Source: a virus. From it: a stretch of DNA of 43,937 nucleotides. Location: positions 1 through 43,937 of IMG/VR virus record IMGVR_UViG_3300028569_002402; one strand, 5' to 3'. Each line of letters begins with the position of its first letter. Position 1 is the stretch's first letter. Under the pieces are notes generated by a model. That model was given only the letters and a program-made list of their open reading frames with translations, searched no databases and was not told the DNA's origin. This document shows, piece by piece, positions 1 through 43,937 of the stretch. The translations under genes were made by a program, and so were the position numbers.

Positions 1-1002
1 ACCAACAACAGGTGGAGGTGTTGGTGTTGGTGTTGCAGTAGGTGTAGGTGTTCCTGTTGGTGTTGCAGTAGGTGTAGGTGTTCCTGTTGGTGTTGGTGTA
101 GGTGTTGGTGTTGGTGTAGGTGTTGGTGTTGGACATGATACTTGCGCACTTAATGTTGTCCCGGCAAAGTACCAAACTGTTCCTGCATATGCATAATATC
201 CCGATGCAGGGGTAGTAAAGTCCATGTTTAGTAAACTACATCCGTTTGTTAATGATGCTTGATCACAATTTGAGCGATAATTTGTTCTACCTATAACATT
301 ATCCCAATTGTAACATGCAGTACCAGGATTAGATACATCGTAAGCTAAACTAATAGTAGGAAGTGGTGTTGGTGTTGGAGTTGGTGTTTCTGTAGGTGTT
401 GGAGTTAATGTTGGTGTTGGAGTTAATGTTGGTGTTGGAGTTAATGTTGGAGTTAATGTTGGTACCGGTGTTGCAGTAGGTGTTGGAGTTAATGTTGGTG
501 TTGGAGTTAATGTTGGTGTTGGAGTTAATGTTGGAGTTAATGTTGGTACCGGTGTTGCAGTAGGTGTAGGTGTAGGTGTTGGTACCGGTGTTGCAGTAGG
601 TGTTGATGTTGCAGTTGGTGTTGATGTTGCAGTAGGTGTTGCAGTAGGTGTAGGTGTAGGTGTTGGTACCGGTGTTGCAGTAGGTGTTGATGTTGCAGTT
701 GGTGTTTCAGTTGGTGTTGATGTTGCAGTAGGTGTTGGAGTTGGAGTTGGTGTTGGTGTTGCAGTTGGTGTAGGAGTAGGGGTATATATAATTACATTAA
801 ATGATAATATATTGGTACATATCCCCTTACTAACAACTGTTATTACTGTTGATAATTCATTTATATATAATTCTATTCCAGATAGTAATTCCTCTTTACT
901 AATATTAATAGCTACTAATCCGCTGTAGTCATCGTATATATCGAACGGGCCTGCATCTTTACCTATGGTGGTAACTATTATATTTACTAAAATTAATCCC
1001 AT
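1..1002 (-). CDS. Thr-Pro-repeat tail fibre/adhesin-like protein (partial, C-terminus beyond window)
   Basis: The reading frame is open from ATG at 1002 to the window edge, and a TAA lies directly upstream of the ATG. A GGAG lies about a dozen bases before the start. Residues 1 to about 73 form a beta-rich head ending in VIIYTPTP. A long run of Thr-X dipeptides follows (X is mostly Pro, otherwise Ala, Ser, Glu, Leu, Val or Gly). Next comes a Cys-containing globular domain (positions about 350 to 135) with [23 protein letters not shown] and TVWYFAG, and then more Thr-Pro repeats. This small domain resembles those repeated in Bacteroidetes surface proteins and phage fibres. A role in host binding is inferred. 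The four glycosyltransferase genes in the window could act on its threonines, but nothing in the sequence proves that. Confidence 0.8.
361..780 (-). repeat. hexanucleotide-register repeat encoding Thr-X dipeptides
   Basis: This stretch and 1-132 are built from six-base units (ACN followed by one variable codon on the minus strand). Higher-order copies are visible. A 20-base block starting ggtaccggtgttgcag occurs at 461, 545, 581 and 665, giving spacings of 84, 36 and 84 bases. A 36-base unit is repeated head to tail at 25-60 and 61-96. The reading frame is kept throughout, so the array is coding and can change length in units of two residues. Confidence 0.9.
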
Positions 1003-1076
1003 TTATTATTTAGACTCCAGTTGATTTATAATAATAAATATAATAAATTGTAAATTACCTAACTATAATTATTTAT

Positions 1077-2720
<1,644 letters not shown>

Positions 2721-2725
2721 GATTA

Positions 2726-3016
2726 TTAATTTAAAATTGCTAAAATATCTGTTTCTTTTGTAATATAATATTCCTCTCCCTCAACAACAAGTCTTTGACT
2801 TCCCATTTTAGGTATTAATACCTTGCTTCCTATTTTTAATGCACTCTTTACCTCTGTATCTGAGTTATAATTATAGGTTGGACTTGTAGCAACAACTTCA
2901 CCAATTTCTGGCTTTTCTTTACCTAGATCAGGGATAATAATATTACCTGATAGTTGTTCTTCTTCTTCGATTGGTTTTAAAATTGTAAAACCGTTAAGTG
3001 GTGTTATTTTAGACAT
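2726..3016 (-). CDS. groES: GroES co-chaperonin (Hsp10)
   Basis: This 96-residue protein matches the usual length of GroES. It opens with ITPLNGFTILKPIEEEE, the typical first strand, followed by a mobile-loop region (LSGNIIIPDLGKEKPEIGEVVA) and the closing strands GSKVLIPKMGSQRL and EEYYITKETDILAIL. GroES caps the GroEL ring, and the mobile-loop hydrophobic triplet that contacts GroEL is seen as III. It is encoded immediately upstream of groEL, as in bacteria. T4 instead uses a GroES-like cap (gp31) with host GroEL, so carrying both genes is a more self-sufficient arrangement. Confidence 0.95.
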   Translation of the reverse strand: MSKITPLNGFTILKPIEEEEQLSGNIIIPDLGKEKPEIGEVVATSPTYNYNSDTEVKSALKIGSKVLIPKMGSQRLVVEGEEYYITKETDILAILN

Positions 3017-3019
3017 AAT

Positions 3020-3220
3020 TTAATTTATTTGTTCTCCTTCTATTATTTCTGCTTCTTGTATTTCCTCTAAAAAATATAGTTCTTCATTTTTTCTTAACAC
3101 GGTATTTGCATTTAAATGTTCTTTCCATGCTTCTATATTAGGTTTATACTTTTCCTTAATTTTTCTTTTAACAATATATAATATACCTTGAAATTCTATT
3201 ATCTCTGTAGTGATTAACAT
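3020..3220 (-). CDS. hypothetical 66-residue protein upstream of groES
   Basis: I do not recognise this small charged protein. It has a beta-strand-rich first half (ITTEIIEFQGILYIVKRKI) and a strongly acidic end (EEIQEAEIIEGEQIN). It ends 3 bases before groES and appears to be the first gene of the groES-groEL transcription unit. No signal peptide or membrane segment is visible. Its tight placement suggests co-expression with the chaperonin. A function is not inferred. Confidence 0.65.
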   Translation of the reverse strand: MLITTEIIEFQGILYIVKRKIKEKYKPNIEAWKEHLNANTVLRKNEELYFLEEIQEAEIIEGEQIN

Positions 3221-3281
3221 ATCATAATGTAACTATAATTTTTAATATATACAACTTTTTTTTAATAGAATTTAAAGATAA

Positions 3282-3293
3282 TGACAGGTCTCC
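3282..3293. repeat. 12-bp inverted repeat, copy downstream of hsp20
   Basis: The sequence is tgacaggtctcc, the exact reverse complement of 4029-4040. It begins 13 bases after the hsp20 stop codon, so in an hsp20 transcript it would lie in the 3' untranslated part. Confidence 0.85.
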
Positions 3294-3305
3294 GGATTTC
3301 AAAAC

Positions 3306-3971
3306 TTATTTTATTTCGATTTTCTTTGGTTTATTTTCTTTAGCGTATGGAATCTCCAACGTTAATAAACCTCTATCTAAACCAGCCTCTAGTTTAGATA
3401 ATTCATATTTAGAAGATACCTTCCAAGCAATGTCAAAACCTGCTTTTTTAATTGAACGATGTAGATATCTATATTCATTTTTCTCTTTTGTTTTATCGTC
3501 TTCTGTTTTACGATAAGCAACTCTAAGTGTTTCTGAGTCTACAATAATATCTATATCTGATTTTTCTAATCCAACAGCAGCAATTTCAATTCTTAAACCA
3601 TTGTCAGTCTCTTGAATATCAACGGGGTGTTGAACTGCTTTTTCTGAAATTGGTCTGTAATGGGCATTTTTATCGAAGAAAGATTTCCATAATAAATCCA
3701 TCTCTTCATCAAAGTTCCAATAATCATTGTATGTTTGTGGGATTATTTGATGTGGTTGTTGCCAAATAGCTGTTGAACCATTTGTGAGAGAATTTCCTAG
3801 GAATGTATCTGTTACATACCCTGTTGTACCATTTGTTGTTGTTGTTAATGTTGAATAATTACTTGTTCCACTTGTTAGTGATAGTCCGCTTGATGTTAAG
3901 CTAGTTCCGGTCAAAATAGTACCAGCTAAGTCATCAAATACTACGAACACGTCTGTAGTTTTATTTTTCAT
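3306..3971 (-). CDS. Hsp20/alpha-crystallin small heat-shock protein with Ser/Thr/Gly-rich N-terminal extension
   Basis: The alpha-crystallin domain spans about residues 108-221. It begins HPVDIQETDNGLRIEIAAVG, carries GLLTLEIPYAK near the end (the G-x-L motif) and finishes with KKIEIK, an I-x-I tail used for oligomer assembly. Small heat-shock proteins hold unfolding proteins without ATP, and cyanophages and other large phages also encode them. The first 75 or so residues are unusual: a low-complexity Ser/Thr/Gly/Leu segment (TILTGTSLTSSGLSLTSG) that does not resemble a normal Hsp20 N-terminus. The gene stands apart from groES/groEL and is bracketed by a 12-bp inverted repeat. Confidence 0.92.
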   Translation of the reverse strand: MKNKTTDVFVVFDDLAGTILTGTSLTSSGLSLTSGTSNYSTLTTTTNGTTGYVTDTFLGNSLTNGSTAIWQQPHQIIPQTYNDYWNFDEEMDLLWKSFFDKNAHYRPISEKAVQHPVDIQETDNGLRIEIAAVGLEKSDIDIIVDSETLRVAYRKTEDDKTKEKNEYRYLHRSIKKAGFDIAWKVSSKYELSKLEAGLDRGLLTLEIPYAKENKPKKIEIK

Positions 3972-4028
3972 TTTTTTGTTGTTTATGCTCCCTAAGGTAG
4001 CGGTTAATAATAATTGTTATTTAATAAT

Positions 4029-4040
4029 GGAGACCTGTCA
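4029..4040. repeat. 12-bp inverted repeat, copy upstream of hsp20
   Basis: The sequence is ggagacctgtca, the exact reverse complement of 3282-3293. It lies 58 bases before the hsp20 start codon. If transcription begins above it, the 5' leader and 3' trailer of the mRNA could pair over 12 bp. Confidence 0.85.
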
Positions 4041-4100
4041 AGTACCTCTTATATAAATATATATTATTTTACAAAACCATTATTTTTTATGTAATTTATT

Positions 4101-4703
4101 TTAATATTTTATCATTTTAGACATTAAATCTTGAATATATTTTATTTTAATAATAATAAATTCAATTTCTTCTTCCGATAAAGTCATATCTTCAAAAACC
4201 CAAGATATGTTAACAACTCCGTCTTTTATATGATTACCTATTTTAAAGGTATAATTAGTGATTATACCATAAAATTTATTTAGTCTTATAATTTCTTGAT
4301 CTGGAAAATCTGGGCCTATCTTAAAGTATGATTGTTTACAATTATGTATGTCTATTAATAATTTACATATAGGACTAATGGGTATTTTTTGAAGATCTAG
4401 TATCTGACTCTTGGTTGTATAATCTACGCTCTCGTATGTCATAGATGAATAATTAAATGGTAATCCGTTAGTTGAAATATTACCATTATGATATTCAATT
4501 ATATTTACCCTGTTGGATCCGACATAAGCTCTTATTTCTATCAGAACTTCATTTATTTTAGCTCTAATATCGGTATTTTGAATAAATGAATATCCTTCTT
4601 TGTTTTTATTTAACTTTTTATTTATCCAGGATATTATATATGGAGTGATCGTAGCGACAGCGCCTCCTATTAACATTCCTAAACTAGTATACATGCTATC
4701 CAT
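4101..4703 (-). CDS. membrane-anchored protein, possible GAF-like domain
   Basis: This 200-residue protein has one hydrophobic segment near the N-terminus (about residues 7-26, LGMLIGGAVATITPYIISW) followed by a Lys/Asn-rich stop-transfer stretch. The rest should therefore be cytoplasmic. Residues about 50-190 contain NIIEYHNGN, LPFNYSSMTYE and a closing ISWVFED strand, an arrangement resembling small GAF-type sensor domains annotated in other phages. The domain call is by eye only. It follows the sliding clamp gene by 29 bases. Ligand and role are unknown. Confidence 0.65.
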   Translation of the reverse strand: MDSMYTSLGMLIGGAVATITPYIISWINKKLNKNKEGYSFIQNTDIRAKINEVLIEIRAYVGSNRVNIIEYHNGNISTNGLPFNYSSMTYESVDYTTKSQILDLQKIPISPICKLLIDIHNCKQSYFKIGPDFPDQEIIRLNKFYGIITNYTFKIGNHIKDGVVNISWVFEDMTLSEEEIEFIIIKIKYIQDLMSKMIKY

Positions 4704-4718
4704 CTATATATTATTTTA

Positions 4719-4732
4719 CTATTATAAATATA
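4719..4732 (-). promoter_or_regulatory. TATATTTATAAT motif before gene 4101
   Basis: The coding strand reads TATATTTATAATAG, about 16 bases before ATG 4703, directly after the clamp stop. It includes TATAAT and resembles the endonuclease-gene element. Confidence 0.4.
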
Positions 4733-5473
4733 CTATTCTGTAGATTGCCTTACTAAAAAATATTGAGACTTAATATTATTATTATGAAAATTTATTTTCA
4801 TTAAACCTTCTCTGAATATTTTAATATTAGCTGATGTAAATTCTTTATTGGCCTGGAATATTAATTTTAGTATGTCTCCGTTAAATGGAATTGGTTCTAT
4901 GTCATTTTCATAGCTTGATATTATATTAAATTTAATTTTATTAGCATGTGAAGAATTTTCTCCAATAGTAAATTCAACGCATTTTTGATTATCATTATTT
5001 AATTTAGTTTCTATTAAAACTCTATTAATAGTTTTATCTAATGCATTTTTTGCTTTAATAAATCTATTAACAAAGTCTGAATCTAAATTAATATTAATAT
5101 CATATGATTCTGGTTCATCTATAGCTGGTATATTTTCAAACAGATTTAAATCAGCTAAGTGATAAAACGTTTCATATTGATTATCCGATATTTGCATTTT
5201 AATTGAATTACCCTTTAAATCCCTTTCTATACTTAATGAACAGTATTCATTTGTAATATTCATTAATGATAGCAATTGACTTGTGGAGAACACGCCAAAT
5301 TTAGTCTCTCCATCTTCTATCTCTGTATTAAACTCAATCTTACCTAAGCAGTCTTTTGTATTAGTATAAAAATTTACTAAGTATCCATTATCTGTTTGAT
5401 TCCAGATTGCAGATTCACATTGACCGTCTAAATAGTATTTTTTAATAAACGATGTTATTTCAGTTGTTATCAT
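4733..5473 (-). CDS. DNA polymerase sliding clamp (T4 gp45-like)
   Basis: This is a 246-residue protein, close to T4 gp45 (228). The segment FGVFSTSQLLSLMNIT matches the conserved part of gp45-type clamps, and the two-domain beta/alpha pattern typical of a trimeric clamp can be followed through the sequence. The clamp encircles DNA and tethers the replicative polymerase, and in T4 it also works in late transcription. It lies 8 bases downstream of the family B polymerase gene, which supports the assignment. The clamp loader genes (gp44/gp62) are not in the window. Confidence 0.82.
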   Translation of the reverse strand: MITTEITSFIKKYYLDGQCESAIWNQTDNGYLVNFYTNTKDCLGKIEFNTEIEDGETKFGVFSTSQLLSLMNITNEYCSLSIERDLKGNSIKMQISDNQYETFYHLADLNLFENIPAIDEPESYDININLDSDFVNRFIKAKNALDKTINRVLIETKLNNDNQKCVEFTIGENSSHANKIKFNIISSYENDIEPIPFNGDILKLIFQANKEFTSANIKIFREGLMKINFHNNNIKSQYFLVRQSTE

Positions 5474-5481
5474 ATTTCATT

Positions 5482-8037
5482 TTAAAATTTAAAGAATTTT
5501 TGAGTAAATTTATTTAACGATGGAAAAGACCATCCTAAATCGGAATATAATCCTTCTAATTTATTAAGAAAAATACTATTAAATATTTCTTCTTTATCTG
5601 TATATTTTTCAACAAACTCTATAATTTGTGGTGGATCATTATATCCTGTTATAGCCATTGATTCCAGTTTATATGGATTATTACCTAGGTTTACCCACAT
5701 AATTTTATCGAAGTCTCTTATTCCATCGTACTGCTTATCTAGTTTATAAAATTTTAATAAGTCATTATATCTTACAGCTGCCTTAACGTGTGCTGGTGCT
5801 CCTACTTTAAATGTAGAAAACATTTCGCCAGCTGATGCTTTCTTTTGTGTCCATTTATTTATCCCGTCTACTCCAGTAGGTTTAGCAACCTCTACTGCTG
5901 GGCCTTTGGTTATTTCATCTTTAAAATCTAGAATTAGTTTGTCTACTTCGAGTTTCTTTTTTCCAAACATTATTTCTTTTATCAGATTAGTTCCAAAGTT
6001 TCTAAATTTTTTAGGAAAGTTAGATTTCATTAATTCTAATCCTTTAAAATCTAGTTTATTAACAGGTACTCCTTCTTCATTAACAATGTATTGAGCGTAT
6101 CTTCTCTTTTTAGACCAATATGCTGACTTTACAACTGTTTCCATCTTCATTTCTAAAAAATGTCTTAATGGTGAGTTAAAGCAATCTTTTGATATTATAT
6201 CGTAGTATTTATTTATCTTTCCTTGGAATTCATTAGCTATTTTTTGAACTTTATCAATTACTGCATCATCATCATTAATATCTATTTCCGGGTATCTGTG
6301 TTCAATTAATGGTAAGGCTTGGACAAACATTGAATCTGTATCTGAAGCAACAATATAGTCATTATTCGATACTATCTCAGAATTTATACTATTATTTACA
6401 TATTTGATAGATTCTTGAATTATTCTTTGACCTGTTAAAGTGATAGATCCTGCAATTATTCTTTTACCATCACCATATCTAAATGAATTTAATGCAGTAC
6501 ATCCATATATTGAATTGAGCATAACCTTAACAGCTAGTTGATACCTTTTATAAAATTCATATTTTTCCTGATCACCTCTTTTATTAGCTTCTTTCATTAA
6601 GTTTTTATACTCAACTCTTTTATTAAACCAGTCTGTTAGTACTTCATAAATAATGCTTGTCTTATTACTGTCATATATTACTCCATTTGCAGATACATAG
6701 CAATTTGAGTTTTCTATTAGCTGTATAAATTTACCTACTTGAACTGATGTAATTCTTCCTTCTTTATTTTCAATCATTATTTTTTCATCAGCAGGCATTT
6801 CTTTAAGTTCTTTTAACGACCACCAGCAATCTTTCCTATCATCAAGAGGTATTCTACATACTAGTGTATCATACCCCATATTAAGTGTACGCATAATAGA
6901 TGGATATAGTGATGTTAAGTCTAAATCATATATCCAGTTATATAATCCAGCAATAGGTTCTTTTAAAAATCCACCGGCTGTTTTCTCTAATTCAATACCC
7001 CTTAGCAATGGATTAACTGTAGTGGGTTTATTAGGAGATACTAAGTTTTTACGTTTAAGATATGTTAATATCGCTCCTTCGTTAATTTTACTAGATTGAT
7101 AAATGTCGTCATATGAAACATGTCCAATGTGACATATCATGGTAGATAAGTTTACATACTGAAGTTTTTTATCTAACTGTAATAGTATCTCAACGTCGTT
7201 AATATTATAATCGATATACTTCTGGATATCTTCTTCGAATAATCTATCTAAGGATCCGTTATATGGTATCTTACCTAATCCTGCATATTTTTTACCTACA
7301 TAATCTAATGAATAGCTTTCTTCTTGCTTCATTGCATATCTTTTATGCAGTCTTAAGTAATCAAACGACGTAACTCCTGCAATAACAACAGGTTGATACT
7401 CATCTTCAGGAATTACCTTTACTATTCCTAAGGGGGACATTCTTTTAGCATGGTTTTCACCTATGACTCTTTTTATTCTAGAATATAAATAAGGTATATC
7501 AAAATAATCCGAATTATATCCTACCATAAGAGTTGGGTCACATTCCTGCCAGATCTCTATAAATTTATGTAGTAGATCTTTTTCATCACTAAAAGCCAAT
7601 ACTTCCCTACCTTCTTCAACTATATCCTTTAATAATCCTTTTTCATCTAATACTAAAACATAATATTTTTGTAGTGATTGATCATATAGGGCTATAGCTG
7701 TTACAGGCATTGGTGCATCAAGAACATACTCTCTGGTAAGTTGCCCTCCCATCTTAATCTCGATATCAAAAAATGTTACGTTTTGATATTTAGGTGGTTC
7801 GTCTGAATCTTTGTATAAATCAATAAGAACTCTAGTAGTCATATCAATATCTATTTCTAGATGTTGCTTATCATACTTTTTAGTAGGAGAGCATCTTTTA
7901 CCGTCAAGGGTACTATATTGACCTTTAGGATCTAATGAGTAGTATGTAGGATAATATTGGAAATGAGTCCACCCTTCATTATCATCTCTTAGGTGAACTA
8001 TTCTATTATCCCTATCGTAATATATATTTTGATTCAT
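5482..8037 (-). CDS. replicative DNA polymerase, family B (T4 gp43-like)
   Basis: This 851-residue protein has both exonuclease and polymerase domains. The 3'-5' exonuclease motifs are FFDIEIK at 89-95 (Exo I), VGYNSDYFDIPYL (Exo II) and YIDYNINDVEIL (Exo III, YxxxD). Polymerase motifs are DLDLTSLYPSIMRTLN (A), KVMLNSIYGC (B) and VASDTDSMF (C, DTDS). The C-terminus SLNKFTQKFFKF looks like a clamp-binding peptide, and the clamp is the next gene. All catalytic acids are present. It is expected to be the main phage replicase. Confidence 0.98.
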   Translation of the reverse strand: MNQNIYYDRDNRIVHLRDDNEGWTHFQYYPTYYSLDPKGQYSTLDGKRCSPTKKYDKQHLEIDIDMTTRVLIDLYKDSDEPPKYQNVTFFDIEIKMGGQLTREYVLDAPMPVTAIALYDQSLQKYYVLVLDEKGLLKDIVEEGREVLAFSDEKDLLHKFIEIWQECDPTLMVGYNSDYFDIPYLYSRIKRVIGENHAKRMSPLGIVKVIPEDEYQPVVIAGVTSFDYLRLHKRYAMKQEESYSLDYVGKKYAGLGKIPYNGSLDRLFEEDIQKYIDYNINDVEILLQLDKKLQYVNLSTMICHIGHVSYDDIYQSSKINEGAILTYLKRKNLVSPNKPTTVNPLLRGIELEKTAGGFLKEPIAGLYNWIYDLDLTSLYPSIMRTLNMGYDTLVCRIPLDDRKDCWWSLKELKEMPADEKIMIENKEGRITSVQVGKFIQLIENSNCYVSANGVIYDSNKTSIIYEVLTDWFNKRVEYKNLMKEANKRGDQEKYEFYKRYQLAVKVMLNSIYGCTALNSFRYGDGKRIIAGSITLTGQRIIQESIKYVNNSINSEIVSNNDYIVASDTDSMFVQALPLIEHRYPEIDINDDDAVIDKVQKIANEFQGKINKYYDIISKDCFNSPLRHFLEMKMETVVKSAYWSKKRRYAQYIVNEEGVPVNKLDFKGLELMKSNFPKKFRNFGTNLIKEIMFGKKKLEVDKLILDFKDEITKGPAVEVAKPTGVDGINKWTQKKASAGEMFSTFKVGAPAHVKAAVRYNDLLKFYKLDKQYDGIRDFDKIMWVNLGNNPYKLESMAITGYNDPPQIIEFVEKYTDKEEIFNSIFLNKLEGLYSDLGWSFPSLNKFTQKFFKF

Positions 8038-8083
8038 AACCTGTTTAAATATATTAAATTTAAATTATATTCACAACTATATT

Positions 8084-8896
8084 CTATATATACTTAATAT
8101 TTGCTTTATTTAATTCATACTCATAATGTTCTTTTTTCCATTTACCAACTAATGGTGAGCTATTTAAATGCAATACTGTGCAATTATGTTCTGGAATAAA
8201 TGATCCAAATGTAGGTATACAATATTCTGGAGCGGGTAGCTCTTTAAACGATACTCCATGTCTTCTTAGATGGGTTATCATATATGCAATACAGTTTTGC
8301 TCTAGGAAAGGATGTGTTGCTCCTTTAGATCCATGATTATATAATATTTCTAAACATTGTTCTATATAATCAAGACTAAAATGATCTTTAGTAGGATAGT
8401 AATTAAATCCTGCATTTATAAATCTATCTATTGAGGTATCGTTATCTTCATCTCTAAATGGAACACAGTATGAACTCCACGAATCTCTTAAATAGGCTCC
8501 TTCTTTATTATTAATACATTCTAATAATGCATTAGGAGTATTACAGAATAATATATCAGCGTCAGTATTAATAATGTTGTTAGTATTGGTATAGTAAAAT
8601 GGATCGAATAGCTTTATGCGAAATATAGTATGATGATCCGAATATCGGAAATGAGTACATAGTTCATGATCTTTTAAAAATTCTCTTAATTCCTCTTCAG
8701 CTTGTACTCTTCTGATTACATTAATATTGGGTATATTATCCGATATATATTTAATGCTATCGTTATCAAAGCTACCATCTTCATGAACTATTATATTAAA
8801 ATCTAATTTTGAATGATATTGAAATAATTTAATAGTTGATATAAACCAATCGATATCTCTTTTACATATTAATGAATGTATTTCTAATCTATCCAT
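8084..8896 (-). CDS. glycosyltransferase-like protein with DxD motif
   Basis: This 270-residue cytoplasmic protein carries a GT-A-like core: VHEDGS early, and NTDADILF around residues 109-116. The latter is a DxD motif that normally binds the metal and nucleotide-sugar phosphate. An acceptor-side region with His/Trp residues follows (CTVLHLNSSPLVGKW). I cannot place it in a numbered family. It overlaps the upstream fucosyltransferase-like gene by 13 bases and is the last of four glycosyltransferase genes transcribed together. Sugar and target are unknown; virion protein decoration or host surface change are the likely options. Confidence 0.72.
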   Translation of the reverse strand: MDRLEIHSLICKRDIDWFISTIKLFQYHSKLDFNIIVHEDGSFDNDSIKYISDNIPNINVIRRVQAEEELREFLKDHELCTHFRYSDHHTIFRIKLFDPFYYTNTNNIINTDADILFCNTPNALLECINNKEGAYLRDSWSSYCVPFRDEDNDTSIDRFINAGFNYYPTKDHFSLDYIEQCLEILYNHGSKGATHPFLEQNCIAYMITHLRRHGVSFKELPAPEYCIPTFGSFIPEHNCTVLHLNSSPLVGKWKKEHYEYELNKANIKYI

Positions 8897-9897
8897 TTTT
8901 TATTATTATAATCTATTTTACTGTAATATTTATCAGGTAATATTTCACCTGTCGATTGATCAACATATTTAAATTCTGAAGATGCTATTCTTAGATCAAC
9001 TCCTTTATATTTTAAATCGTTAAAAGCAAAAGGTCCTGTTTTAGGTATTGGGTAGTATATATTATCTGCATTTGATAAAAATGCTAGCCACCATGAATAG
9101 GTACTCTGCGATATAGCAATATTATTAAACTGAGCTCCAAATCCCATTGACATTACTGGATCGTAGCATCTAACAAGTATTGGATTATATCCATAAAATT
9201 CTTTTATCCATTTATACTGCTCGTTATGCCCTATAGATCCTGGATTGGTTAGTATGTATATATTATTCCATTTCCTGCTTTTAAGAATAATTTCAAAGTA
9301 CTCATATGATAGCATTCTATCTAGATTTATAGGAGTGGTATAGTCTTCTAATCTTAATGATATCATTAAATCATCTTTATGAATTCCTTGAAAAGGTATA
9401 TGAATATAATAATTGGATTCTCCTAAGTCCGGATGTATTTGAAAAAATTCAAATTTATTGTATTCTATTTCCGGAAAGGTAAACCATTTTTTAAGTTTAT
9501 TTCTATAAGGTAGGTACTGCTCTCCTGTTTCAAAATTACCAAGTGTTACAATCCATTTATTTTCAATATCCGGAGTATTAATTAGTTTTTGAATAGTTAA
9601 GCAATCATCATATGAATTTATTAGACTTCCCTGAAATTGTTTTTCTAAAAACCAAGCCATATTATCATTTTCAGAATTAATAGTTCTTGGATTTTCTTTA
9701 TAGTTATTATATGTTATGTATTTTTCTTCATGATGATTCGCTACTGCAGAATCAGCAAATATGTTTGGAAAACCAGTTATTTCTGTACCTTTAGGTAAAT
9801 TACATTGTAATTTTAATGTATCAGCTATACATCTATTAAATGCATACGCAAACATACAGTTTCCTATTCTACCACTATAAAACCATAATTCTACCAT
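8884..9897 (-). CDS. glycosyltransferase family 11-like (alpha-1,2-fucosyltransferase type)
   Basis: This is a 337-residue protein. The start SGRIGNCMFAYAFNRCIADT matches the GxLGNQxFxYA opening of family 11 fucosyltransferases. The distal part carries NIAISQSTYSWWLAFLSNA, corresponding to the conserved IAxSxSTFSWWAAxL block. The middle includes ISLRLEDY, in the place of the basic H-x-R-x-x-D motif with the His not evident. The family transfers fucose from GDP-fucose to a sugar acceptor. The start codon overlaps the upstream GT2 gene by one base. Fucose specificity is inferred from family resemblance only. Confidence 0.75.
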   Translation of the reverse strand: MVELWFYSGRIGNCMFAYAFNRCIADTLKLQCNLPKGTEITGFPNIFADSAVANHHEEKYITYNNYKENPRTINSENDNMAWFLEKQFQGSLINSYDDCLTIQKLINTPDIENKWIVTLGNFETGEQYLPYRNKLKKWFTFPEIEYNKFEFFQIHPDLGESNYYIHIPFQGIHKDDLMISLRLEDYTTPINLDRMLSYEYFEIILKSRKWNNIYILTNPGSIGHNEQYKWIKEFYGYNPILVRCYDPVMSMGFGAQFNNIAISQSTYSWWLAFLSNADNIYYPIPKTGPFAFNDLKYKGVDLRIASSEFKYVDQSTGEILPDKYYSKIDYNNKKWID

Positions 9898-10658
9898 TAT
9901 TTAATTGATGTTATATATATATCCTCTGGATTATTCGTTTTAGCTAGTCTTTTTCCCATTCTGTGACTTAATGAGTCATCATAACCTCCCTTATATATAG
10001 CTTTATATTGGCTAAAAAATCCAGAAAATTTACAGTTACCAAACTTATCATACATTTGAGCAAATATTGCTGCATCTAAATTAACAGTCATTGGATAAGG
10101 GAACTTGATATTATTATCAATAAATTCCTTTCTACGCCAAGATACTTGCGACATATCAATATTAAAGTACGGGTTAACTGGTTGGGTTTTATTTAAATGA
10201 TGATCCTCATATGGAGGATTATCTTCAATTTTAGTAAGTACTGGATCGTATGTATATATATGTGAGTATACATAATTTTCATCAGGATATTCTTTATAAT
10301 ATCTGTTTAAATTATTAAGATATTCTGGATATATTGCATCATCGTCACATAACATGAATACTATATCAGCGCTTGATTCCTGGATAGCTTGCTGAGCGTA
10401 TTTACCAAATATTGATCCTTCTTCTTTATTTCTTTTTAATTTATCATTAATAGTATCGTTAGTATTGTAAAACTTAATATTAGATATTTTATTATTTAAA
10501 ATTTCTTCAACTATTGGTTTTCCTTCTACTTTAGATCCATCATCTATAAATGCTAATTCCCAGTTATTATAATTATGATTTTTAATACTATTTAGTGATA
10601 TTCTAACTAAATTAGGTCTATTATAATAAAATAATAAAATTAATATTTTACTGTCCAT
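9897..10658 (-). CDS. glycosyltransferase family 2
   Basis: This 253-residue GT-A fold protein begins ILILLFYYNRPNLVRISLNS, a typical GT2 first strand and helix. It has the nucleotide-binding IDDGS at 38-42 and the metal-binding acidic cluster in FMLCDDDAIYPEYL around residue 103. No membrane segment is present, so it should act in the cytoplasm. It sits between the GlcNAc-type transferase (4 bases upstream) and the family 11-like gene (one-base overlap). This tight spacing argues for one operon making a common glycan. Confidence 0.88.
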   Translation of the reverse strand: MDSKILILLFYYNRPNLVRISLNSIKNHNYNNWELAFIDDGSKVEGKPIVEEILNNKISNIKFYNTNDTINDKLKRNKEEGSIFGKYAQQAIQESSADIVFMLCDDDAIYPEYLNNLNRYYKEYPDENYVYSHIYTYDPVLTKIEDNPPYEDHHLNKTQPVNPYFNIDMSQVSWRRKEFIDNNIKFPYPMTVNLDAAIFAQMYDKFGNCKFSGFFSQYKAIYKGGYDDSLSHRMGKRLAKTNNPEDIYITSIK

Positions 10659-10662
10659 ATTA

Positions 10663-11880
10663 TTATAAGTCTGTATCTATCCTATCTACCCATTCATCGT
10701 TTAGGTTTACTGGCCAATAAACCCATTTAGATGGTTTATAGAATGATTTAAAACTAACGCTAATTGTAGATATATATTCCTGTAAATCTACTCTGTGGAT
10801 AACATTACCTTTTTCGTCTTCGATTCCTATATAAATCCATTTAAAATCTTTAGTTTGAGGAATATTTAATGTATAATTATATTCTTGCTCAACTAACTTA
10901 TACCAGTCAGTATCATCGTTTATGGGTGGATCAATTCCTTTTAATGTATCGGGGTGTAATTTTCTGTTTTTAAAGTGAATACCTGCATATTTTTCGTAGT
11001 CATAATGAGTCCTAACAGTACCTAATCCGTATTCTCCTAAATCAATATTATTATCTTCTTCTTGAAGCATGTGTCTTAATCTACGCTTGCTTGAATCATC
11101 CATTTCCCACCATGGTTTTTCTACTAATCCTTTCTTAACATTTTCTGTATCAAAGTCTGTCCAATGTTTTGTTCTACCCTCTCTTGTATATTCATGCCAT
11201 ACTACTGTATAGTGTGGGTGATATATATCGTATCCTAATGTATATGATCTAATTGATAAGCTAATTTCATCTCCTGCAAAATATATATTAGGATCATATT
11301 TATATTCTTCACAATGAATTCCTAAAGTAAAGAAAAAGTGACCACTTACAAATCGGGCTGGAATAGGTGATGATAGCTGCTCGTGTTTTTCAATATGATG
11401 TGGTCTAAATAAAATAGTTCCTCCTGGCGTAAAATTAGAAGCTACCATTTTATATGGATCTGTATTTAGTAGCTTATTTTCTGATGGACTATACATCCCT
11501 GCATATGCTGTTATAATAGGTTTATGGGAATTAGTCATATCCATCATATTAATTAGATGTTCATCCCAGTCCTGTAAAAATCGATGATGTGAATCTAACT
11601 GCATAGTATATTTTTCACTTTCCCAAAGCTTTTGAATTAAACTTCTTGCCCAGCATAATCCTTTACTTTTATTCCAAGGAACATCAATTATTTTAAATCT
11701 TTCATCATTCTCAAATTCTTCTAAAGATTCATTTTCATCTCTTTGCCAACATATTCCAAATGATAGTCTTTCAGGGTATTTTGCTTTATTAATACAATCT
11801 CTAATTGTAGGAACTAATTCTGGATCTCTGTAACTAGCTATTTGTACAAATATTTTATTTGCATTTTTATTTTTGACCAT
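10663..11880 (-). CDS. GlcNAc-type glycosyltransferase (Skp1 GlcNAc-transferase-like family)
   Basis: This 405-residue protein opens IFVQIASYRDPELVPTIRDC and continues YPERLSFGICWQRDE, KGLCWARSLIQ, TMQLDSHHRFLQDWD and HYTVVWHEYTREGR. Together these match the Glyco_transf GlcNAc family (PF11397), whose best-known member adds GlcNAc to hydroxyproline of Dictyostelium Skp1. The DSHH segment stands in the place of the metal-binding DxD. It is the first gene of the four-gene glycosyltransferase run. In phages such enzymes may decorate virion proteins, and the Thr-Pro-rich fibre in this window is one possible acceptor (inference). Confidence 0.88.
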   Translation of the reverse strand: MVKNKNANKIFVQIASYRDPELVPTIRDCINKAKYPERLSFGICWQRDENESLEEFENDERFKIIDVPWNKSKGLCWARSLIQKLWESEKYTMQLDSHHRFLQDWDEHLINMMDMTNSHKPIITAYAGMYSPSENKLLNTDPYKMVASNFTPGGTILFRPHHIEKHEQLSSPIPARFVSGHFFFTLGIHCEEYKYDPNIYFAGDEISLSIRSYTLGYDIYHPHYTVVWHEYTREGRTKHWTDFDTENVKKGLVEKPWWEMDDSSKRRLRHMLQEEDNNIDLGEYGLGTVRTHYDYEKYAGIHFKNRKLHPDTLKGIDPPINDDTDWYKLVEQEYNYTLNIPQTKDFKWIYIGIEDEKGNVIHRVDLQEYISTISVSFKSFYKPSKWVYWPVNLNDEWVDRIDTDL

Positions 11881-11884
11881 TATT

Positions 11885-12214
11885 TTATTTTTTAAAAATT
11901 TCTTCTAATTTTCCATCCTGTACTAATTGGATAACATTATTATATACATTATCAGCTTTAGTTACTTTTATATGTTGACCTTTAAAAAATTCTTTATCTA
12001 AAAATGTAAATTGTTCTTTAACTTCAAAATGTCTTGATGATGTTTCGTAAGGGAATAGATGATTTAATAATTCTCTACGTTCTTCACATCCACACCCTTC
12101 AGCACCTAATAATTTAGCAGCAGCATCTGCTACTTTATCAATTCCAAAAAAATTAGTAATTTTAGCTACTGTGTCTCCTAATCCTTTTGATTGTTGTTTA
12201 TTATTTGATTCCAT
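11885..12214 (-). CDS. hypothetical CGC-motif protein, paralogue A
   Basis: This 109-residue protein has the block SKGLGDTVAKITNFFGIDKV, then CGCEERRELLNHLFPYE. The same block occurs in the 72-residue protein at 13975-14193, so the two are paralogues. The amphipathic GLGDT-AKIT segment and the CGC-RR-LN motif recur in small proteins of many tailed phages whose function I do not know. The extra C-terminal half (FTFLDKEFFKGQHIKVTKAD) is only in this copy. It lies 1 base after the membrane protein gene at 12216. No catalytic motif is visible. Confidence 0.7.
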   Translation of the reverse strand: MESNNKQQSKGLGDTVAKITNFFGIDKVADAAAKLLGAEGCGCEERRELLNHLFPYETSSRHFEVKEQFTFLDKEFFKGQHIKVTKADNVYNNVIQLVQDGKLEEIFKK

Positions 12215-12215
12215 A

Positions 12216-13268
12216 TTATATTTCTTGATTTTCTAATAAATGTTTAGCTTTTTCAAAACTCATATTATATACTTTATCTTTTTTTAATCCTACAGTAATA
12301 TCTAATTCAGAACATATTGCTAAAAAATTAGTAATATCTTTTTGCGTATATTTTAATTTTGAATTATTAACTAGTATTTTAAGATTACTTGCTGGGATTA
12401 CAGGGTCTGATTCCTTTTTTCTCCCATTCTGATAATATAATTTAAGTAAATTTATATTAATTTCTAATTGTTTATATTTAGGTATATTCATTACATTTTT
12501 CATCTCTACATACGAATGCCAGGAATAAAAAGAATTAAATGATACACCTATTAATATTATAATCTCTAAAAAAAATACTATTATTGCAAAAGCAAAACTA
12601 TTTTCTTGTATTTTATTTTCTTTTTTACTTAATTTATTTTCTGATTTAATTTCAATCAGTTTAATACGTGTATCTCTATCAGTTTCTAATTGTGTAATAT
12701 CTTTTTCTAAATCCTTTATTATTTTACGTTGTCTTGGTGATAAGACTCCATCGTTATCATTATCATTGATTGCTTGGATTTGATTTTCTTTGAGTTTTAT
12801 TCGAGATTGGTATATACTATTTATTTCATTAGTATTTTTATTTTGAACAGTATCTAATTGTACTTCTATTTTAGATGTATTATCAACTAATCTATGTGCT
12901 CCATTTAATGATAAATAAAAAGATCCAGCTGCTAATACAATAGATACCATAGCACCTAATATAATGTTTATAGTTATTTTACTATTTTTTACTATTGCTA
13001 TCATAAGTTGTTCAAAAGTAAATCTCTTGAATAGCTCATATCCTGTCATAAATAATATAATAAAGACAGAAAAAAATAGATCTTGTCCCGGGAATAATTT
13101 ATCTATACTATTTGTAATATCTTTAATAAAAAAATATGAAAATAATATTAAAAATATATTTCCTAAAAACGAGAAATAATACAAAGTTTTACTTAATGGA
13201 TTAAAATTTTTCTCAAAACTAAATGTTTCTAACTCGTTTTTTAATTTATAATATTTATCTAATTTCAT
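12216..13268 (-). CDS. multi-pass membrane protein with long coiled coil and EF-hand-like loop
   Basis: ATG at 13268 gives 350 residues and forms an ATGA overlap with the stop of the upstream gene, so I prefer it to an ATG 15 codons upstream. Hydrophobic segments lie at about 29-48, 63-80, 98-121 and 224-243. Between the third and fourth is a charged coiled coil (about 130-220) interrupted by DNDNDGVLSPRQ at 169-180, which resembles a calcium-binding EF-hand/dockerin loop. The C-terminal 100 residues are Lys-rich and soluble. I do not recognise the family. It could be a membrane-remodelling or lysis-associated protein, but this is not shown. Confidence 0.68.
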   Translation of the reverse strand: MKLDKYYKLKNELETFSFEKNFNPLSKTLYYFSFLGNIFLILFSYFFIKDITNSIDKLFPGQDLFFSVFIILFMTGYELFKRFTFEQLMIAIVKNSKITINIILGAMVSIVLAAGSFYLSLNGAHRLVDNTSKIEVQLDTVQNKNTNEINSIYQSRIKLKENQIQAINDNDNDGVLSPRQRKIIKDLEKDITQLETDRDTRIKLIEIKSENKLSKKENKIQENSFAFAIIVFFLEIIILIGVSFNSFYSWHSYVEMKNVMNIPKYKQLEININLLKLYYQNGRKKESDPVIPASNLKILVNNSKLKYTQKDITNFLAICSELDITVGLKKDKVYNMSFEKAKHLLENQEI

Positions 13269-13522
13269 AATTCTTCTAATATACCTAATACTTCTGCTCC
13301 TATTAATAAACAACCAGCAGCCATTGGTTCATTAATACATAAATAAAATCCAGCAATAATTCTAATAAGGGATTTAGTCAAACTAATCCAAAAGTGCCAG
13401 TTTGTTTTTGATTCTTTTTCTTGCATTTTTTCTTTTTCTATATTTTTATAAAATGTAACAGAAGGGAGACCGCTGTAATGGCAGTACTCCTCTTCTTTTA
13501 AATTATTATCTTTGTTTGTCAT
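13265..13522 (-). CDS. small membrane protein, hypothetical
   Basis: This is an 85-residue protein. Its N-terminal half is acidic with EEYCHYSGLPSVTFY, and its C-terminal half is one hydrophobic helix (SLIRIIAGFYLCINEPMAAG and on to the end). It starts inside the end of the dCTP deaminase/dUTPase-like gene (17-base overlap) and ends in an ATGA overlap with the four-helix membrane protein. Translational coupling and a shared task at the membrane are plausible. The family is not recognised. Confidence 0.62.
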   Translation of the reverse strand: MTNKDNNLKEEEYCHYSGLPSVTFYKNIEKEKMQEKESKTNWHFWISLTKSLIRIIAGFYLCINEPMAAGCLLIGAEVLGILEEL

Positions 13523-14027
13523 TCTGAAATTGACCTTGGTATAAATTCTCCTCAGCTACTTCATCACACTCATGAAAATACATTTGAGCTACTCTAGCAT
13601 CTTGTTCAATAAAGATTGTAGCAGTAACAGTCATGATTGTTCCCATGTTATCCGTTTCGAATCCAGGATCGAAAATTGATGATGCTATAATTGCTCCGTT
13701 ACGTAATAATGAAGAACGTTGTCTAATCATTCCTACTCGATTTGCAGCAATTTTACATCCTTCATGGAATGTTATATCGTATGCTCCTGGATATAAAAGC
13801 CACCCTTCAACACCATCAATTTTTGTAGTTAATACAGGTGTATAGTTATTTAAAATAGTTTTATCTTTTAATACCATTCCAATAGCAGGTCTAGTGTTTG
13901 AGATATTTGCATCTCCAATTTTATTAATTGATTTTGCTGATAGATCGTATCCAACTTGGGCTGGCTTACCTTGGCTATTTTCTATTTTTAGTAGTTGTTG
14001 CTCTAATATTTGTTCTGCGTTTAACAT
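13506..14027 (-). CDS. dCTP deaminase/dUTPase-fold protein
   Basis: This is a 173-residue beta-rich protein. QVGYDLSAKSI, the block RQRSSLLRNGAIIASSIFDP, and ARVAQMYF correspond to the three conserved regions of the trimeric dCTP deaminase/dUTPase superfamily, and RSSL is the phosphate-binding motif. These enzymes remove dUTP or turn dCTP to dUTP for dTMP synthesis. After FDPGFETDNMG the segment reads TIMTVTA, where dCTP deaminases normally have the catalytic Glu (as in VLEFYN). The deaminase reaction is therefore doubtful and a dUTPase-type or altered activity is possible. Confidence 0.82.
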   Translation of the reverse strand: MLNAEQILEQQLLKIENSQGKPAQVGYDLSAKSINKIGDANISNTRPAIGMVLKDKTILNNYTPVLTTKIDGVEGWLLYPGAYDITFHEGCKIAANRVGMIRQRSSLLRNGAIIASSIFDPGFETDNMGTIMTVTATIFIEQDARVAQMYFHECDEVAEENLYQGQFQNDKQR

Positions 14028-14193
14028 TTTTATATGGTATTAATTTATTTAATTTTTTTCTTCTACGATCACATCCACAATCTTTATATCCAAGAAATAC
14101 AGCGATTCTATCAGCTAAAATATCTAATTTAAAGAAACTAGTTATTTTAGCGATAGTATCGCCTAATCCTTTTGATTTAATTTCTTTATTCAA
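13975..14193 (-). CDS. hypothetical CGC-motif protein, paralogue B
   Basis: This 72-residue protein reads SKGLGDTIAKITSFFKLDIL followed by CGCDRRRKKLNKLIPYK. It aligns along its first 55 residues with the 109-residue protein at 11885-12214. Its last 17 codons overlap, in another frame, the start of the dCTP deaminase/dUTPase-like gene. The basic tail (KRRTNIRATTTKNRK) is therefore overprinted and may be of little functional weight. It begins 8 bases into the end of the DUF4494-like gene. Function unknown. Confidence 0.65.
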   Translation of the reverse strand: MNKEIKSKGLGDTIAKITSFFKLDILADRIAVFLGYKDCGCDRRRKKLNKLIPYKNVKRRTNIRATTTKNRK

Positions 14194-14386
14194 TTACTTT
14201 AATAATTTTAGATTTATTAACTCCTGTAACTGAAAAGTTAGACTCTCCTGTAAACTCTTTATAGATCTTTGCTTCAGCATCAGTAGCTGATACTGCATCT
14301 ACAAGATAGTTTTCTTTTACTTTTTGAATACGACCTCTATCGTTTTCAATTTCTAATTGTACTGTTACCGTCCAAAATTGATTCAT
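14186..14386 (-). CDS. DUF4494-like small protein
   Basis: This 66-residue protein reads WTVTVQLEIENDRGRIQKVK then ENYLVDAVSATDAEAKIYKE. The pattern of a W-initiated strand, a turn, and YLVDA-S-TDAEA followed by a helix matches DUF4494, a family seen mostly in Bacteroidetes and their phages. Function is unknown. It lies between folE and the CGC-motif protein and supports a Bacteroidetes host. Confidence 0.68.
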   Translation of the reverse strand: MNQFWTVTVQLEIENDRGRIQKVKENYLVDAVSATDAEAKIYKEFTGESNFSVTGVNKSKIIKVIE

Positions 14387-14449
14387 ATTGTTTTTATTTT
14401 AATTTATTATGTTTATATACTTTTACACACCATTTACTTAAATGGAAAG

Positions 14450-15154
14450 CTATCCTCGTATAGCTAGTTCTATATTTTTATAAAACTCTGCTCTTGCTGA
14501 ATCTTCTTCTAGGAAACATCCTGTTAGCTTTGCTGTTTGCATTGATGCTCCCTGGTGTTTAACTCCTCTGCATGATACGCATGAATGTGTTGCATTAATA
14601 GCTACTGCTACTCCTAAATTACCTTCACATACCTTATCTACTGCATTGTGAATTGCTACCGTTAATTGTTCTTGTATTTGACCTCTTCTTCCAAACTGTT
14701 CTACAATTCGGTTCAGTTTTGAGAGACCAACTACTTTTCCGCTTTCTGTTGCTATATATGCAATACTCACATACCCTTCAATAGGTTCGTGATGATGACT
14801 ACACATAGATGTTAGTGGAATTCTAGATTCTTGTATTATACCCGAATATCCATCAGAGGGAAAAGATGTAATTCCTGTTAATGGTTCAAATCTTCCTTGC
14901 CATTTTTCTAAGTAAGCTTTAGCTACCCTGCGAGGAGTATCCGATGAATTAGGATCGCTTTCCCAATCACATCCTAATGCTGTAAGGAAATCTCCAAATG
15001 CTCTTGCTGCATCTTCAATAATATAATGCTTTTCAAACTCAGTAAGTTGTGCTTCCGGACCGTCTTCTGCTTGTTTTTTTGCTAGTTGAATAGATATACC
15101 ATTAGCAAATCCTGCTTGAACTATTTCAGTTCCTTCAATAAATTTTTTAGCCAT
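14450..15154 (-). CDS. folE: GTP cyclohydrolase I
   Basis: This 234-residue enzyme converts GTP to 7,8-dihydroneopterin triphosphate, the first step of 7-deazaguanine (and folate) synthesis. Zinc ligands are seen as C118 and H121 in MCSHHHEP and C192 in THSCVSC. The block VVGLSKLNRIVEQFGRRGQI followed by QEQLT is the canonical GLSK-R-QVQE motif, and the C-terminal T-GCF is present. It is separated from queE by three small genes. Together with queD, queE, queC and queF it provides a full preQ1 route, so it most likely feeds DNA modification rather than folate. Confidence 0.95.
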   Translation of the reverse strand: MAKKFIEGTEIVQAGFANGISIQLAKKQAEDGPEAQLTEFEKHYIIEDAARAFGDFLTALGCDWESDPNSSDTPRRVAKAYLEKWQGRFEPLTGITSFPSDGYSGIIQESRIPLTSMCSHHHEPIEGYVSIAYIATESGKVVGLSKLNRIVEQFGRRGQIQEQLTVAIHNAVDKVCEGNLGVAVAINATHSCVSCRGVKHQGASMQTAKLTGCFLEEDSARAEFYKNIELAIRG

Positions 15155-15227
15155 TTATAGTGTTTTTAAGGTGGTGCTACGACACCGTGATTAATATATG
15201 TATTTTATTCTTTATTTGCAACTATTA

Positions 15228-15767
15228 TTATTTATTGTTCCATAAGTCTTTTCTAGCAATATATACCATAGATTTACCAGTTGTTGTTTTTCCTTTATCT
15301 ACTATATACCCCATACTTGATAATAAATCTTTATTATTATATAATATTGAATAATAGATTGATAATTTCTTTTCAAATTCTTTATCTGAACCTCCTTCTG
15401 GAATCATGGTAACTACATCGGGTTTATTTTTTTTAATCCATTCTAATGTAGATTTTACTATTATTCCTAGTATTTTAGATAATGTTTTATAATCTGTTTT
15501 AGCTACTTGGGTTTGTGCTTCATCTACATCAAATCCCAAATTATAGTACGTATTATGATTAAAATTATTATATAATACTGATTTAGGTCGAAAATATACT
15601 TTATAATCCTCTGTATATTTTTCTATTTGTATTCCTACATCAAATCCCTCTATTTTTCTTCTTGATATATTATTTACATTAAGAGAAATTGCTGGTGCAT
15701 TTTCAAAATCGATCGATTCTTCTAACTTTTTGTATAATTTTGTATATTTTAATATATGCGTACTCAT
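15228..15767 (-). CDS. hypothetical protein
   Basis: Using ATG at 15767, one base after the upstream stop, gives 179 residues. A second ATG three codons upstream would overlap the previous gene. The central part has an alternating strand/helix pattern (FDVGIQIEKYTEDYKVYFRP), then a helix KTLSKILGIIVKSTLEWIKK with KPDVVTMIPEG, and a C-terminal block beginning KKLSIYYSILYNNKDLLSSM. Similar small proteins occur in other large phages without known function. No catalytic signature is visible. Confidence 0.6.
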   Translation of the reverse strand: MSTHILKYTKLYKKLEESIDFENAPAISLNVNNISRRKIEGFDVGIQIEKYTEDYKVYFRPKSVLYNNFNHNTYYNLGFDVDEAQTQVAKTDYKTLSKILGIIVKSTLEWIKKNKPDVVTMIPEGGSDKEFEKKLSIYYSILYNNKDLLSSMGYIVDKGKTTTGKSMVYIARKDLWNNK

Positions 15768-15768
15768 T

Positions 15769-15990
15769 TTATACATTTAATGTTTTATCTTTTTTAGCTC
15801 TTATTACTTCTAAAAAATCAGGAGCATAACGTTCTAATAATTGATAATAATACTCTTGTTTATATTCAGGATCTTCTGTTAATTCATATTTAATAAGATC
15901 TCTTAGACGAGCAGCCATTTCATATCGTTCTACCTCAACACACCAATCTAATCGTTGCTGCATTATATCAATATATTCATTTTGCTGCAT
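15769..15990 (-). CDS. small UVR-motif-like protein
   Basis: This is a 73-residue, mostly helical protein. The segment EVERYEMAARLRDLIKYE fits the UVR motif of UvrB/UvrC, a helical hairpin with E-x-AA-x-LRD-x-I that serves in protein-protein contacts. Short stand-alone UVR-like proteins are common in Bacteroidetes. It ends DKTLNV, nearly identical to the end of the preceding HNH gene (NKTLNV) and to a remnant behind queE. This suggests shared ancestry of these 3' ends. Function is not known. Confidence 0.62.
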   Translation of the reverse strand: MQQNEYIDIMQQRLDWCVEVERYEMAARLRDLIKYELTEDPEYKQEYYYQLLERYAPDFLEVIRAKKDKTLNV

Positions 15991-15992
15991 TA

Positions 15993-16634
15993 TTATACGT
16001 TTAATGTTTTATTTCCTTTTTTACTATTATTAGTTCTTTTTGTCCAAACTAGATTTTCCTTTACTGTAATTTCTTGAGGAGTTTTACCATCTAAAAATGC
16101 CTTACTTCTTGGATAAACATGATCCAATGTAGGGTAATTTTTATGATGACTCTCAAGTTTTAAATTATCCTTAATATATTCACCATCATAATAATCATAT
16201 CCATCCCATTCTGATATGCTTTCTTTTCTAATTTTTCGAGTTAATTCATTACATTTTTTCCAAAATCTCTTCCAATCTTTATTTTCTTTAAAATTAAATA
16301 TTCTACCTGTATTTTCCCATGTTTTTTTTCTTTTTTCTATTGATTCTACACTATTAGCCTTAACCCGTCTATTTTCTGATTGAGGTGGTTTAATATTCAT
16401 ACTTTGCCATTTATTATAACATGCTTTACAACAGAAATAATTATTGCGTATTTTATTTTTTCTAACCTTTATAGTACAAGTACAGTATCCACAATTTACA
16501 TCTTTATATCCTAAATCTAATTTACATTTTTCACTACAGAATTTATTTACATGTTGTTTAACTGTTTTGCTAAGAAAATAATTATTGCAATTTGTACAAG
16601 TATATTTAACTTCTTTTTGGTGATATCCTTTCAT
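15993..16634 (-). CDS. HNH homing endonuclease with zinc-finger N-terminus
   Basis: In this 213-residue protein, residues 1-80 hold several CxxC pairs (YTCTNCNNYF, FCSEKC, NCGYCTC, YFCCKAC) likely to bind zinc. A basic linker follows. The C-terminal nuclease reads HHKNYPTLDHVYPRSKAFLD and ENLVWTKRTNNSKKGNK, an HNH core of the R.Pab/HNH_5-like style. It lies just behind queE, is preceded by the AT-rich motif shared by the window's endonuclease genes, and is flanked by a duplicated queE tail. It is a mobile intruder in the modification operon. Confidence 0.87.
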   Translation of the reverse strand: MKGYHQKEVKYTCTNCNNYFLSKTVKQHVNKFCSEKCKLDLGYKDVNCGYCTCTIKVRKNKIRNNYFCCKACYNKWQSMNIKPPQSENRRVKANSVESIEKRKKTWENTGRIFNFKENKDWKRFWKKCNELTRKIRKESISEWDGYDYYDGEYIKDNLKLESHHKNYPTLDHVYPRSKAFLDGKTPQEITVKENLVWTKRTNNSKKGNKTLNV

Positions 16635-16644
16635 AATTTATTTA

Positions 16645-16655
16645 TTATAAATATC
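16645..16655 (-). promoter_or_regulatory. GATATTTATAA motif before HNH gene 15993
   Basis: On the coding strand GATATTTATAATAAAT lies 10 bases before the ATG at 16634 and contains TATAAT, a good -10 box. The same element precedes the other endonuclease genes. Promoter activity is inferred. Confidence 0.5.
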
Positions 16656-16658
16656 ACT

Positions 16659-16679
16659 ATTTAAAGTTTTATCCCATGC
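16659..16679 (-). pseudogene. remnant of a queE 3' end
   Basis: One codon after the queE stop, and in the same frame, the sequence reads AWDKTLN. It mirrors the true queE tail AWDRVIN but with different codons. It is best read as the displaced end of an earlier queE allele left by insertion of the adjacent HNH gene. Confidence 0.5.
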
Positions 16680-16682
16680 TAA

Positions 16683-17510
16683 TTAAACATTAATTACACG
16701 ATCCCAAGCCGATATATGTAAACGAGTCATTCCAATAAATTTATATTTCTTAGCCATCTCTAAACAGAATTGAGTACGTTCGTGGAAATCAGCTTGATCA
16801 TCTAAACCAGGCATACACACTACATTCTTCAATGGAATTTCAAATGGAGTTACGAAATCACGGAATAATTCCTTAACATCATCTTCGGTTGAAATAACGA
16901 ATTTAAACTGATAATTATCGTGTTCCATAATGCGTTTAATAGCATCTGGTTTAATGCGTTGTTTCTCAGTCATACCTGAGTTTGCTAATTTAGGAGAGCA
17001 ATTGATTTGGTGTAATTTTTTGAATAAATAATCTTCAATATAAATTGTACCGTTAGTTTCAATTTCATTATAAGCATTAATAACATCTTGACTAATCCAA
17101 TATTGAAAAAAATTATCAATTGCAACTTGATGACCTTTAATAGTAGGTTCACCTCCGGTCCAAATTAAGTGTATTACTCCGCTTTTAATATCATCATAAA
17201 TACCTTGTTCTTTCCATTGATCGATTAGATATTGGAATTCTTTATCCTCACCTCTCCATAACCATTGAGATGTACTATCGCAAGTCCAAGTTGCTTTACC
17301 TTCTAATTCTAAATCACCTTTAAATATTTCTCCATCCTCTAGTGATTTATCTTTTAATAATTGGTTTCCAAATGCTCTTGAAAAACCGCATGTTAGGTTA
17401 CATAAACCTAAACGAATAAAGTACGATGGTAATCCTGTAGATTTCCCTTCTCCTTGTACTGAATAAAAATCACTACTTATTAATAACTTATCTGGACTGA
17501 TTTTGCTCAT
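16683..17510 (-). CDS. queE: 7-carboxy-7-deazaguanine synthase (radical SAM)
   Basis: This 275-residue enzyme converts 6-carboxytetrahydropterin to CDG. It opens DFYSVQGEGKSTGLPSYFIR, a hallmark of QueE, and carries HLIWTGGEPT (the SAM-binding GGE block) near residue 115. It has a Ser-Pro-Lys segment INCSPKLAN and a late HISAWD. The iron-sulfur cysteines appear as C37-x3-C41 followed only after 35 residues by C77-D-S, rather than the usual CX3CX2C. The start lies inside the last 23 bases of the preceding small ORF, so translation is probably coupled. It belongs to the FolE-QueD-QueE-QueC route. Confidence 0.94.
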   Translation of the reverse strand: MSKISPDKLLISSDFYSVQGEGKSTGLPSYFIRLGLCNLTCGFSRAFGNQLLKDKSLEDGEIFKGDLELEGKATWTCDSTSQWLWRGEDKEFQYLIDQWKEQGIYDDIKSGVIHLIWTGGEPTIKGHQVAIDNFFQYWISQDVINAYNEIETNGTIYIEDYLFKKLHQINCSPKLANSGMTEKQRIKPDAIKRIMEHDNYQFKFVISTEDDVKELFRDFVTPFEIPLKNVVCMPGLDDQADFHERTQFCLEMAKKYKFIGMTRLHISAWDRVINV

Positions 17511-17667
17511 ATTCTCTAAATTGTTTTAATAATTGTTTAAAATGTAATTCTATTATATCTATTTGTTGGTCTAAATTATATTGATTAAACACAGGTATTT
17601 CTGCTTGAGATTGAATTAATATCTCATGTTTATCATCTAATTTTTCTATTCTGATACTATATTTCAT
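17488..17667 (-). CDS. small hypothetical protein upstream of queE
   Basis: This 59-residue ORF starts in an ATGA overlap with the stop of the gene at 17664 and ends 23 bases inside queE in another frame. It begins MKYSIRIEKLDDKHEILIQS and is strand-then-helix, Gln-rich at the end. The tight junctions on both sides make it a likely translated gene. Family not recognised. Confidence 0.55.
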   Translation of the reverse strand: MKYSIRIEKLDDKHEILIQSQAEIPVFNQYNLDQQIDIIELHFKQLLKQFREYEQNQSR

Positions 17668-17900
17668 TTTATTAACATATCATAAGGAGTCCATATTACT
17701 CTTTCTTCAACAGAATCATCATATTCAGCTAACAAACATACATCATCTTCATCTCTTATTATTGCTAAGAATCCAAATCCTTCACATATGAATGTAATAT
17801 AATGATTTTTAGGTAGTTTTCCAAATTCCTCTAATATATCAAAATCATAAGGCATTTCTGGATCGTTAATCTCACACCATTGTTTACTAAGATCAGCCAT
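17664..17900 (-). CDS. hypothetical acidic protein
   Basis: This 78-residue acidic protein has a central hydrophobic strand pair (HYITFICEGFGFLAIIRDED) and ends VIWTPYDMLIK. There are two isolated cysteines and no clear domain. It is linked by ATGA to the next small gene and lies 4 bases below the gene at 17905. It is part of a run of four small unknown genes between queD and queE, and a role in the modification operon cannot be judged. Confidence 0.6.
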   Translation of the reverse strand: MADLSKQWCEINDPEMPYDFDILEEFGKLPKNHYITFICEGFGFLAIIRDEDDVCLLAEYDDSVEERVIWTPYDMLIK

Positions 17901-17904
17901 AACT

Positions 17905-18129
17905 TTATTTTATATTTGTTCCGTTTTTGATTGCATCAACTGCTTTATTAAATTGTTTCATTACACCAGCTATTGATTTATAAAAGCTATGATTAGTTTC
18001 CTTAAATTGGTTATTATTATTTAGAAAAACAAATAAATATTTATTAGAATTTCCTGCATAAAGATTTTTTATCACTTTAATAGTATTATTATTACATGTA
18101 AATTCTACTAGAGTTTTACTATTATACAT
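17905..18129 (-). CDS. hypothetical protein
   Basis: This 74-residue basic protein has a beta-strand-rich first half (TLVEFTCNNNTIKVIKNLYA and KYLFVFLNNNN) and a helical end (SIAGVMKQFNKAVDAIKN). It begins 8 bases inside the end of the preceding gene. No motif is recognised. Confidence 0.58.
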   Translation of the reverse strand: MYNSKTLVEFTCNNNTIKVIKNLYAGNSNKYLFVFLNNNNQFKETNHSFYKSIAGVMKQFNKAVDAIKNGTNIK

Positions 18130-18361
18130 AATGATTTAATTTTTTTGTTAATTCATTAATTCTTATCTGCCAATACCACTTACCTAACCAACTAGATGCT
18201 TGTTTTTGTTTTTCAGTAAATTCTTTTATTTTTTTATTAATTGGTCTATTAATTTTTTCCAAGATATCTATATCATAATAACTATTGTTTTCTAGATTTG
18301 CGATTGCTGGATCTTCGGGTTTATTTTTGTCTGCTATTCTTTTATAAAAATTATCCTTCAT
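18122..18361 (-). CDS. hypothetical protein
   Basis: ATG at 18361 gives 79 residues and overlaps the end of queD by 11 bases. An ATG seven codons earlier is possible. The protein is hydrophilic and mostly helical, with KKIKEFTEKQKQASSWLGKW followed by a Trp/Arg-rich stretch. No domain recognised. Confidence 0.55.
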   Translation of the reverse strand: MKDNFYKRIADKNKPEDPAIANLENNSYYDIDILEKINRPINKKIKEFTEKQKQASSWLGKWYWQIRINELTKKLNHYV

Positions 18362-18820
18362 ATATAGCAGTATTTTTAGCATGTTCCATAAATTCTACTC
18401 TTGTAATTTTAACTCTACCTTCTGTTTCTTCCTGAATGAATGTATTTAATTTTTCATAGATATATTTTGCAAATTGTTCAGCTCCTGTAGCTGGGATTAT
18501 TCTTAATTGAATGATACCATCAAAATACATTTGTTTAAAACTTTCTAAATAAGGATCATCTTCTGCAATAATTGTTGTATGATCAAACATATGATCCATC
18601 CATACTTTAGGATTCATACCACCAATAGTTCCATTAGCACGTTTCATTCCACCAAAATCCCAAACCCAATTACGTTCGTCTAATTCACCCTCAAACCATA
18701 CTCTAAAAGATATTCCATATCCATGAAGATATTTACTTAACAATGGGTTCCCGATGCACGCCACTGTCGAAAGCATGCCGAGAACCCATCAAATAATTTT
18801 GTTGATTTAAATTTTTCCAT
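18351..18820 (-). CDS. queD: 6-carboxy-5,6,7,8-tetrahydropterin synthase, interrupted by a frameshift
   Basis: QueD turns dihydroneopterin triphosphate into 6-carboxytetrahydropterin. Two frames are needed for the whole protein. The first, from ATG at 18820, reads MEKFKSTKLFDGFSACFRQW and then RASGTHC, ending at TAA (18737-18739). The second resumes KYLHGYGISFRVWFEGELDE and continues through NWVWDFGGMK, WMDHMFDH and a final EFMEHAKNT to 18351. C of THC is the catalytic Cys position and HGY stands where HGH binds zinc. Five extra bases (TAAGT) separate the Cys codon from the Lys codon. The only open start for the second frame is ATG at 18776. This may be a real inactivating mutation, recoding, or an assembly error. 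Confidence 0.85.
18740..18787 (-). other. hairpin inside queD just before the frameshift
   Basis: On the coding strand the arm ATGGGTTCTCGGCATGC is followed after about 15 bases by GCATCGGGAACCCAT. The ends pair as ATGGGTTC/GAACCCAT (8 bp), then a wobble and two further pairs, a two-base bulge, and four more pairs. The stem ends two bases before the TGT-TAA where the frame is lost. Confidence 0.65.
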
Positions 18821-18821
18821 T

Positions 18822-19331
18822 TTATAAGTAATTTGATATATTATCTAATCTTTCTTCTATAGTACCTTTTAATATTACTAGTTGATCTTTAGGTATATAA
18901 TTAACCATAAATTCTCTAAATAATAAATCTATTTTCTTTTGTAGATCTTCATTTAATCTTTCCGGATCATATATATATCCAAATTCAATTGGAATATAAA
19001 AGAACTTCTCTACTTGATGTTTTGTTTCCTGGAATAGCTTTATCATTTCAGATACATCTATGTCAGGGTTTAATATTTGAGTATATATTATGCAGTCTAT
19101 AATACTTCTAGTAGATATTACATTTTTATGAGTTAAATAATTTTGATAAGCCCAGGTTGATAGCTCATTAATAACAATTTGCTTTTCTTGTTCAGAAAAG
19201 TCTAGCTGCTTTGCTATTCTATATACAGGTCTAGAAAAACCATCTGTAACATAATATTCCGGATATTTTTCCGATACTGCTTTTAATAGAGTACTTTTAC
19301 CTACTCCATGAGATCCTATTAATATTTTCAT
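18822..19331 (-). CDS. P-loop NTPase, nucleotide/nucleoside kinase-like
   Basis: This 169-residue protein has the Walker A motif GSHGVGKST at about residues 6-14. A lid-like region follows (STRSIIDCIIYTQIL with an Arg and Asp typical of AAA_28/NadR-type kinases), and then a helical C-terminus. The fold suggests a small phosphotransferase. It lies between the formyltransferase and queD genes, ending 1 base before queD's first ATG, so it is inside the modification operon. Which metabolite it acts on, if any, is unknown. An alternative is an unrelated AAA-type regulator. Confidence 0.78.
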   Translation of the reverse strand: MKILIGSHGVGKSTLLKAVSEKYPEYYVTDGFSRPVYRIAKQLDFSEQEKQIVINELSTWAYQNYLTHKNVISTRSIIDCIIYTQILNPDIDVSEMIKLFQETKHQVEKFFYIPIEFGYIYDPERLNEDLQKKIDLLFREFMVNYIPKDQLVILKGTIEERLDNISNYL

Positions 19332-19365
19332 TTCTAAATGTAGTGATAATTTATTAAATATCCAA

Positions 19366-19920
19366 CTATCTTAAATAATCTTTAAAGAATAAAATCCAAG
19401 ATATTAATGATGTTTCTTTTAATTTAGTATATGCATCTTCTAATGAATTAACATCATTAACTATACTGACTTCTTTAACTATTTCTCCATCATCTAGCAC
19501 TGGTGTTACTCTATGAACAACACTTCCTATAATAGGATATTTATCTTTATGATAGTAAGCATCTTCTTGCTTGTTTAATCCTTTTAACTCAGGATATTTT
19601 GATATTAATGCAGGGTGTCCGTTAAATATATCTCCCATATACTCACTAAAAAAATCCCTAGGGATAATGCGTAAAAAACCATGTAATGTAATAATTCTAC
19701 TATCTAATATATCCTCTTGAGAGAAGTGAGCTATTAAAGGATTAAAAGGTATCTCTCTTATTTCACAACTATACTTTTTGAAGTATTCTAATACTTCAAT
19801 ATTCATTTTACTTTTATTATTAGTAATAAGGAGCTTAGGCATAATACCTAGCTCCTCACTAATTGCTTTAATTTCAGAACCAGATTGACTAATAAAGCAA
19901 CACCAATTTAGTTTTTCCAT
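19366..19920 (-). CDS. formyltransferase, candidate dPreQ1 formyltransferase (DpdN-like)
   Basis: In this 184-residue protein of the PurN/formyltransferase fold, the catalytic triad is visible as N100 and H102 in IFNGHPAL and an Asp in VTPVLDDGEIV (143-144). RIITLHGFLRIIPRDFF matches the central strand before the active site. PurN-type enzymes move a formyl group from 10-formyl-tetrahydrofolate to an amine. Its start codon shares one base with the queF stop (TAATG) in a 7-deazaguanine operon. I therefore infer it formylates the aminomethyl group of dPreQ1, the role assigned to DpdN in phages with 7-(formylamino)methyl-7-deazaguanine. A purine synthesis role is the alternative, but no other pur gene is near. 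Confidence 0.8.
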   Translation of the reverse strand: MEKLNWCCFISQSGSEIKAISEELGIMPKLLITNNKSKMNIEVLEYFKKYSCEIREIPFNPLIAHFSQEDILDSRIITLHGFLRIIPRDFFSEYMGDIFNGHPALISKYPELKGLNKQEDAYYHKDKYPIIGSVVHRVTPVLDDGEIVKEVSIVNDVNSLEDAYTKLKETSLISWILFFKDYLR

Positions 19921-20846
19921 TACTGCCCCATTGTTTTTTTAGTATATATTTCTGGATTTATCATTACTTCCGGTATTAGTTTTATATTTGATGTTCTTAC
20001 TGGATTAATATCTAATGATCCTCTTCTAGCATATAATAATGATACCATTACATCTTCAATACCTTTTTGATTTACAAATTTAGTGTATAATACTTCTGCA
20101 CAAAATTCATGAAACTCATTCTTCTCTCTTAGCTGTAATATCTGCCTAAGTACGCTTTCAACATTAATTTTATACCCAGGTTTAACTACAAAATTAATAT
20201 AAGCTGAACCTGTATCTTTCTGTTTGGTATGTCTGCATCTAGATCTTAATACATTTGTTGATAATTTAACAGAATGTGATATATTATTCTTGTTGTTTTT
20301 TTCTGTAATATTATATGTATTATCTCCATTATATTCGATATCCTTCATATAATATATTTTATCATCTAAATAATTATATATATCTATATACTCTTTAACT
20401 GGATCTACAGCTTTTTCATCTGCATTATTTTTATGAAAATATACTCTAACATTAGTTTTTAATATATTACATAAATCTTTTGATATTTGATTTTCATAAT
20501 TTTTAATTGCCGCATCAATAGTATATCCCATTTTACACATATCATATGTATTTAAATATAACTTAATAGATTTTGATTCAACCATATATTCTGAATCAGA
20601 AGGATATATTATTTTTAACGTTCCTGCAACAGGTATTCCATTATTTAATAGGAATGTTGATTCATGACAATGCCATACATCATAACCGGTAAATTCTTTT
20701 CCAGTAATTCCGTACTCATTTCTAGCTAATGCTCTAGGCATTGGTACTAATAATGATGAATCAAAAGTATCAGTATATACTGCGTATGAGTTATCTGAAC
20801 CCAGACTTTTAGCAGCTATATCATTAATTGATTGATTACTTGACAT
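19920..20846 (-). CDS. queF: bimodular NADPH-dependent preQ0 reductase
   Basis: This 308-residue protein is of the long (E. coli-type) QueF form. N-terminal half: FTGYDVWHCHESTFLLNNG and VESKSIKLYLNT (89-100, the QueF signature). C-terminal half: SRCRHTKQKDTGS with catalytic C204 and D211, FHEF (245-248) for substrate binding, and YARRGSLDINPVR. The enzyme reduces the nitrile of preQ0 to the aminomethyl of preQ1. All catalytic residues are present. It overlaps the end of dpdA by 11 bases. Its presence predicts that the DNA base is preQ1-type rather than preQ0-type. Confidence 0.95.
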   Translation of the reverse strand: MSSNQSINDIAAKSLGSDNSYAVYTDTFDSSLLVPMPRALARNEYGITGKEFTGYDVWHCHESTFLLNNGIPVAGTLKIIYPSDSEYMVESKSIKLYLNTYDMCKMGYTIDAAIKNYENQISKDLCNILKTNVRVYFHKNNADEKAVDPVKEYIDIYNYLDDKIYYMKDIEYNGDNTYNITEKNNKNNISHSVKLSTNVLRSRCRHTKQKDTGSAYINFVVKPGYKINVESVLRQILQLREKNEFHEFCAEVLYTKFVNQKGIEDVMVSLLYARRGSLDINPVRTSNIKLIPEVMINPEIYTKKTMGQ

Positions 20847-21636
20847 ATGATTTAAATTTTCTAACGTTATATGATATTAACTCTAATTGTTCATCGCTAA
20901 GCTTAATATCTAAATTATCTGCTAATTTAGCTTTAGGTTTCTCTCTTATTAATCCATCTTCTAAAAACTTATTTCCAACCCATCCATTAATAATAGGTGA
21001 GCTTGTATCTAAAGAAAATATTAATTTTTGCATAATAGGATTGTCTTTATATAATGCAAACTCAATAGGATTTTGACATCCCAGTAAATGAAACTTTATA
21101 TTTCTACTTGAATACCAATCATTTGATGTATTATAGTAATTTTTAATCCACCATTTTAAGAATCTATATCTTACTGTTACCCATTCTGATTCTTTAATTA
21201 AATCGAAAGGTAGTGCAATTATATCTATATCTTTTGATATGTACAAATCTATACATTCTGTAATTTCTTCAAAGGAGCTGCCTTGACAAACTCCAATATA
21301 TTGTAAGGTATTATTGTATAAATCCTTGTATTTATTTATATATTCAATAGCATTACTTTTAGTTTTTTCATAATCATTAACTACATCTGGTAATACTAGA
21401 TGAGTCGGTTTATATTCCTGTGATAGGTCGTATAATTCCTCAAAAGGAATAGATTTACCTAATTCAAATGCTGAATTATCTAGAATTGAAAACCGAGCAG
21501 TTTCTAATTTCTTTTTATAGAACGCTGCATATTCTTTATCTAGATTTAATAAATGACCTAATACATAAGGATAATCATTAATTATATCATGAATAGGAAA
21601 TAATTGTTTAGGTATTTCGTGTGATATTAACATCAT
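20836..21636 (-). CDS. dpdA: DNA guanine transglycosylase, DpdA family
   Basis: This TGT-like protein of about 266 residues is far shorter than bacterial Tgt or cellular DpdA, as in phage-type DpdA. Segments include MLISHEIPKQLFP, SILDNSAFELG (nucleophile-side strand), THLVLPDVVNDY, YIGVCQGSSFEE, IIALPFDLI, FHLLGCQNPIEF and FSLDTSSPI with a candidate catalytic Asp. DpdA enzymes exchange guanine in DNA for a 7-deazaguanine base. ATG at 21636 is the first start after the HNH stop. An ATG at 21651 would overlap the HNH gene, and 21633 is also possible. The subfamily cannot be fixed by eye. Confidence 0.88.
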   Translation of the reverse strand: MMLISHEIPKQLFPIHDIINDYPYVLGHLLNLDKEYAAFYKKKLETARFSILDNSAFELGKSIPFEELYDLSQEYKPTHLVLPDVVNDYEKTKSNAIEYINKYKDLYNNTLQYIGVCQGSSFEEITECIDLYISKDIDIIALPFDLIKESEWVTVRYRFLKWWIKNYYNTSNDWYSSRNIKFHLLGCQNPIEFALYKDNPIMQKLIFSLDTSSPIINGWVGNKFLEDGLIREKPKAKLADNLDIKLSDEQLELISYNVRKFKSYVK

Positions 21637-21637
21637 A

Positions 21638-22063
21638 TTATTTATTATCATTTTTATTTATTTTTTCTAAATAATGTAATTCTCTATGACAATTAGCACA
21701 TAATCTAATACATTTACTAATTTCTTCTTTTGTTGATTTCCAACTAGAATAATGTCCTTGACTGCCAATTGTATATTTTTTTGTTTCTGTACTAATGTGA
21801 TGAAAATCTATTACATAAAATCTAGAATCACCACATCTTTCACATCCTTTTGCTTTTTCCTGATTAGCCCATTCTCTTACTTTTTCTACTTTCTTATTTC
21901 TAGATTGTAACCATTTTTCTTTTCCTTCTTCTTTTCTCCATCTTTTAGTTCCTAATTTATTGCATTCTTTACAGTAAGAAGTTAATATTTTTTTATTCTT
22001 ATCTCTCCAGTAAAAATTAGAAGGATCTTTTTCAATCTTGCATTTAGTACATTTATGTTTCAT
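21638..22063 (-). CDS. HNH endonuclease
   Basis: This 141-residue protein has an N-terminal zinc knuckle (KCTKCKIEKDPSNFYWRDK and YCKEC), a basic linker, a central CxxC (KGCERCGDSRF), DFHH (the first HNH histidine pair) and a closing CANCHRELH. This is the usual layout of short phage HNH nucleases. It sits between queC and dpdA and splits what would otherwise be a continuous operon. The shared AT-rich motif lies upstream. It is probably a free-standing homing enzyme. Confidence 0.86.
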   Translation of the reverse strand: MKHKCTKCKIEKDPSNFYWRDKNKKILTSYCKECNKLGTKRWRKEEGKEKWLQSRNKKVEKVREWANQEKAKGCERCGDSRFYVIDFHHISTETKKYTIGSQGHYSSWKSTKEEISKCIRLCANCHRELHYLEKINKNDNK

Positions 22064-22085
22064 AATTTGATATTAAGGATTACAT

Positions 22086-22096
22086 TAATAAATATC
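22086..22096 (-). promoter_or_regulatory. GATATTTATTA motif before HNH gene 21638
   Basis: The coding-strand copy lies about 22 bases before the ATG at 22063. It matches the first eight bases of the element shared by the endonuclease genes but lacks the TATAAT half. Confidence 0.4.
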
Positions 22097-22124
22097 AATA
22101 TAATCCCTTTATCATTATTTATTT

Positions 22125-22967
22125 TTAATTTTCAGATAATACTTTACTAACGTGAGCAATTACTTTATCCCAAGAAGCTATACCATCTTCATCTTCATAA
22201 ATTACAGGGTCAGGACGACCTAAATTAATAAAAGCCTCTACTCGTTCAACACTTGAAGCAGATTTATAATCTGAATTACCTGATGGATATGGTTTATAAC
22301 TAGTATTAGTTCTTCTATATACTTCATTAAAATCTAAACCTAACTCTTCACACAATTTTTCTCCATCTTTCAAAATATCAAGTTTTACACCTTTAAGATA
22401 TGGAGTAAAGTATTGTACCTTTTCAGATCCCCAATTTCCTATCCTAAAAGCATAATCATCAGCATCACGGAATTCTTGTCTACAATCAGGATATACTCCA
22501 AAGTCTCCAGCATGTATACCTAAAGCTATATCACAATTTTCTCCGGTTCTTTGAGCAACTGATAATGCTACTGCTTGAGTAATAGAAGCGAATATTTTGT
22601 TACGATTAGGGACTACAGTTGCTTTTTGATTATCTTCGGCATAGTGTCCTTCTGGTATATCTGCACCTCTTGTTACTAATGCTGAATCTAATAGATCGGA
22701 TAATCCATTTAATTGGATTTGACGATAATTGATTTTTGAGTATGGAATATCTTCAGCTAATATACCATATTCAAAATCCAAGTCATAAGCACAATTTATA
22801 TAATCTACTAATAATTGAGCACGTTCAAGTTCTACTTTGTGTTTTTGACCGTAATCAAATGAAATTGCCGTTACTGTATCGTATTCCTTTAAACAGCGTA
22901 ATAGTAATGTACTTGAATCCATCCCGCCGCTGGCACTAACAACTACATGTCGTTTTATTTTTTTCAT
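22125..22967 (-). CDS. queC: 7-cyano-7-deazaguanine (preQ0) synthase
   Basis: This 280-residue enzyme turns CDG to preQ0 with ATP and ammonia. The PP-loop SGGMDSS is at 13-19, followed by AISFDYGQKHKVELERA, which is diagnostic of QueC. VPNRNKIFASITQAVAL and ALGIHAGDFGVYPDCR are also typical. The C-terminal region where QueC normally binds zinc through CG-C-C reads TSYKPYPSGNSDYKSASSVE with no cysteine at all. Otherwise the protein is full length and looks active. It is the first modification enzyme of the run, placed between two HNH genes. Confidence 0.94.
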   Translation of the reverse strand: MKKIKRHVVVSASGGMDSSTLLLRCLKEYDTVTAISFDYGQKHKVELERAQLLVDYINCAYDLDFEYGILAEDIPYSKINYRQIQLNGLSDLLDSALVTRGADIPEGHYAEDNQKATVVPNRNKIFASITQAVALSVAQRTGENCDIALGIHAGDFGVYPDCRQEFRDADDYAFRIGNWGSEKVQYFTPYLKGVKLDILKDGEKLCEELGLDFNEVYRRTNTSYKPYPSGNSDYKSASSVERVEAFINLGRPDPVIYEDEDGIASWDKVIAHVSKVLSEN

Positions 22968-23027
22968 AATAACTATTATTTAAATGCTACAGTATGTTAT
23001 GGATAGTAGCTTGATCCTTCTTTTAAT

Positions 23028-23549
23028 TTATGAATTTTGTTTGAATTTTCCAATAAATATTCCGTGAATTTCTTCATGACATGAAACACACACTGTTAGT
23101 CCATTTTCAATATCAAATGCTTTTGAAAAATCTTTACTAAATGATATAATATGATGTGCTTGTAAATACCCTTGTATACCACATTTCTGGCATGTATATT
23201 TATCTCTTTCAAAAACTTGTTTTCTCCACTCAATTAATCTTGGATCGTTTCTTCGTTTTTGATTTGTATTAGTAATTCCACCTTTCCAATTATTATTTAC
23301 TGGACCTGTTTGATTTTTTCCATAAGCAGGATTATCTTTTCCTTTTTTAAACCTTGTTTTTATATTTGCCTCGGAATTTTTCATAGCTTTTGAGAGATTA
23401 TTTTTATGCTCTTCAGATTTAAATTTACCTATTAATGATTTTTTTTGTATCTCTGATCCGCATTTTCTACTACATGTTCTATAATTTTCGGAAGGCCAGG
23501 TTTCAAATTCTTTATTACATATTTCACAATTTTTTATAAGTTTAGGCAT
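23028..23549 (-). CDS. HNH endonuclease with NUMOD3-like segment
   Basis: ATG at 23549 gives 173 residues (MPKLIKNCEICNKEF). A GTG at 23582 is in frame but would place the shared AT-rich motif inside the gene. Layout: zinc finger (CEICNKEF and CSRKCG), NUMOD3-like DNA-binding motif around KKGKDNPAYGKNQTG, then KGGIT and the HNH nuclease FERDKYTCQKCGIQGY, QAHHIISF, CVSCHEEIH. It lies between an unknown gene and queC. A mobile homing enzyme is the simplest reading. Confidence 0.87.
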   Translation of the reverse strand: MPKLIKNCEICNKEFETWPSENYRTCSRKCGSEIQKKSLIGKFKSEEHKNNLSKAMKNSEANIKTRFKKGKDNPAYGKNQTGPVNNNWKGGITNTNQKRRNDPRLIEWRKQVFERDKYTCQKCGIQGYLQAHHIISFSKDFSKAFDIENGLTVCVSCHEEIHGIFIGKFKQNS

Positions 23550-23558
23550 ATTATTTTT

Positions 23559-23570
23559 AATATAAATATG
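23559..23570 (-). promoter_or_regulatory. CATATTTATATT motif before HNH gene 23028
   Basis: The coding strand reads GCATATTTATATTAAAAATA directly before ATG 23549. It matches the endonuclease-gene element with TATATT in place of TATAAT, and it decides in favour of the downstream ATG. Confidence 0.45.
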
Positions 23571-23636
23571 CAATTCCTCCACTTAATGTAAAAAATATTT
23601 TATTTTTACCATATATTATTATGAATAGTAAAAACT

Positions 23637-24155
23637 CTATTTTTTAAAATATTGTTCTAAGAAATGTGTAGGATATAATGAAATAAGTCCTGTATATTCT
23701 TTATTTGATATTTTTTTATAATGAACTATTATATCTAGATCTTTTGATTTTGAATATACTTTTGCACCTAGCTCCTTACCAGCTGCTTTTCCTAGAAAAT
23801 CATATAAGGATATATACTCTTGTTTTGATTCTTTCATAACTTTTAGTTTTTCTTTATTTATAATTAAGTGATTTTCTTCTAAATATTCCCATAATGTTTC
23901 AAATGAATAACAGATTGGATCTCCTTTTTCATTAGTAGCACTATATTCAATTTTCCCATCCTTTGTACTCCATTCTTTACGACCATAATCATTTTCATAG
24001 CAGAACCAAGAATACCAATCATAACCCTCTTCACCATATATCTCTTTAATTAATGTAGAAATTATTTCATGATATCTATCTACAAATTCTATTTTAATTT
24101 GCTCATCTAATACTTCTTGTTTTAATATTATTTTTAAAAAATTTTCGTATGTCAT
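23637..24155 (-). CDS. hypothetical protein
   Basis: This 172-residue acidic protein is of mixed helix and strand. It contains EGYDWYSWFCYENDYGRKEW and a later CYSFETLWEYLEE. The last third reads EYISLYDFLGKAAGKELGAK, ending in a strand region. I cannot name the family. It precedes the HNH-queC block and follows the helical protein at 24174 with an 18-base gap. No enzymatic motif is evident. Confidence 0.65.
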   Translation of the reverse strand: MTYENFLKIILKQEVLDEQIKIEFVDRYHEIISTLIKEIYGEEGYDWYSWFCYENDYGRKEWSTKDGKIEYSATNEKGDPICYSFETLWEYLEENHLIINKEKLKVMKESKQEYISLYDFLGKAAGKELGAKVYSKSKDLDIIVHYKKISNKEYTGLISLYPTHFLEQYFKK

Positions 24156-24173
24156 AACTTTGTTTTGGATATA

Positions 24174-24620
24174 TTATTTATATTTCAATTCCATAAAATA
24201 GTAAAATTCTTCTAGATTTCCAACAAAATTTTCAAATAACACATCATATTCTTCTGAAGCTATTCTGAATACTTGCTTTATTGCTTTTTTAAATTCTAAT
24301 AATCTTTTCTTTTCGTCTTTTTCAAAGTCTTCGATTAACCTTCTATACTTTTCCATGTATAGTCCGCTTTTACTTTGAAGTTCTTCATAGTCTTTTTTAT
24401 TCTTTATATTATCATCCCATTGCAAGATTGCATTTTGAGCTTGCCAATAATAATGAGAAAAATCAAAATCTCTGTTTTTAATACGTTGAATTAATGGATG
24501 GTGACCGGTTAGTTCACTTTTATTAATATAATTTCTCCACCATTGAAATCTATTATAATTAATAGGATTTAGATGTGATAATTTCTCTTCTATAAATTTT
24601 CTTGATTGTACTTTTACCAT
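24174..24620 (-). CDS. hypothetical helical protein
   Basis: This 148-residue, highly charged protein is almost entirely helical. YMEKYRRLIEDFEKDEKKRL and the following residues suggest a coiled coil at about 90-125, and aromatic-rich stretches flank it (NRFQWWRNYINKS and FSHYYWQAQNAILQW). Family not recognised. It follows the DUF5522-like gene by 23 bases. Confidence 0.62.
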   Translation of the reverse strand: MVKVQSRKFIEEKLSHLNPINYNRFQWWRNYINKSELTGHHPLIQRIKNRDFDFSHYYWQAQNAILQWDDNIKNKKDYEELQSKSGLYMEKYRRLIEDFEKDEKKRLLEFKKAIKQVFRIASEEYDVLFENFVGNLEEFYYFMELKYK

Positions 24621-24643
24621 TTTTAAATATAGTAAAATAAATT

Positions 24644-24811
<168 letters not shown>

Positions 24812-25492
24812 TTATAATACTTCACATGATGCTCCAGAACAGGCTAGACTTTCACTTAGATCAGTATTATCTGAGAATTCAATAACCTTAGTTAGATCTA
24901 TTGCATGAAGGTGTTCTACTATTTCATTAAACTTTTCTTCAGTAATATCTTCAAATGGTGCTTGTACGTAAGATCCTCCGAAATACGGTAAAACTGATAA
25001 TCCGTTAAATGTTTCTCTATTCTTCCACATCCATTCACCTACTTTATCCCATTCTCCTTCTTGAATAGAAACTGTTGCAGATACGTTATTAGTATTAGCT
25101 CCTTTTCTATGCCCTTTCTTTACCCATTGAGTATTAAATTTCTTTACTCTTTCTAACATATCCATTACATCTTCTGTTCTTAATATAGACCCTTCAGGTG
25201 CTTTTTGCGGTACTGAAATTACAGCTTGGATTGTTGGTTTAAAGAAATCATCTTCAACTAATTCCGGGTGATTAATGGCAAGATAAGTATAGATTGCTTC
25301 ATTCTTACCTACTCTAATTCTTCTGATATAGTAATCATTATGCCAAGCATGAATTCCCGATGATGTTCCTAATACGAGAGAGCTTGTATTATGAACTACT
25401 GCACCGTTTGATAGTTGATAGCTATGTGTATTTTCTACCTCTAAATCTACAGTAAACTCCGAGCTAGCTTTTTTAATTGATTTAATTTTCAT
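24812..25492 (-). CDS. nrdJ: ribonucleotide reductase piece 3: intein 2 C-fragment plus C-terminal extein
   Basis: Residues 1-35 form a C-terminal intein fragment ending in the splicing junction AVVHN, followed by T at +1. Residues 36-226 are reductase. TSSLVLGTSSGIHAWHNDYY is the conserved block joining KPSG in the previous piece. It continues through EGSILRTEDVMD to a C-terminal CSGASC pair that can regenerate the active-site disulfide. The start overlaps the endonuclease gene by 11 bases. Trans-splicing with the piece at 26688 is needed for activity. Confidence 0.92.
   Translation of the reverse strand: MKIKSIKKASSEFTVDLEVENTHSYQLSNGAVVHNTSSLVLGTSSGIHAWHNDYYIRRIRVGKNEAIYTYLAINHPELVEDDFFKPTIQAVISVPQKAPEGSILRTEDVMDMLERVKKFNTQWVKKGHRKGANTNNVSATVSIQEGEWDKVGEWMWKNRETFNGLSVLPYFGGSYVQAPFEDITEEKFNEIVEHLHAIDLTKVIEFSDNTDLSESLACSGASCEVL
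25388..25492 (-). other. split intein 2, C-terminal fragment (35 residues)
   Basis: The sequence carries VDLEVENTHSYQLSNG (block F type) and ends VVHN (block G), with Thr as first extein residue. It is typical of natural C-inteins of about 35 residues. Confidence 0.9.
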
Positions 25493-26639
25493 TATTTATT
25501 CTAATTAGTTTTAAAATTTTTTCTATGACGTTTTGTATAACGGAATATTTATCCTTTATATAATCTAATTCATTAACCCTTATTATATTATATCCTTTTT
25601 CTGTAAGAATTTTAGTTTTAAGTAAATCTCTAACTATTATATCTGGTAATGTGTGCCAATAATTTCCATCGAATTCTATTATAATGTTTTGAATTAATAT
25701 GTCTGGTATTGATATTTTTATGTCTTCTGAATTAATATATATTATTTTACTTTGAGTTATTGGTGGGCCTATGAATTGATTTTGAATATGTTCTGGTAAT
25801 GCATTATATAGTTGTTGAGCAAATTTTAATTGAATTTTAGAATCTCCATTATACTGATCTCTATTTTTTATTTTATTATTTAGATATACTTCTATTCCTT
25901 TTTTATCTCCATATTTTTCTATATAATACTCTTTTGATAATGTATATATTCTTTTTTTAAGAATTTTTTCATACATTTCAATACCATCGTCTCCATATTT
26001 TTCTATATAGTATTGCTTAGTATTTGCAAAAGCTCTCTTTTTATTAGTTTCTTCAAACTTTTGCTGTCCTAATTCTTTCCCGTATTTTTTTATATAAAAT
26101 TTTTCATCTCTTATTTGAATAGATTTTACTATTTTTTTTGCTTCCTCTTCTGTTAAACCTCTTCTATTAATTAATTGATTTATTGATCTATAACTTATTC
26201 TGTTATTTTCATTAAATATTTTGAATTTTTCTTTTCCTAATTTATCACCATACCTTAATATAAAATTTTCTAATGTTTGTGCTGATTTCTGTTTATGTAT
26301 ACTTCTTATTTTGTATATTTCTTCTTCGGTTTTTCCAGATAGTTTTAGGGATTCAACACTTACAGAAAGTTTTTTATTTTTTTCATAATATTTACTAGGA
26401 CCTTCTTTTTCACCATACCTCATTATAAATCCTTGTAATGTGTTTTTAATCTTATGTTTTTCTTTAGTATTATTAAATCTATATATACCTTCTTCTTTAC
26501 CATATTTAAAAATTAATACTTTTAAATTTGAACTTTTAACTATTGCTAAATATCTTTTTAATCCTAATTCAGATCCATAAATATGTATTAAGAATTGCTT
26601 TAATCTAAGTGTTTTTTCTTCTTTAACTGTTAAACCCAT
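25482..26639 (-). CDS. EDxHD (Vsr-like) homing endonuclease with YG-repeat DNA-binding region
   Basis: This 385-residue protein occupies the gap of split intein 2. Residues 1 to about 260 contain at least six copies of a motif near YxxKYGxxxGxxxY (for example FILRYGDKLGKEKF and YYIEKYGDKKGIEVY), probably DNA-binding modules. The C-terminal nuclease reads SIPDILIQNIIIEFDGNYWH, then LLKTKILTEKGYNIIRVNE. This matches the Vsr-like EDxHD family linked to fractured phage genes. It is translated separately from the intein halves, with its own AT-rich upstream motif. Confidence 0.85.
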   Translation of the reverse strand: MGLTVKEEKTLRLKQFLIHIYGSELGLKRYLAIVKSSNLKVLIFKYGKEEGIYRFNNTKEKHKIKNTLQGFIMRYGEKEGPSKYYEKNKKLSVSVESLKLSGKTEEEIYKIRSIHKQKSAQTLENFILRYGDKLGKEKFKIFNENNRISYRSINQLINRRGLTEEEAKKIVKSIQIRDEKFYIKKYGKELGQQKFEETNKKRAFANTKQYYIEKYGDDGIEMYEKILKKRIYTLSKEYYIEKYGDKKGIEVYLNNKIKNRDQYNGDSKIQLKFAQQLYNALPEHIQNQFIGPPITQSKIIYINSEDIKISIPDILIQNIIIEFDGNYWHTLPDIIVRDLLKTKILTEKGYNIIRVNELDYIKDKYSVIQNVIEKILKLIRINNEN

Positions 26640-26653
26640 AATATATTCATTTA

Positions 26654-26664
26654 TTATAAATAGT
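26654..26664 (-). promoter_or_regulatory. ACTATTTATAA motif before endonuclease gene 25482
   Basis: The coding strand reads ACTATTTATAATAAATG, 14 bases before ATG 26639. It contains TATAAT and is the third copy with the full TATTTATAATAAAT core. Confidence 0.5.
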
Positions 26665-26687
26665 AGGTTTAATAGTTAAAATGCATA

Positions 26688-27470
26688 TTATTCATAACTA
26701 ATAATATCATCTTCTTCCGTTAATTCATCTGCTCGAACCCAGCCTCTATTTGATGTTAATAGTTTGTGATTTTCTGTACATCTAAAAATATATCCATCTT
26801 CAAACTCAATATTAATAAGTTCTTGATTTCCATTTACATATAAATTTGATATTAATTGCCATTCATTATCCTTATCTTTTACATAAATGTTTTCTGTTGT
26901 AGGTAAAAATAAAGTACTCTTATCTTTAAAATCATCTAGATTATATCCGTTTAATTCAAATAATTTATCTATAGTAATTGATCCAACTGATGTTTTAATT
27001 AATGTATCTGGAGTTATGCATCCGCTTGGTTTTACTGTAGTAACCCGGGCAGCTTTATTAATTCCTATTAGTTCAGATACTCTAGCATTTTCTTCTTTAG
27101 CAATATCTGCTGATTGTTTTAGGTTATATTTTAATATTTCTCCAGAACCGATTCCAGTCATTCCTACACCTAATAAAGCATCTTTTTCTGTTGTTTTTTT
27201 CCAGATATCTCTTAAATAGTGAAAATCTGTATATGATGCTTGTAGTGTGCCTATAAATGAAGCTGCTTTTACCCTTTGATTTAAATCTTCCTGTGATGTA
27301 ATATCTGACACATTTACTTCACATAAGTTACAAAACTGATACGGACGTAAGGCGATTTCGCAGTTATGTGCTAATATATTATTAGCAAAGAAATTATGGT
27401 TGTTTTCTACTTCAATATCATATACATCATGTGTATCTTTTAATATTTCTATTGATTTTAATTTTGCCAT
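26688..27470 (-). CDS. nrdJ: ribonucleotide reductase piece 2: intein 1 C-fragment, middle extein, intein 2 N-fragment
   Basis: This 260-residue protein has three parts. Residues 1-36 are intein 1 C-fragment ending NILAHN. Residues 37-150 are reductase from CEIALRPYQFCNLCEVNVSD to RVTTVKPSG, containing conserved class II reductase blocks. Residues 151-260 are intein 2 N-fragment beginning CITPDTLIKT. So this single small gene must trans-splice at both ends. The joins restore NPC-CEIALRP and KPSG-TSS, both continuous in ordinary class II enzymes. Confidence 0.94.
   Translation of the reverse strand: MAKLKSIEILKDTHDVYDIEVENNHNFFANNILAHNCEIALRPYQFCNLCEVNVSDITSQEDLNQRVKAASFIGTLQASYTDFHYLRDIWKKTTEKDALLGVGMTGIGSGEILKYNLKQSADIAKEENARVSELIGINKAARVTTVKPSGCITPDTLIKTSVGSITIDKLFELNGYNLDDFKDKSTLFLPTTENIYVKDKDNEWQLISNLYVNGNQELINIEFEDGYIFRCTENHKLLTSNRGWVRADELTEEDDIISYE
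26691..27020 (-). other. split intein 2, N-terminal fragment (110 residues)
   Basis: It starts with catalytic Cys in CITPDTLIKTSVGS (block A) and has block B in FRCTENHKLLTSNRGWV (T-x-x-H). It ends after the ADELTEEDDI segment, the usual natural split point. Confidence 0.9.
27363..27470 (-). other. split intein 1, C-terminal fragment (36 residues)
   Basis: The fragment has VYDIEVENNHNFFANNILAHN-type ending (block F with D/H and block G HN) and is followed by Cys at +1. Confidence 0.9.
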
Positions 27471-27475
27471 TTTTA

Positions 27476-28264
27476 TTATTTTAATTTACTTTTATGTTTA
27501 CCGTAATTTGGAATGTTATTATATGACCATTTTCTTAAGCATTTATAATTACAAAACTCTTTTTTTGATTTTAACTTGCTTTCAAAATCTATATTACACT
27601 CCTTACATTTCTTGTTAATTATTGGATTATTTAGTTTTATATATGCTTTTCTTTGATCCGATATTTGTTTTCTTCTTAATATACCTGCTTCTGATTTAAA
27701 AAAATTAATTTGATTTTCGGAGTTTTGTTTACGGTATTCTGGAGTTTGTCTGTTTAGTGCTTTTTTTCTTATTAATTCTATTGTTGATTGTTTATGGGTT
27801 TTTCCATACATCGGATTGTTTTTACCTCTACTAGCAGATATATTATCATATATATTTAATGATTTATTTATCCATAATTCTACATCTTTATTAAGATTAT
27901 ATTTAGTTATAATCTTTCGATAATTCCATACTACATCATATTCAATCCCTATTAAATTAAAAAAATTTTTATATTTAGATAAATATTCCATTGCTGTTTT
28001 TCTATCATCTAATCCTTTTATTTCAACTATTTTTTTAACATGAATATATTCACTATCAAATATAAAAAAATCTGGCTTATATCGAGTTTCAGATATTATA
28101 TACGTTATGCATTCTGTCATATATGGTGTTTTTTCAATATCTAACATTCTTGCATAAACAAATTCAGCTTTACTACGTAAAAATACCTTTTTATTATCCC
28201 AAGTTATATGATATCCTATATATCCTCTATTTTTACAAGTTCCTTTCTTTACTTTACCTCCCAT
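27476..28264 (-). CDS. PD-(D/E)XK-like endonuclease with NUMOD3 and zinc finger, in the gap of intein 1
   Basis: This is a 262-residue protein. Its N-terminal nuclease-like domain has FLRSKAEFVYARMLD (conserved Glu), RYKPDFFIFD (PD) and KIVEIKG (E-x-K). This is the strand order of a PD-(D/E)XK core rather than the Vsr-like EDxHD core of the other two intein-gap enzymes. Then come a NUMOD3-like motif around RGKNNPMYGKTHKQ and a C-terminal zinc finger (KKCKECNIDF and FCNYKC). It lies between intein 1 halves, 5 bases before piece 2. It is probably the homing enzyme of that insertion. Confidence 0.8.
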   Translation of the reverse strand: MGGKVKKGTCKNRGYIGYHITWDNKKVFLRSKAEFVYARMLDIEKTPYMTECITYIISETRYKPDFFIFDSEYIHVKKIVEIKGLDDRKTAMEYLSKYKNFFNLIGIEYDVVWNYRKIITKYNLNKDVELWINKSLNIYDNISASRGKNNPMYGKTHKQSTIELIRKKALNRQTPEYRKQNSENQINFFKSEAGILRRKQISDQRKAYIKLNNPIINKKCKECNIDFESKLKSKKEFCNYKCLRKWSYNNIPNYGKHKSKLK

Positions 28265-28294
28265 AATTGATTAAATTTTATATAAATCTCTTTA

Positions 28295-28305
28295 ATATAA
28301 ATATC
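28295..28305 (-). promoter_or_regulatory. GATATTTATAT motif before endonuclease gene 27476
   Basis: The coding strand reads GATATTTATATTAAAG, 30 bases before ATG 28264. A weaker echo, GAGATTTATATAA, lies closer at about 28278-28290. Confidence 0.45.
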
Positions 28306-28338
28306 AAGATATTGCATTAAAACGTAATCAATTACATA

Positions 28339-29595
28339 TTAAAAAACAGATGGATATATTACTAATTCATCCTCATGTGTAATATCTTTACATTGAACCC
28401 AGCCTCTATTAGTTGTATAAAACTGATGATCTGGTGTACATGTTACTGAATATTCTATATTGTTATCTTCGATCGTGAGTTTGATAACTGTTGTGTTTTT
28501 CTTGGTTAACATTCCAGCTTTAACTGTATTTAATTCTATTTGTTTTGTTTTTTCATTATATGTTTGAACTTGGCATTTATCACCATTATTAATTAAATCT
28601 ACTATCTCCTTAATTGATTTTTTTCCAGAATCTGTTTCAATTAATGTATTACCAATAAAACAACATGGATTAGATCCCCAGTCTTTGTCGTTACTAAAGT
28701 AAATACCTGGTTCTCCAGATCCGCTTAATTCAATTTTCTTCCATAATTTATGAAACTCATCTTCAGTAATCTTATGACGCATAACTACTGCAGAATTATT
28801 AGCTCTACCGCGCTGTGGGTTAGTTTCCCACCAGTTTCCAAATTTACAAGTTAGCATATCTTCATCGTCTAAATTAAATAATGAAATTAATGCTGCCCTA
28901 CGAATTCCGCCTGATAGTACTGCATCTGCTAAAAAGCAAACAATATCATGACACTCTAATGAAGTTAGTTTTTCTCCTGTTTGCTTTCTTTCAAATATTT
29001 TCTGTATTTGAAATAAACATTCTTTTAATGGTTCCGGACCTGGGGCTTTACCACCTGAGGTGATTAATTGTGCTCCTTTAGGCCTGATATCTCTAAAGTC
29101 AAATCTTGGAAGAGGTGAACCTGTAAAATATGACTTACATAACATTCTTACTGCATCGGACCATCCTTCAATGCTATCGCCTATTAAATATCTTTTAGTT
29201 TTACTTGGAACTTTAATTTCAGGTAATTTTTCGATGTGATGCTGTTGTACGCTAAATCCAACTCCAGTTCCTGATAATAGTAGGAACATTGATTCTGAGA
29301 AGGATCTATAATCATCGATTGGTAAAAATGAACAGTTGAATATACGAGTATTGTTTAACTCTACAGGTGTACCACCGAATTGGAGTGATCTCATGGAAGG
29401 TAGTACCTTTCTGTCATAAACAAATTTATATGCATTTTCTATTTCTTCTTTTAAATCAGGAAATTTAAATAAATGCATCTGCTTGTTTCTATCAGCTATT
29501 TCATTCCATGTTTCTCGTCTGTTTATCTCTTGAATATATCTAGAGTATTTCATGTAAACTGTAATGTCGCTAAGTACTTGTTGTGTAATGTTCAT
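28339..29595 (-). CDS. nrdJ: ribonucleotide reductase piece 1 (class II, B12-dependent): N-terminal extein plus intein 1 N-fragment
   Basis: Residues 1-311 are reductase: LPSMRSLQFGGTPVELNNTR, FNCSFLPIDDY, a SGTGVGFSVQ loop, and SGSGEPGIYFSNDKDWGSNP. These match the monomeric adenosylcobalamin-dependent ribonucleoside-triphosphate reductase type. Residues 312-418 are an intein N-half beginning CFIGNTLIET. The three extein parts total about 616 residues, somewhat shorter than the best-known bacterial enzyme. It supplies dNTPs to the phage. The N-fragment resembles that of the known NrdJ-1 split intein and has the same insertion point (NPC). Confidence 0.94.
   Translation of the reverse strand: MNITQQVLSDITVYMKYSRYIQEINRRETWNEIADRNKQMHLFKFPDLKEEIENAYKFVYDRKVLPSMRSLQFGGTPVELNNTRIFNCSFLPIDDYRSFSESMFLLLSGTGVGFSVQQHHIEKLPEIKVPSKTKRYLIGDSIEGWSDAVRMLCKSYFTGSPLPRFDFRDIRPKGAQLITSGGKAPGPEPLKECLFQIQKIFERKQTGEKLTSLECHDIVCFLADAVLSGGIRRAALISLFNLDDEDMLTCKFGNWWETNPQRGRANNSAVVMRHKITEDEFHKLWKKIELSGSGEPGIYFSNDKDWGSNPCCFIGNTLIETDSGKKSIKEIVDLINNGDKCQVQTYNEKTKQIELNTVKAGMLTKKNTTVIKLTIEDNNIEYSVTCTPDHQFYTTNRGWVQCKDITHEDELVIYPSVF
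28342..28662 (-). other. split intein 1, N-terminal fragment (107 residues)
   Basis: Block A is CFIGNTLIETDSGKKS, block B is VTCTPDHQFYTTNRGWV (T-x-x-H), and the end is HEDELVIYPSVF. It follows extein NPC. Confidence 0.92.
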
Positions 29596-29616
29596 ATTTT
29601 AAAATTAAATAAAAGC

Positions 29617-29647
29617 GGATAGGGTATCCATACCTGATTTTTCAGGT
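29617..29647. other. tandem short hairpins upstream of reductase piece 1
   Basis: Two adjacent stems occur: GGATA/TATCC with a 3-base loop (29617-29629) and ACCTGA/TCAGGT with a 4-base loop (29632-29647), flanked by an A run on the + strand. On the transcribed strand only a broken T-rich tail follows, so this is not a clear terminator. It may separate the small gene 29694 from the reductase or shape the reductase leader. Confidence 0.5.
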
Positions 29648-29693
29648 TAAAAAAAATTTATGTAAAAATGCTAATTTATAAAATTAATCAATA

Positions 29694-29906
29694 TTAGTGA
29701 TTAATTAATTTTGTTGGTTTTTTTCCAGGTTCTGGAGATAGATTTGATTGATTTGGTGGTTCAATTTGTGGTATAACATTACCTTGACCTCTTGTTGTAA
29801 CTAAAGTATTATCATAGTTTGTAATATTTTTATTATTAATAGCAATTCCGCCCTTTTTACCTTTGACGCTTAATTGACTTTGGGATGTTTGATTTAATAT
29901 ACTCAT
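29694..29906 (-). CDS. small hypothetical protein, Asn/Gln/Pro-rich
   Basis: This 70-residue polar protein is Ser/Gln/Lys-rich at first (SILNQTSQSQLSVKGKKGG) with a Pro-rich end (PQIEPPNQSNLSPEPGKKPT). It is probably disordered. It carries its own copy of the AT-rich motif and lies between the helicase and the reductase. It might be a small structural or decoration protein, but nothing specific supports this. Confidence 0.55.
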   Translation of the reverse strand: MSILNQTSQSQLSVKGKKGGIAINNKNITNYDNTLVTTRGQGNVIPQIEPPNQSNLSPEPGKKPTKLINH

Positions 29907-29919
29907 AATTCTTTATTTT

Positions 29920-29930
29920 AAATAAATATC
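29920..29930 (-). promoter_or_regulatory. GATATTTATTT motif before gene 29694
   Basis: The coding-strand copy lies 13 bases before ATG 29906. It shows that the element is not limited to endonuclease genes. Confidence 0.4.
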
Positions 29931-29936
29931 ATAATA

Positions 29937-31124
29937 TTAACCGATTCCGCCTAATTCAAAAAACTTTTTACTTAATATTTCTCTTTCATCTCTATTAAAA
30001 TTATTTATTTTACCACATACGGTATTTTCACTACCCTGTTCTATATTTGACTCATCAAACTCATTATTATCAATTGTAATTTTGCCGACAGAAGTATTTA
30101 TTACAGCTCCATATGACATTCCGTCCATACCGTATCTATTTTTCATAATATGAAATCTACCTGTACCGTTTACTTTATCCTGTCTTTTTCTTGATAATGA
30201 CATTGCAAAATCAGCTATCATAATTTTATCATAGGATCCTGCTGCTTTATCTCCTTCAATAATATCATCCTTAGCTCCTGCTCTATTTACTTGTGATACC
30301 GTCCATACTGGTACTTTTAATTCTCTTGCAAGTCCTTTAGCTGCAGTATATACATCATCTATCTCTTCTTTCTTTTCTGTAGATTTACGTTTAGATTTTA
30401 ATAAATCTACATAGTCAATAATTATTAGATCTGGTTTAGTTCCTAGATCGGTACATTTTTGAATATGAGTTTCTATCGTGGATATAGACGCTCTACCAGG
30501 AGAGTATTCTTTAATAATTAATGTTCCTGGTAAATTATTAATTACATCATTTAATATATCTTTATTTGTTTCTAGCTTTTCGATTGGTGTTCCTGAAAAT
30601 ACAGCATCATACCTTTTAGCAACATATGATTCAGATAACTCTAAAGTATAATGTAAAACATTATATCCTAATTTTATTGCAATAGCCCCTAATGATACTA
30701 AGCACCATGAATTATGCGATAGTATTCCATTACTATAATAGCAATGAACTTCATTTACTGATATATCATATAGTACTATCTTTTTATCTTTTTTATTTTG
30801 TTTAATTACTTCTGTATATCCTATGTCTGTTAATATTTTATCTCCGATATTAATATCTATTATTTTTTTCCATTCTCCATTAATAGATTTTACTTGATGA
30901 TGTGGAGATGTAGTTAATCTTTTTCCGTTTTTAAAATATGTTGTTATTGTGGATTGTTTTTCGGTAGTGAATAAGCTTTGTACACTATTATATCCATAGG
31001 GAGTTTTAACCTTTAAGTTAAATTCCGGAATATATGTATTATGTTCAAATGGTGTTATTCCTAATTTAAGAAATAGATCTCCTATTTTAACTTTTTTATT
31101 TACTTCTCTTTTATGTATTACCAT
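29937..31124 (-). CDS. DnaB/gp41-type replicative helicase, C-terminal part with intein C-fragment
   Basis: Residues 1-138 are a long intein C-fragment ending GILSHN. Residues 139-395 are the RecA-like helicase motor beginning SWCLVSLGAIAIKLGYNV. It includes Walker B (LIIIDYVDLLKS), VPVWTVSQVNRAG (motif H3-like) and SYDKIMIADFAMSLSRKR, then RFHIMKNRYGMDG. The Ser at +1 completes Walker A (GNPGGGK-S). Joined to the piece at 32035 the helicase would be about 459 residues, near T4 gp41. The start overlaps the endonuclease stop by 14 bases. Confidence 0.93.
   Translation of the reverse strand: MVIHKREVNKKVKIGDLFLKLGITPFEHNTYIPEFNLKVKTPYGYNSVQSLFTTEKQSTITTYFKNGKRLTTSPHHQVKSINGEWKKIIDINIGDKILTDIGYTEVIKQNKKDKKIVLYDISVNEVHCYYSNGILSHNSWCLVSLGAIAIKLGYNVLHYTLELSESYVAKRYDAVFSGTPIEKLETNKDILNDVINNLPGTLIIKEYSPGRASISTIETHIQKCTDLGTKPDLIIIDYVDLLKSKRKSTEKKEEIDDVYTAAKGLARELKVPVWTVSQVNRAGAKDDIIEGDKAAGSYDKIMIADFAMSLSRKRQDKVNGTGRFHIMKNRYGMDGMSYGAVINTSVGKITIDNNEFDESNIEQGSENTVCGKINNFNRDEREILSKKFFELGGIG
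30711..31124 (-). other. helicase split intein, long C-terminal fragment (138 residues)
   Basis: The fragment holds a strand region NLKVKTPYGYNSVQ, block B (RLTTSPHHQVKS), NIGDKIL, block F (IVLYDISVNEVHCYY) and block G (ILSHN). Block B therefore sits on the C-terminal half, unlike ordinary split inteins. Confidence 0.85.
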
Positions 31125-31989
31125 TTATAATATTATATAACTCGTTTATAACTTTATTATTGTCTTCTTTCCAATCACTTTCCCATATAATATATGTATT
31201 ATACCCAATACTATTAAATAAAGATAATCTTTTTAAATCTTTATTCCAAATATCTTGAGATGTTTTTTTATGAGATACATGATCTATATTATATTTTTTA
31301 GGATTTCTATGCCAGTAATCTCCATAATACTCAATTATTAATTTATTATAGATCATATCTACTATTTTACCCTCTATTTCAACATTACATTTTAAATCTT
31401 TAAAATGTTTTTTTAAAATATTATAACATTCTATTTCTGATTTTGATCTATTACTTTGAGCACCATTTCTGGTTCTTGATACGCCAACTAATGCTCCTTC
31501 TTTCTTTATCTGTTCTTTTACTTTCTGACCTATAATACTTTTTGTTTTATCAGTATGATTATGTCCTTTAAATTTAGATGATAGTTTACTATTAATAGAT
31601 TGAATGTTTGATATTAATATTATTGCTTCTTTTCTAGAATAACCTTTCTTTAAGTAATGATTAATAGATAGTTGTGAATTTTCAGATTGTTTTATATTCC
31701 ATTTATATTGAGCTTCAGATTTAGTTAATCCTAGATTTATAAGATTATTAATATATATTTTTTTACTACTTGATTGAAACTCTTTAACTTTTAACACTGA
31801 TTGATCGTATGAATAACCTTTATAATACCAGTATTCAACTGTTCTTTTACTATGACCTGTCATAGTTTTATTGCCTGGATATTTCTTTTTATACTCTTTT
31901 GTAGTTATATTGTGTTTTTCTTTTAAATGTTTATTTAGGTTATATTTTTCTTTATGACCACATATAACACATTTTAATCCTATATTCAT
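31111..31989 (-). CDS. EDxHD (Vsr-like) homing endonuclease in the helicase gap
   Basis: This 292-residue protein starts with a C2H2-like finger (CVICGHKEKYNLNKHLKEKH) and continues with helical DNA-binding repeats (GYSYDQSVLKVKEF, GLTKSEAQYKW, GYSRKEAIILI). The C-terminal nuclease reads VDMIYNKLIIEYYGDYWHRN, then IWNKDLKRLSLFNSIGYNTY and WESDW. It shares the (E)xxGxYWH core with the enzyme at 25482. Its position between the two intein halves fits the fractured-gene arrangement. Confidence 0.87.
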   Translation of the reverse strand: MNIGLKCVICGHKEKYNLNKHLKEKHNITTKEYKKKYPGNKTMTGHSKRTVEYWYYKGYSYDQSVLKVKEFQSSSKKIYINNLINLGLTKSEAQYKWNIKQSENSQLSINHYLKKGYSRKEAIILISNIQSINSKLSSKFKGHNHTDKTKSIIGQKVKEQIKKEGALVGVSRTRNGAQSNRSKSEIECYNILKKHFKDLKCNVEIEGKIVDMIYNKLIIEYYGDYWHRNPKKYNIDHVSHKKTSQDIWNKDLKRLSLFNSIGYNTYIIWESDWKEDNNKVINELYNIINGNT

Positions 31990-32005
31990 AATATTTATGT
32001 ATTTA

Positions 32006-32016
32006 TTATAAATATC
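32006..32016 (-). promoter_or_regulatory. GATATTTATAA motif before endonuclease gene 31111
   Basis: The coding strand reads GGGATATTTATAATAAATAC, 16 bases before ATG 31989. It includes TATAAT and is identical over 16 bases to the copy before gene 15993. Confidence 0.5.
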
Positions 32017-32034
32017 CCGGTGGACGTAAATATA

Positions 32035-32808
32035 TTACTTTTTTAATAAATTATATACCTGCCATCCATATAAATGTATTCCATCTATATTAAATTCATC
32101 CCAAGGTGATATCCACATAATATATTTTTCCCTAACATTATTAAGTAGTTCAATACCGTATTCCTCATATTGAATTTCAATACTAGTATTATATCCCACG
32201 CATTTTCCTCCTCCTGGATTACCAAATATAATTCCAAAATCACCTGATCCTAGACCTCCTTGCAGCATAGTATCTATTATTTCCCAACCAGTAGGTATTG
32301 CTCCTCTTTCCTCTTTGCGGTATCTAGACTCAATATCCTTTTCATATTCATGTCCAATATTTTTATCTTGACCGGATTTTAATGCTGAATCAATAATAGT
32401 TCTAATATCATCATATAATCCTGATTGCAATAGATCTACAGATGTTAATAGTGCTTTTTTTAATTGCTGATTCTTACAAAAGTTAGCAAACTCCTGTTCT
32501 ATATAATCTTGATCTTCATTAATAGTTTTAAAAGCTTCTTTTAACTGCTCTACAACAGATACTTTTAATATTTCATTATCGATTTTTTTAACCTCGATAT
32601 GTAATGAATCTAAAGTTGCAACAGTGTGATATCTATGATAATATCTTAAAATTTCTTCAACTAACCATTTATGAGCCGGATTATCAAAATATTCAGGATC
32701 TAATACATCGTATATATTTTGTAGAAATTCTTTATGCTTTAATAATGATGTTAATACTTTAATTTGAAAACTTGATCCGTATTGAGATAATTTATTTAGA
32801 GCCGTCAT
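32035..32808 (-). CDS. DnaB/gp41-type replicative helicase, N-terminal part with short intein N-fragment
   Basis: Residues 1-202 are the helical N-terminal domain and linker of a DnaB-family helicase (LLKHKEFLQNIYDVLDPEYF, then RGAIPTGWEIIDTMLQGGLG), ending in Walker A, IIFGNPGGGK. Residues 203-257 are a 55-residue intein N-fragment starting CVGYNTSIEI. The helicase unwinds DNA ahead of the polymerase. It ends 35 bases above the exonuclease-helicase junction on the low side of uvsX, exo and SSB genes, a coherent T4-like replication block. Confidence 0.92.
   Translation of the reverse strand: MTALNKLSQYGSSFQIKVLTSLLKHKEFLQNIYDVLDPEYFDNPAHKWLVEEILRYYHRYHTVATLDSLHIEVKKIDNEILKVSVVEQLKEAFKTINEDQDYIEQEFANFCKNQQLKKALLTSVDLLQSGLYDDIRTIIDSALKSGQDKNIGHEYEKDIESRYRKEERGAIPTGWEIIDTMLQGGLGSGDFGIIFGNPGGGKCVGYNTSIEIQYEEYGIELLNNVREKYIMWISPWDEFNIDGIHLYGWQVYNLLKK
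32038..32202 (-). other. helicase split intein, short N-terminal fragment (55 residues)
   Basis: It begins with Cys directly after Walker A Lys and has block A CVGYNTSIEIQYEE, then a Trp-rich stretch (IMWISPWDEFNIDG) and stops at NLLKK. Block B is absent, so the split lies between blocks A and B. Confidence 0.85.
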
Positions 32809-32843
32809 ATCCTTAATTTAATAACCTTTTTTTATAATATCAA

Positions 32844-33884
32844 CTATTTGTTCTTAATATGTGTAATATAATCAAATACATCAAATAACCACATTGCAGT
32901 ATTAGGTATAGAATTACCTAAATTATCTTCACTATACATATTTAAGAAGGACTGTCTATCAATGCGTTTGCTTGGATTTGCAATGATATTTTGTATAGTT
33001 AATATATCTTCTTCTGGTACATTAGGACTATGGAGATCCATTAGCTTTTCATTAATCTCTAATTGGTTTCGGAAGTTATATACTGATTGGTATGCTTTTT
33101 TACTATCTGCATTATCTTTACTATATTGTACTATCTCTTTTAGCGGGATTTTTCTTTCACTTTGTAACTGCGGAAACAATTTAATTAATCCTTTAGGTCC
33201 TAATCCTCGGACCCCGGGAACATTATCAGATATATCTCCTAATAATACCTTATGATTAAGATAATTAATGGCAGGAATTAATAGTTCTTGTTTAACTTCT
33301 TTAGGAGTATAGAACTTTTTCTTTATAGGAGAATACACGGTTACTCTGTCTGATACTAATTGAATATAATCTTTATCAGATGACATTATATGTACGTGAC
33401 CTTCTAGGTTGTTAGCTAGATACCCTATTATATCATCTGCTTCGATTTTATCTATGCAAAGTAAATCTACAGGGAGACATTTTAAATACTCTATTAGCCT
33501 TAATACTTGATTAGTAATGGATTCGGCTTCTTCTTCTCTTGTATCAAATGCATCCCAATTAGTTATCTTTTTAAGCTTACGATTAGCTTTGTATTCTGGA
33601 TAGAGGTATTGTTTATTTGTTGACCCTCCCATTCCGTCAAAAACTAATATTACTCTTGTAGGCTTTATAAGCTTAATAGCAAACCCTATTGATTTTAAAT
33701 AACCGGTTAATCCACCTATATGATTTCCTTGAGAGTTTAAATGATTGATCATCACAAAACTTCTTAAAAAGGTATTTAAGGAATCAACCAAGAGTACCTT
33801 ATCATTAGTATATAAGGTCTCTTGTTTTGATTCTTTTAAACTATCGAATATTGCTCTAAAGTCTTTATTCATTTGTATGATCAA
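32844..33884 (-). CDS. 5'-3' exonuclease/flap nuclease (T4 RNase H-like)
   Basis: This 346-residue protein has metal-binding acids in LLVDSLNTFLRS, VILVFDGMGG (with YPEYKANRK after it), KIEADDIIGYLAN and HIMSSDKDYIQL. DISDNVPGVRGLGPKGLIK provides the helix-hairpin motif. These match the FEN/T4 RNase H family that removes RNA primers and flaps. Its start overlaps the end of uvsX by 20 bases. The order SSB, UvsX, exonuclease, helicase forms one transcription block. Confidence 0.95.
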   Translation of the reverse strand: MIIQMNKDFRAIFDSLKESKQETLYTNDKVLLVDSLNTFLRSFVMINHLNSQGNHIGGLTGYLKSIGFAIKLIKPTRVILVFDGMGGSTNKQYLYPEYKANRKLKKITNWDAFDTREEEAESITNQVLRLIEYLKCLPVDLLCIDKIEADDIIGYLANNLEGHVHIMSSDKDYIQLVSDRVTVYSPIKKKFYTPKEVKQELLIPAINYLNHKVLLGDISDNVPGVRGLGPKGLIKLFPQLQSERKIPLKEIVQYSKDNADSKKAYQSVYNFRNQLEINEKLMDLHSPNVPEEDILTIQNIIANPSKRIDRQSFLNMYSEDNLGNSIPNTAMWLFDVFDYITHIKNK

Positions 33885-34950
33885 AAATATCTCTAATATC
33901 TTCTGTCATTTCTGCTTCAATTACTACTTGAAAATCTCCTCCGCCTAATATTTTTAACCATTCTTCTGAGTGTTGCTTTTTATATACTTCTAAATCTTTT
34001 TTATCATCTTCTATAAAACCGTGAGGTGTCATAATAATATTTCCTTTAGTATCAACACCAGATATGTGATTCTTCTCTACGTGAACTTTAGTACGTTTAG
34101 CAAACGTTACATCTTTACCTCCCTTAATAGCTTTAATTTTAGATGTACCTTGATTTGTTATATTACCAAATGTAATAATCATAGTAGCGTCAAACCACAT
34201 TGTATCCCCGCCCTTGTTTTTCATTCTAGGCTGCTCCATAGGCATATTAGGTTTAGCAACCCATACCTTGTTAATAGCAACTAGTGTATTAGTATATGGT
34301 GAATTAGATTTTCTAGATAATAATATTCGTTGATTGATAAAATTTCCGAACTGAACAGACATCGCTCCAGCATTCCATTCATTATTATTAGATGATTTTT
34401 CTACTGACATCTTGCATGGTACAGACCCAATTGAGTCCCAGAAAAAACACAGATCATACGGTAAATTACCTTTTTTCTGCTCATCTAATAGATCATTTAT
34501 TAATGATGCAACATCTTCAATAGTACCAAGGCTGCTTCTATCAGTATATATAAAAAATCCTTTATAATCTACTACTTCTCCTGTTTCTTCATCTATAACA
34601 TCTTCTACCTGGAGACCCATCATCTTAGCATGCTCCCATGACCATTTCATCTCAGTAATAATTAATACAGGTAAAATGCCCATTTTCTGGGTATTTACTG
34701 CTGCTTCTAACAATGCAGTTGTTTTACCTGTATCTGAGTGCCCTCTTAAAAGGGTAATATGGCCTGCAGGAATACCTGGCACTGATACAGCTTTTCTAAA
34801 AGCATTGGATAAAGGTATCCATGCTTGGTCTTTAAATTTAACACTTGCTCCTCCTAGGTTCTTACCTTTTTTAAATTTATCTAAATCATGCTTACCATTT
34901 ATTGCACTTGATATACTTGCATTTAGTGATACCTCTTTTGTTTTTGCCAT
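33865..34950 (-). CDS. uvsX: UvsX/RecA-like recombinase
   Basis: This 361-residue protein has Walker A RGHSDTGKTTALLEAA at about 69-84 and Walker B-like LPYDLCFFWDSIGSVP. Further features are loop segments AGAMSVQFGNFINQRILLSR and KGGDTMWFDATMIITFG, and an acidic C-terminus (EAEMTEDIRDIFDHTNE). The enzyme forms filaments on single-stranded DNA for strand exchange and recombination-dependent replication. It follows the SSB gene by 13 bases, matching T4-style gene partners. Confidence 0.92.
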   Translation of the reverse strand: MAKTKEVSLNASISSAINGKHDLDKFKKGKNLGGASVKFKDQAWIPLSNAFRKAVSVPGIPAGHITLLRGHSDTGKTTALLEAAVNTQKMGILPVLIITEMKWSWEHAKMMGLQVEDVIDEETGEVVDYKGFFIYTDRSSLGTIEDVASLINDLLDEQKKGNLPYDLCFFWDSIGSVPCKMSVEKSSNNNEWNAGAMSVQFGNFINQRILLSRKSNSPYTNTLVAINKVWVAKPNMPMEQPRMKNKGGDTMWFDATMIITFGNITNQGTSKIKAIKGGKDVTFAKRTKVHVEKNHISGVDTKGNIIMTPHGFIEDDKKDLEVYKKQHSEEWLKILGGGDFQVVIEAEMTEDIRDIFDHTNE

Positions 34951-34963
34951 ATTATATTTTTAA

Positions 34964-35833
34964 TTAAAACGGTAAATCATCATCATCTGCTACTGCTGAT
35001 TCTGATGTATCACTAAATAACTTGTCAAACTCATCATCTATATTCTTCTTTGTAGAGATTGAATATTTATTACCTGTTCCTGCCGAAACTAATTCTGGTA
35101 TTGTTTTAGAAATATTTTGCGGTGATAATGTAGATGTATTAATTGGTGCTGGTTTAATCTCTTCTTCTGATTCAGGGCTTAACCATTGAAGTAATGATTC
35201 TTTCATTTCCTCATATGGATATTTTTTAAATAATTCTAATGGATTAGGTTGAGTTTCTAACCAAGATTTTACATCACTTGCATTAGTTGATAGTGGTGTT
35301 ATTTTTGTACGTACTCTAACTGAGGTTTTGTTGTACGTTCTTCCTGATTGATCTGGTCCTACTGTATCAATTGTTAGATCTCGTCCTTCAACTGGATCGG
35401 TAAAATCACCTACATCTTCGTCTTCTAAAATCGCTAGAAGTTCCATATACACCTCCTTTCCGAACTCCCATAGACGTATACCCTTGTCTTCTTCACCTCT
35501 AACAATAACAGGTGCAAATACCCTCATTTTAGGTTGTAACTTTTTAGCTAATTGCCAATTTTCTTTATCATTAGATTTACTAATTTGTGCTGCAAATTCA
35601 ACAATAGGATCTTTTTCATCAAAGTTAATTAATGAAATCATAGTTCGATTTCCAATTCCATAATGAAAAAATAATTCTTTAAATGGCCATTGCTTATTGT
35701 GAGTTGATGGAACCATGCGGACCGAGTGTTTTCCGATTGCAGGTTTCCAGATAATAACTGATAGATCTCTTTTAGATCCGCCAGGTTTTTGCTGCATTGA
35801 TGCTAGCTTTGATTTGATTAGGTTTAAATCCAT
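34964..35833 (-). CDS. single-stranded DNA-binding protein (T4 gp32-like)
   Basis: This 289-residue protein, near gp32 in length (301), has an N-terminal basic arm (KSKLASMQQKPGGSKRD) and a core with KPAIGKHSVRMVP and WPFKELFFHYGIGNR. It continues with KMRVFAPVIVRGEEDKGIRL and DEDVGDFTDPVEGRDLTI, a pattern familiar from gp32-type proteins of marine phages. The very acidic end SAVADDDDLPF is the usual docking tail for replication partners. It coats single strands and helps load UvsX and helicase. Confidence 0.9.
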   Translation of the reverse strand: MDLNLIKSKLASMQQKPGGSKRDLSVIIWKPAIGKHSVRMVPSTHNKQWPFKELFFHYGIGNRTMISLINFDEKDPIVEFAAQISKSNDKENWQLAKKLQPKMRVFAPVIVRGEEDKGIRLWEFGKEVYMELLAILEDEDVGDFTDPVEGRDLTIDTVGPDQSGRTYNKTSVRVRTKITPLSTNASDVKSWLETQPNPLELFKKYPYEEMKESLLQWLSPESEEEIKPAPINTSTLSPQNISKTIPELVSAGTGNKYSISTKKNIDDEFDKLFSDTSESAVADDDDLPF

Positions 35834-35910
35834 TTTCGTAACTTTTGTTTAATAATAATTTATAATATAGTAATAATTATTACAATATGCAACTTTATTT
35901 TGTAAAATAA

Positions 35911-36327
35911 TTAAACTAGGATAATCTTATTGATCTTGGTTTGGAGTTTTCTTAGATCAGATCCTTGCGTTAATAGAACGGTATTTTTAAAATCAAGCCA
36001 TTCTACTTTATAATTAGAATCAATTACTCCCATATTTAACTCTTTAATTAAGAGATTTAATGCATTTATAGTATAAAGAGTATTGGTTTCTTTTTTACGA
36101 TGAAGTAATATTGTATTTGATATAACCTTTGAATTTGAATTTATAGGATCAATATTATACGTACATAATAACTCATTACTATCTTTGGCTTCTAATATAA
36201 AAATTTTACCATATAGGATAGAATAATGTGATTTTATTGTATTAAGAGTTTCTTCTAATTCCTCATGTGAGGTAAAAGTACAGAATAACTTATTCATTAT
36301 ATCTTGTAACGTGTATGTAATATCCAT
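35911..36327 (-). CDS. hypothetical protein next to SSB
   Basis: This is a 138-residue alpha/beta protein. It has HEELEETLNTIKSHYSILYG early, TLYTINALNLLIKELNMG in the middle, and ends KVEWLDFKNTVLLTQGSDLR with KLQTKINKIILV. Comparable unknown proteins accompany the SSB gene in other large phages. Its start shares one base with the end of the upstream polymerase-like gene, so the two are coupled. No catalytic motif seen. Confidence 0.65.
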   Translation of the reverse strand: MDITYTLQDIMNKLFCTFTSHEELEETLNTIKSHYSILYGKIFILEAKDSNELLCTYNIDPINSNSKVISNTILLHRKKETNTLYTINALNLLIKELNMGVIDSNYKVEWLDFKNTVLLTQGSDLRKLQTKINKIILV

Positions 36328-37652
36328 TATAAATATGTAGTTTTTACTAAAGAGTGATAATTCTTTCCGTACTTAGTTTTTGATGTTAAATTATATTTAT
36401 TTATTATTTTTTTAATTTGTAATAATATTTCTTTTCCGTCTTTAATTGAGTAATCAATAAGAAAGGAATCGTATACTACTAATGATATATAACTATTAGT
36501 GTTTTCTAGTAAATCATTTATTTCTTTTAATATAATTACATTATATTTAGTTTCCAAGTTTTGAATAATATAATTAAATAATTTTAATTGATTAAATTCT
36601 TTAATTTTATTTTTATGTAATATTCTTCCTGTTGGTAATTTTATTAGCCCTTTATTATTAAATTCATTCCAAGCTTTTATTATATATTCTTTTATTTTTT
36701 GAAAAAATTCAATATGTTCATATTGCTTATTAATTCCTCCATATATCTGCTTAAAAGTTATTTCTTTAGATTGTTTATATTGTTCGTCAGTTATATTATC
36801 ACAATTAAAATATTCTCTACCTAATATTATATGTATAGATTCGTCCGTACTTATTTTATAATTAATTAATTCTGATATTAATCTTAGATGATATCCGTCA
36901 AAGTCAAATTCTATAAACATATCATTTATAGGATAAAAACTTTCTCTTGATTTATTATCTTTATTTACTGCTAAAAAGTTAATACTATTAAACGAATTAG
37001 TTGGTCTACCTGTTAGGTTATATAAATTATAATAATTATATATAATTTCGTCTTGAATAGAATATGGCTTCCAGTTTAGTTCAAAATGCTTATCTAATGT
37101 TTTTTCATCGATTAACATTCCTTTTTCTTCAACTCTTTTATACTCCTTTACTAGTTCATTATAAAGATTATCTGTATTTTCTAATCCTATATATTTTTGT
37201 ATTTTTTCATATAGATATTCACATTTTTCGTAATGTTTAGATATAGGAATTAGTTTATTTATGTTAGGATTATGATAATATTTTTTATAGAAATTCCTAT
37301 GTAATAATGTATCACAATCTAAATCGATATTATTATTTTCCTCATCTATTATAATAAAATTAATATCAACTAGATTATCTGATGGAATAAAATATGAATG
37401 ATACTTTTTATCTATACAGTATAGTTTCTTATGATTAGATAAAAATTCTATAACATCATTTATATCTATTGAAAATGTTTCGCTATGATCAAACGCAATT
37501 ATAAACCCTTTCTCCCTATTGTGATAATAGAGTGAAGAAATACTACTAATTTTAGGGTGATAATTACTATTAGATGAAATAATATGGATAAAGCTGTCTT
37601 CATCCTTACTTAATTGTAATAACTGCTCTTTCGTTTCTATTATATAAAACAT
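36327..37652 (-). CDS. family A DNA polymerase-like protein, short and partly degenerate
   Basis: This is a 441-residue protein. The palm/fingers signature can be followed: TGRPTNSFNSINFLAV (214-229), motif A FDFDGYHLR (249-257), motif B KEITFKQIYGG (296-306) and motif C VVYDSFLID (392-400). Both catalytic Asp candidates (D250, D395) are present. However, motif C is YDS instead of HDE, the motif A Glu is His, and the motif B leading Arg is missing. The first 170 residues are very diverged and lack a clear 3'-5' exonuclease. It may be a repair polymerase, an accessory factor or a relic beside the family B replicase. Confidence 0.75.
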   Translation of the reverse strand: MFYIIETKEQLLQLSKDEDSFIHIISSNSNYHPKISSISSLYYHNREKGFIIAFDHSETFSIDINDVIEFLSNHKKLYCIDKKYHSYFIPSDNLVDINFIIIDEENNNIDLDCDTLLHRNFYKKYYHNPNINKLIPISKHYEKCEYLYEKIQKYIGLENTDNLYNELVKEYKRVEEKGMLIDEKTLDKHFELNWKPYSIQDEIIYNYYNLYNLTGRPTNSFNSINFLAVNKDNKSRESFYPINDMFIEFDFDGYHLRLISELINYKISTDESIHIILGREYFNCDNITDEQYKQSKEITFKQIYGGINKQYEHIEFFQKIKEYIIKAWNEFNNKGLIKLPTGRILHKNKIKEFNQLKLFNYIIQNLETKYNVIILKEINDLLENTNSYISLVVYDSFLIDYSIKDGKEILLQIKKIINKYNLTSKTKYGKNYHSLVKTTYL

Positions 37653-37701
37653 ATAACCTTAATTGAACCATAATATACGTATTTGTTCTCATAATAACAA
37701 C

Positions 37702-38340
37702 TTAGATAGAAGGTCTTGCGTATTTATCGTATTTTTCTCCGATATATTCAATTAATCCTCTAAATAATTTATCTTTAGTTTGAACTAATCTTTTATTTGT
37801 GTCTATAATTCCAGAGATTTTGTACTGTCTATTTTCTCTTGTATCTTTTAAAGGACCAGTTATTTGCCAAAATAAATCAATAGCTTGATATGTTATATAA
37901 TCATATTCACTAGTACTGGATTGTAATGAAAGATATGTATCTTTTGATATCTCTATAACATATCCAATATCATTTCTTTTCTTTGCAAAATACCTCATGA
38001 TATATCCTTTTGCATAATCTGAATCGGTCGGTTGAGGGTAATATTGAGGTGGGATTTGGTATGATTGTAAGTTCTTTATGTTAGGATTTTTAATGTATTG
38101 ATCTGATTTGTTATTTAATATTATTACACCTTTTTTATTATCTAAGTTTATATTAATATTATTATTCTGAATAGCTTGTAGTTCTTGAGATGATCCTATT
38201 ACAGGATTAATACCAGTATATATTTTACCGTTAAATGTTTTATAGTATGCTCCAATATATGGTTTTCCATTAAGCTGGTATTCATCACCTCTAGTATATT
38301 TATTAATAGTAATTCTATTTTTAGGATAATACTTAATCAT
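37702..38340 (-). CDS. hypothetical protein, probably virion-associated
   Basis: This 212-residue protein begins KNRITINKYTRGDEYQLNGK then PYIGAYYKTFNGKIYTGINP, a beta-rich segment of a kind often found beside baseplate genes in uncultured marine phages. It has a Tyr/Pro-rich centre (YQIPPQYYPQPTDSDYAKGY) and a mixed C-terminus. It lies 3 bases downstream of the large baseplate protein. The structural role is inferred from context only. Confidence 0.62.
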   Translation of the reverse strand: MIKYYPKNRITINKYTRGDEYQLNGKPYIGAYYKTFNGKIYTGINPVIGSSQELQAIQNNNININLDNKKGVIILNNKSDQYIKNPNIKNLQSYQIPPQYYPQPTDSDYAKGYIMRYFAKKRNDIGYVIEISKDTYLSLQSSTSEYDYITYQAIDLFWQITGPLKDTRENRQYKISGIIDTNKRLVQTKDKLFRGLIEYIGEKYDKYARPSI

Positions 38341-38343
38341 ATA

Positions 38344-41300
38344 TTATGTTGAAAAAATTGTTTTACCTATTATAAATCCGCCTCTTGCAAATAATTCTTG
38401 TCTATATTTTGGTCTTGTTCCTGGACCGTAGCTTTTTATATCTGCTGCTGTAAAATTTATTATATTTTTAGGAACATTACTTAATAAATTAATTGCTGCA
38501 CCGTAAATATTATCTGCTTGAGTAGGACTAGGGCCATTTAAATATTGCCTACTTGGAACTGGGTTTGCTCTAGTACCGGTTACTGCTTGAAATTGATTTT
38601 TTGCAGTTAATACATTTGTTATAGTCGGACCCCATGATTTACTTCTTGTTCTATTTAATATAGCTCCCATTACATATGCTCTTTCTGTTTGATTATTACT
38701 AGCTTCAGCAAATGTTGCTGATATCAATTGTGACCATTCAATGGAGGATATTGATCTACCTAAATATTGTTCTGCTGTTTTTTTAGCTTCAGCATTAGTT
38801 CCTATAAAGCTAGTATCCAAGGCTGTTGAATTAATGGATATATTATTAGTAGGCTGACCTCCTCCGATACTTTCATCAATATTACCTAAATTATTAGCGT
38901 TTGTTGGTGATGATATTGGGATATTAATCATTTGACCTCTAATAGATGTTACCCATTGATTATTATCTATAGTATGATTTAATCCGGCAACAGCAAATCC
39001 TACTCTATTAAATCCTTTTTTATCTAAATATTGAGTAGGCAGAACATCTTTAGGAACCGTGAATCCTTCTAATAGAGACATTCCGCTTATTCCGTCCATT
39101 CCTATATTAATACTAATAGGTAATACTTGTCTTGCTTTAGTTGTATCTTCTCCTGCTTTTAATTTATTAGCTGCAGTAGTATAGTATACTTTTGAGGTAT
39201 TAACATTAGATTTTGTATATATACCTCGATTATAAATTTCAATTACTGTATTATTAAATATTGTTGCCGCATCTTTATCTGCATTTATATTTGATTTAGT
39301 CGCGTTATTATTAATACCGCTAGTATTTACTGCTATCTCTTTTACAGGTAGTACTCTGTCTATTAATTCATCATTATTATATCCTAATGCTGATGAGTCT
39401 GTGTTTAGTGATCCTAAGTTACCTGCCTGTGAGCTGAATGCAATCATTTGACTCATCTTAGTACTAACTTCTGTTTTTAGCTGTAAAGATCTAACTATAG
39501 AATTTTTACCTATTATAGGAATAACTGTTGGTTCTGTTAGCATTAACGGACTTTCAGGACCGTTTGATGATATGGTTGATTGATTTGAAGGAGGGTTAAT
39601 CATTTGATCGTCATATATTCTTACTGTATTGGCGTCATCATAATATCCAACTCTAAAACTATTAATATTACCCAATGATTTATTAATATCATCCATTAAT
39701 ATTTCTAAAAATGATCTTAAATAAACATCAGTTTTAGAATTACTATTTGATTGAGATTGTATAATATTAATAACATGATCAATATTAACAGGAATATTCA
39801 TTAATTTTCCTCTAAGTGATGATATACCTTCCTTTTCTCCGAATCCAGATTGTACATTAGGAGAAAATGCATCTAATTTATTATTAAATGGATTTATAGG
39901 TTTTGCATTTTCAGGAAATAATTTTTGATATATTTGATTATTAATATTAATTTTAATCATACACACCCCAGGGTCTATCGATAGCTGGTATGGTGTGGTA
40001 AAACAGTAGTTTGTTTCTGGATTAAAATCTATGTATATAAAGGGTTTTTTAATTTTTCCATCAGTATTTTTTTCATAGAATATACTATTATTATTTATAT
40101 AATATAATAACAATCCTAATTTAATATAGCAAAACTTAGATGTTTTACCTTGATTATCGTTATCTTCTAATCCTGCTTTGTATACTTTAAATAGTTCTCT
40201 AAAATCAACATTGGATATTTTTTCTGATGATTTTAATTCACCCGATAATACTTCACTGTTAAATCCTTTATTAATAAAGAATGCTAGCTGCTTTTCTATA
40301 CCTAGGCTAGTTACATCGCTAGTATTATCAGAAAATACTGTATTTTCATTATTTATTCTAATTGGATCTAAGGGGCCGTTTTTTAATTGTTCAGTTATAA
40401 ATTCATACGAGCCTGGTACTTCTCTTGTACTATTTGGACTAGCTGATGCAAAATCTCTTAAATCTATTAAAAATTTATCAATATTAGAAAAATATTGTTC
40501 TGGAATACTGGTTTGGATTGTATCTAATGATTCTCCAGGTACGTATCCTTCAGTATTACTAGAATTTAATAATTTTTTTTCATCAAAGTTATATATAATA
40601 GTAGCTATATCTAATACCTTTTGTGTTTTTGATTTACTATAAGTATCCCCGTTATATATACTATCGTTATTTGCAGGAAGTATAGTAAAAAATACTTTTT
40701 CTTCTGTACTATTATTATATGATTCAATCTTATCAAATATACTTTTTACTGTTTCTTGAACTTTTTGAATCCTAAACCCTGGAGTATATCCTTCCTTTGA
40801 TATAACATCTTTTGTTTCAATTAATGCTGATATTTTTATTGCGTTATCGTTTACATTTCTTGCTGATAGTTTACTAATTGTTATTAATTCTTCTCTTAAT
40901 CCTTCTTTGAATGATAATTTTTTATTGTAATCAGGAGCATTCCAAACATCAAGTACATAATTAAGATAATATCTTCTTAAAGCCTGTGATTTAATCTGGC
41001 CAGCTCCTTGGTTTAAATTTGCTACAGGTCTAATAATGTCTAAATTTTCGGAATAGTCTGCATTAAAGGTTATTTCAATTAATATATCAGTATTAATAAA
41101 TTCTACTGAGTCTAGATCCGCAAACCCAGATGCTGAATCTCCTGTGCCTGTTCCTGTAAATACTGTTATTTTTTCCTCTGATTTTAGTGGTATTTTTTTA
41201 GTTAGTTTTATTAATTTAGGAGTTGCTGATTCTAGTATCCATTGTTTTAGTGCAATCTCCTGTTCTGTTTTTAAATTTAAATAATCTTGCGAAGAGACAT

Positions 41301-42567
41301 AGAAACCTTGTTTTAGTTCATTATTAGATATCTGTATTAGTCTATTATAATCAATCTCAGAATATCCTATTTGACCTGATTTTAATAATGGGTTGTTAAT
41401 TGAATATGATTTAGATAGTGTATTTCCCTTAGAATTATTATATATAAACTTAATATTTACACCTTTATCTTCAGGTATTATTGATTGATTTATTAGTTGC
41501 TGTAAATCGTTTTTTCTTTTCTGTAATTTCTCAAAATTTATAAGTACAGTTTCTCCTGAGTTAATTATTTCGCCTATATCTGGCCATGCTATGCTGTTTC
41601 TACCTTGTATTATATATGGCTTGGTTGATGCTGGTACTGTTATATTACCGGATACTTTTTGAGTGGTATTATCATTTATGTTTTGAACTGCACTTTCCGA
41701 CCCTCCTCCAGGCATACTAAATGCTTGATTAATTTTTAATGAATCAATAACACTACCTAGACCTGTTAATTTAACATTACAGTCATACGATCCGTCTTCA
41801 GCCTGAGACCATTCATAATTAGATATTAATCCATATAACCCATCATAATTACCAAATGATTTTACTCTTTTATCGCTTATACCTCTAAGTATTCCTTCTT
41901 TAGTTTTATATAAATCGTTATTAAATACATCTAAAGGGTTAATCTGCGGACCTATTGTTACTAATTTATTATTATTATCAAGATAAGTAGTATGTCCCCA
42001 TTCAAGAAGACATGAATATCCTAATCTAAAGTAAAGTAGATCAATTGCATTTAATTGATTAATATTCCATACCTTAAATTTTATATTAGCAATTCTTAAT
42101 GATCCAGCTGTACCTGCATGATCTATTGTTGCTGATGTTATTCCCGGCATAGGTCTATATCCGAATTGATCTACTCCTCCTAATCCATATGCTGAATTAT
42201 TAGTTATAGAAGATGGATCGTTTGATTCTATCCCTGATCGTAAATTTATGTTGTTATTTTGATATCTGCCCGCTCTATTCAGGGAGATGTAGGATGTTCC
42301 TCCGAAAAGTATCCATTGCTTAGAAACATCAGTAGGTGTTCCAGCTTTTTGTTTTCCTTCAATATCTAGATCTCTTCTTAATTGATCGTCTCCTACATCT
42401 ACAAATGATACCAATCTTATCCAGCATGTTTTATTAGCTAAATACAGTATTTGATCATTAGTTCTTGAATCAATAGTTGATCCTTGAAATGATCTAGTAT
42501 ATAATTGCTCCTTTACATATTTTTTAAGAGGAACACCTACGATATTTGTAAATTTTTCTTGACTCAT
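38344..42567 (-). CDS. large baseplate hub-type protein with C-terminal SleB-like cell-wall hydrolase
   Basis: This 1407-residue protein has a long N-terminal part rich in Asn/Ser and beta strands. It has features of a baseplate/hub protein, such as LLYFRLGYSCLLEWGHTTYL and LISNYEWSQAEDGSYDCNVK early, and DVYLRSFLEILMDDINKSLG near residue 960. The last 150 residues form a hydrolase domain. SIEWSQLISATFAEASNNQT holds the candidate catalytic Glu, AYVMGAILNRTRS and KNQFQAVTG follow, and PSPTQADNIYGAA comes later. This matches the SleB/Hydrolase_2 fold that cuts peptidoglycan. A T4 gp5-like function (tail-tip lysozyme) but with a different enzyme is inferred. Confidence 0.82.
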   Translation of the reverse strand: MSQEKFTNIVGVPLKKYVKEQLYTRSFQGSTIDSRTNDQILYLANKTCWIRLVSFVDVGDDQLRRDLDIEGKQKAGTPTDVSKQWILFGGTSYISLNRAGRYQNNNINLRSGIESNDPSSITNNSAYGLGGVDQFGYRPMPGITSATIDHAGTAGSLRIANIKFKVWNINQLNAIDLLYFRLGYSCLLEWGHTTYLDNNNKLVTIGPQINPLDVFNNDLYKTKEGILRGISDKRVKSFGNYDGLYGLISNYEWSQAEDGSYDCNVKLTGLGSVIDSLKINQAFSMPGGGSESAVQNINDNTTQKVSGNITVPASTKPYIIQGRNSIAWPDIGEIINSGETVLINFEKLQKRKNDLQQLINQSIIPEDKGVNIKFIYNNSKGNTLSKSYSINNPLLKSGQIGYSEIDYNRLIQISNNELKQGFYVSSQDYLNLKTEQEIALKQWILESATPKLIKLTKKIPLKSEEKITVFTGTGTGDSASGFADLDSVEFINTDILIEITFNADYSENLDIIRPVANLNQGAGQIKSQALRRYYLNYVLDVWNAPDYNKKLSFKEGLREELITISKLSARNVNDNAIKISALIETKDVISKEGYTPGFRIQKVQETVKSIFDKIESYNNSTEEKVFFTILPANNDSIYNGDTYSKSKTQKVLDIATIIYNFDEKKLLNSSNTEGYVPGESLDTIQTSIPEQYFSNIDKFLIDLRDFASASPNSTREVPGSYEFITEQLKNGPLDPIRINNENTVFSDNTSDVTSLGIEKQLAFFINKGFNSEVLSGELKSSEKISNVDFRELFKVYKAGLEDNDNQGKTSKFCYIKLGLLLYYINNNSIFYEKNTDGKIKKPFIYIDFNPETNYCFTTPYQLSIDPGVCMIKININNQIYQKLFPENAKPINPFNNKLDAFSPNVQSGFGEKEGISSLRGKLMNIPVNIDHVINIIQSQSNSNSKTDVYLRSFLEILMDDINKSLGNINSFRVGYYDDANTVRIYDDQMINPPSNQSTISSNGPESPLMLTEPTVIPIIGKNSIVRSLQLKTEVSTKMSQMIAFSSQAGNLGSLNTDSSALGYNNDELIDRVLPVKEIAVNTSGINNNATKSNINADKDAATIFNNTVIEIYNRGIYTKSNVNTSKVYYTTAANKLKAGEDTTKARQVLPISINIGMDGISGMSLLEGFTVPKDVLPTQYLDKKGFNRVGFAVAGLNHTIDNNQWVTSIRGQMINIPISSPTNANNLGNIDESIGGGQPTNNISINSTALDTSFIGTNAEAKKTAEQYLGRSISSIEWSQLISATFAEASNNQTERAYVMGAILNRTRSKSWGPTITNVLTAKNQFQAVTGTRANPVPSRQYLNGPSPTQADNIYGAAINLLSNVPKNIINFTAADIKSYGPGTRPKYRQELFARGGFIIGKTIFST

Positions 42568-42570
42568 AAC

Positions 42571-42876
42571 CTATCTATTCTGATTTGCGTTATTATACAA
42601 ATTCAGTGCCGGTTCAATATTAACTGGTATTCTTAATTGTGTTCCGGGAGTAGGTACTAAGCTATCACCGGGTAAATTATTTGCCATTGATATTATCCAG
42701 TACAAGGTTGTGTCTCCATAGAAATCGTATGCTAGTATATCTAATCTATCAGATATAGTAGTTATTACATAAATGTCATTTGCATCTGCCGGTATATCGG
42801 GGTATATATTGGATGTGTAATACCTTTTTCCTGTATTATTTTTAGTTATTGGAATATATTGATATCTACTGGGCAT
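42571..42876 (-). CDS. baseplate wedge protein, gp53/LysM-like
   Basis: This 101-residue protein has ITTISDRLDILAYDFYGDTT followed by LYWIISMANNLPGDS and TPGTQLRIP. This layout (a D-x-L-D-x-L-A helix, YGD, WIIxxAN, then a P-G-x-x-L-x-I-P strand) is that of LysM-like tail proteins and the T4 gp53-type baseplate wedge. It lies 3 bases upstream of the hub-hydrolase gene. A baseplate role is well supported by both sequence and context. Confidence 0.8.
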   Translation of the reverse strand: MPSRYQYIPITKNNTGKRYYTSNIYPDIPADANDIYVITTISDRLDILAYDFYGDTTLYWIISMANNLPGDSLVPTPGTQLRIPVNIEPALNLYNNANQNR

Positions 42877-42919
42877 GATTAATATTATCTAGGCAATGTT
42901 ATTAATAGTTAAGTATTTA

Positions 42920-43937
42920 TTATCTCTGCTGCAGACTGGAATCCAGAATACTTGTATCGGAGTTAATAATTCTTGTTCTTTGATTTATTAATGGAGTTAT
43001 TTTATTATCTTGTGATCTTCTTGGTAAGAAATCATGTATTGGTGTAAACTGACATTCTGCTTTTATTACGTGCGGTAACTGTGCATCAGATATACCTCTA
43101 CTATCTATTTCCCATGGATAATCTGTTTCTATTGATAAATTCATACTATTAAGAAATCCTGGTTGTCTATAAATATAATCACCTATAGTCATTTTAACAA
43201 CTGGTGTTCTCATAAAGCTGTTTGACCCGTAATCGGGATATATTTGGGATAGTAATATATTTAGTTTTTTATATATTGGTAATAATTCATTCTTAGATAA
43301 TGCAGCTATAATAAATCCAAAGCCAATATTTCTTGTAAATCCGGTGTATCCGTAAAATGTTTCACCCCTACCTATATATTTTACTGAGCTATATTCTGCA
43401 GAATTATTATCACTAAATGATGATATAAATGCTCTAAATTGAACGAATATACTCCCTACAGGATCGTAATTAATAGCTTCAAATCCGAATCTTATAAGAT
43501 CTTCGGTTGATACTGGGAATGTGTTTGTAATGTTATCCCATGGATCTACATTAGGCTCAATAAATCTATATATATTATCTGGTTTATTAATACTGTCACC
43601 AGTTTTAGTTCCAAGTTTATATTTAACTTCAATACTACCGCTAAGATATTCACTAGATGAGATTGCCCCGTTAAGTTGAGCTCTAAAATCCTGTTTAATT
43701 ATACCTTTTTGTCTATCATTATCATTTAAAGCCTGTGATAATTGATTGTAATTAAATGTATATATTCCTTGATTAACATCTAGATTAGGATCAAAATCAG
43801 ATATGACCTTTCTTTCAATAGTAGTAAATCCTATACCTCCAATTGAATCGGGACCACCTGGATATTCAAATAATAGAGTTGGATCAGGTGATATTCCTAA
43901 ATTACTATTAGATGAATTAAGTGATAATATATCAATA
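42920..43937 (-). CDS. tail/baseplate structural protein (partial, N-terminus beyond window)
   Basis: The minus frame ending at 42920 stays open to the window edge, about 338 codons, so the ATG at 43213 is internal. The part seen is beta-rich with an Ile/Gly-rich region (FTRNIGFGFIIAALSKNELL), YKKLNILLSQIYPDYG, and RTPVVKMTIGDYIYRQPGFL with NSMNLSIETDYPWEID. The pattern of K-LN-L-S--YP--Y followed by PLVKLTIGD-L---G-L--L---ID-D-PWEI is known from tube/baseplate proteins of contractile tails. A structural role near the gp53-like wedge and hub is likely. The exact T4 counterpart is uncertain. Confidence 0.75.
   Translation of the reverse strand, partial: IDILSLNSSNSNLGISPDPTLLFEYPGGPDSIGGIGFTTIERKVISDFDPNLDVNQGIYTFNYNQLSQALNDNDRQKGIIKQDFRAQLNGAISSSEYLSGSIEVKYKLGTKTGDSINKPDNIYRFIEPNVDPWDNITNTFPVSTEDLIRFGFEAINYDPVGSIFVQFRAFISSFSDNNSAEYSSVKYIGRGETFYGYTGFTRNIGFGFIIAALSKNELLPIYKKLNILLSQIYPDYGSNSFMRTPVVKMTIGDYIYRQPGFLNSMNLSIETDYPWEIDSRGISDAQLPHVIKAECQFTPIHDFLPRRSQDNKITPLINQRTRIINSDTSILDSSLQQR

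Follow-up and report, generated by a model that had tools for sequence, protein, structure and literature searches.

We found that the untranslated leader and trailer of the hsp20 message remain able to pair with each other in a large group of uncultured phages, and that the message is probably a closed loop. We came upon this pairing in a viral record of 43,937 bases (hereafter the window, the whole stretch of DNA that was analyzed), in which nearly all long ORFs of the ORF listing are on the minus strand. The features that concern us are the following:

4733-5473, minus strand: ORF of 240 aa upstream of hsp20 (also at L003:2322-3041)
4052-4061, minus strand: late-promoter-like motif TATATTTATA, just upstream of the 5' arm
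4029-4049, minus strand: 5' arm, made of the core TGACAGGTCTCC at 4029-4040, two unpaired bases and an outer part at 4043-4049
3987-4001, minus strand: leader hairpin GCT-A-CC-TTAG-GG-AGC, with a bulged A, 2 pairs and a tetraloop; 15 bases separate it from the start codon
3306-3971, minus strand: hsp20, 221 aa (HSP20 PF00011, E 4.4e-9), alpha-crystallin domain at residues 118-221
3274-3293, minus strand: 3' arm, made of the core GGAGACCTGTCA at 3282-3293, one unpaired base and an outer part at 3274-3280
3020-3220, minus strand: small ORF of 66 aa, 3' of the trailer; 14 of 58 rows of the collection described below carry a relative of it downstream of hsp20
2726-3016, minus strand: groES (Cpn10, PF00166), next in the chaperone group
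1077-2720, minus strand: groEL (Cpn60, PF00118)

The 240-aa ORF had no Pfam match within the cut-off, its copy in the window had no PHROG match, and its candidate assignment as a sliding clamp found no support from either resource. Elsewhere in the window, at 22125-22967 (minus strand), there is a QueC-like queuosine biosynthesis gene (PHROG 1550).

An exact-match search located TGACAGGTCTCC at 3282-3293 (plus strand) and 4029-4040 (minus strand), with no further exact copies in the window or its record; read on the coding (minus) strand, the leader thus carries TGACAGGTCTCC and the trailer GGAGACCTGTCA. The perfect 12-bp inverted repeat around hsp20 described in the first-pass annotation is therefore real and exact, and it is the core of a longer conserved pairing, the helix running outward to about 19 pairs (3274-3293 with 4029-4049). 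The arm does follow soon after the stop codon, as was also claimed, at a distance of 12 bases and not 13. The claim of a high GC content compared with the surroundings did not hold, as the enclosed gene has 0.285-0.345 G+C (200-base windows, 3300 to 3899) versus 0.31 in the nearby groEL part; the arm itself has 7/12 G+C. A terminator scan found no intrinsic-terminator-like site at the 3' arm.

A single 12-base repeat is not beyond chance, and the decisive evidence is its conservation with compensating change in relatives. Watson-Crick runs of at least 12 between leader and trailer were found in three of 341 control ORFs, one of them an hsp20 gene missed by the filter (L074) and the other two made only or nearly only of A+T. 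Over all genes, the length of the longest Watson-Crick run peaks at 6-7 in the 341 control ORFs versus 11-13 in 56 hsp20 genes. Minimum free energy (MFE) folds of A+T-rich controls contained leader-trailer stacks of at least 8 in 16 of 60 cases, so that a fold alone is weak proof; it is the covariation described below, together with the 341 control ORFs (including that one hsp20 gene), that rules out a chance origin of the pairing. As a separate observation, the relatives L003 and L006 share an ORF of 124 aa (L003:7545, L006:10389) whose leader and trailer match over 13-14 nt of A+T-rich sequence, probably promoter-like repeats.

Relatives were collected from IMG/VR, the queries being the protein and its alignments, the pattern of the leader hairpin, and three more Hsp20 proteins (80 of 91 relatives were taken in one of the scans). 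The result is a set of 118 phage hsp20 loci with distinct flanks, near-identical rows still among them, divided into 58 first rows and 60 further rows. The first set went from 61 loci to 56 after removal of identical flanks and to 58 with the addition of L064 and L074, while the further set came from 83 loci after discarding 20 redundant ones, L201 for its insufficient length, and L136 and L167, whose contigs were already represented by L068 and L071. Loci cut by contig ends (L050, L051, L123/L078) were excluded, L216 and L217 are repeats of L121 and L122, and alignment A7 was built without L068, L071 and L121, whose rows had been shifted by MAFFT in A4 and A6. The proteins are of an A-type (with an N-terminal extension, like that of the window), a B-type, a C-type and a small L121 group. 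The extension of the A-type (3770-3971, minus strand, in the window) changes fast and has many G, T and S residues, its first residues being similar. Two peptide patterns, which covered the A-type only, retrieved no relatives of the A-type alignment from bacterial and archaeal genomes. Among named phages, no relative of protein P0001 was found at 1e-5, and only distant relatives of the B- and C-type proteins were found.

With at least 8 of 11 core pairs as the threshold, the helix between leader and trailer appears in the predicted whole-message MFE fold of 117 of the 118 loci, i.e., in 58/58 first rows and 59/60 further rows, with mean pair probabilities of 0.98 and 0.93, values inflated by the choice of core windows for good pairing and by the restriction of the 60 further rows to 25-80 nt before the start. 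The single row lacking it, L220, is a relative with 30% identity. In the 58 first rows the total length of the helix has a median of 19.5 bp (range 13-24); bulges and internal loops occur at differing positions, and almost no particular sequence is required. The distance from the end of the 5' arm core to the start codon is 30-79 nt in these rows (the distances of 79 for the arm and 38 for the hairpin are too large in L064, which was assigned a later start codon) and 33-72 nt in the further 60, within the searched range of 25-80. The start region is not inside the helix, and we found no cover of the Shine-Dalgarno or start region of the icaR or hok type. We also read 12 hsp20 genes of named phages, eight of them cyanophages, and saw no helix at the equivalent position, with the proviso that some of their annotated starts may be wrong. 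Their best runs (8-13 nt including G·U) are in scattered places, the longest, in P-RSM4, pairing sequence ahead of the start codon with a stem located 61 nt past the stop. Considering L220 and these 12 genes, Hsp20 does not generally need the helix, which is a trait of only part of phage hsp20 genes.

Compensating change in relatives, the check proposed in the first-pass annotation for its suggestion of a pairing between the 5' and 3' UTRs, gave a positive outcome, both in the covariation and in the 117/118 folds. The letters of the arms turn over nearly completely (GACAGGTC, GGTAGGTC, GATAGGTC, GGAAGGTC, GGATGGGTA, CTTGAGAGC, GACCCCAGAGC, GCTAGGGCACA, CTCTAGGGCGA and others), each accompanied by its own complement. 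Already in the closest kin, L003-L006, the arm is GATAGGTCTCC with GGAGACCTATC versus GACAGG with CCTGTC in the window, despite crystallin parts that are up to 94% identical, and more distant arms have GGTAGG, GGAAGG, GGATGGGTA, CTTGAGAGC, GACCCCAGAGC, GCTAGGGCACA or TTAAGGGCACG, with the matching complement. Single linkage by shared 6-mers divided the 58 distinct arm pairs into 6 unlinked groups, two of which consist of one arm pair each, one of these coming from L090, plain kin of the main group.

When 16 distinct arm pairs in one register were compared with shuffled versions, 93.1% of the cells were paired versus 86.8%, and the covariation score was 0.305 versus 0.174, values that none of 500 shuffles reached in either case; sliding the partner along lowered the paired cells from 93% to 24-45%. 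For the same 16 pairs, neither the pairs changed on both sides (reached by 89/500 shuffles) nor the further pair types (386/500) were above shuffles. The run lengths of the real arm pairs sum to 619, whereas re-dealing the 3' arms among the 5' arms gave sums with a mean of 302 and a maximum of 359 (2000 shuffles, with windows selected for pairing). The interior cells of the 58 unique arm pairs comprise 503 Watson-Crick pairs, 16 G·U, 2 A·C and 1 other. Such an excess of G·U over A·C is not expected of DNA sites and points to RNA of the coding strand. In 10 of 39 distinct pair strings, chiefly those of B-type rows, the inner end of the core has a C·A mismatch, and the helix is one pair shorter there. 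An RNA pairing between leader and trailer almost certainly exists, and the comparison among relatives shows it, together with the leader hairpin described below, to be kept by selection, acting on the coding-strand RNA. Both arms would then lie on one transcript.

The preference for G·U also bears on the suggestion, made in the first-pass annotation, that the repeats are the ends of a 759-bp mobile cassette, that is, that the arms act at the DNA level as sites of recombination for an hsp20 unit able to invert or move. Within 2.5 kb, the 240-aa ORF is found upstream in 48 of the 58 first rows (10 lack it) and groES/groEL downstream in 52 (6 lack it), and every neighbor found is on the hsp20 strand, none being inverted. 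The arm letters change while this neighborhood stays. The inverted repeats are perfect, as a cassette would have them, and similar flanks enclose A-type hsp20 in one locus and B-type hsp20 in another (L026/L087, L022/L097, L015/L105, L003/L117), a weak echo of the cassette idea. In the pair L026 and L087, identity is 96% upstream, 87% in the leader, 50% in the ORF, 78% in the trailer and 82% downstream, so the flanks outlast the gene, with A-type or B-type hsp20 inside nearly the same leader and trailer. On this evidence, we consider a DNA cassette extremely improbable.

Between the 5' arm and the start codon there is a small hairpin, in which a lower stem of three to five pairs is followed by a bulged A, an upper stem of two pairs and a four-base loop. 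It is present in 109 of the 118 rows (the search demanded the bulged A, standard pairs and a score of at least 13; L106, L116, L121, L122, L195, L212, L218, L219 and L220 score lower), and in 98 of the 109 its end is 14-16 nt away from the start codon. The loop is UUAG in 91 rows, CUAG in 5, UAAA, UAAG and UAAU in 3 each, UUCG in 2, and UCAG and AGAA in 1 each, and the upper pairs are CC/GG (57), GC/GC (32) or UC/GA (20). A score of at least 13 was reached by 54 of 58 real leaders versus 10 of 1160 shuffled ones. Hairpin covariation was 0.855 versus 0.158 in shuffles for the 22 kinds with at least four lower pairs (29 kinds when trimmed to three lower pairs), a figure inflated by the selection of rows for pairing, and 0.618 versus 0.152 for 13 kinds; in the 22 kinds, changes on both sides (387/500) and further pair types (95/500) were not above shuffles. 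A search of IMG/VR for the exact pattern gave 33 matches, 32 of which precede an hsp20 gene as judged by eye, the exception (L062) being a G+C-rich chance match. The leader hairpin is thus nearly exclusive to hsp20. The operator hairpin of the MS2 coat protein consists of a lower stem, a bulged A, two pairs and a tetraloop. The phage leader hairpin shares this architecture but not the letters, and a protein that binds it is only putative.

Since the gene is a heat-shock gene, an RNA thermometer has to be weighed, in which the pairing would open upon warming and free hsp20 for translation. The temperature sensitivity attributed to the pairing in the first-pass annotation is at odds with the model, where the panhandle retains a probability of at least 0.97 up to 75 °C in three modelled messages, and the start region that a thermometer would cover is outside the helix. 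The hairpin of the window does soften in the model, the probability of its lower stem going from 0.96 at 20 °C to 0.87 at 37 °C and 0.65 at 55 °C, and it is this small hairpin, not the helix, that is the sole thermometer candidate. ROSE RNA thermometers (Rfam RF02523, ROSE_3) are likewise structured hsp20 leaders, but an Rfam search of 3150-4150 gave no match to the element of the window up to E 5, nor did eight relatives match ROSE up to E 2; in 11 whole source sequences, only tRNAs were found at the gathering level. Weak ROSE_3 matches below the gathering score are present in the hsp20 leaders of three of the 12 named phages: Melnitz-1 (L133:414-476, E 0.001), Atu_ph07 (L135:397-461, 0.035) and S-SM2 (L126:451-512, 0.22). 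By eye, 10 of these 12 leaders have U(C/U)GC and then GGAG before the start codon. We regard the thermometer as very improbable for the phages studied here.

As to the ends of the message, the motif ATATTTAT, which we take to resemble T4 late promoters, precedes the 5' arm core by no more than 45 nt in 45/58 first rows and by no more than 50 nt in 36/57 C-type rows; among control ORFs, 6/60 have it at a distance of up to 100 nt from the start. In the window as a whole, the frequency of the late-promoter-like motif is not above chance. We take ATATTTAT to be a putative promoter. A contrary sign is a sigma-70-like match (TTGACA-17-AACAAT, 4041-4013, minus strand) that overlaps the 5' arm of the window and would start transcription below it; the scan that gave it counted 21 sites versus 20.7 in shuffled sequence. 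On the other side of the gene, the distance from the 3' arm core to the start of the next ORF is 1-36 nt in 52 of the 58 first rows, and ATATTTAT never lies in between, so the 3' arm may be located inside a longer message.

This short distance to the next ORF counts in favor of the main rival explanation, in which the helix is a stem processed by RNase III for the release of the hsp20 cistron. RNase III processing stems are double-stranded and about 20 bp long, a length that the phage helix matches, and its varied bulges and loops and scant sequence requirement are in keeping with such a stem. However, the promoter-like motif is located right at the 5' arm (the 45/58 and 36/57 rows above), leaving little leader for RNase III to remove, and the sequence would look the same under protection as under cutting. 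The icaR pairing between 5' and 3' UTRs, as presented in sections of PMC3868564, is cut by RNase III. Altogether, we consider processing rather unlikely. The short distance to the next gene also brings in a translational coupling switch, in which the helix would close the start region of the next gene until ribosomes finishing hsp20 open it. In the 58 first rows, 6-34 nt (median 13) separate the stop codon from the 3' arm core, and the next start is 1-6 nt past the core in three of them (L118-L120) and 10-17 nt in 15. However, it is 19-36 nt past the core in 34 and further in 6, outside the helix, and TATATT, possibly the promoter of the next gene, occurs 10-24 nt past the core in 55 of 57 C-type loci (L137-L215). 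Coupling thus appears quite improbable.

The reading that we favor on balance is a cis-acting closing helix that would protect and insulate the hsp20 message. The late-promoter-like motif would start transcription at the 5' arm or slightly upstream of it, and once the 3' arm is made leader and trailer would pair over about 19 bp, closing the whole cistron into a loop. The helix would hide the 5' end and block 3' exonucleases and other nucleases, protection being thereby limited to complete hsp20 messages, and it would insulate hsp20 from the downstream groES/groEL part. Translation would continue, since the start region lies outside the helix, and the hairpin just upstream of the ribosome landing place probably tunes it, perhaps as a protein-binding operator. 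A free start region, a helix stable to 75 °C in the three modelled messages and the conservation of its length but not of its letters all fit a double-stranded RNA that closes the message. The protective role, taken by itself, is quite possible but falls short of probable. A bolder version, with a widespread phage RNA family in which the end-to-end helix and the bulged-A hairpin form a closed-loop translation device, with ribosomes handed back to the hsp20 start and a phage protein (perhaps Hsp20) on the hairpin setting the output, seems plainly unlikely. The element is well supported, and its function is what we infer.

Closed-loop messages are a rarely documented form of gene control, and one pairing maintained through more than 100 diverged loci with near-complete change of letters is comparative evidence that such loops are worth keeping. 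Having a single gene with swappable, repairable arms of many sequences, this system provides a clean test bed for the effect of message closing in bacteria. We found no earlier report of the phage hsp20 pairing in the openly licensed literature, which leaves outside most subscription journals and all bioRxiv preprints, and the methylophage paper, in the sections dealing with the gene, names hsp20 only as a core gene (PMC9004378). The pairings between the 5' and 3' UTRs of one message that are named in the relevant sections of PMC7821165 and PMC3868564 are single cases: hok, RNAIII, icaR and hbs. By prediction, the phage element has the leader-trailer base pairing of the hbs/icaR class in 117 of 118 loci.

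In icaR of Staphylococcus aureus, leader and trailer of the same message also form double-stranded RNA, but there, according to the sections of PMC3868564 on this gene, a short motif pairs with the Shine-Dalgarno region, blocks translation and leads to a cut by RNase III, whereas the start region of the phage message is free. The hok mRNA of plasmid R1, as cited in the same sections, resembles the phage message in that its 3' end folds back on the 5' part, but the full-length folded-back message is translationally silent, while the phage start region is outside the helix. The nearest precedent is the hbs mRNA of Bacillus subtilis, in which a 14-nt helix between the 5' and 3' UTRs protects the message from RNase Y (Braun et al. 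2017, as summarized in PMC7821165), a short leader-trailer helix within one message like that of the phages. The passages on hbs in PMC7821165 describe a single host gene with a 3' UTR that is not conserved in close relatives, a trait shared by several of the functional 3' UTRs described there. In contrast, the phage helix persists in over a hundred diverged loci while its letters change, and a leader hairpin comes with it.

Follow-up and report, generated by a model that had tools for sequence, protein, structure and literature searches.

To our knowledge, gene 60 of bacteriophage T4 stood almost alone for decades as a case of translational bypassing in a phage. In that gene, a GGA codon is followed by the stop codon UAG, a 5′ stem folds behind the ribosome and directs its sliding, and translation resumes at a matched codon (PMC11194080); the insert is thought to have given protection from the nuclease by which the neighbouring homing endonuclease spread (PMC5009743). 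Counterparts that bypass shorter distances have long been presumed, and in the mitochondria of Magnusiomyces capitatus, extra blocks known as byps are skipped in translation, with landing codons that are sometimes imperfect and for which two-out-of-three pairing has been proposed (PMC5009743).

Here we describe a locus in a window of viral DNA (the whole stretch analysed, 43,937 nucleotides, IMG/VR record IMGVR_UViG_3300028569_002402) in which a queD gene on the minus strand (18820-18351) is interrupted at its catalytic cysteine codon. As in T4 gene 60 and mobA, a single gene is divided into two out-of-frame parts across a gap, both parts being conserved, with a stop codon directly after the take-off codon and an RNA stem on the 5′ side. 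The features are as follows.

18740..18820, minus strand: 5′ reading frame of queD, 27 codons, the last of which is the catalytic Cys codon TGT (18742-18740).
18740..18790, minus strand: 51-base hairpin segment, GATGGG...CCCATTGT, with its 5′ arm at 18790-18779 and its 3′ arm at about 18753-18742, analysed for fold, covariation and mosaicism.
18740..18742, minus strand: proposed take-off codon TGT (Cys), putative in function, with a stop directly after it and its position kept in ten of ten cases.
18735..18739, minus strand: five extra bases TAAGT, comprising an in-frame stop TAA (18739-18737) and GT, without counterpart in 93 intact homologs.
18735..18737, minus strand: proposed landing codon AGT, putative in function, an NGY triplet that shares the last base of TAA.
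18351..18734, minus strand: 3′ reading frame of queD, KYLHGYG..., 127 codons and a stop, carrying the PTPS/QueD domain.

The gene starts with an ATG at 18820, and its first frame reads MEKFKSTKLFDGFSACFRQWRASGTHC before the TAA. The initial annotation had described a first frame ending GTHC-stop and a second resuming KYLHGYG, a difference of five bases (TAAGT) from relatives, and a strong hairpin immediately 5′ of the break, and our analysis bears out this description: in the 93 intact homologs the cysteine adjoins K/R/Q-F/Y-L-HGY, and the stem-loop at 18790-18742 has a minimum free energy (MFE) as RNA of -28.4 kcal/mol (z -4.75 against dinucleotide shuffles and about -4.4 against synonymous recodings). 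The downstream frame matches PF01242 (E 1.8e-13) and phrog_2389, and the gene thus has the domain of the QueD/PTPS family (PF01242); the family's Cys-x3-His-Gly motif has its proper spacing in all 93 intact homologs and is obtained in the broken genes only if the insert is skipped without added residues. A search of the ten records with broken genes found no second intact queD copy in any of them (the two matches in L096 are the two frames of its single broken gene, and L093, which runs off the contig end, gave no match), and a PDB sequence search with an intact homolog returned nothing at 0.001. In the window, queD belongs to a queuosine-type cluster with FolE-like (14453-15154), QueE-like (16686-17510) and QueC (22128-22967) genes. 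The sequence TATTTATAATAAATA lies just 5′ of start codons on the minus strand of the window near 16653 and 32014, is also present in related loci, and looks like a phage promoter.

The same break recurs among relatives. Eighty related loci were gathered with the downstream half of the gene as the sole query, so that the first half was unselected, and in 79 of them the cysteine continues directly into K/R/Q-F/Y-L-HGY; the exception, L028, has a break of identical type with the insert TAGC and a stem that differs by one compensated pair. Pattern scans returned TAGC breaks in seven contigs (L082, which is one contig with L028, and L086, L089, L090, L093, L096 and L099) and seven-base inserts, TGATAGT and TGACCGT, in L107 and L108. 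The broken architecture, a 51-base stem-loop segment that ends in the Cys codon and is followed by a stop within 4, 5 or 7 extra bases, is therefore found in nine contigs other than the window, and a stop codon (TAA, TAG or TGA) stands directly after TGY in all ten broken genes. Two scans that allowed 1-30 extra bases past the Cys codon and did not require a hairpin returned exactly these nine, all hairpin-bearing, and no broken homolog that lacked the hairpin. Altogether, the 104 distinct loci comprise 93 intact genes, ten broken ones, every one with the hairpin, and one that runs off its contig end. In isolated phages of Flavobacterium and Chryseobacterium, the matching region is shorter by about four bases, as would be expected of intact homologs. 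No stop-type pattern was found by a scan of bacterial genome contigs, and among hairpin-plus-stop frame breaks sought elsewhere in the fetched loci there were other matches and no convincing second family.

Because the same break and the same hairpin occur in nine other contigs, chance or assembly error is very unlikely as a general explanation. The initial annotation had left three options unranked, namely a true lesion, an assembly error, and a programmed shift or short bypass aided by the 5′ stem, and had suggested a comparison with related phage contigs; that comparison disfavours a private lesion or an assembly error for the class and favours the third option, which is partly supported by recurrence in ten contigs, the invariable presence of the covarying 5′ stem at the break and purifying selection past it. 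An error confined to the five bases of the window could be suspected from their length as assembled, five rather than four, which is unique among the ten (the other inserts are 4 or 7 bases long). However, the surrounding architecture is that of the nine other contigs, and the window carries the hairpin, whose comparable, same-register equivalent among intact genes occurs only in L058, making such an error scarcely credible.

Across the broken genes, the 54-base region containing the stem has an MFE of -25.4 to -31.1 kcal/mol (mean -28.2, compared with -10.8 in intact genes), and the stems reach z scores of -3.5 to -5.3 against random synonymous recoding. In each broken gene the stem abuts the Cys codon. 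Its pairs covary at positions 8-42 (A-U in five genes, U-A in four), 9-41 (C-G, U-A) and 15-36 (A-U in four, G-C in four); the covariation score was reached by none of 500 shuffles, and shifting the pairing partner by 1-3 columns at least halved it. The queD of L058 (around 2950-3000) is intact and has no insert but forms a stem in the register of the broken genes (ATGGGTT...AACCCAT; MFE -21.7), and it is the only intact gene to combine this register with comparable strength; it is possibly a progenitor or a revertant. A strong stem also forms in the intact queD of L053 (likewise around 2950-3000), though in a different register (MFE -24.6). As for other kinds of element, Rfam gives only a tRNA, in L107, and recognises neither a group I intron nor any other known RNA at the break; readings as an attC site, a transposon end or a terminator were dropped on inspection of the sequence, which has no matching partner site and no T run after the stem.

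The coding properties of the hairpin bear on whether the two frames might be separate genes. Termination followed by re-initiation, for example at an ATG in the hairpin, could yield two polypeptides that assemble into a working enzyme, as might be suggested by the conservation of both parts and by the ATG of GATGGG, which is in frame with the downstream part in nine of the ten cases. However, conservation of the hairpin as protein is seen in frame 0 and not in the overlapping +1 frame, through which re-initiated translation would run; the in-frame start of the window is a different one, and a split gene leaves unexplained both the covariation of the stem and its position against the stop. We therefore regard two separate polypeptides as decidedly improbable.

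Selection on the downstream frame is evident among the broken genes, which retain 57-91% protein identity there and whose silent sites are saturated or nearly so in most pairs. The sisters L089 and L099 (tree support 1.0), both of which bear the cassette, have a downstream dN/dS of 0.058: their 65 base differences produce 12 amino-acid changes, compared with about 44 expected under neutrality (minimum 31 in 2000 simulations), so that protein identity is 91% despite heavy silent divergence. Between their hairpins there are five changes, one that exchanges Tyr and Phe and four that are silent, and four of these five lie in two compensated pairs. The simplest reading of these two sequences is that their ancestor already had the cassette, and if it did, the gene would have been under selection ever since.

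These data also bear on the possibility that the genes are dead, the insert and hairpin being a scar of homing endonuclease activity or recombination and the host supplying QueD. In most lineages the cassette may have been acquired recently, in which case the selection seen downstream could predate it, and L096 has a second frame break in its downstream queD (about 4010-4045, near the T run GATTATTTTTTAAATATCTATTAG), which may reflect either genuine decay or faulty assembly. Against this, the protein identity of L089 and L099 has been kept in two cassette-bearing sisters, their stems differ by paired compensatory changes, and the downstream frames of all broken genes apart from L096 are open to a stop or to the contig end. 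We consider it quite unlikely that these genes are simply dead.

We think it rather probable that the break in phage queD represents a mobile cassette of the homing-endonuclease/bypass type, an analogue of T4 mobA-gene 60, and that ribosomes hop the gap. The cassette would consist of a recoded 51-base stem-loop and a 4-7 base insert opening with a stop codon. The ribosome would stall with peptidyl-tRNA-Cys on UGY and the stop codon in the A site, and the mRNA stem would refold ("zipper") behind it, pushing it forward by 4, 5 or 7 bases, after which the Cys tRNA would land on an NGY triplet and decoding would restart at the K/R codon, giving QueD with normal Cys-x3-His spacing. In the four insert types, the triplet just before resumption is AGC, AGU, AGU or CGU; all of these fit NGY, so that two of the three Cys anticodon positions pair, as with the proposed landing codon AGT of the window. 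Two independent origins could account for all insert types, so that few independent events stand behind the NGY rule. Moving from UGY to NGY over 4, 5 or 7 bases would restore the junction of intact genes and so explain all insert lengths. With an assumed ribosome footprint, the computed gain from refolding upon hopping is -1.5 to -7.1 kcal/mol, compared with a mean near -1 in intact genes.

Some features depart from T4 gene 60 and count against bypassing. The take-off codon UGY and the landing codons AGY/CGY differ at the first base; T4 gene 60 resumes at an identical codon, whereas landing in queD (AGC/AGT/CGT) matches take-off (TGT/TGC) at two of three bases. The nascent peptide, which in T4 gene 60 is stimulatory (KKYK-type), is short in queD (25-27 aa), and no excess 3′ structure was computed that would form a 3′ stem at the landing site. 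Two other differences from T4 gene 60 are that the queD stem abuts the take-off codon and that the gap is 4-7 nt in place of 50 nt.

The position of the stop raises a further alternative. At +1 frameshift sites, the A site typically holds a stop codon and a stimulator lies on the 5′ side (PMC5009743). The broken genes have both, like prfB, in which a sense codon is followed by a stop, and the 4- and 7-nt inserts of nine of the ten genes place the downstream frame at +1. In a prfB-like shift, one base would be skipped after UGY, so that Cys and Lys/Arg would be separated by Ser (with TAGC) or by Asp-Ser/Asp-Arg (with the 7-nt inserts). However, none of the 93 intact homologs has such an addition of one or two residues between the catalytic Cys and the next His, where they would be expected to disturb the active site; tRNA-Cys would re-pair poorly on GUU/GCU, and the 5-nt insert of the window would need +2 or -1, so that the downstream part is not always at +1 and the size of the shift varies (4, 5, 7). 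Also unlike prfB, the 5′ element is a stem rather than a Shine-Dalgarno sequence. We judge a programmed +1 frameshift at the stop to be unlikely.

Two observations go beyond the initial annotation: the cassette moves horizontally, and in three phages it is linked to a gene for an HNH homing endonuclease situated immediately upstream of queD. In the hairpin, the window and its nearest intact relative, L004, share 53% identity, compared with 69-94%, mostly above 83%, in neighbouring blocks; likewise, L107 and the intact L156 share 65% identity in the hairpin versus 83-96% elsewhere. The converse is seen in L082 and L090, which are identical in the hairpin (100%) and 52-77% identical in downstream blocks. 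The broken genes are dispersed over a tree built from the downstream part, on which six changes are needed. Given this mosaicism and scatter, the segment moves between alleles, and DNA around the site has been exchanged as a tract between lineages, as for a homing cassette.

The upstream gene encodes an HNH_3 protein of about 225 codons and lies directly 5′ of queD in L086, L096 and L093; it is absent from all 87 intact loci with enough upstream sequence. A scan of viral contigs for the family found one further close member, in L172 (2438-3172), also directly 5′ of queD and with queD-like promoter-proximal sequence, beside an intact, divergent queD. The N-terminal 85 residues, the catalytic part, are 61-63% identical to an "intron-like DNA endonuclease" of T4-type phages and resemble I-TevIII and other free-standing T4 HNH homing endonucleases; the C-terminal part is not common to them, and the queD-linked gene is free-standing directly before queD. 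Each of the four genes has a promoter-like TATTTATA block with CAYGGATACG before it, a sequence similar to the DNA that encodes His-Gly-Tyr in queD shortly after the break. This operator-like match is short and is significant against shuffles only for L096 (16 bases in common with L004). The operator that I-TevI binds at its promoter is a mimic of the homing site of the enzyme (PMC2988022), which makes it plausible that this queD-like sequence is likewise a target mimic.

The cassette would thus have spread among phages by recombination, with an I-TevIII-like HNH homing endonuclease as driver in some lineages at least; its putative target would probably be the active-site region of queD, and the insert and recoding would protect the carrier's own queD. 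Counting against this link, the endonuclease accompanies only three of the ten broken genes, the window having an AAA_28 gene in its place, and L172 pairs it with an intact queD. GIY-YIG genes are present in four of the ten broken records, not consistently beside queD. The window also has HNH-type nuclease genes (15993-16634, 21638-22063 and 23028-23582) interspersed in its queuosine-type cluster, none of them the gene seen upstream of queD in L086, L096 and L093.

The queD break is real, it recurs, and its best explanation is a variant of the T4 gene 60 kind. The cassette shares with T4 gene 60/mobA an adjacent HNH homing endonuclease gene (here in three of ten cases) and differs in that the gene is queD, the nearest isolates infect Bacteroidota, ten alleles are scattered by recombination, and we infer bypassing from sequence. 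With the byps of M. capitatus it shares short blocks of extra bases, putatively skipped; unlike those, which seem to be context-independent with an unused codon in the A site, it concerns a bacteriophage, a single site in one gene, and a strong covarying 5′ stem. We see an even chance that this is a second natural phage system of homing endonuclease and bypass, with gaps of 4-7 nt, a hop driven by the 5′ stem alone, landing that needs just two base pairs, and a gap length that drifts among alleles because the hop, not the frame, is conserved. If so, queD would provide a shorter-distance bypass with ten natural variants of stem and gap, and comparing these could test what the stem, the gap length and the landing codon each contribute; it would also suggest that homing nucleases have become coupled to bypassed inserts more than once.
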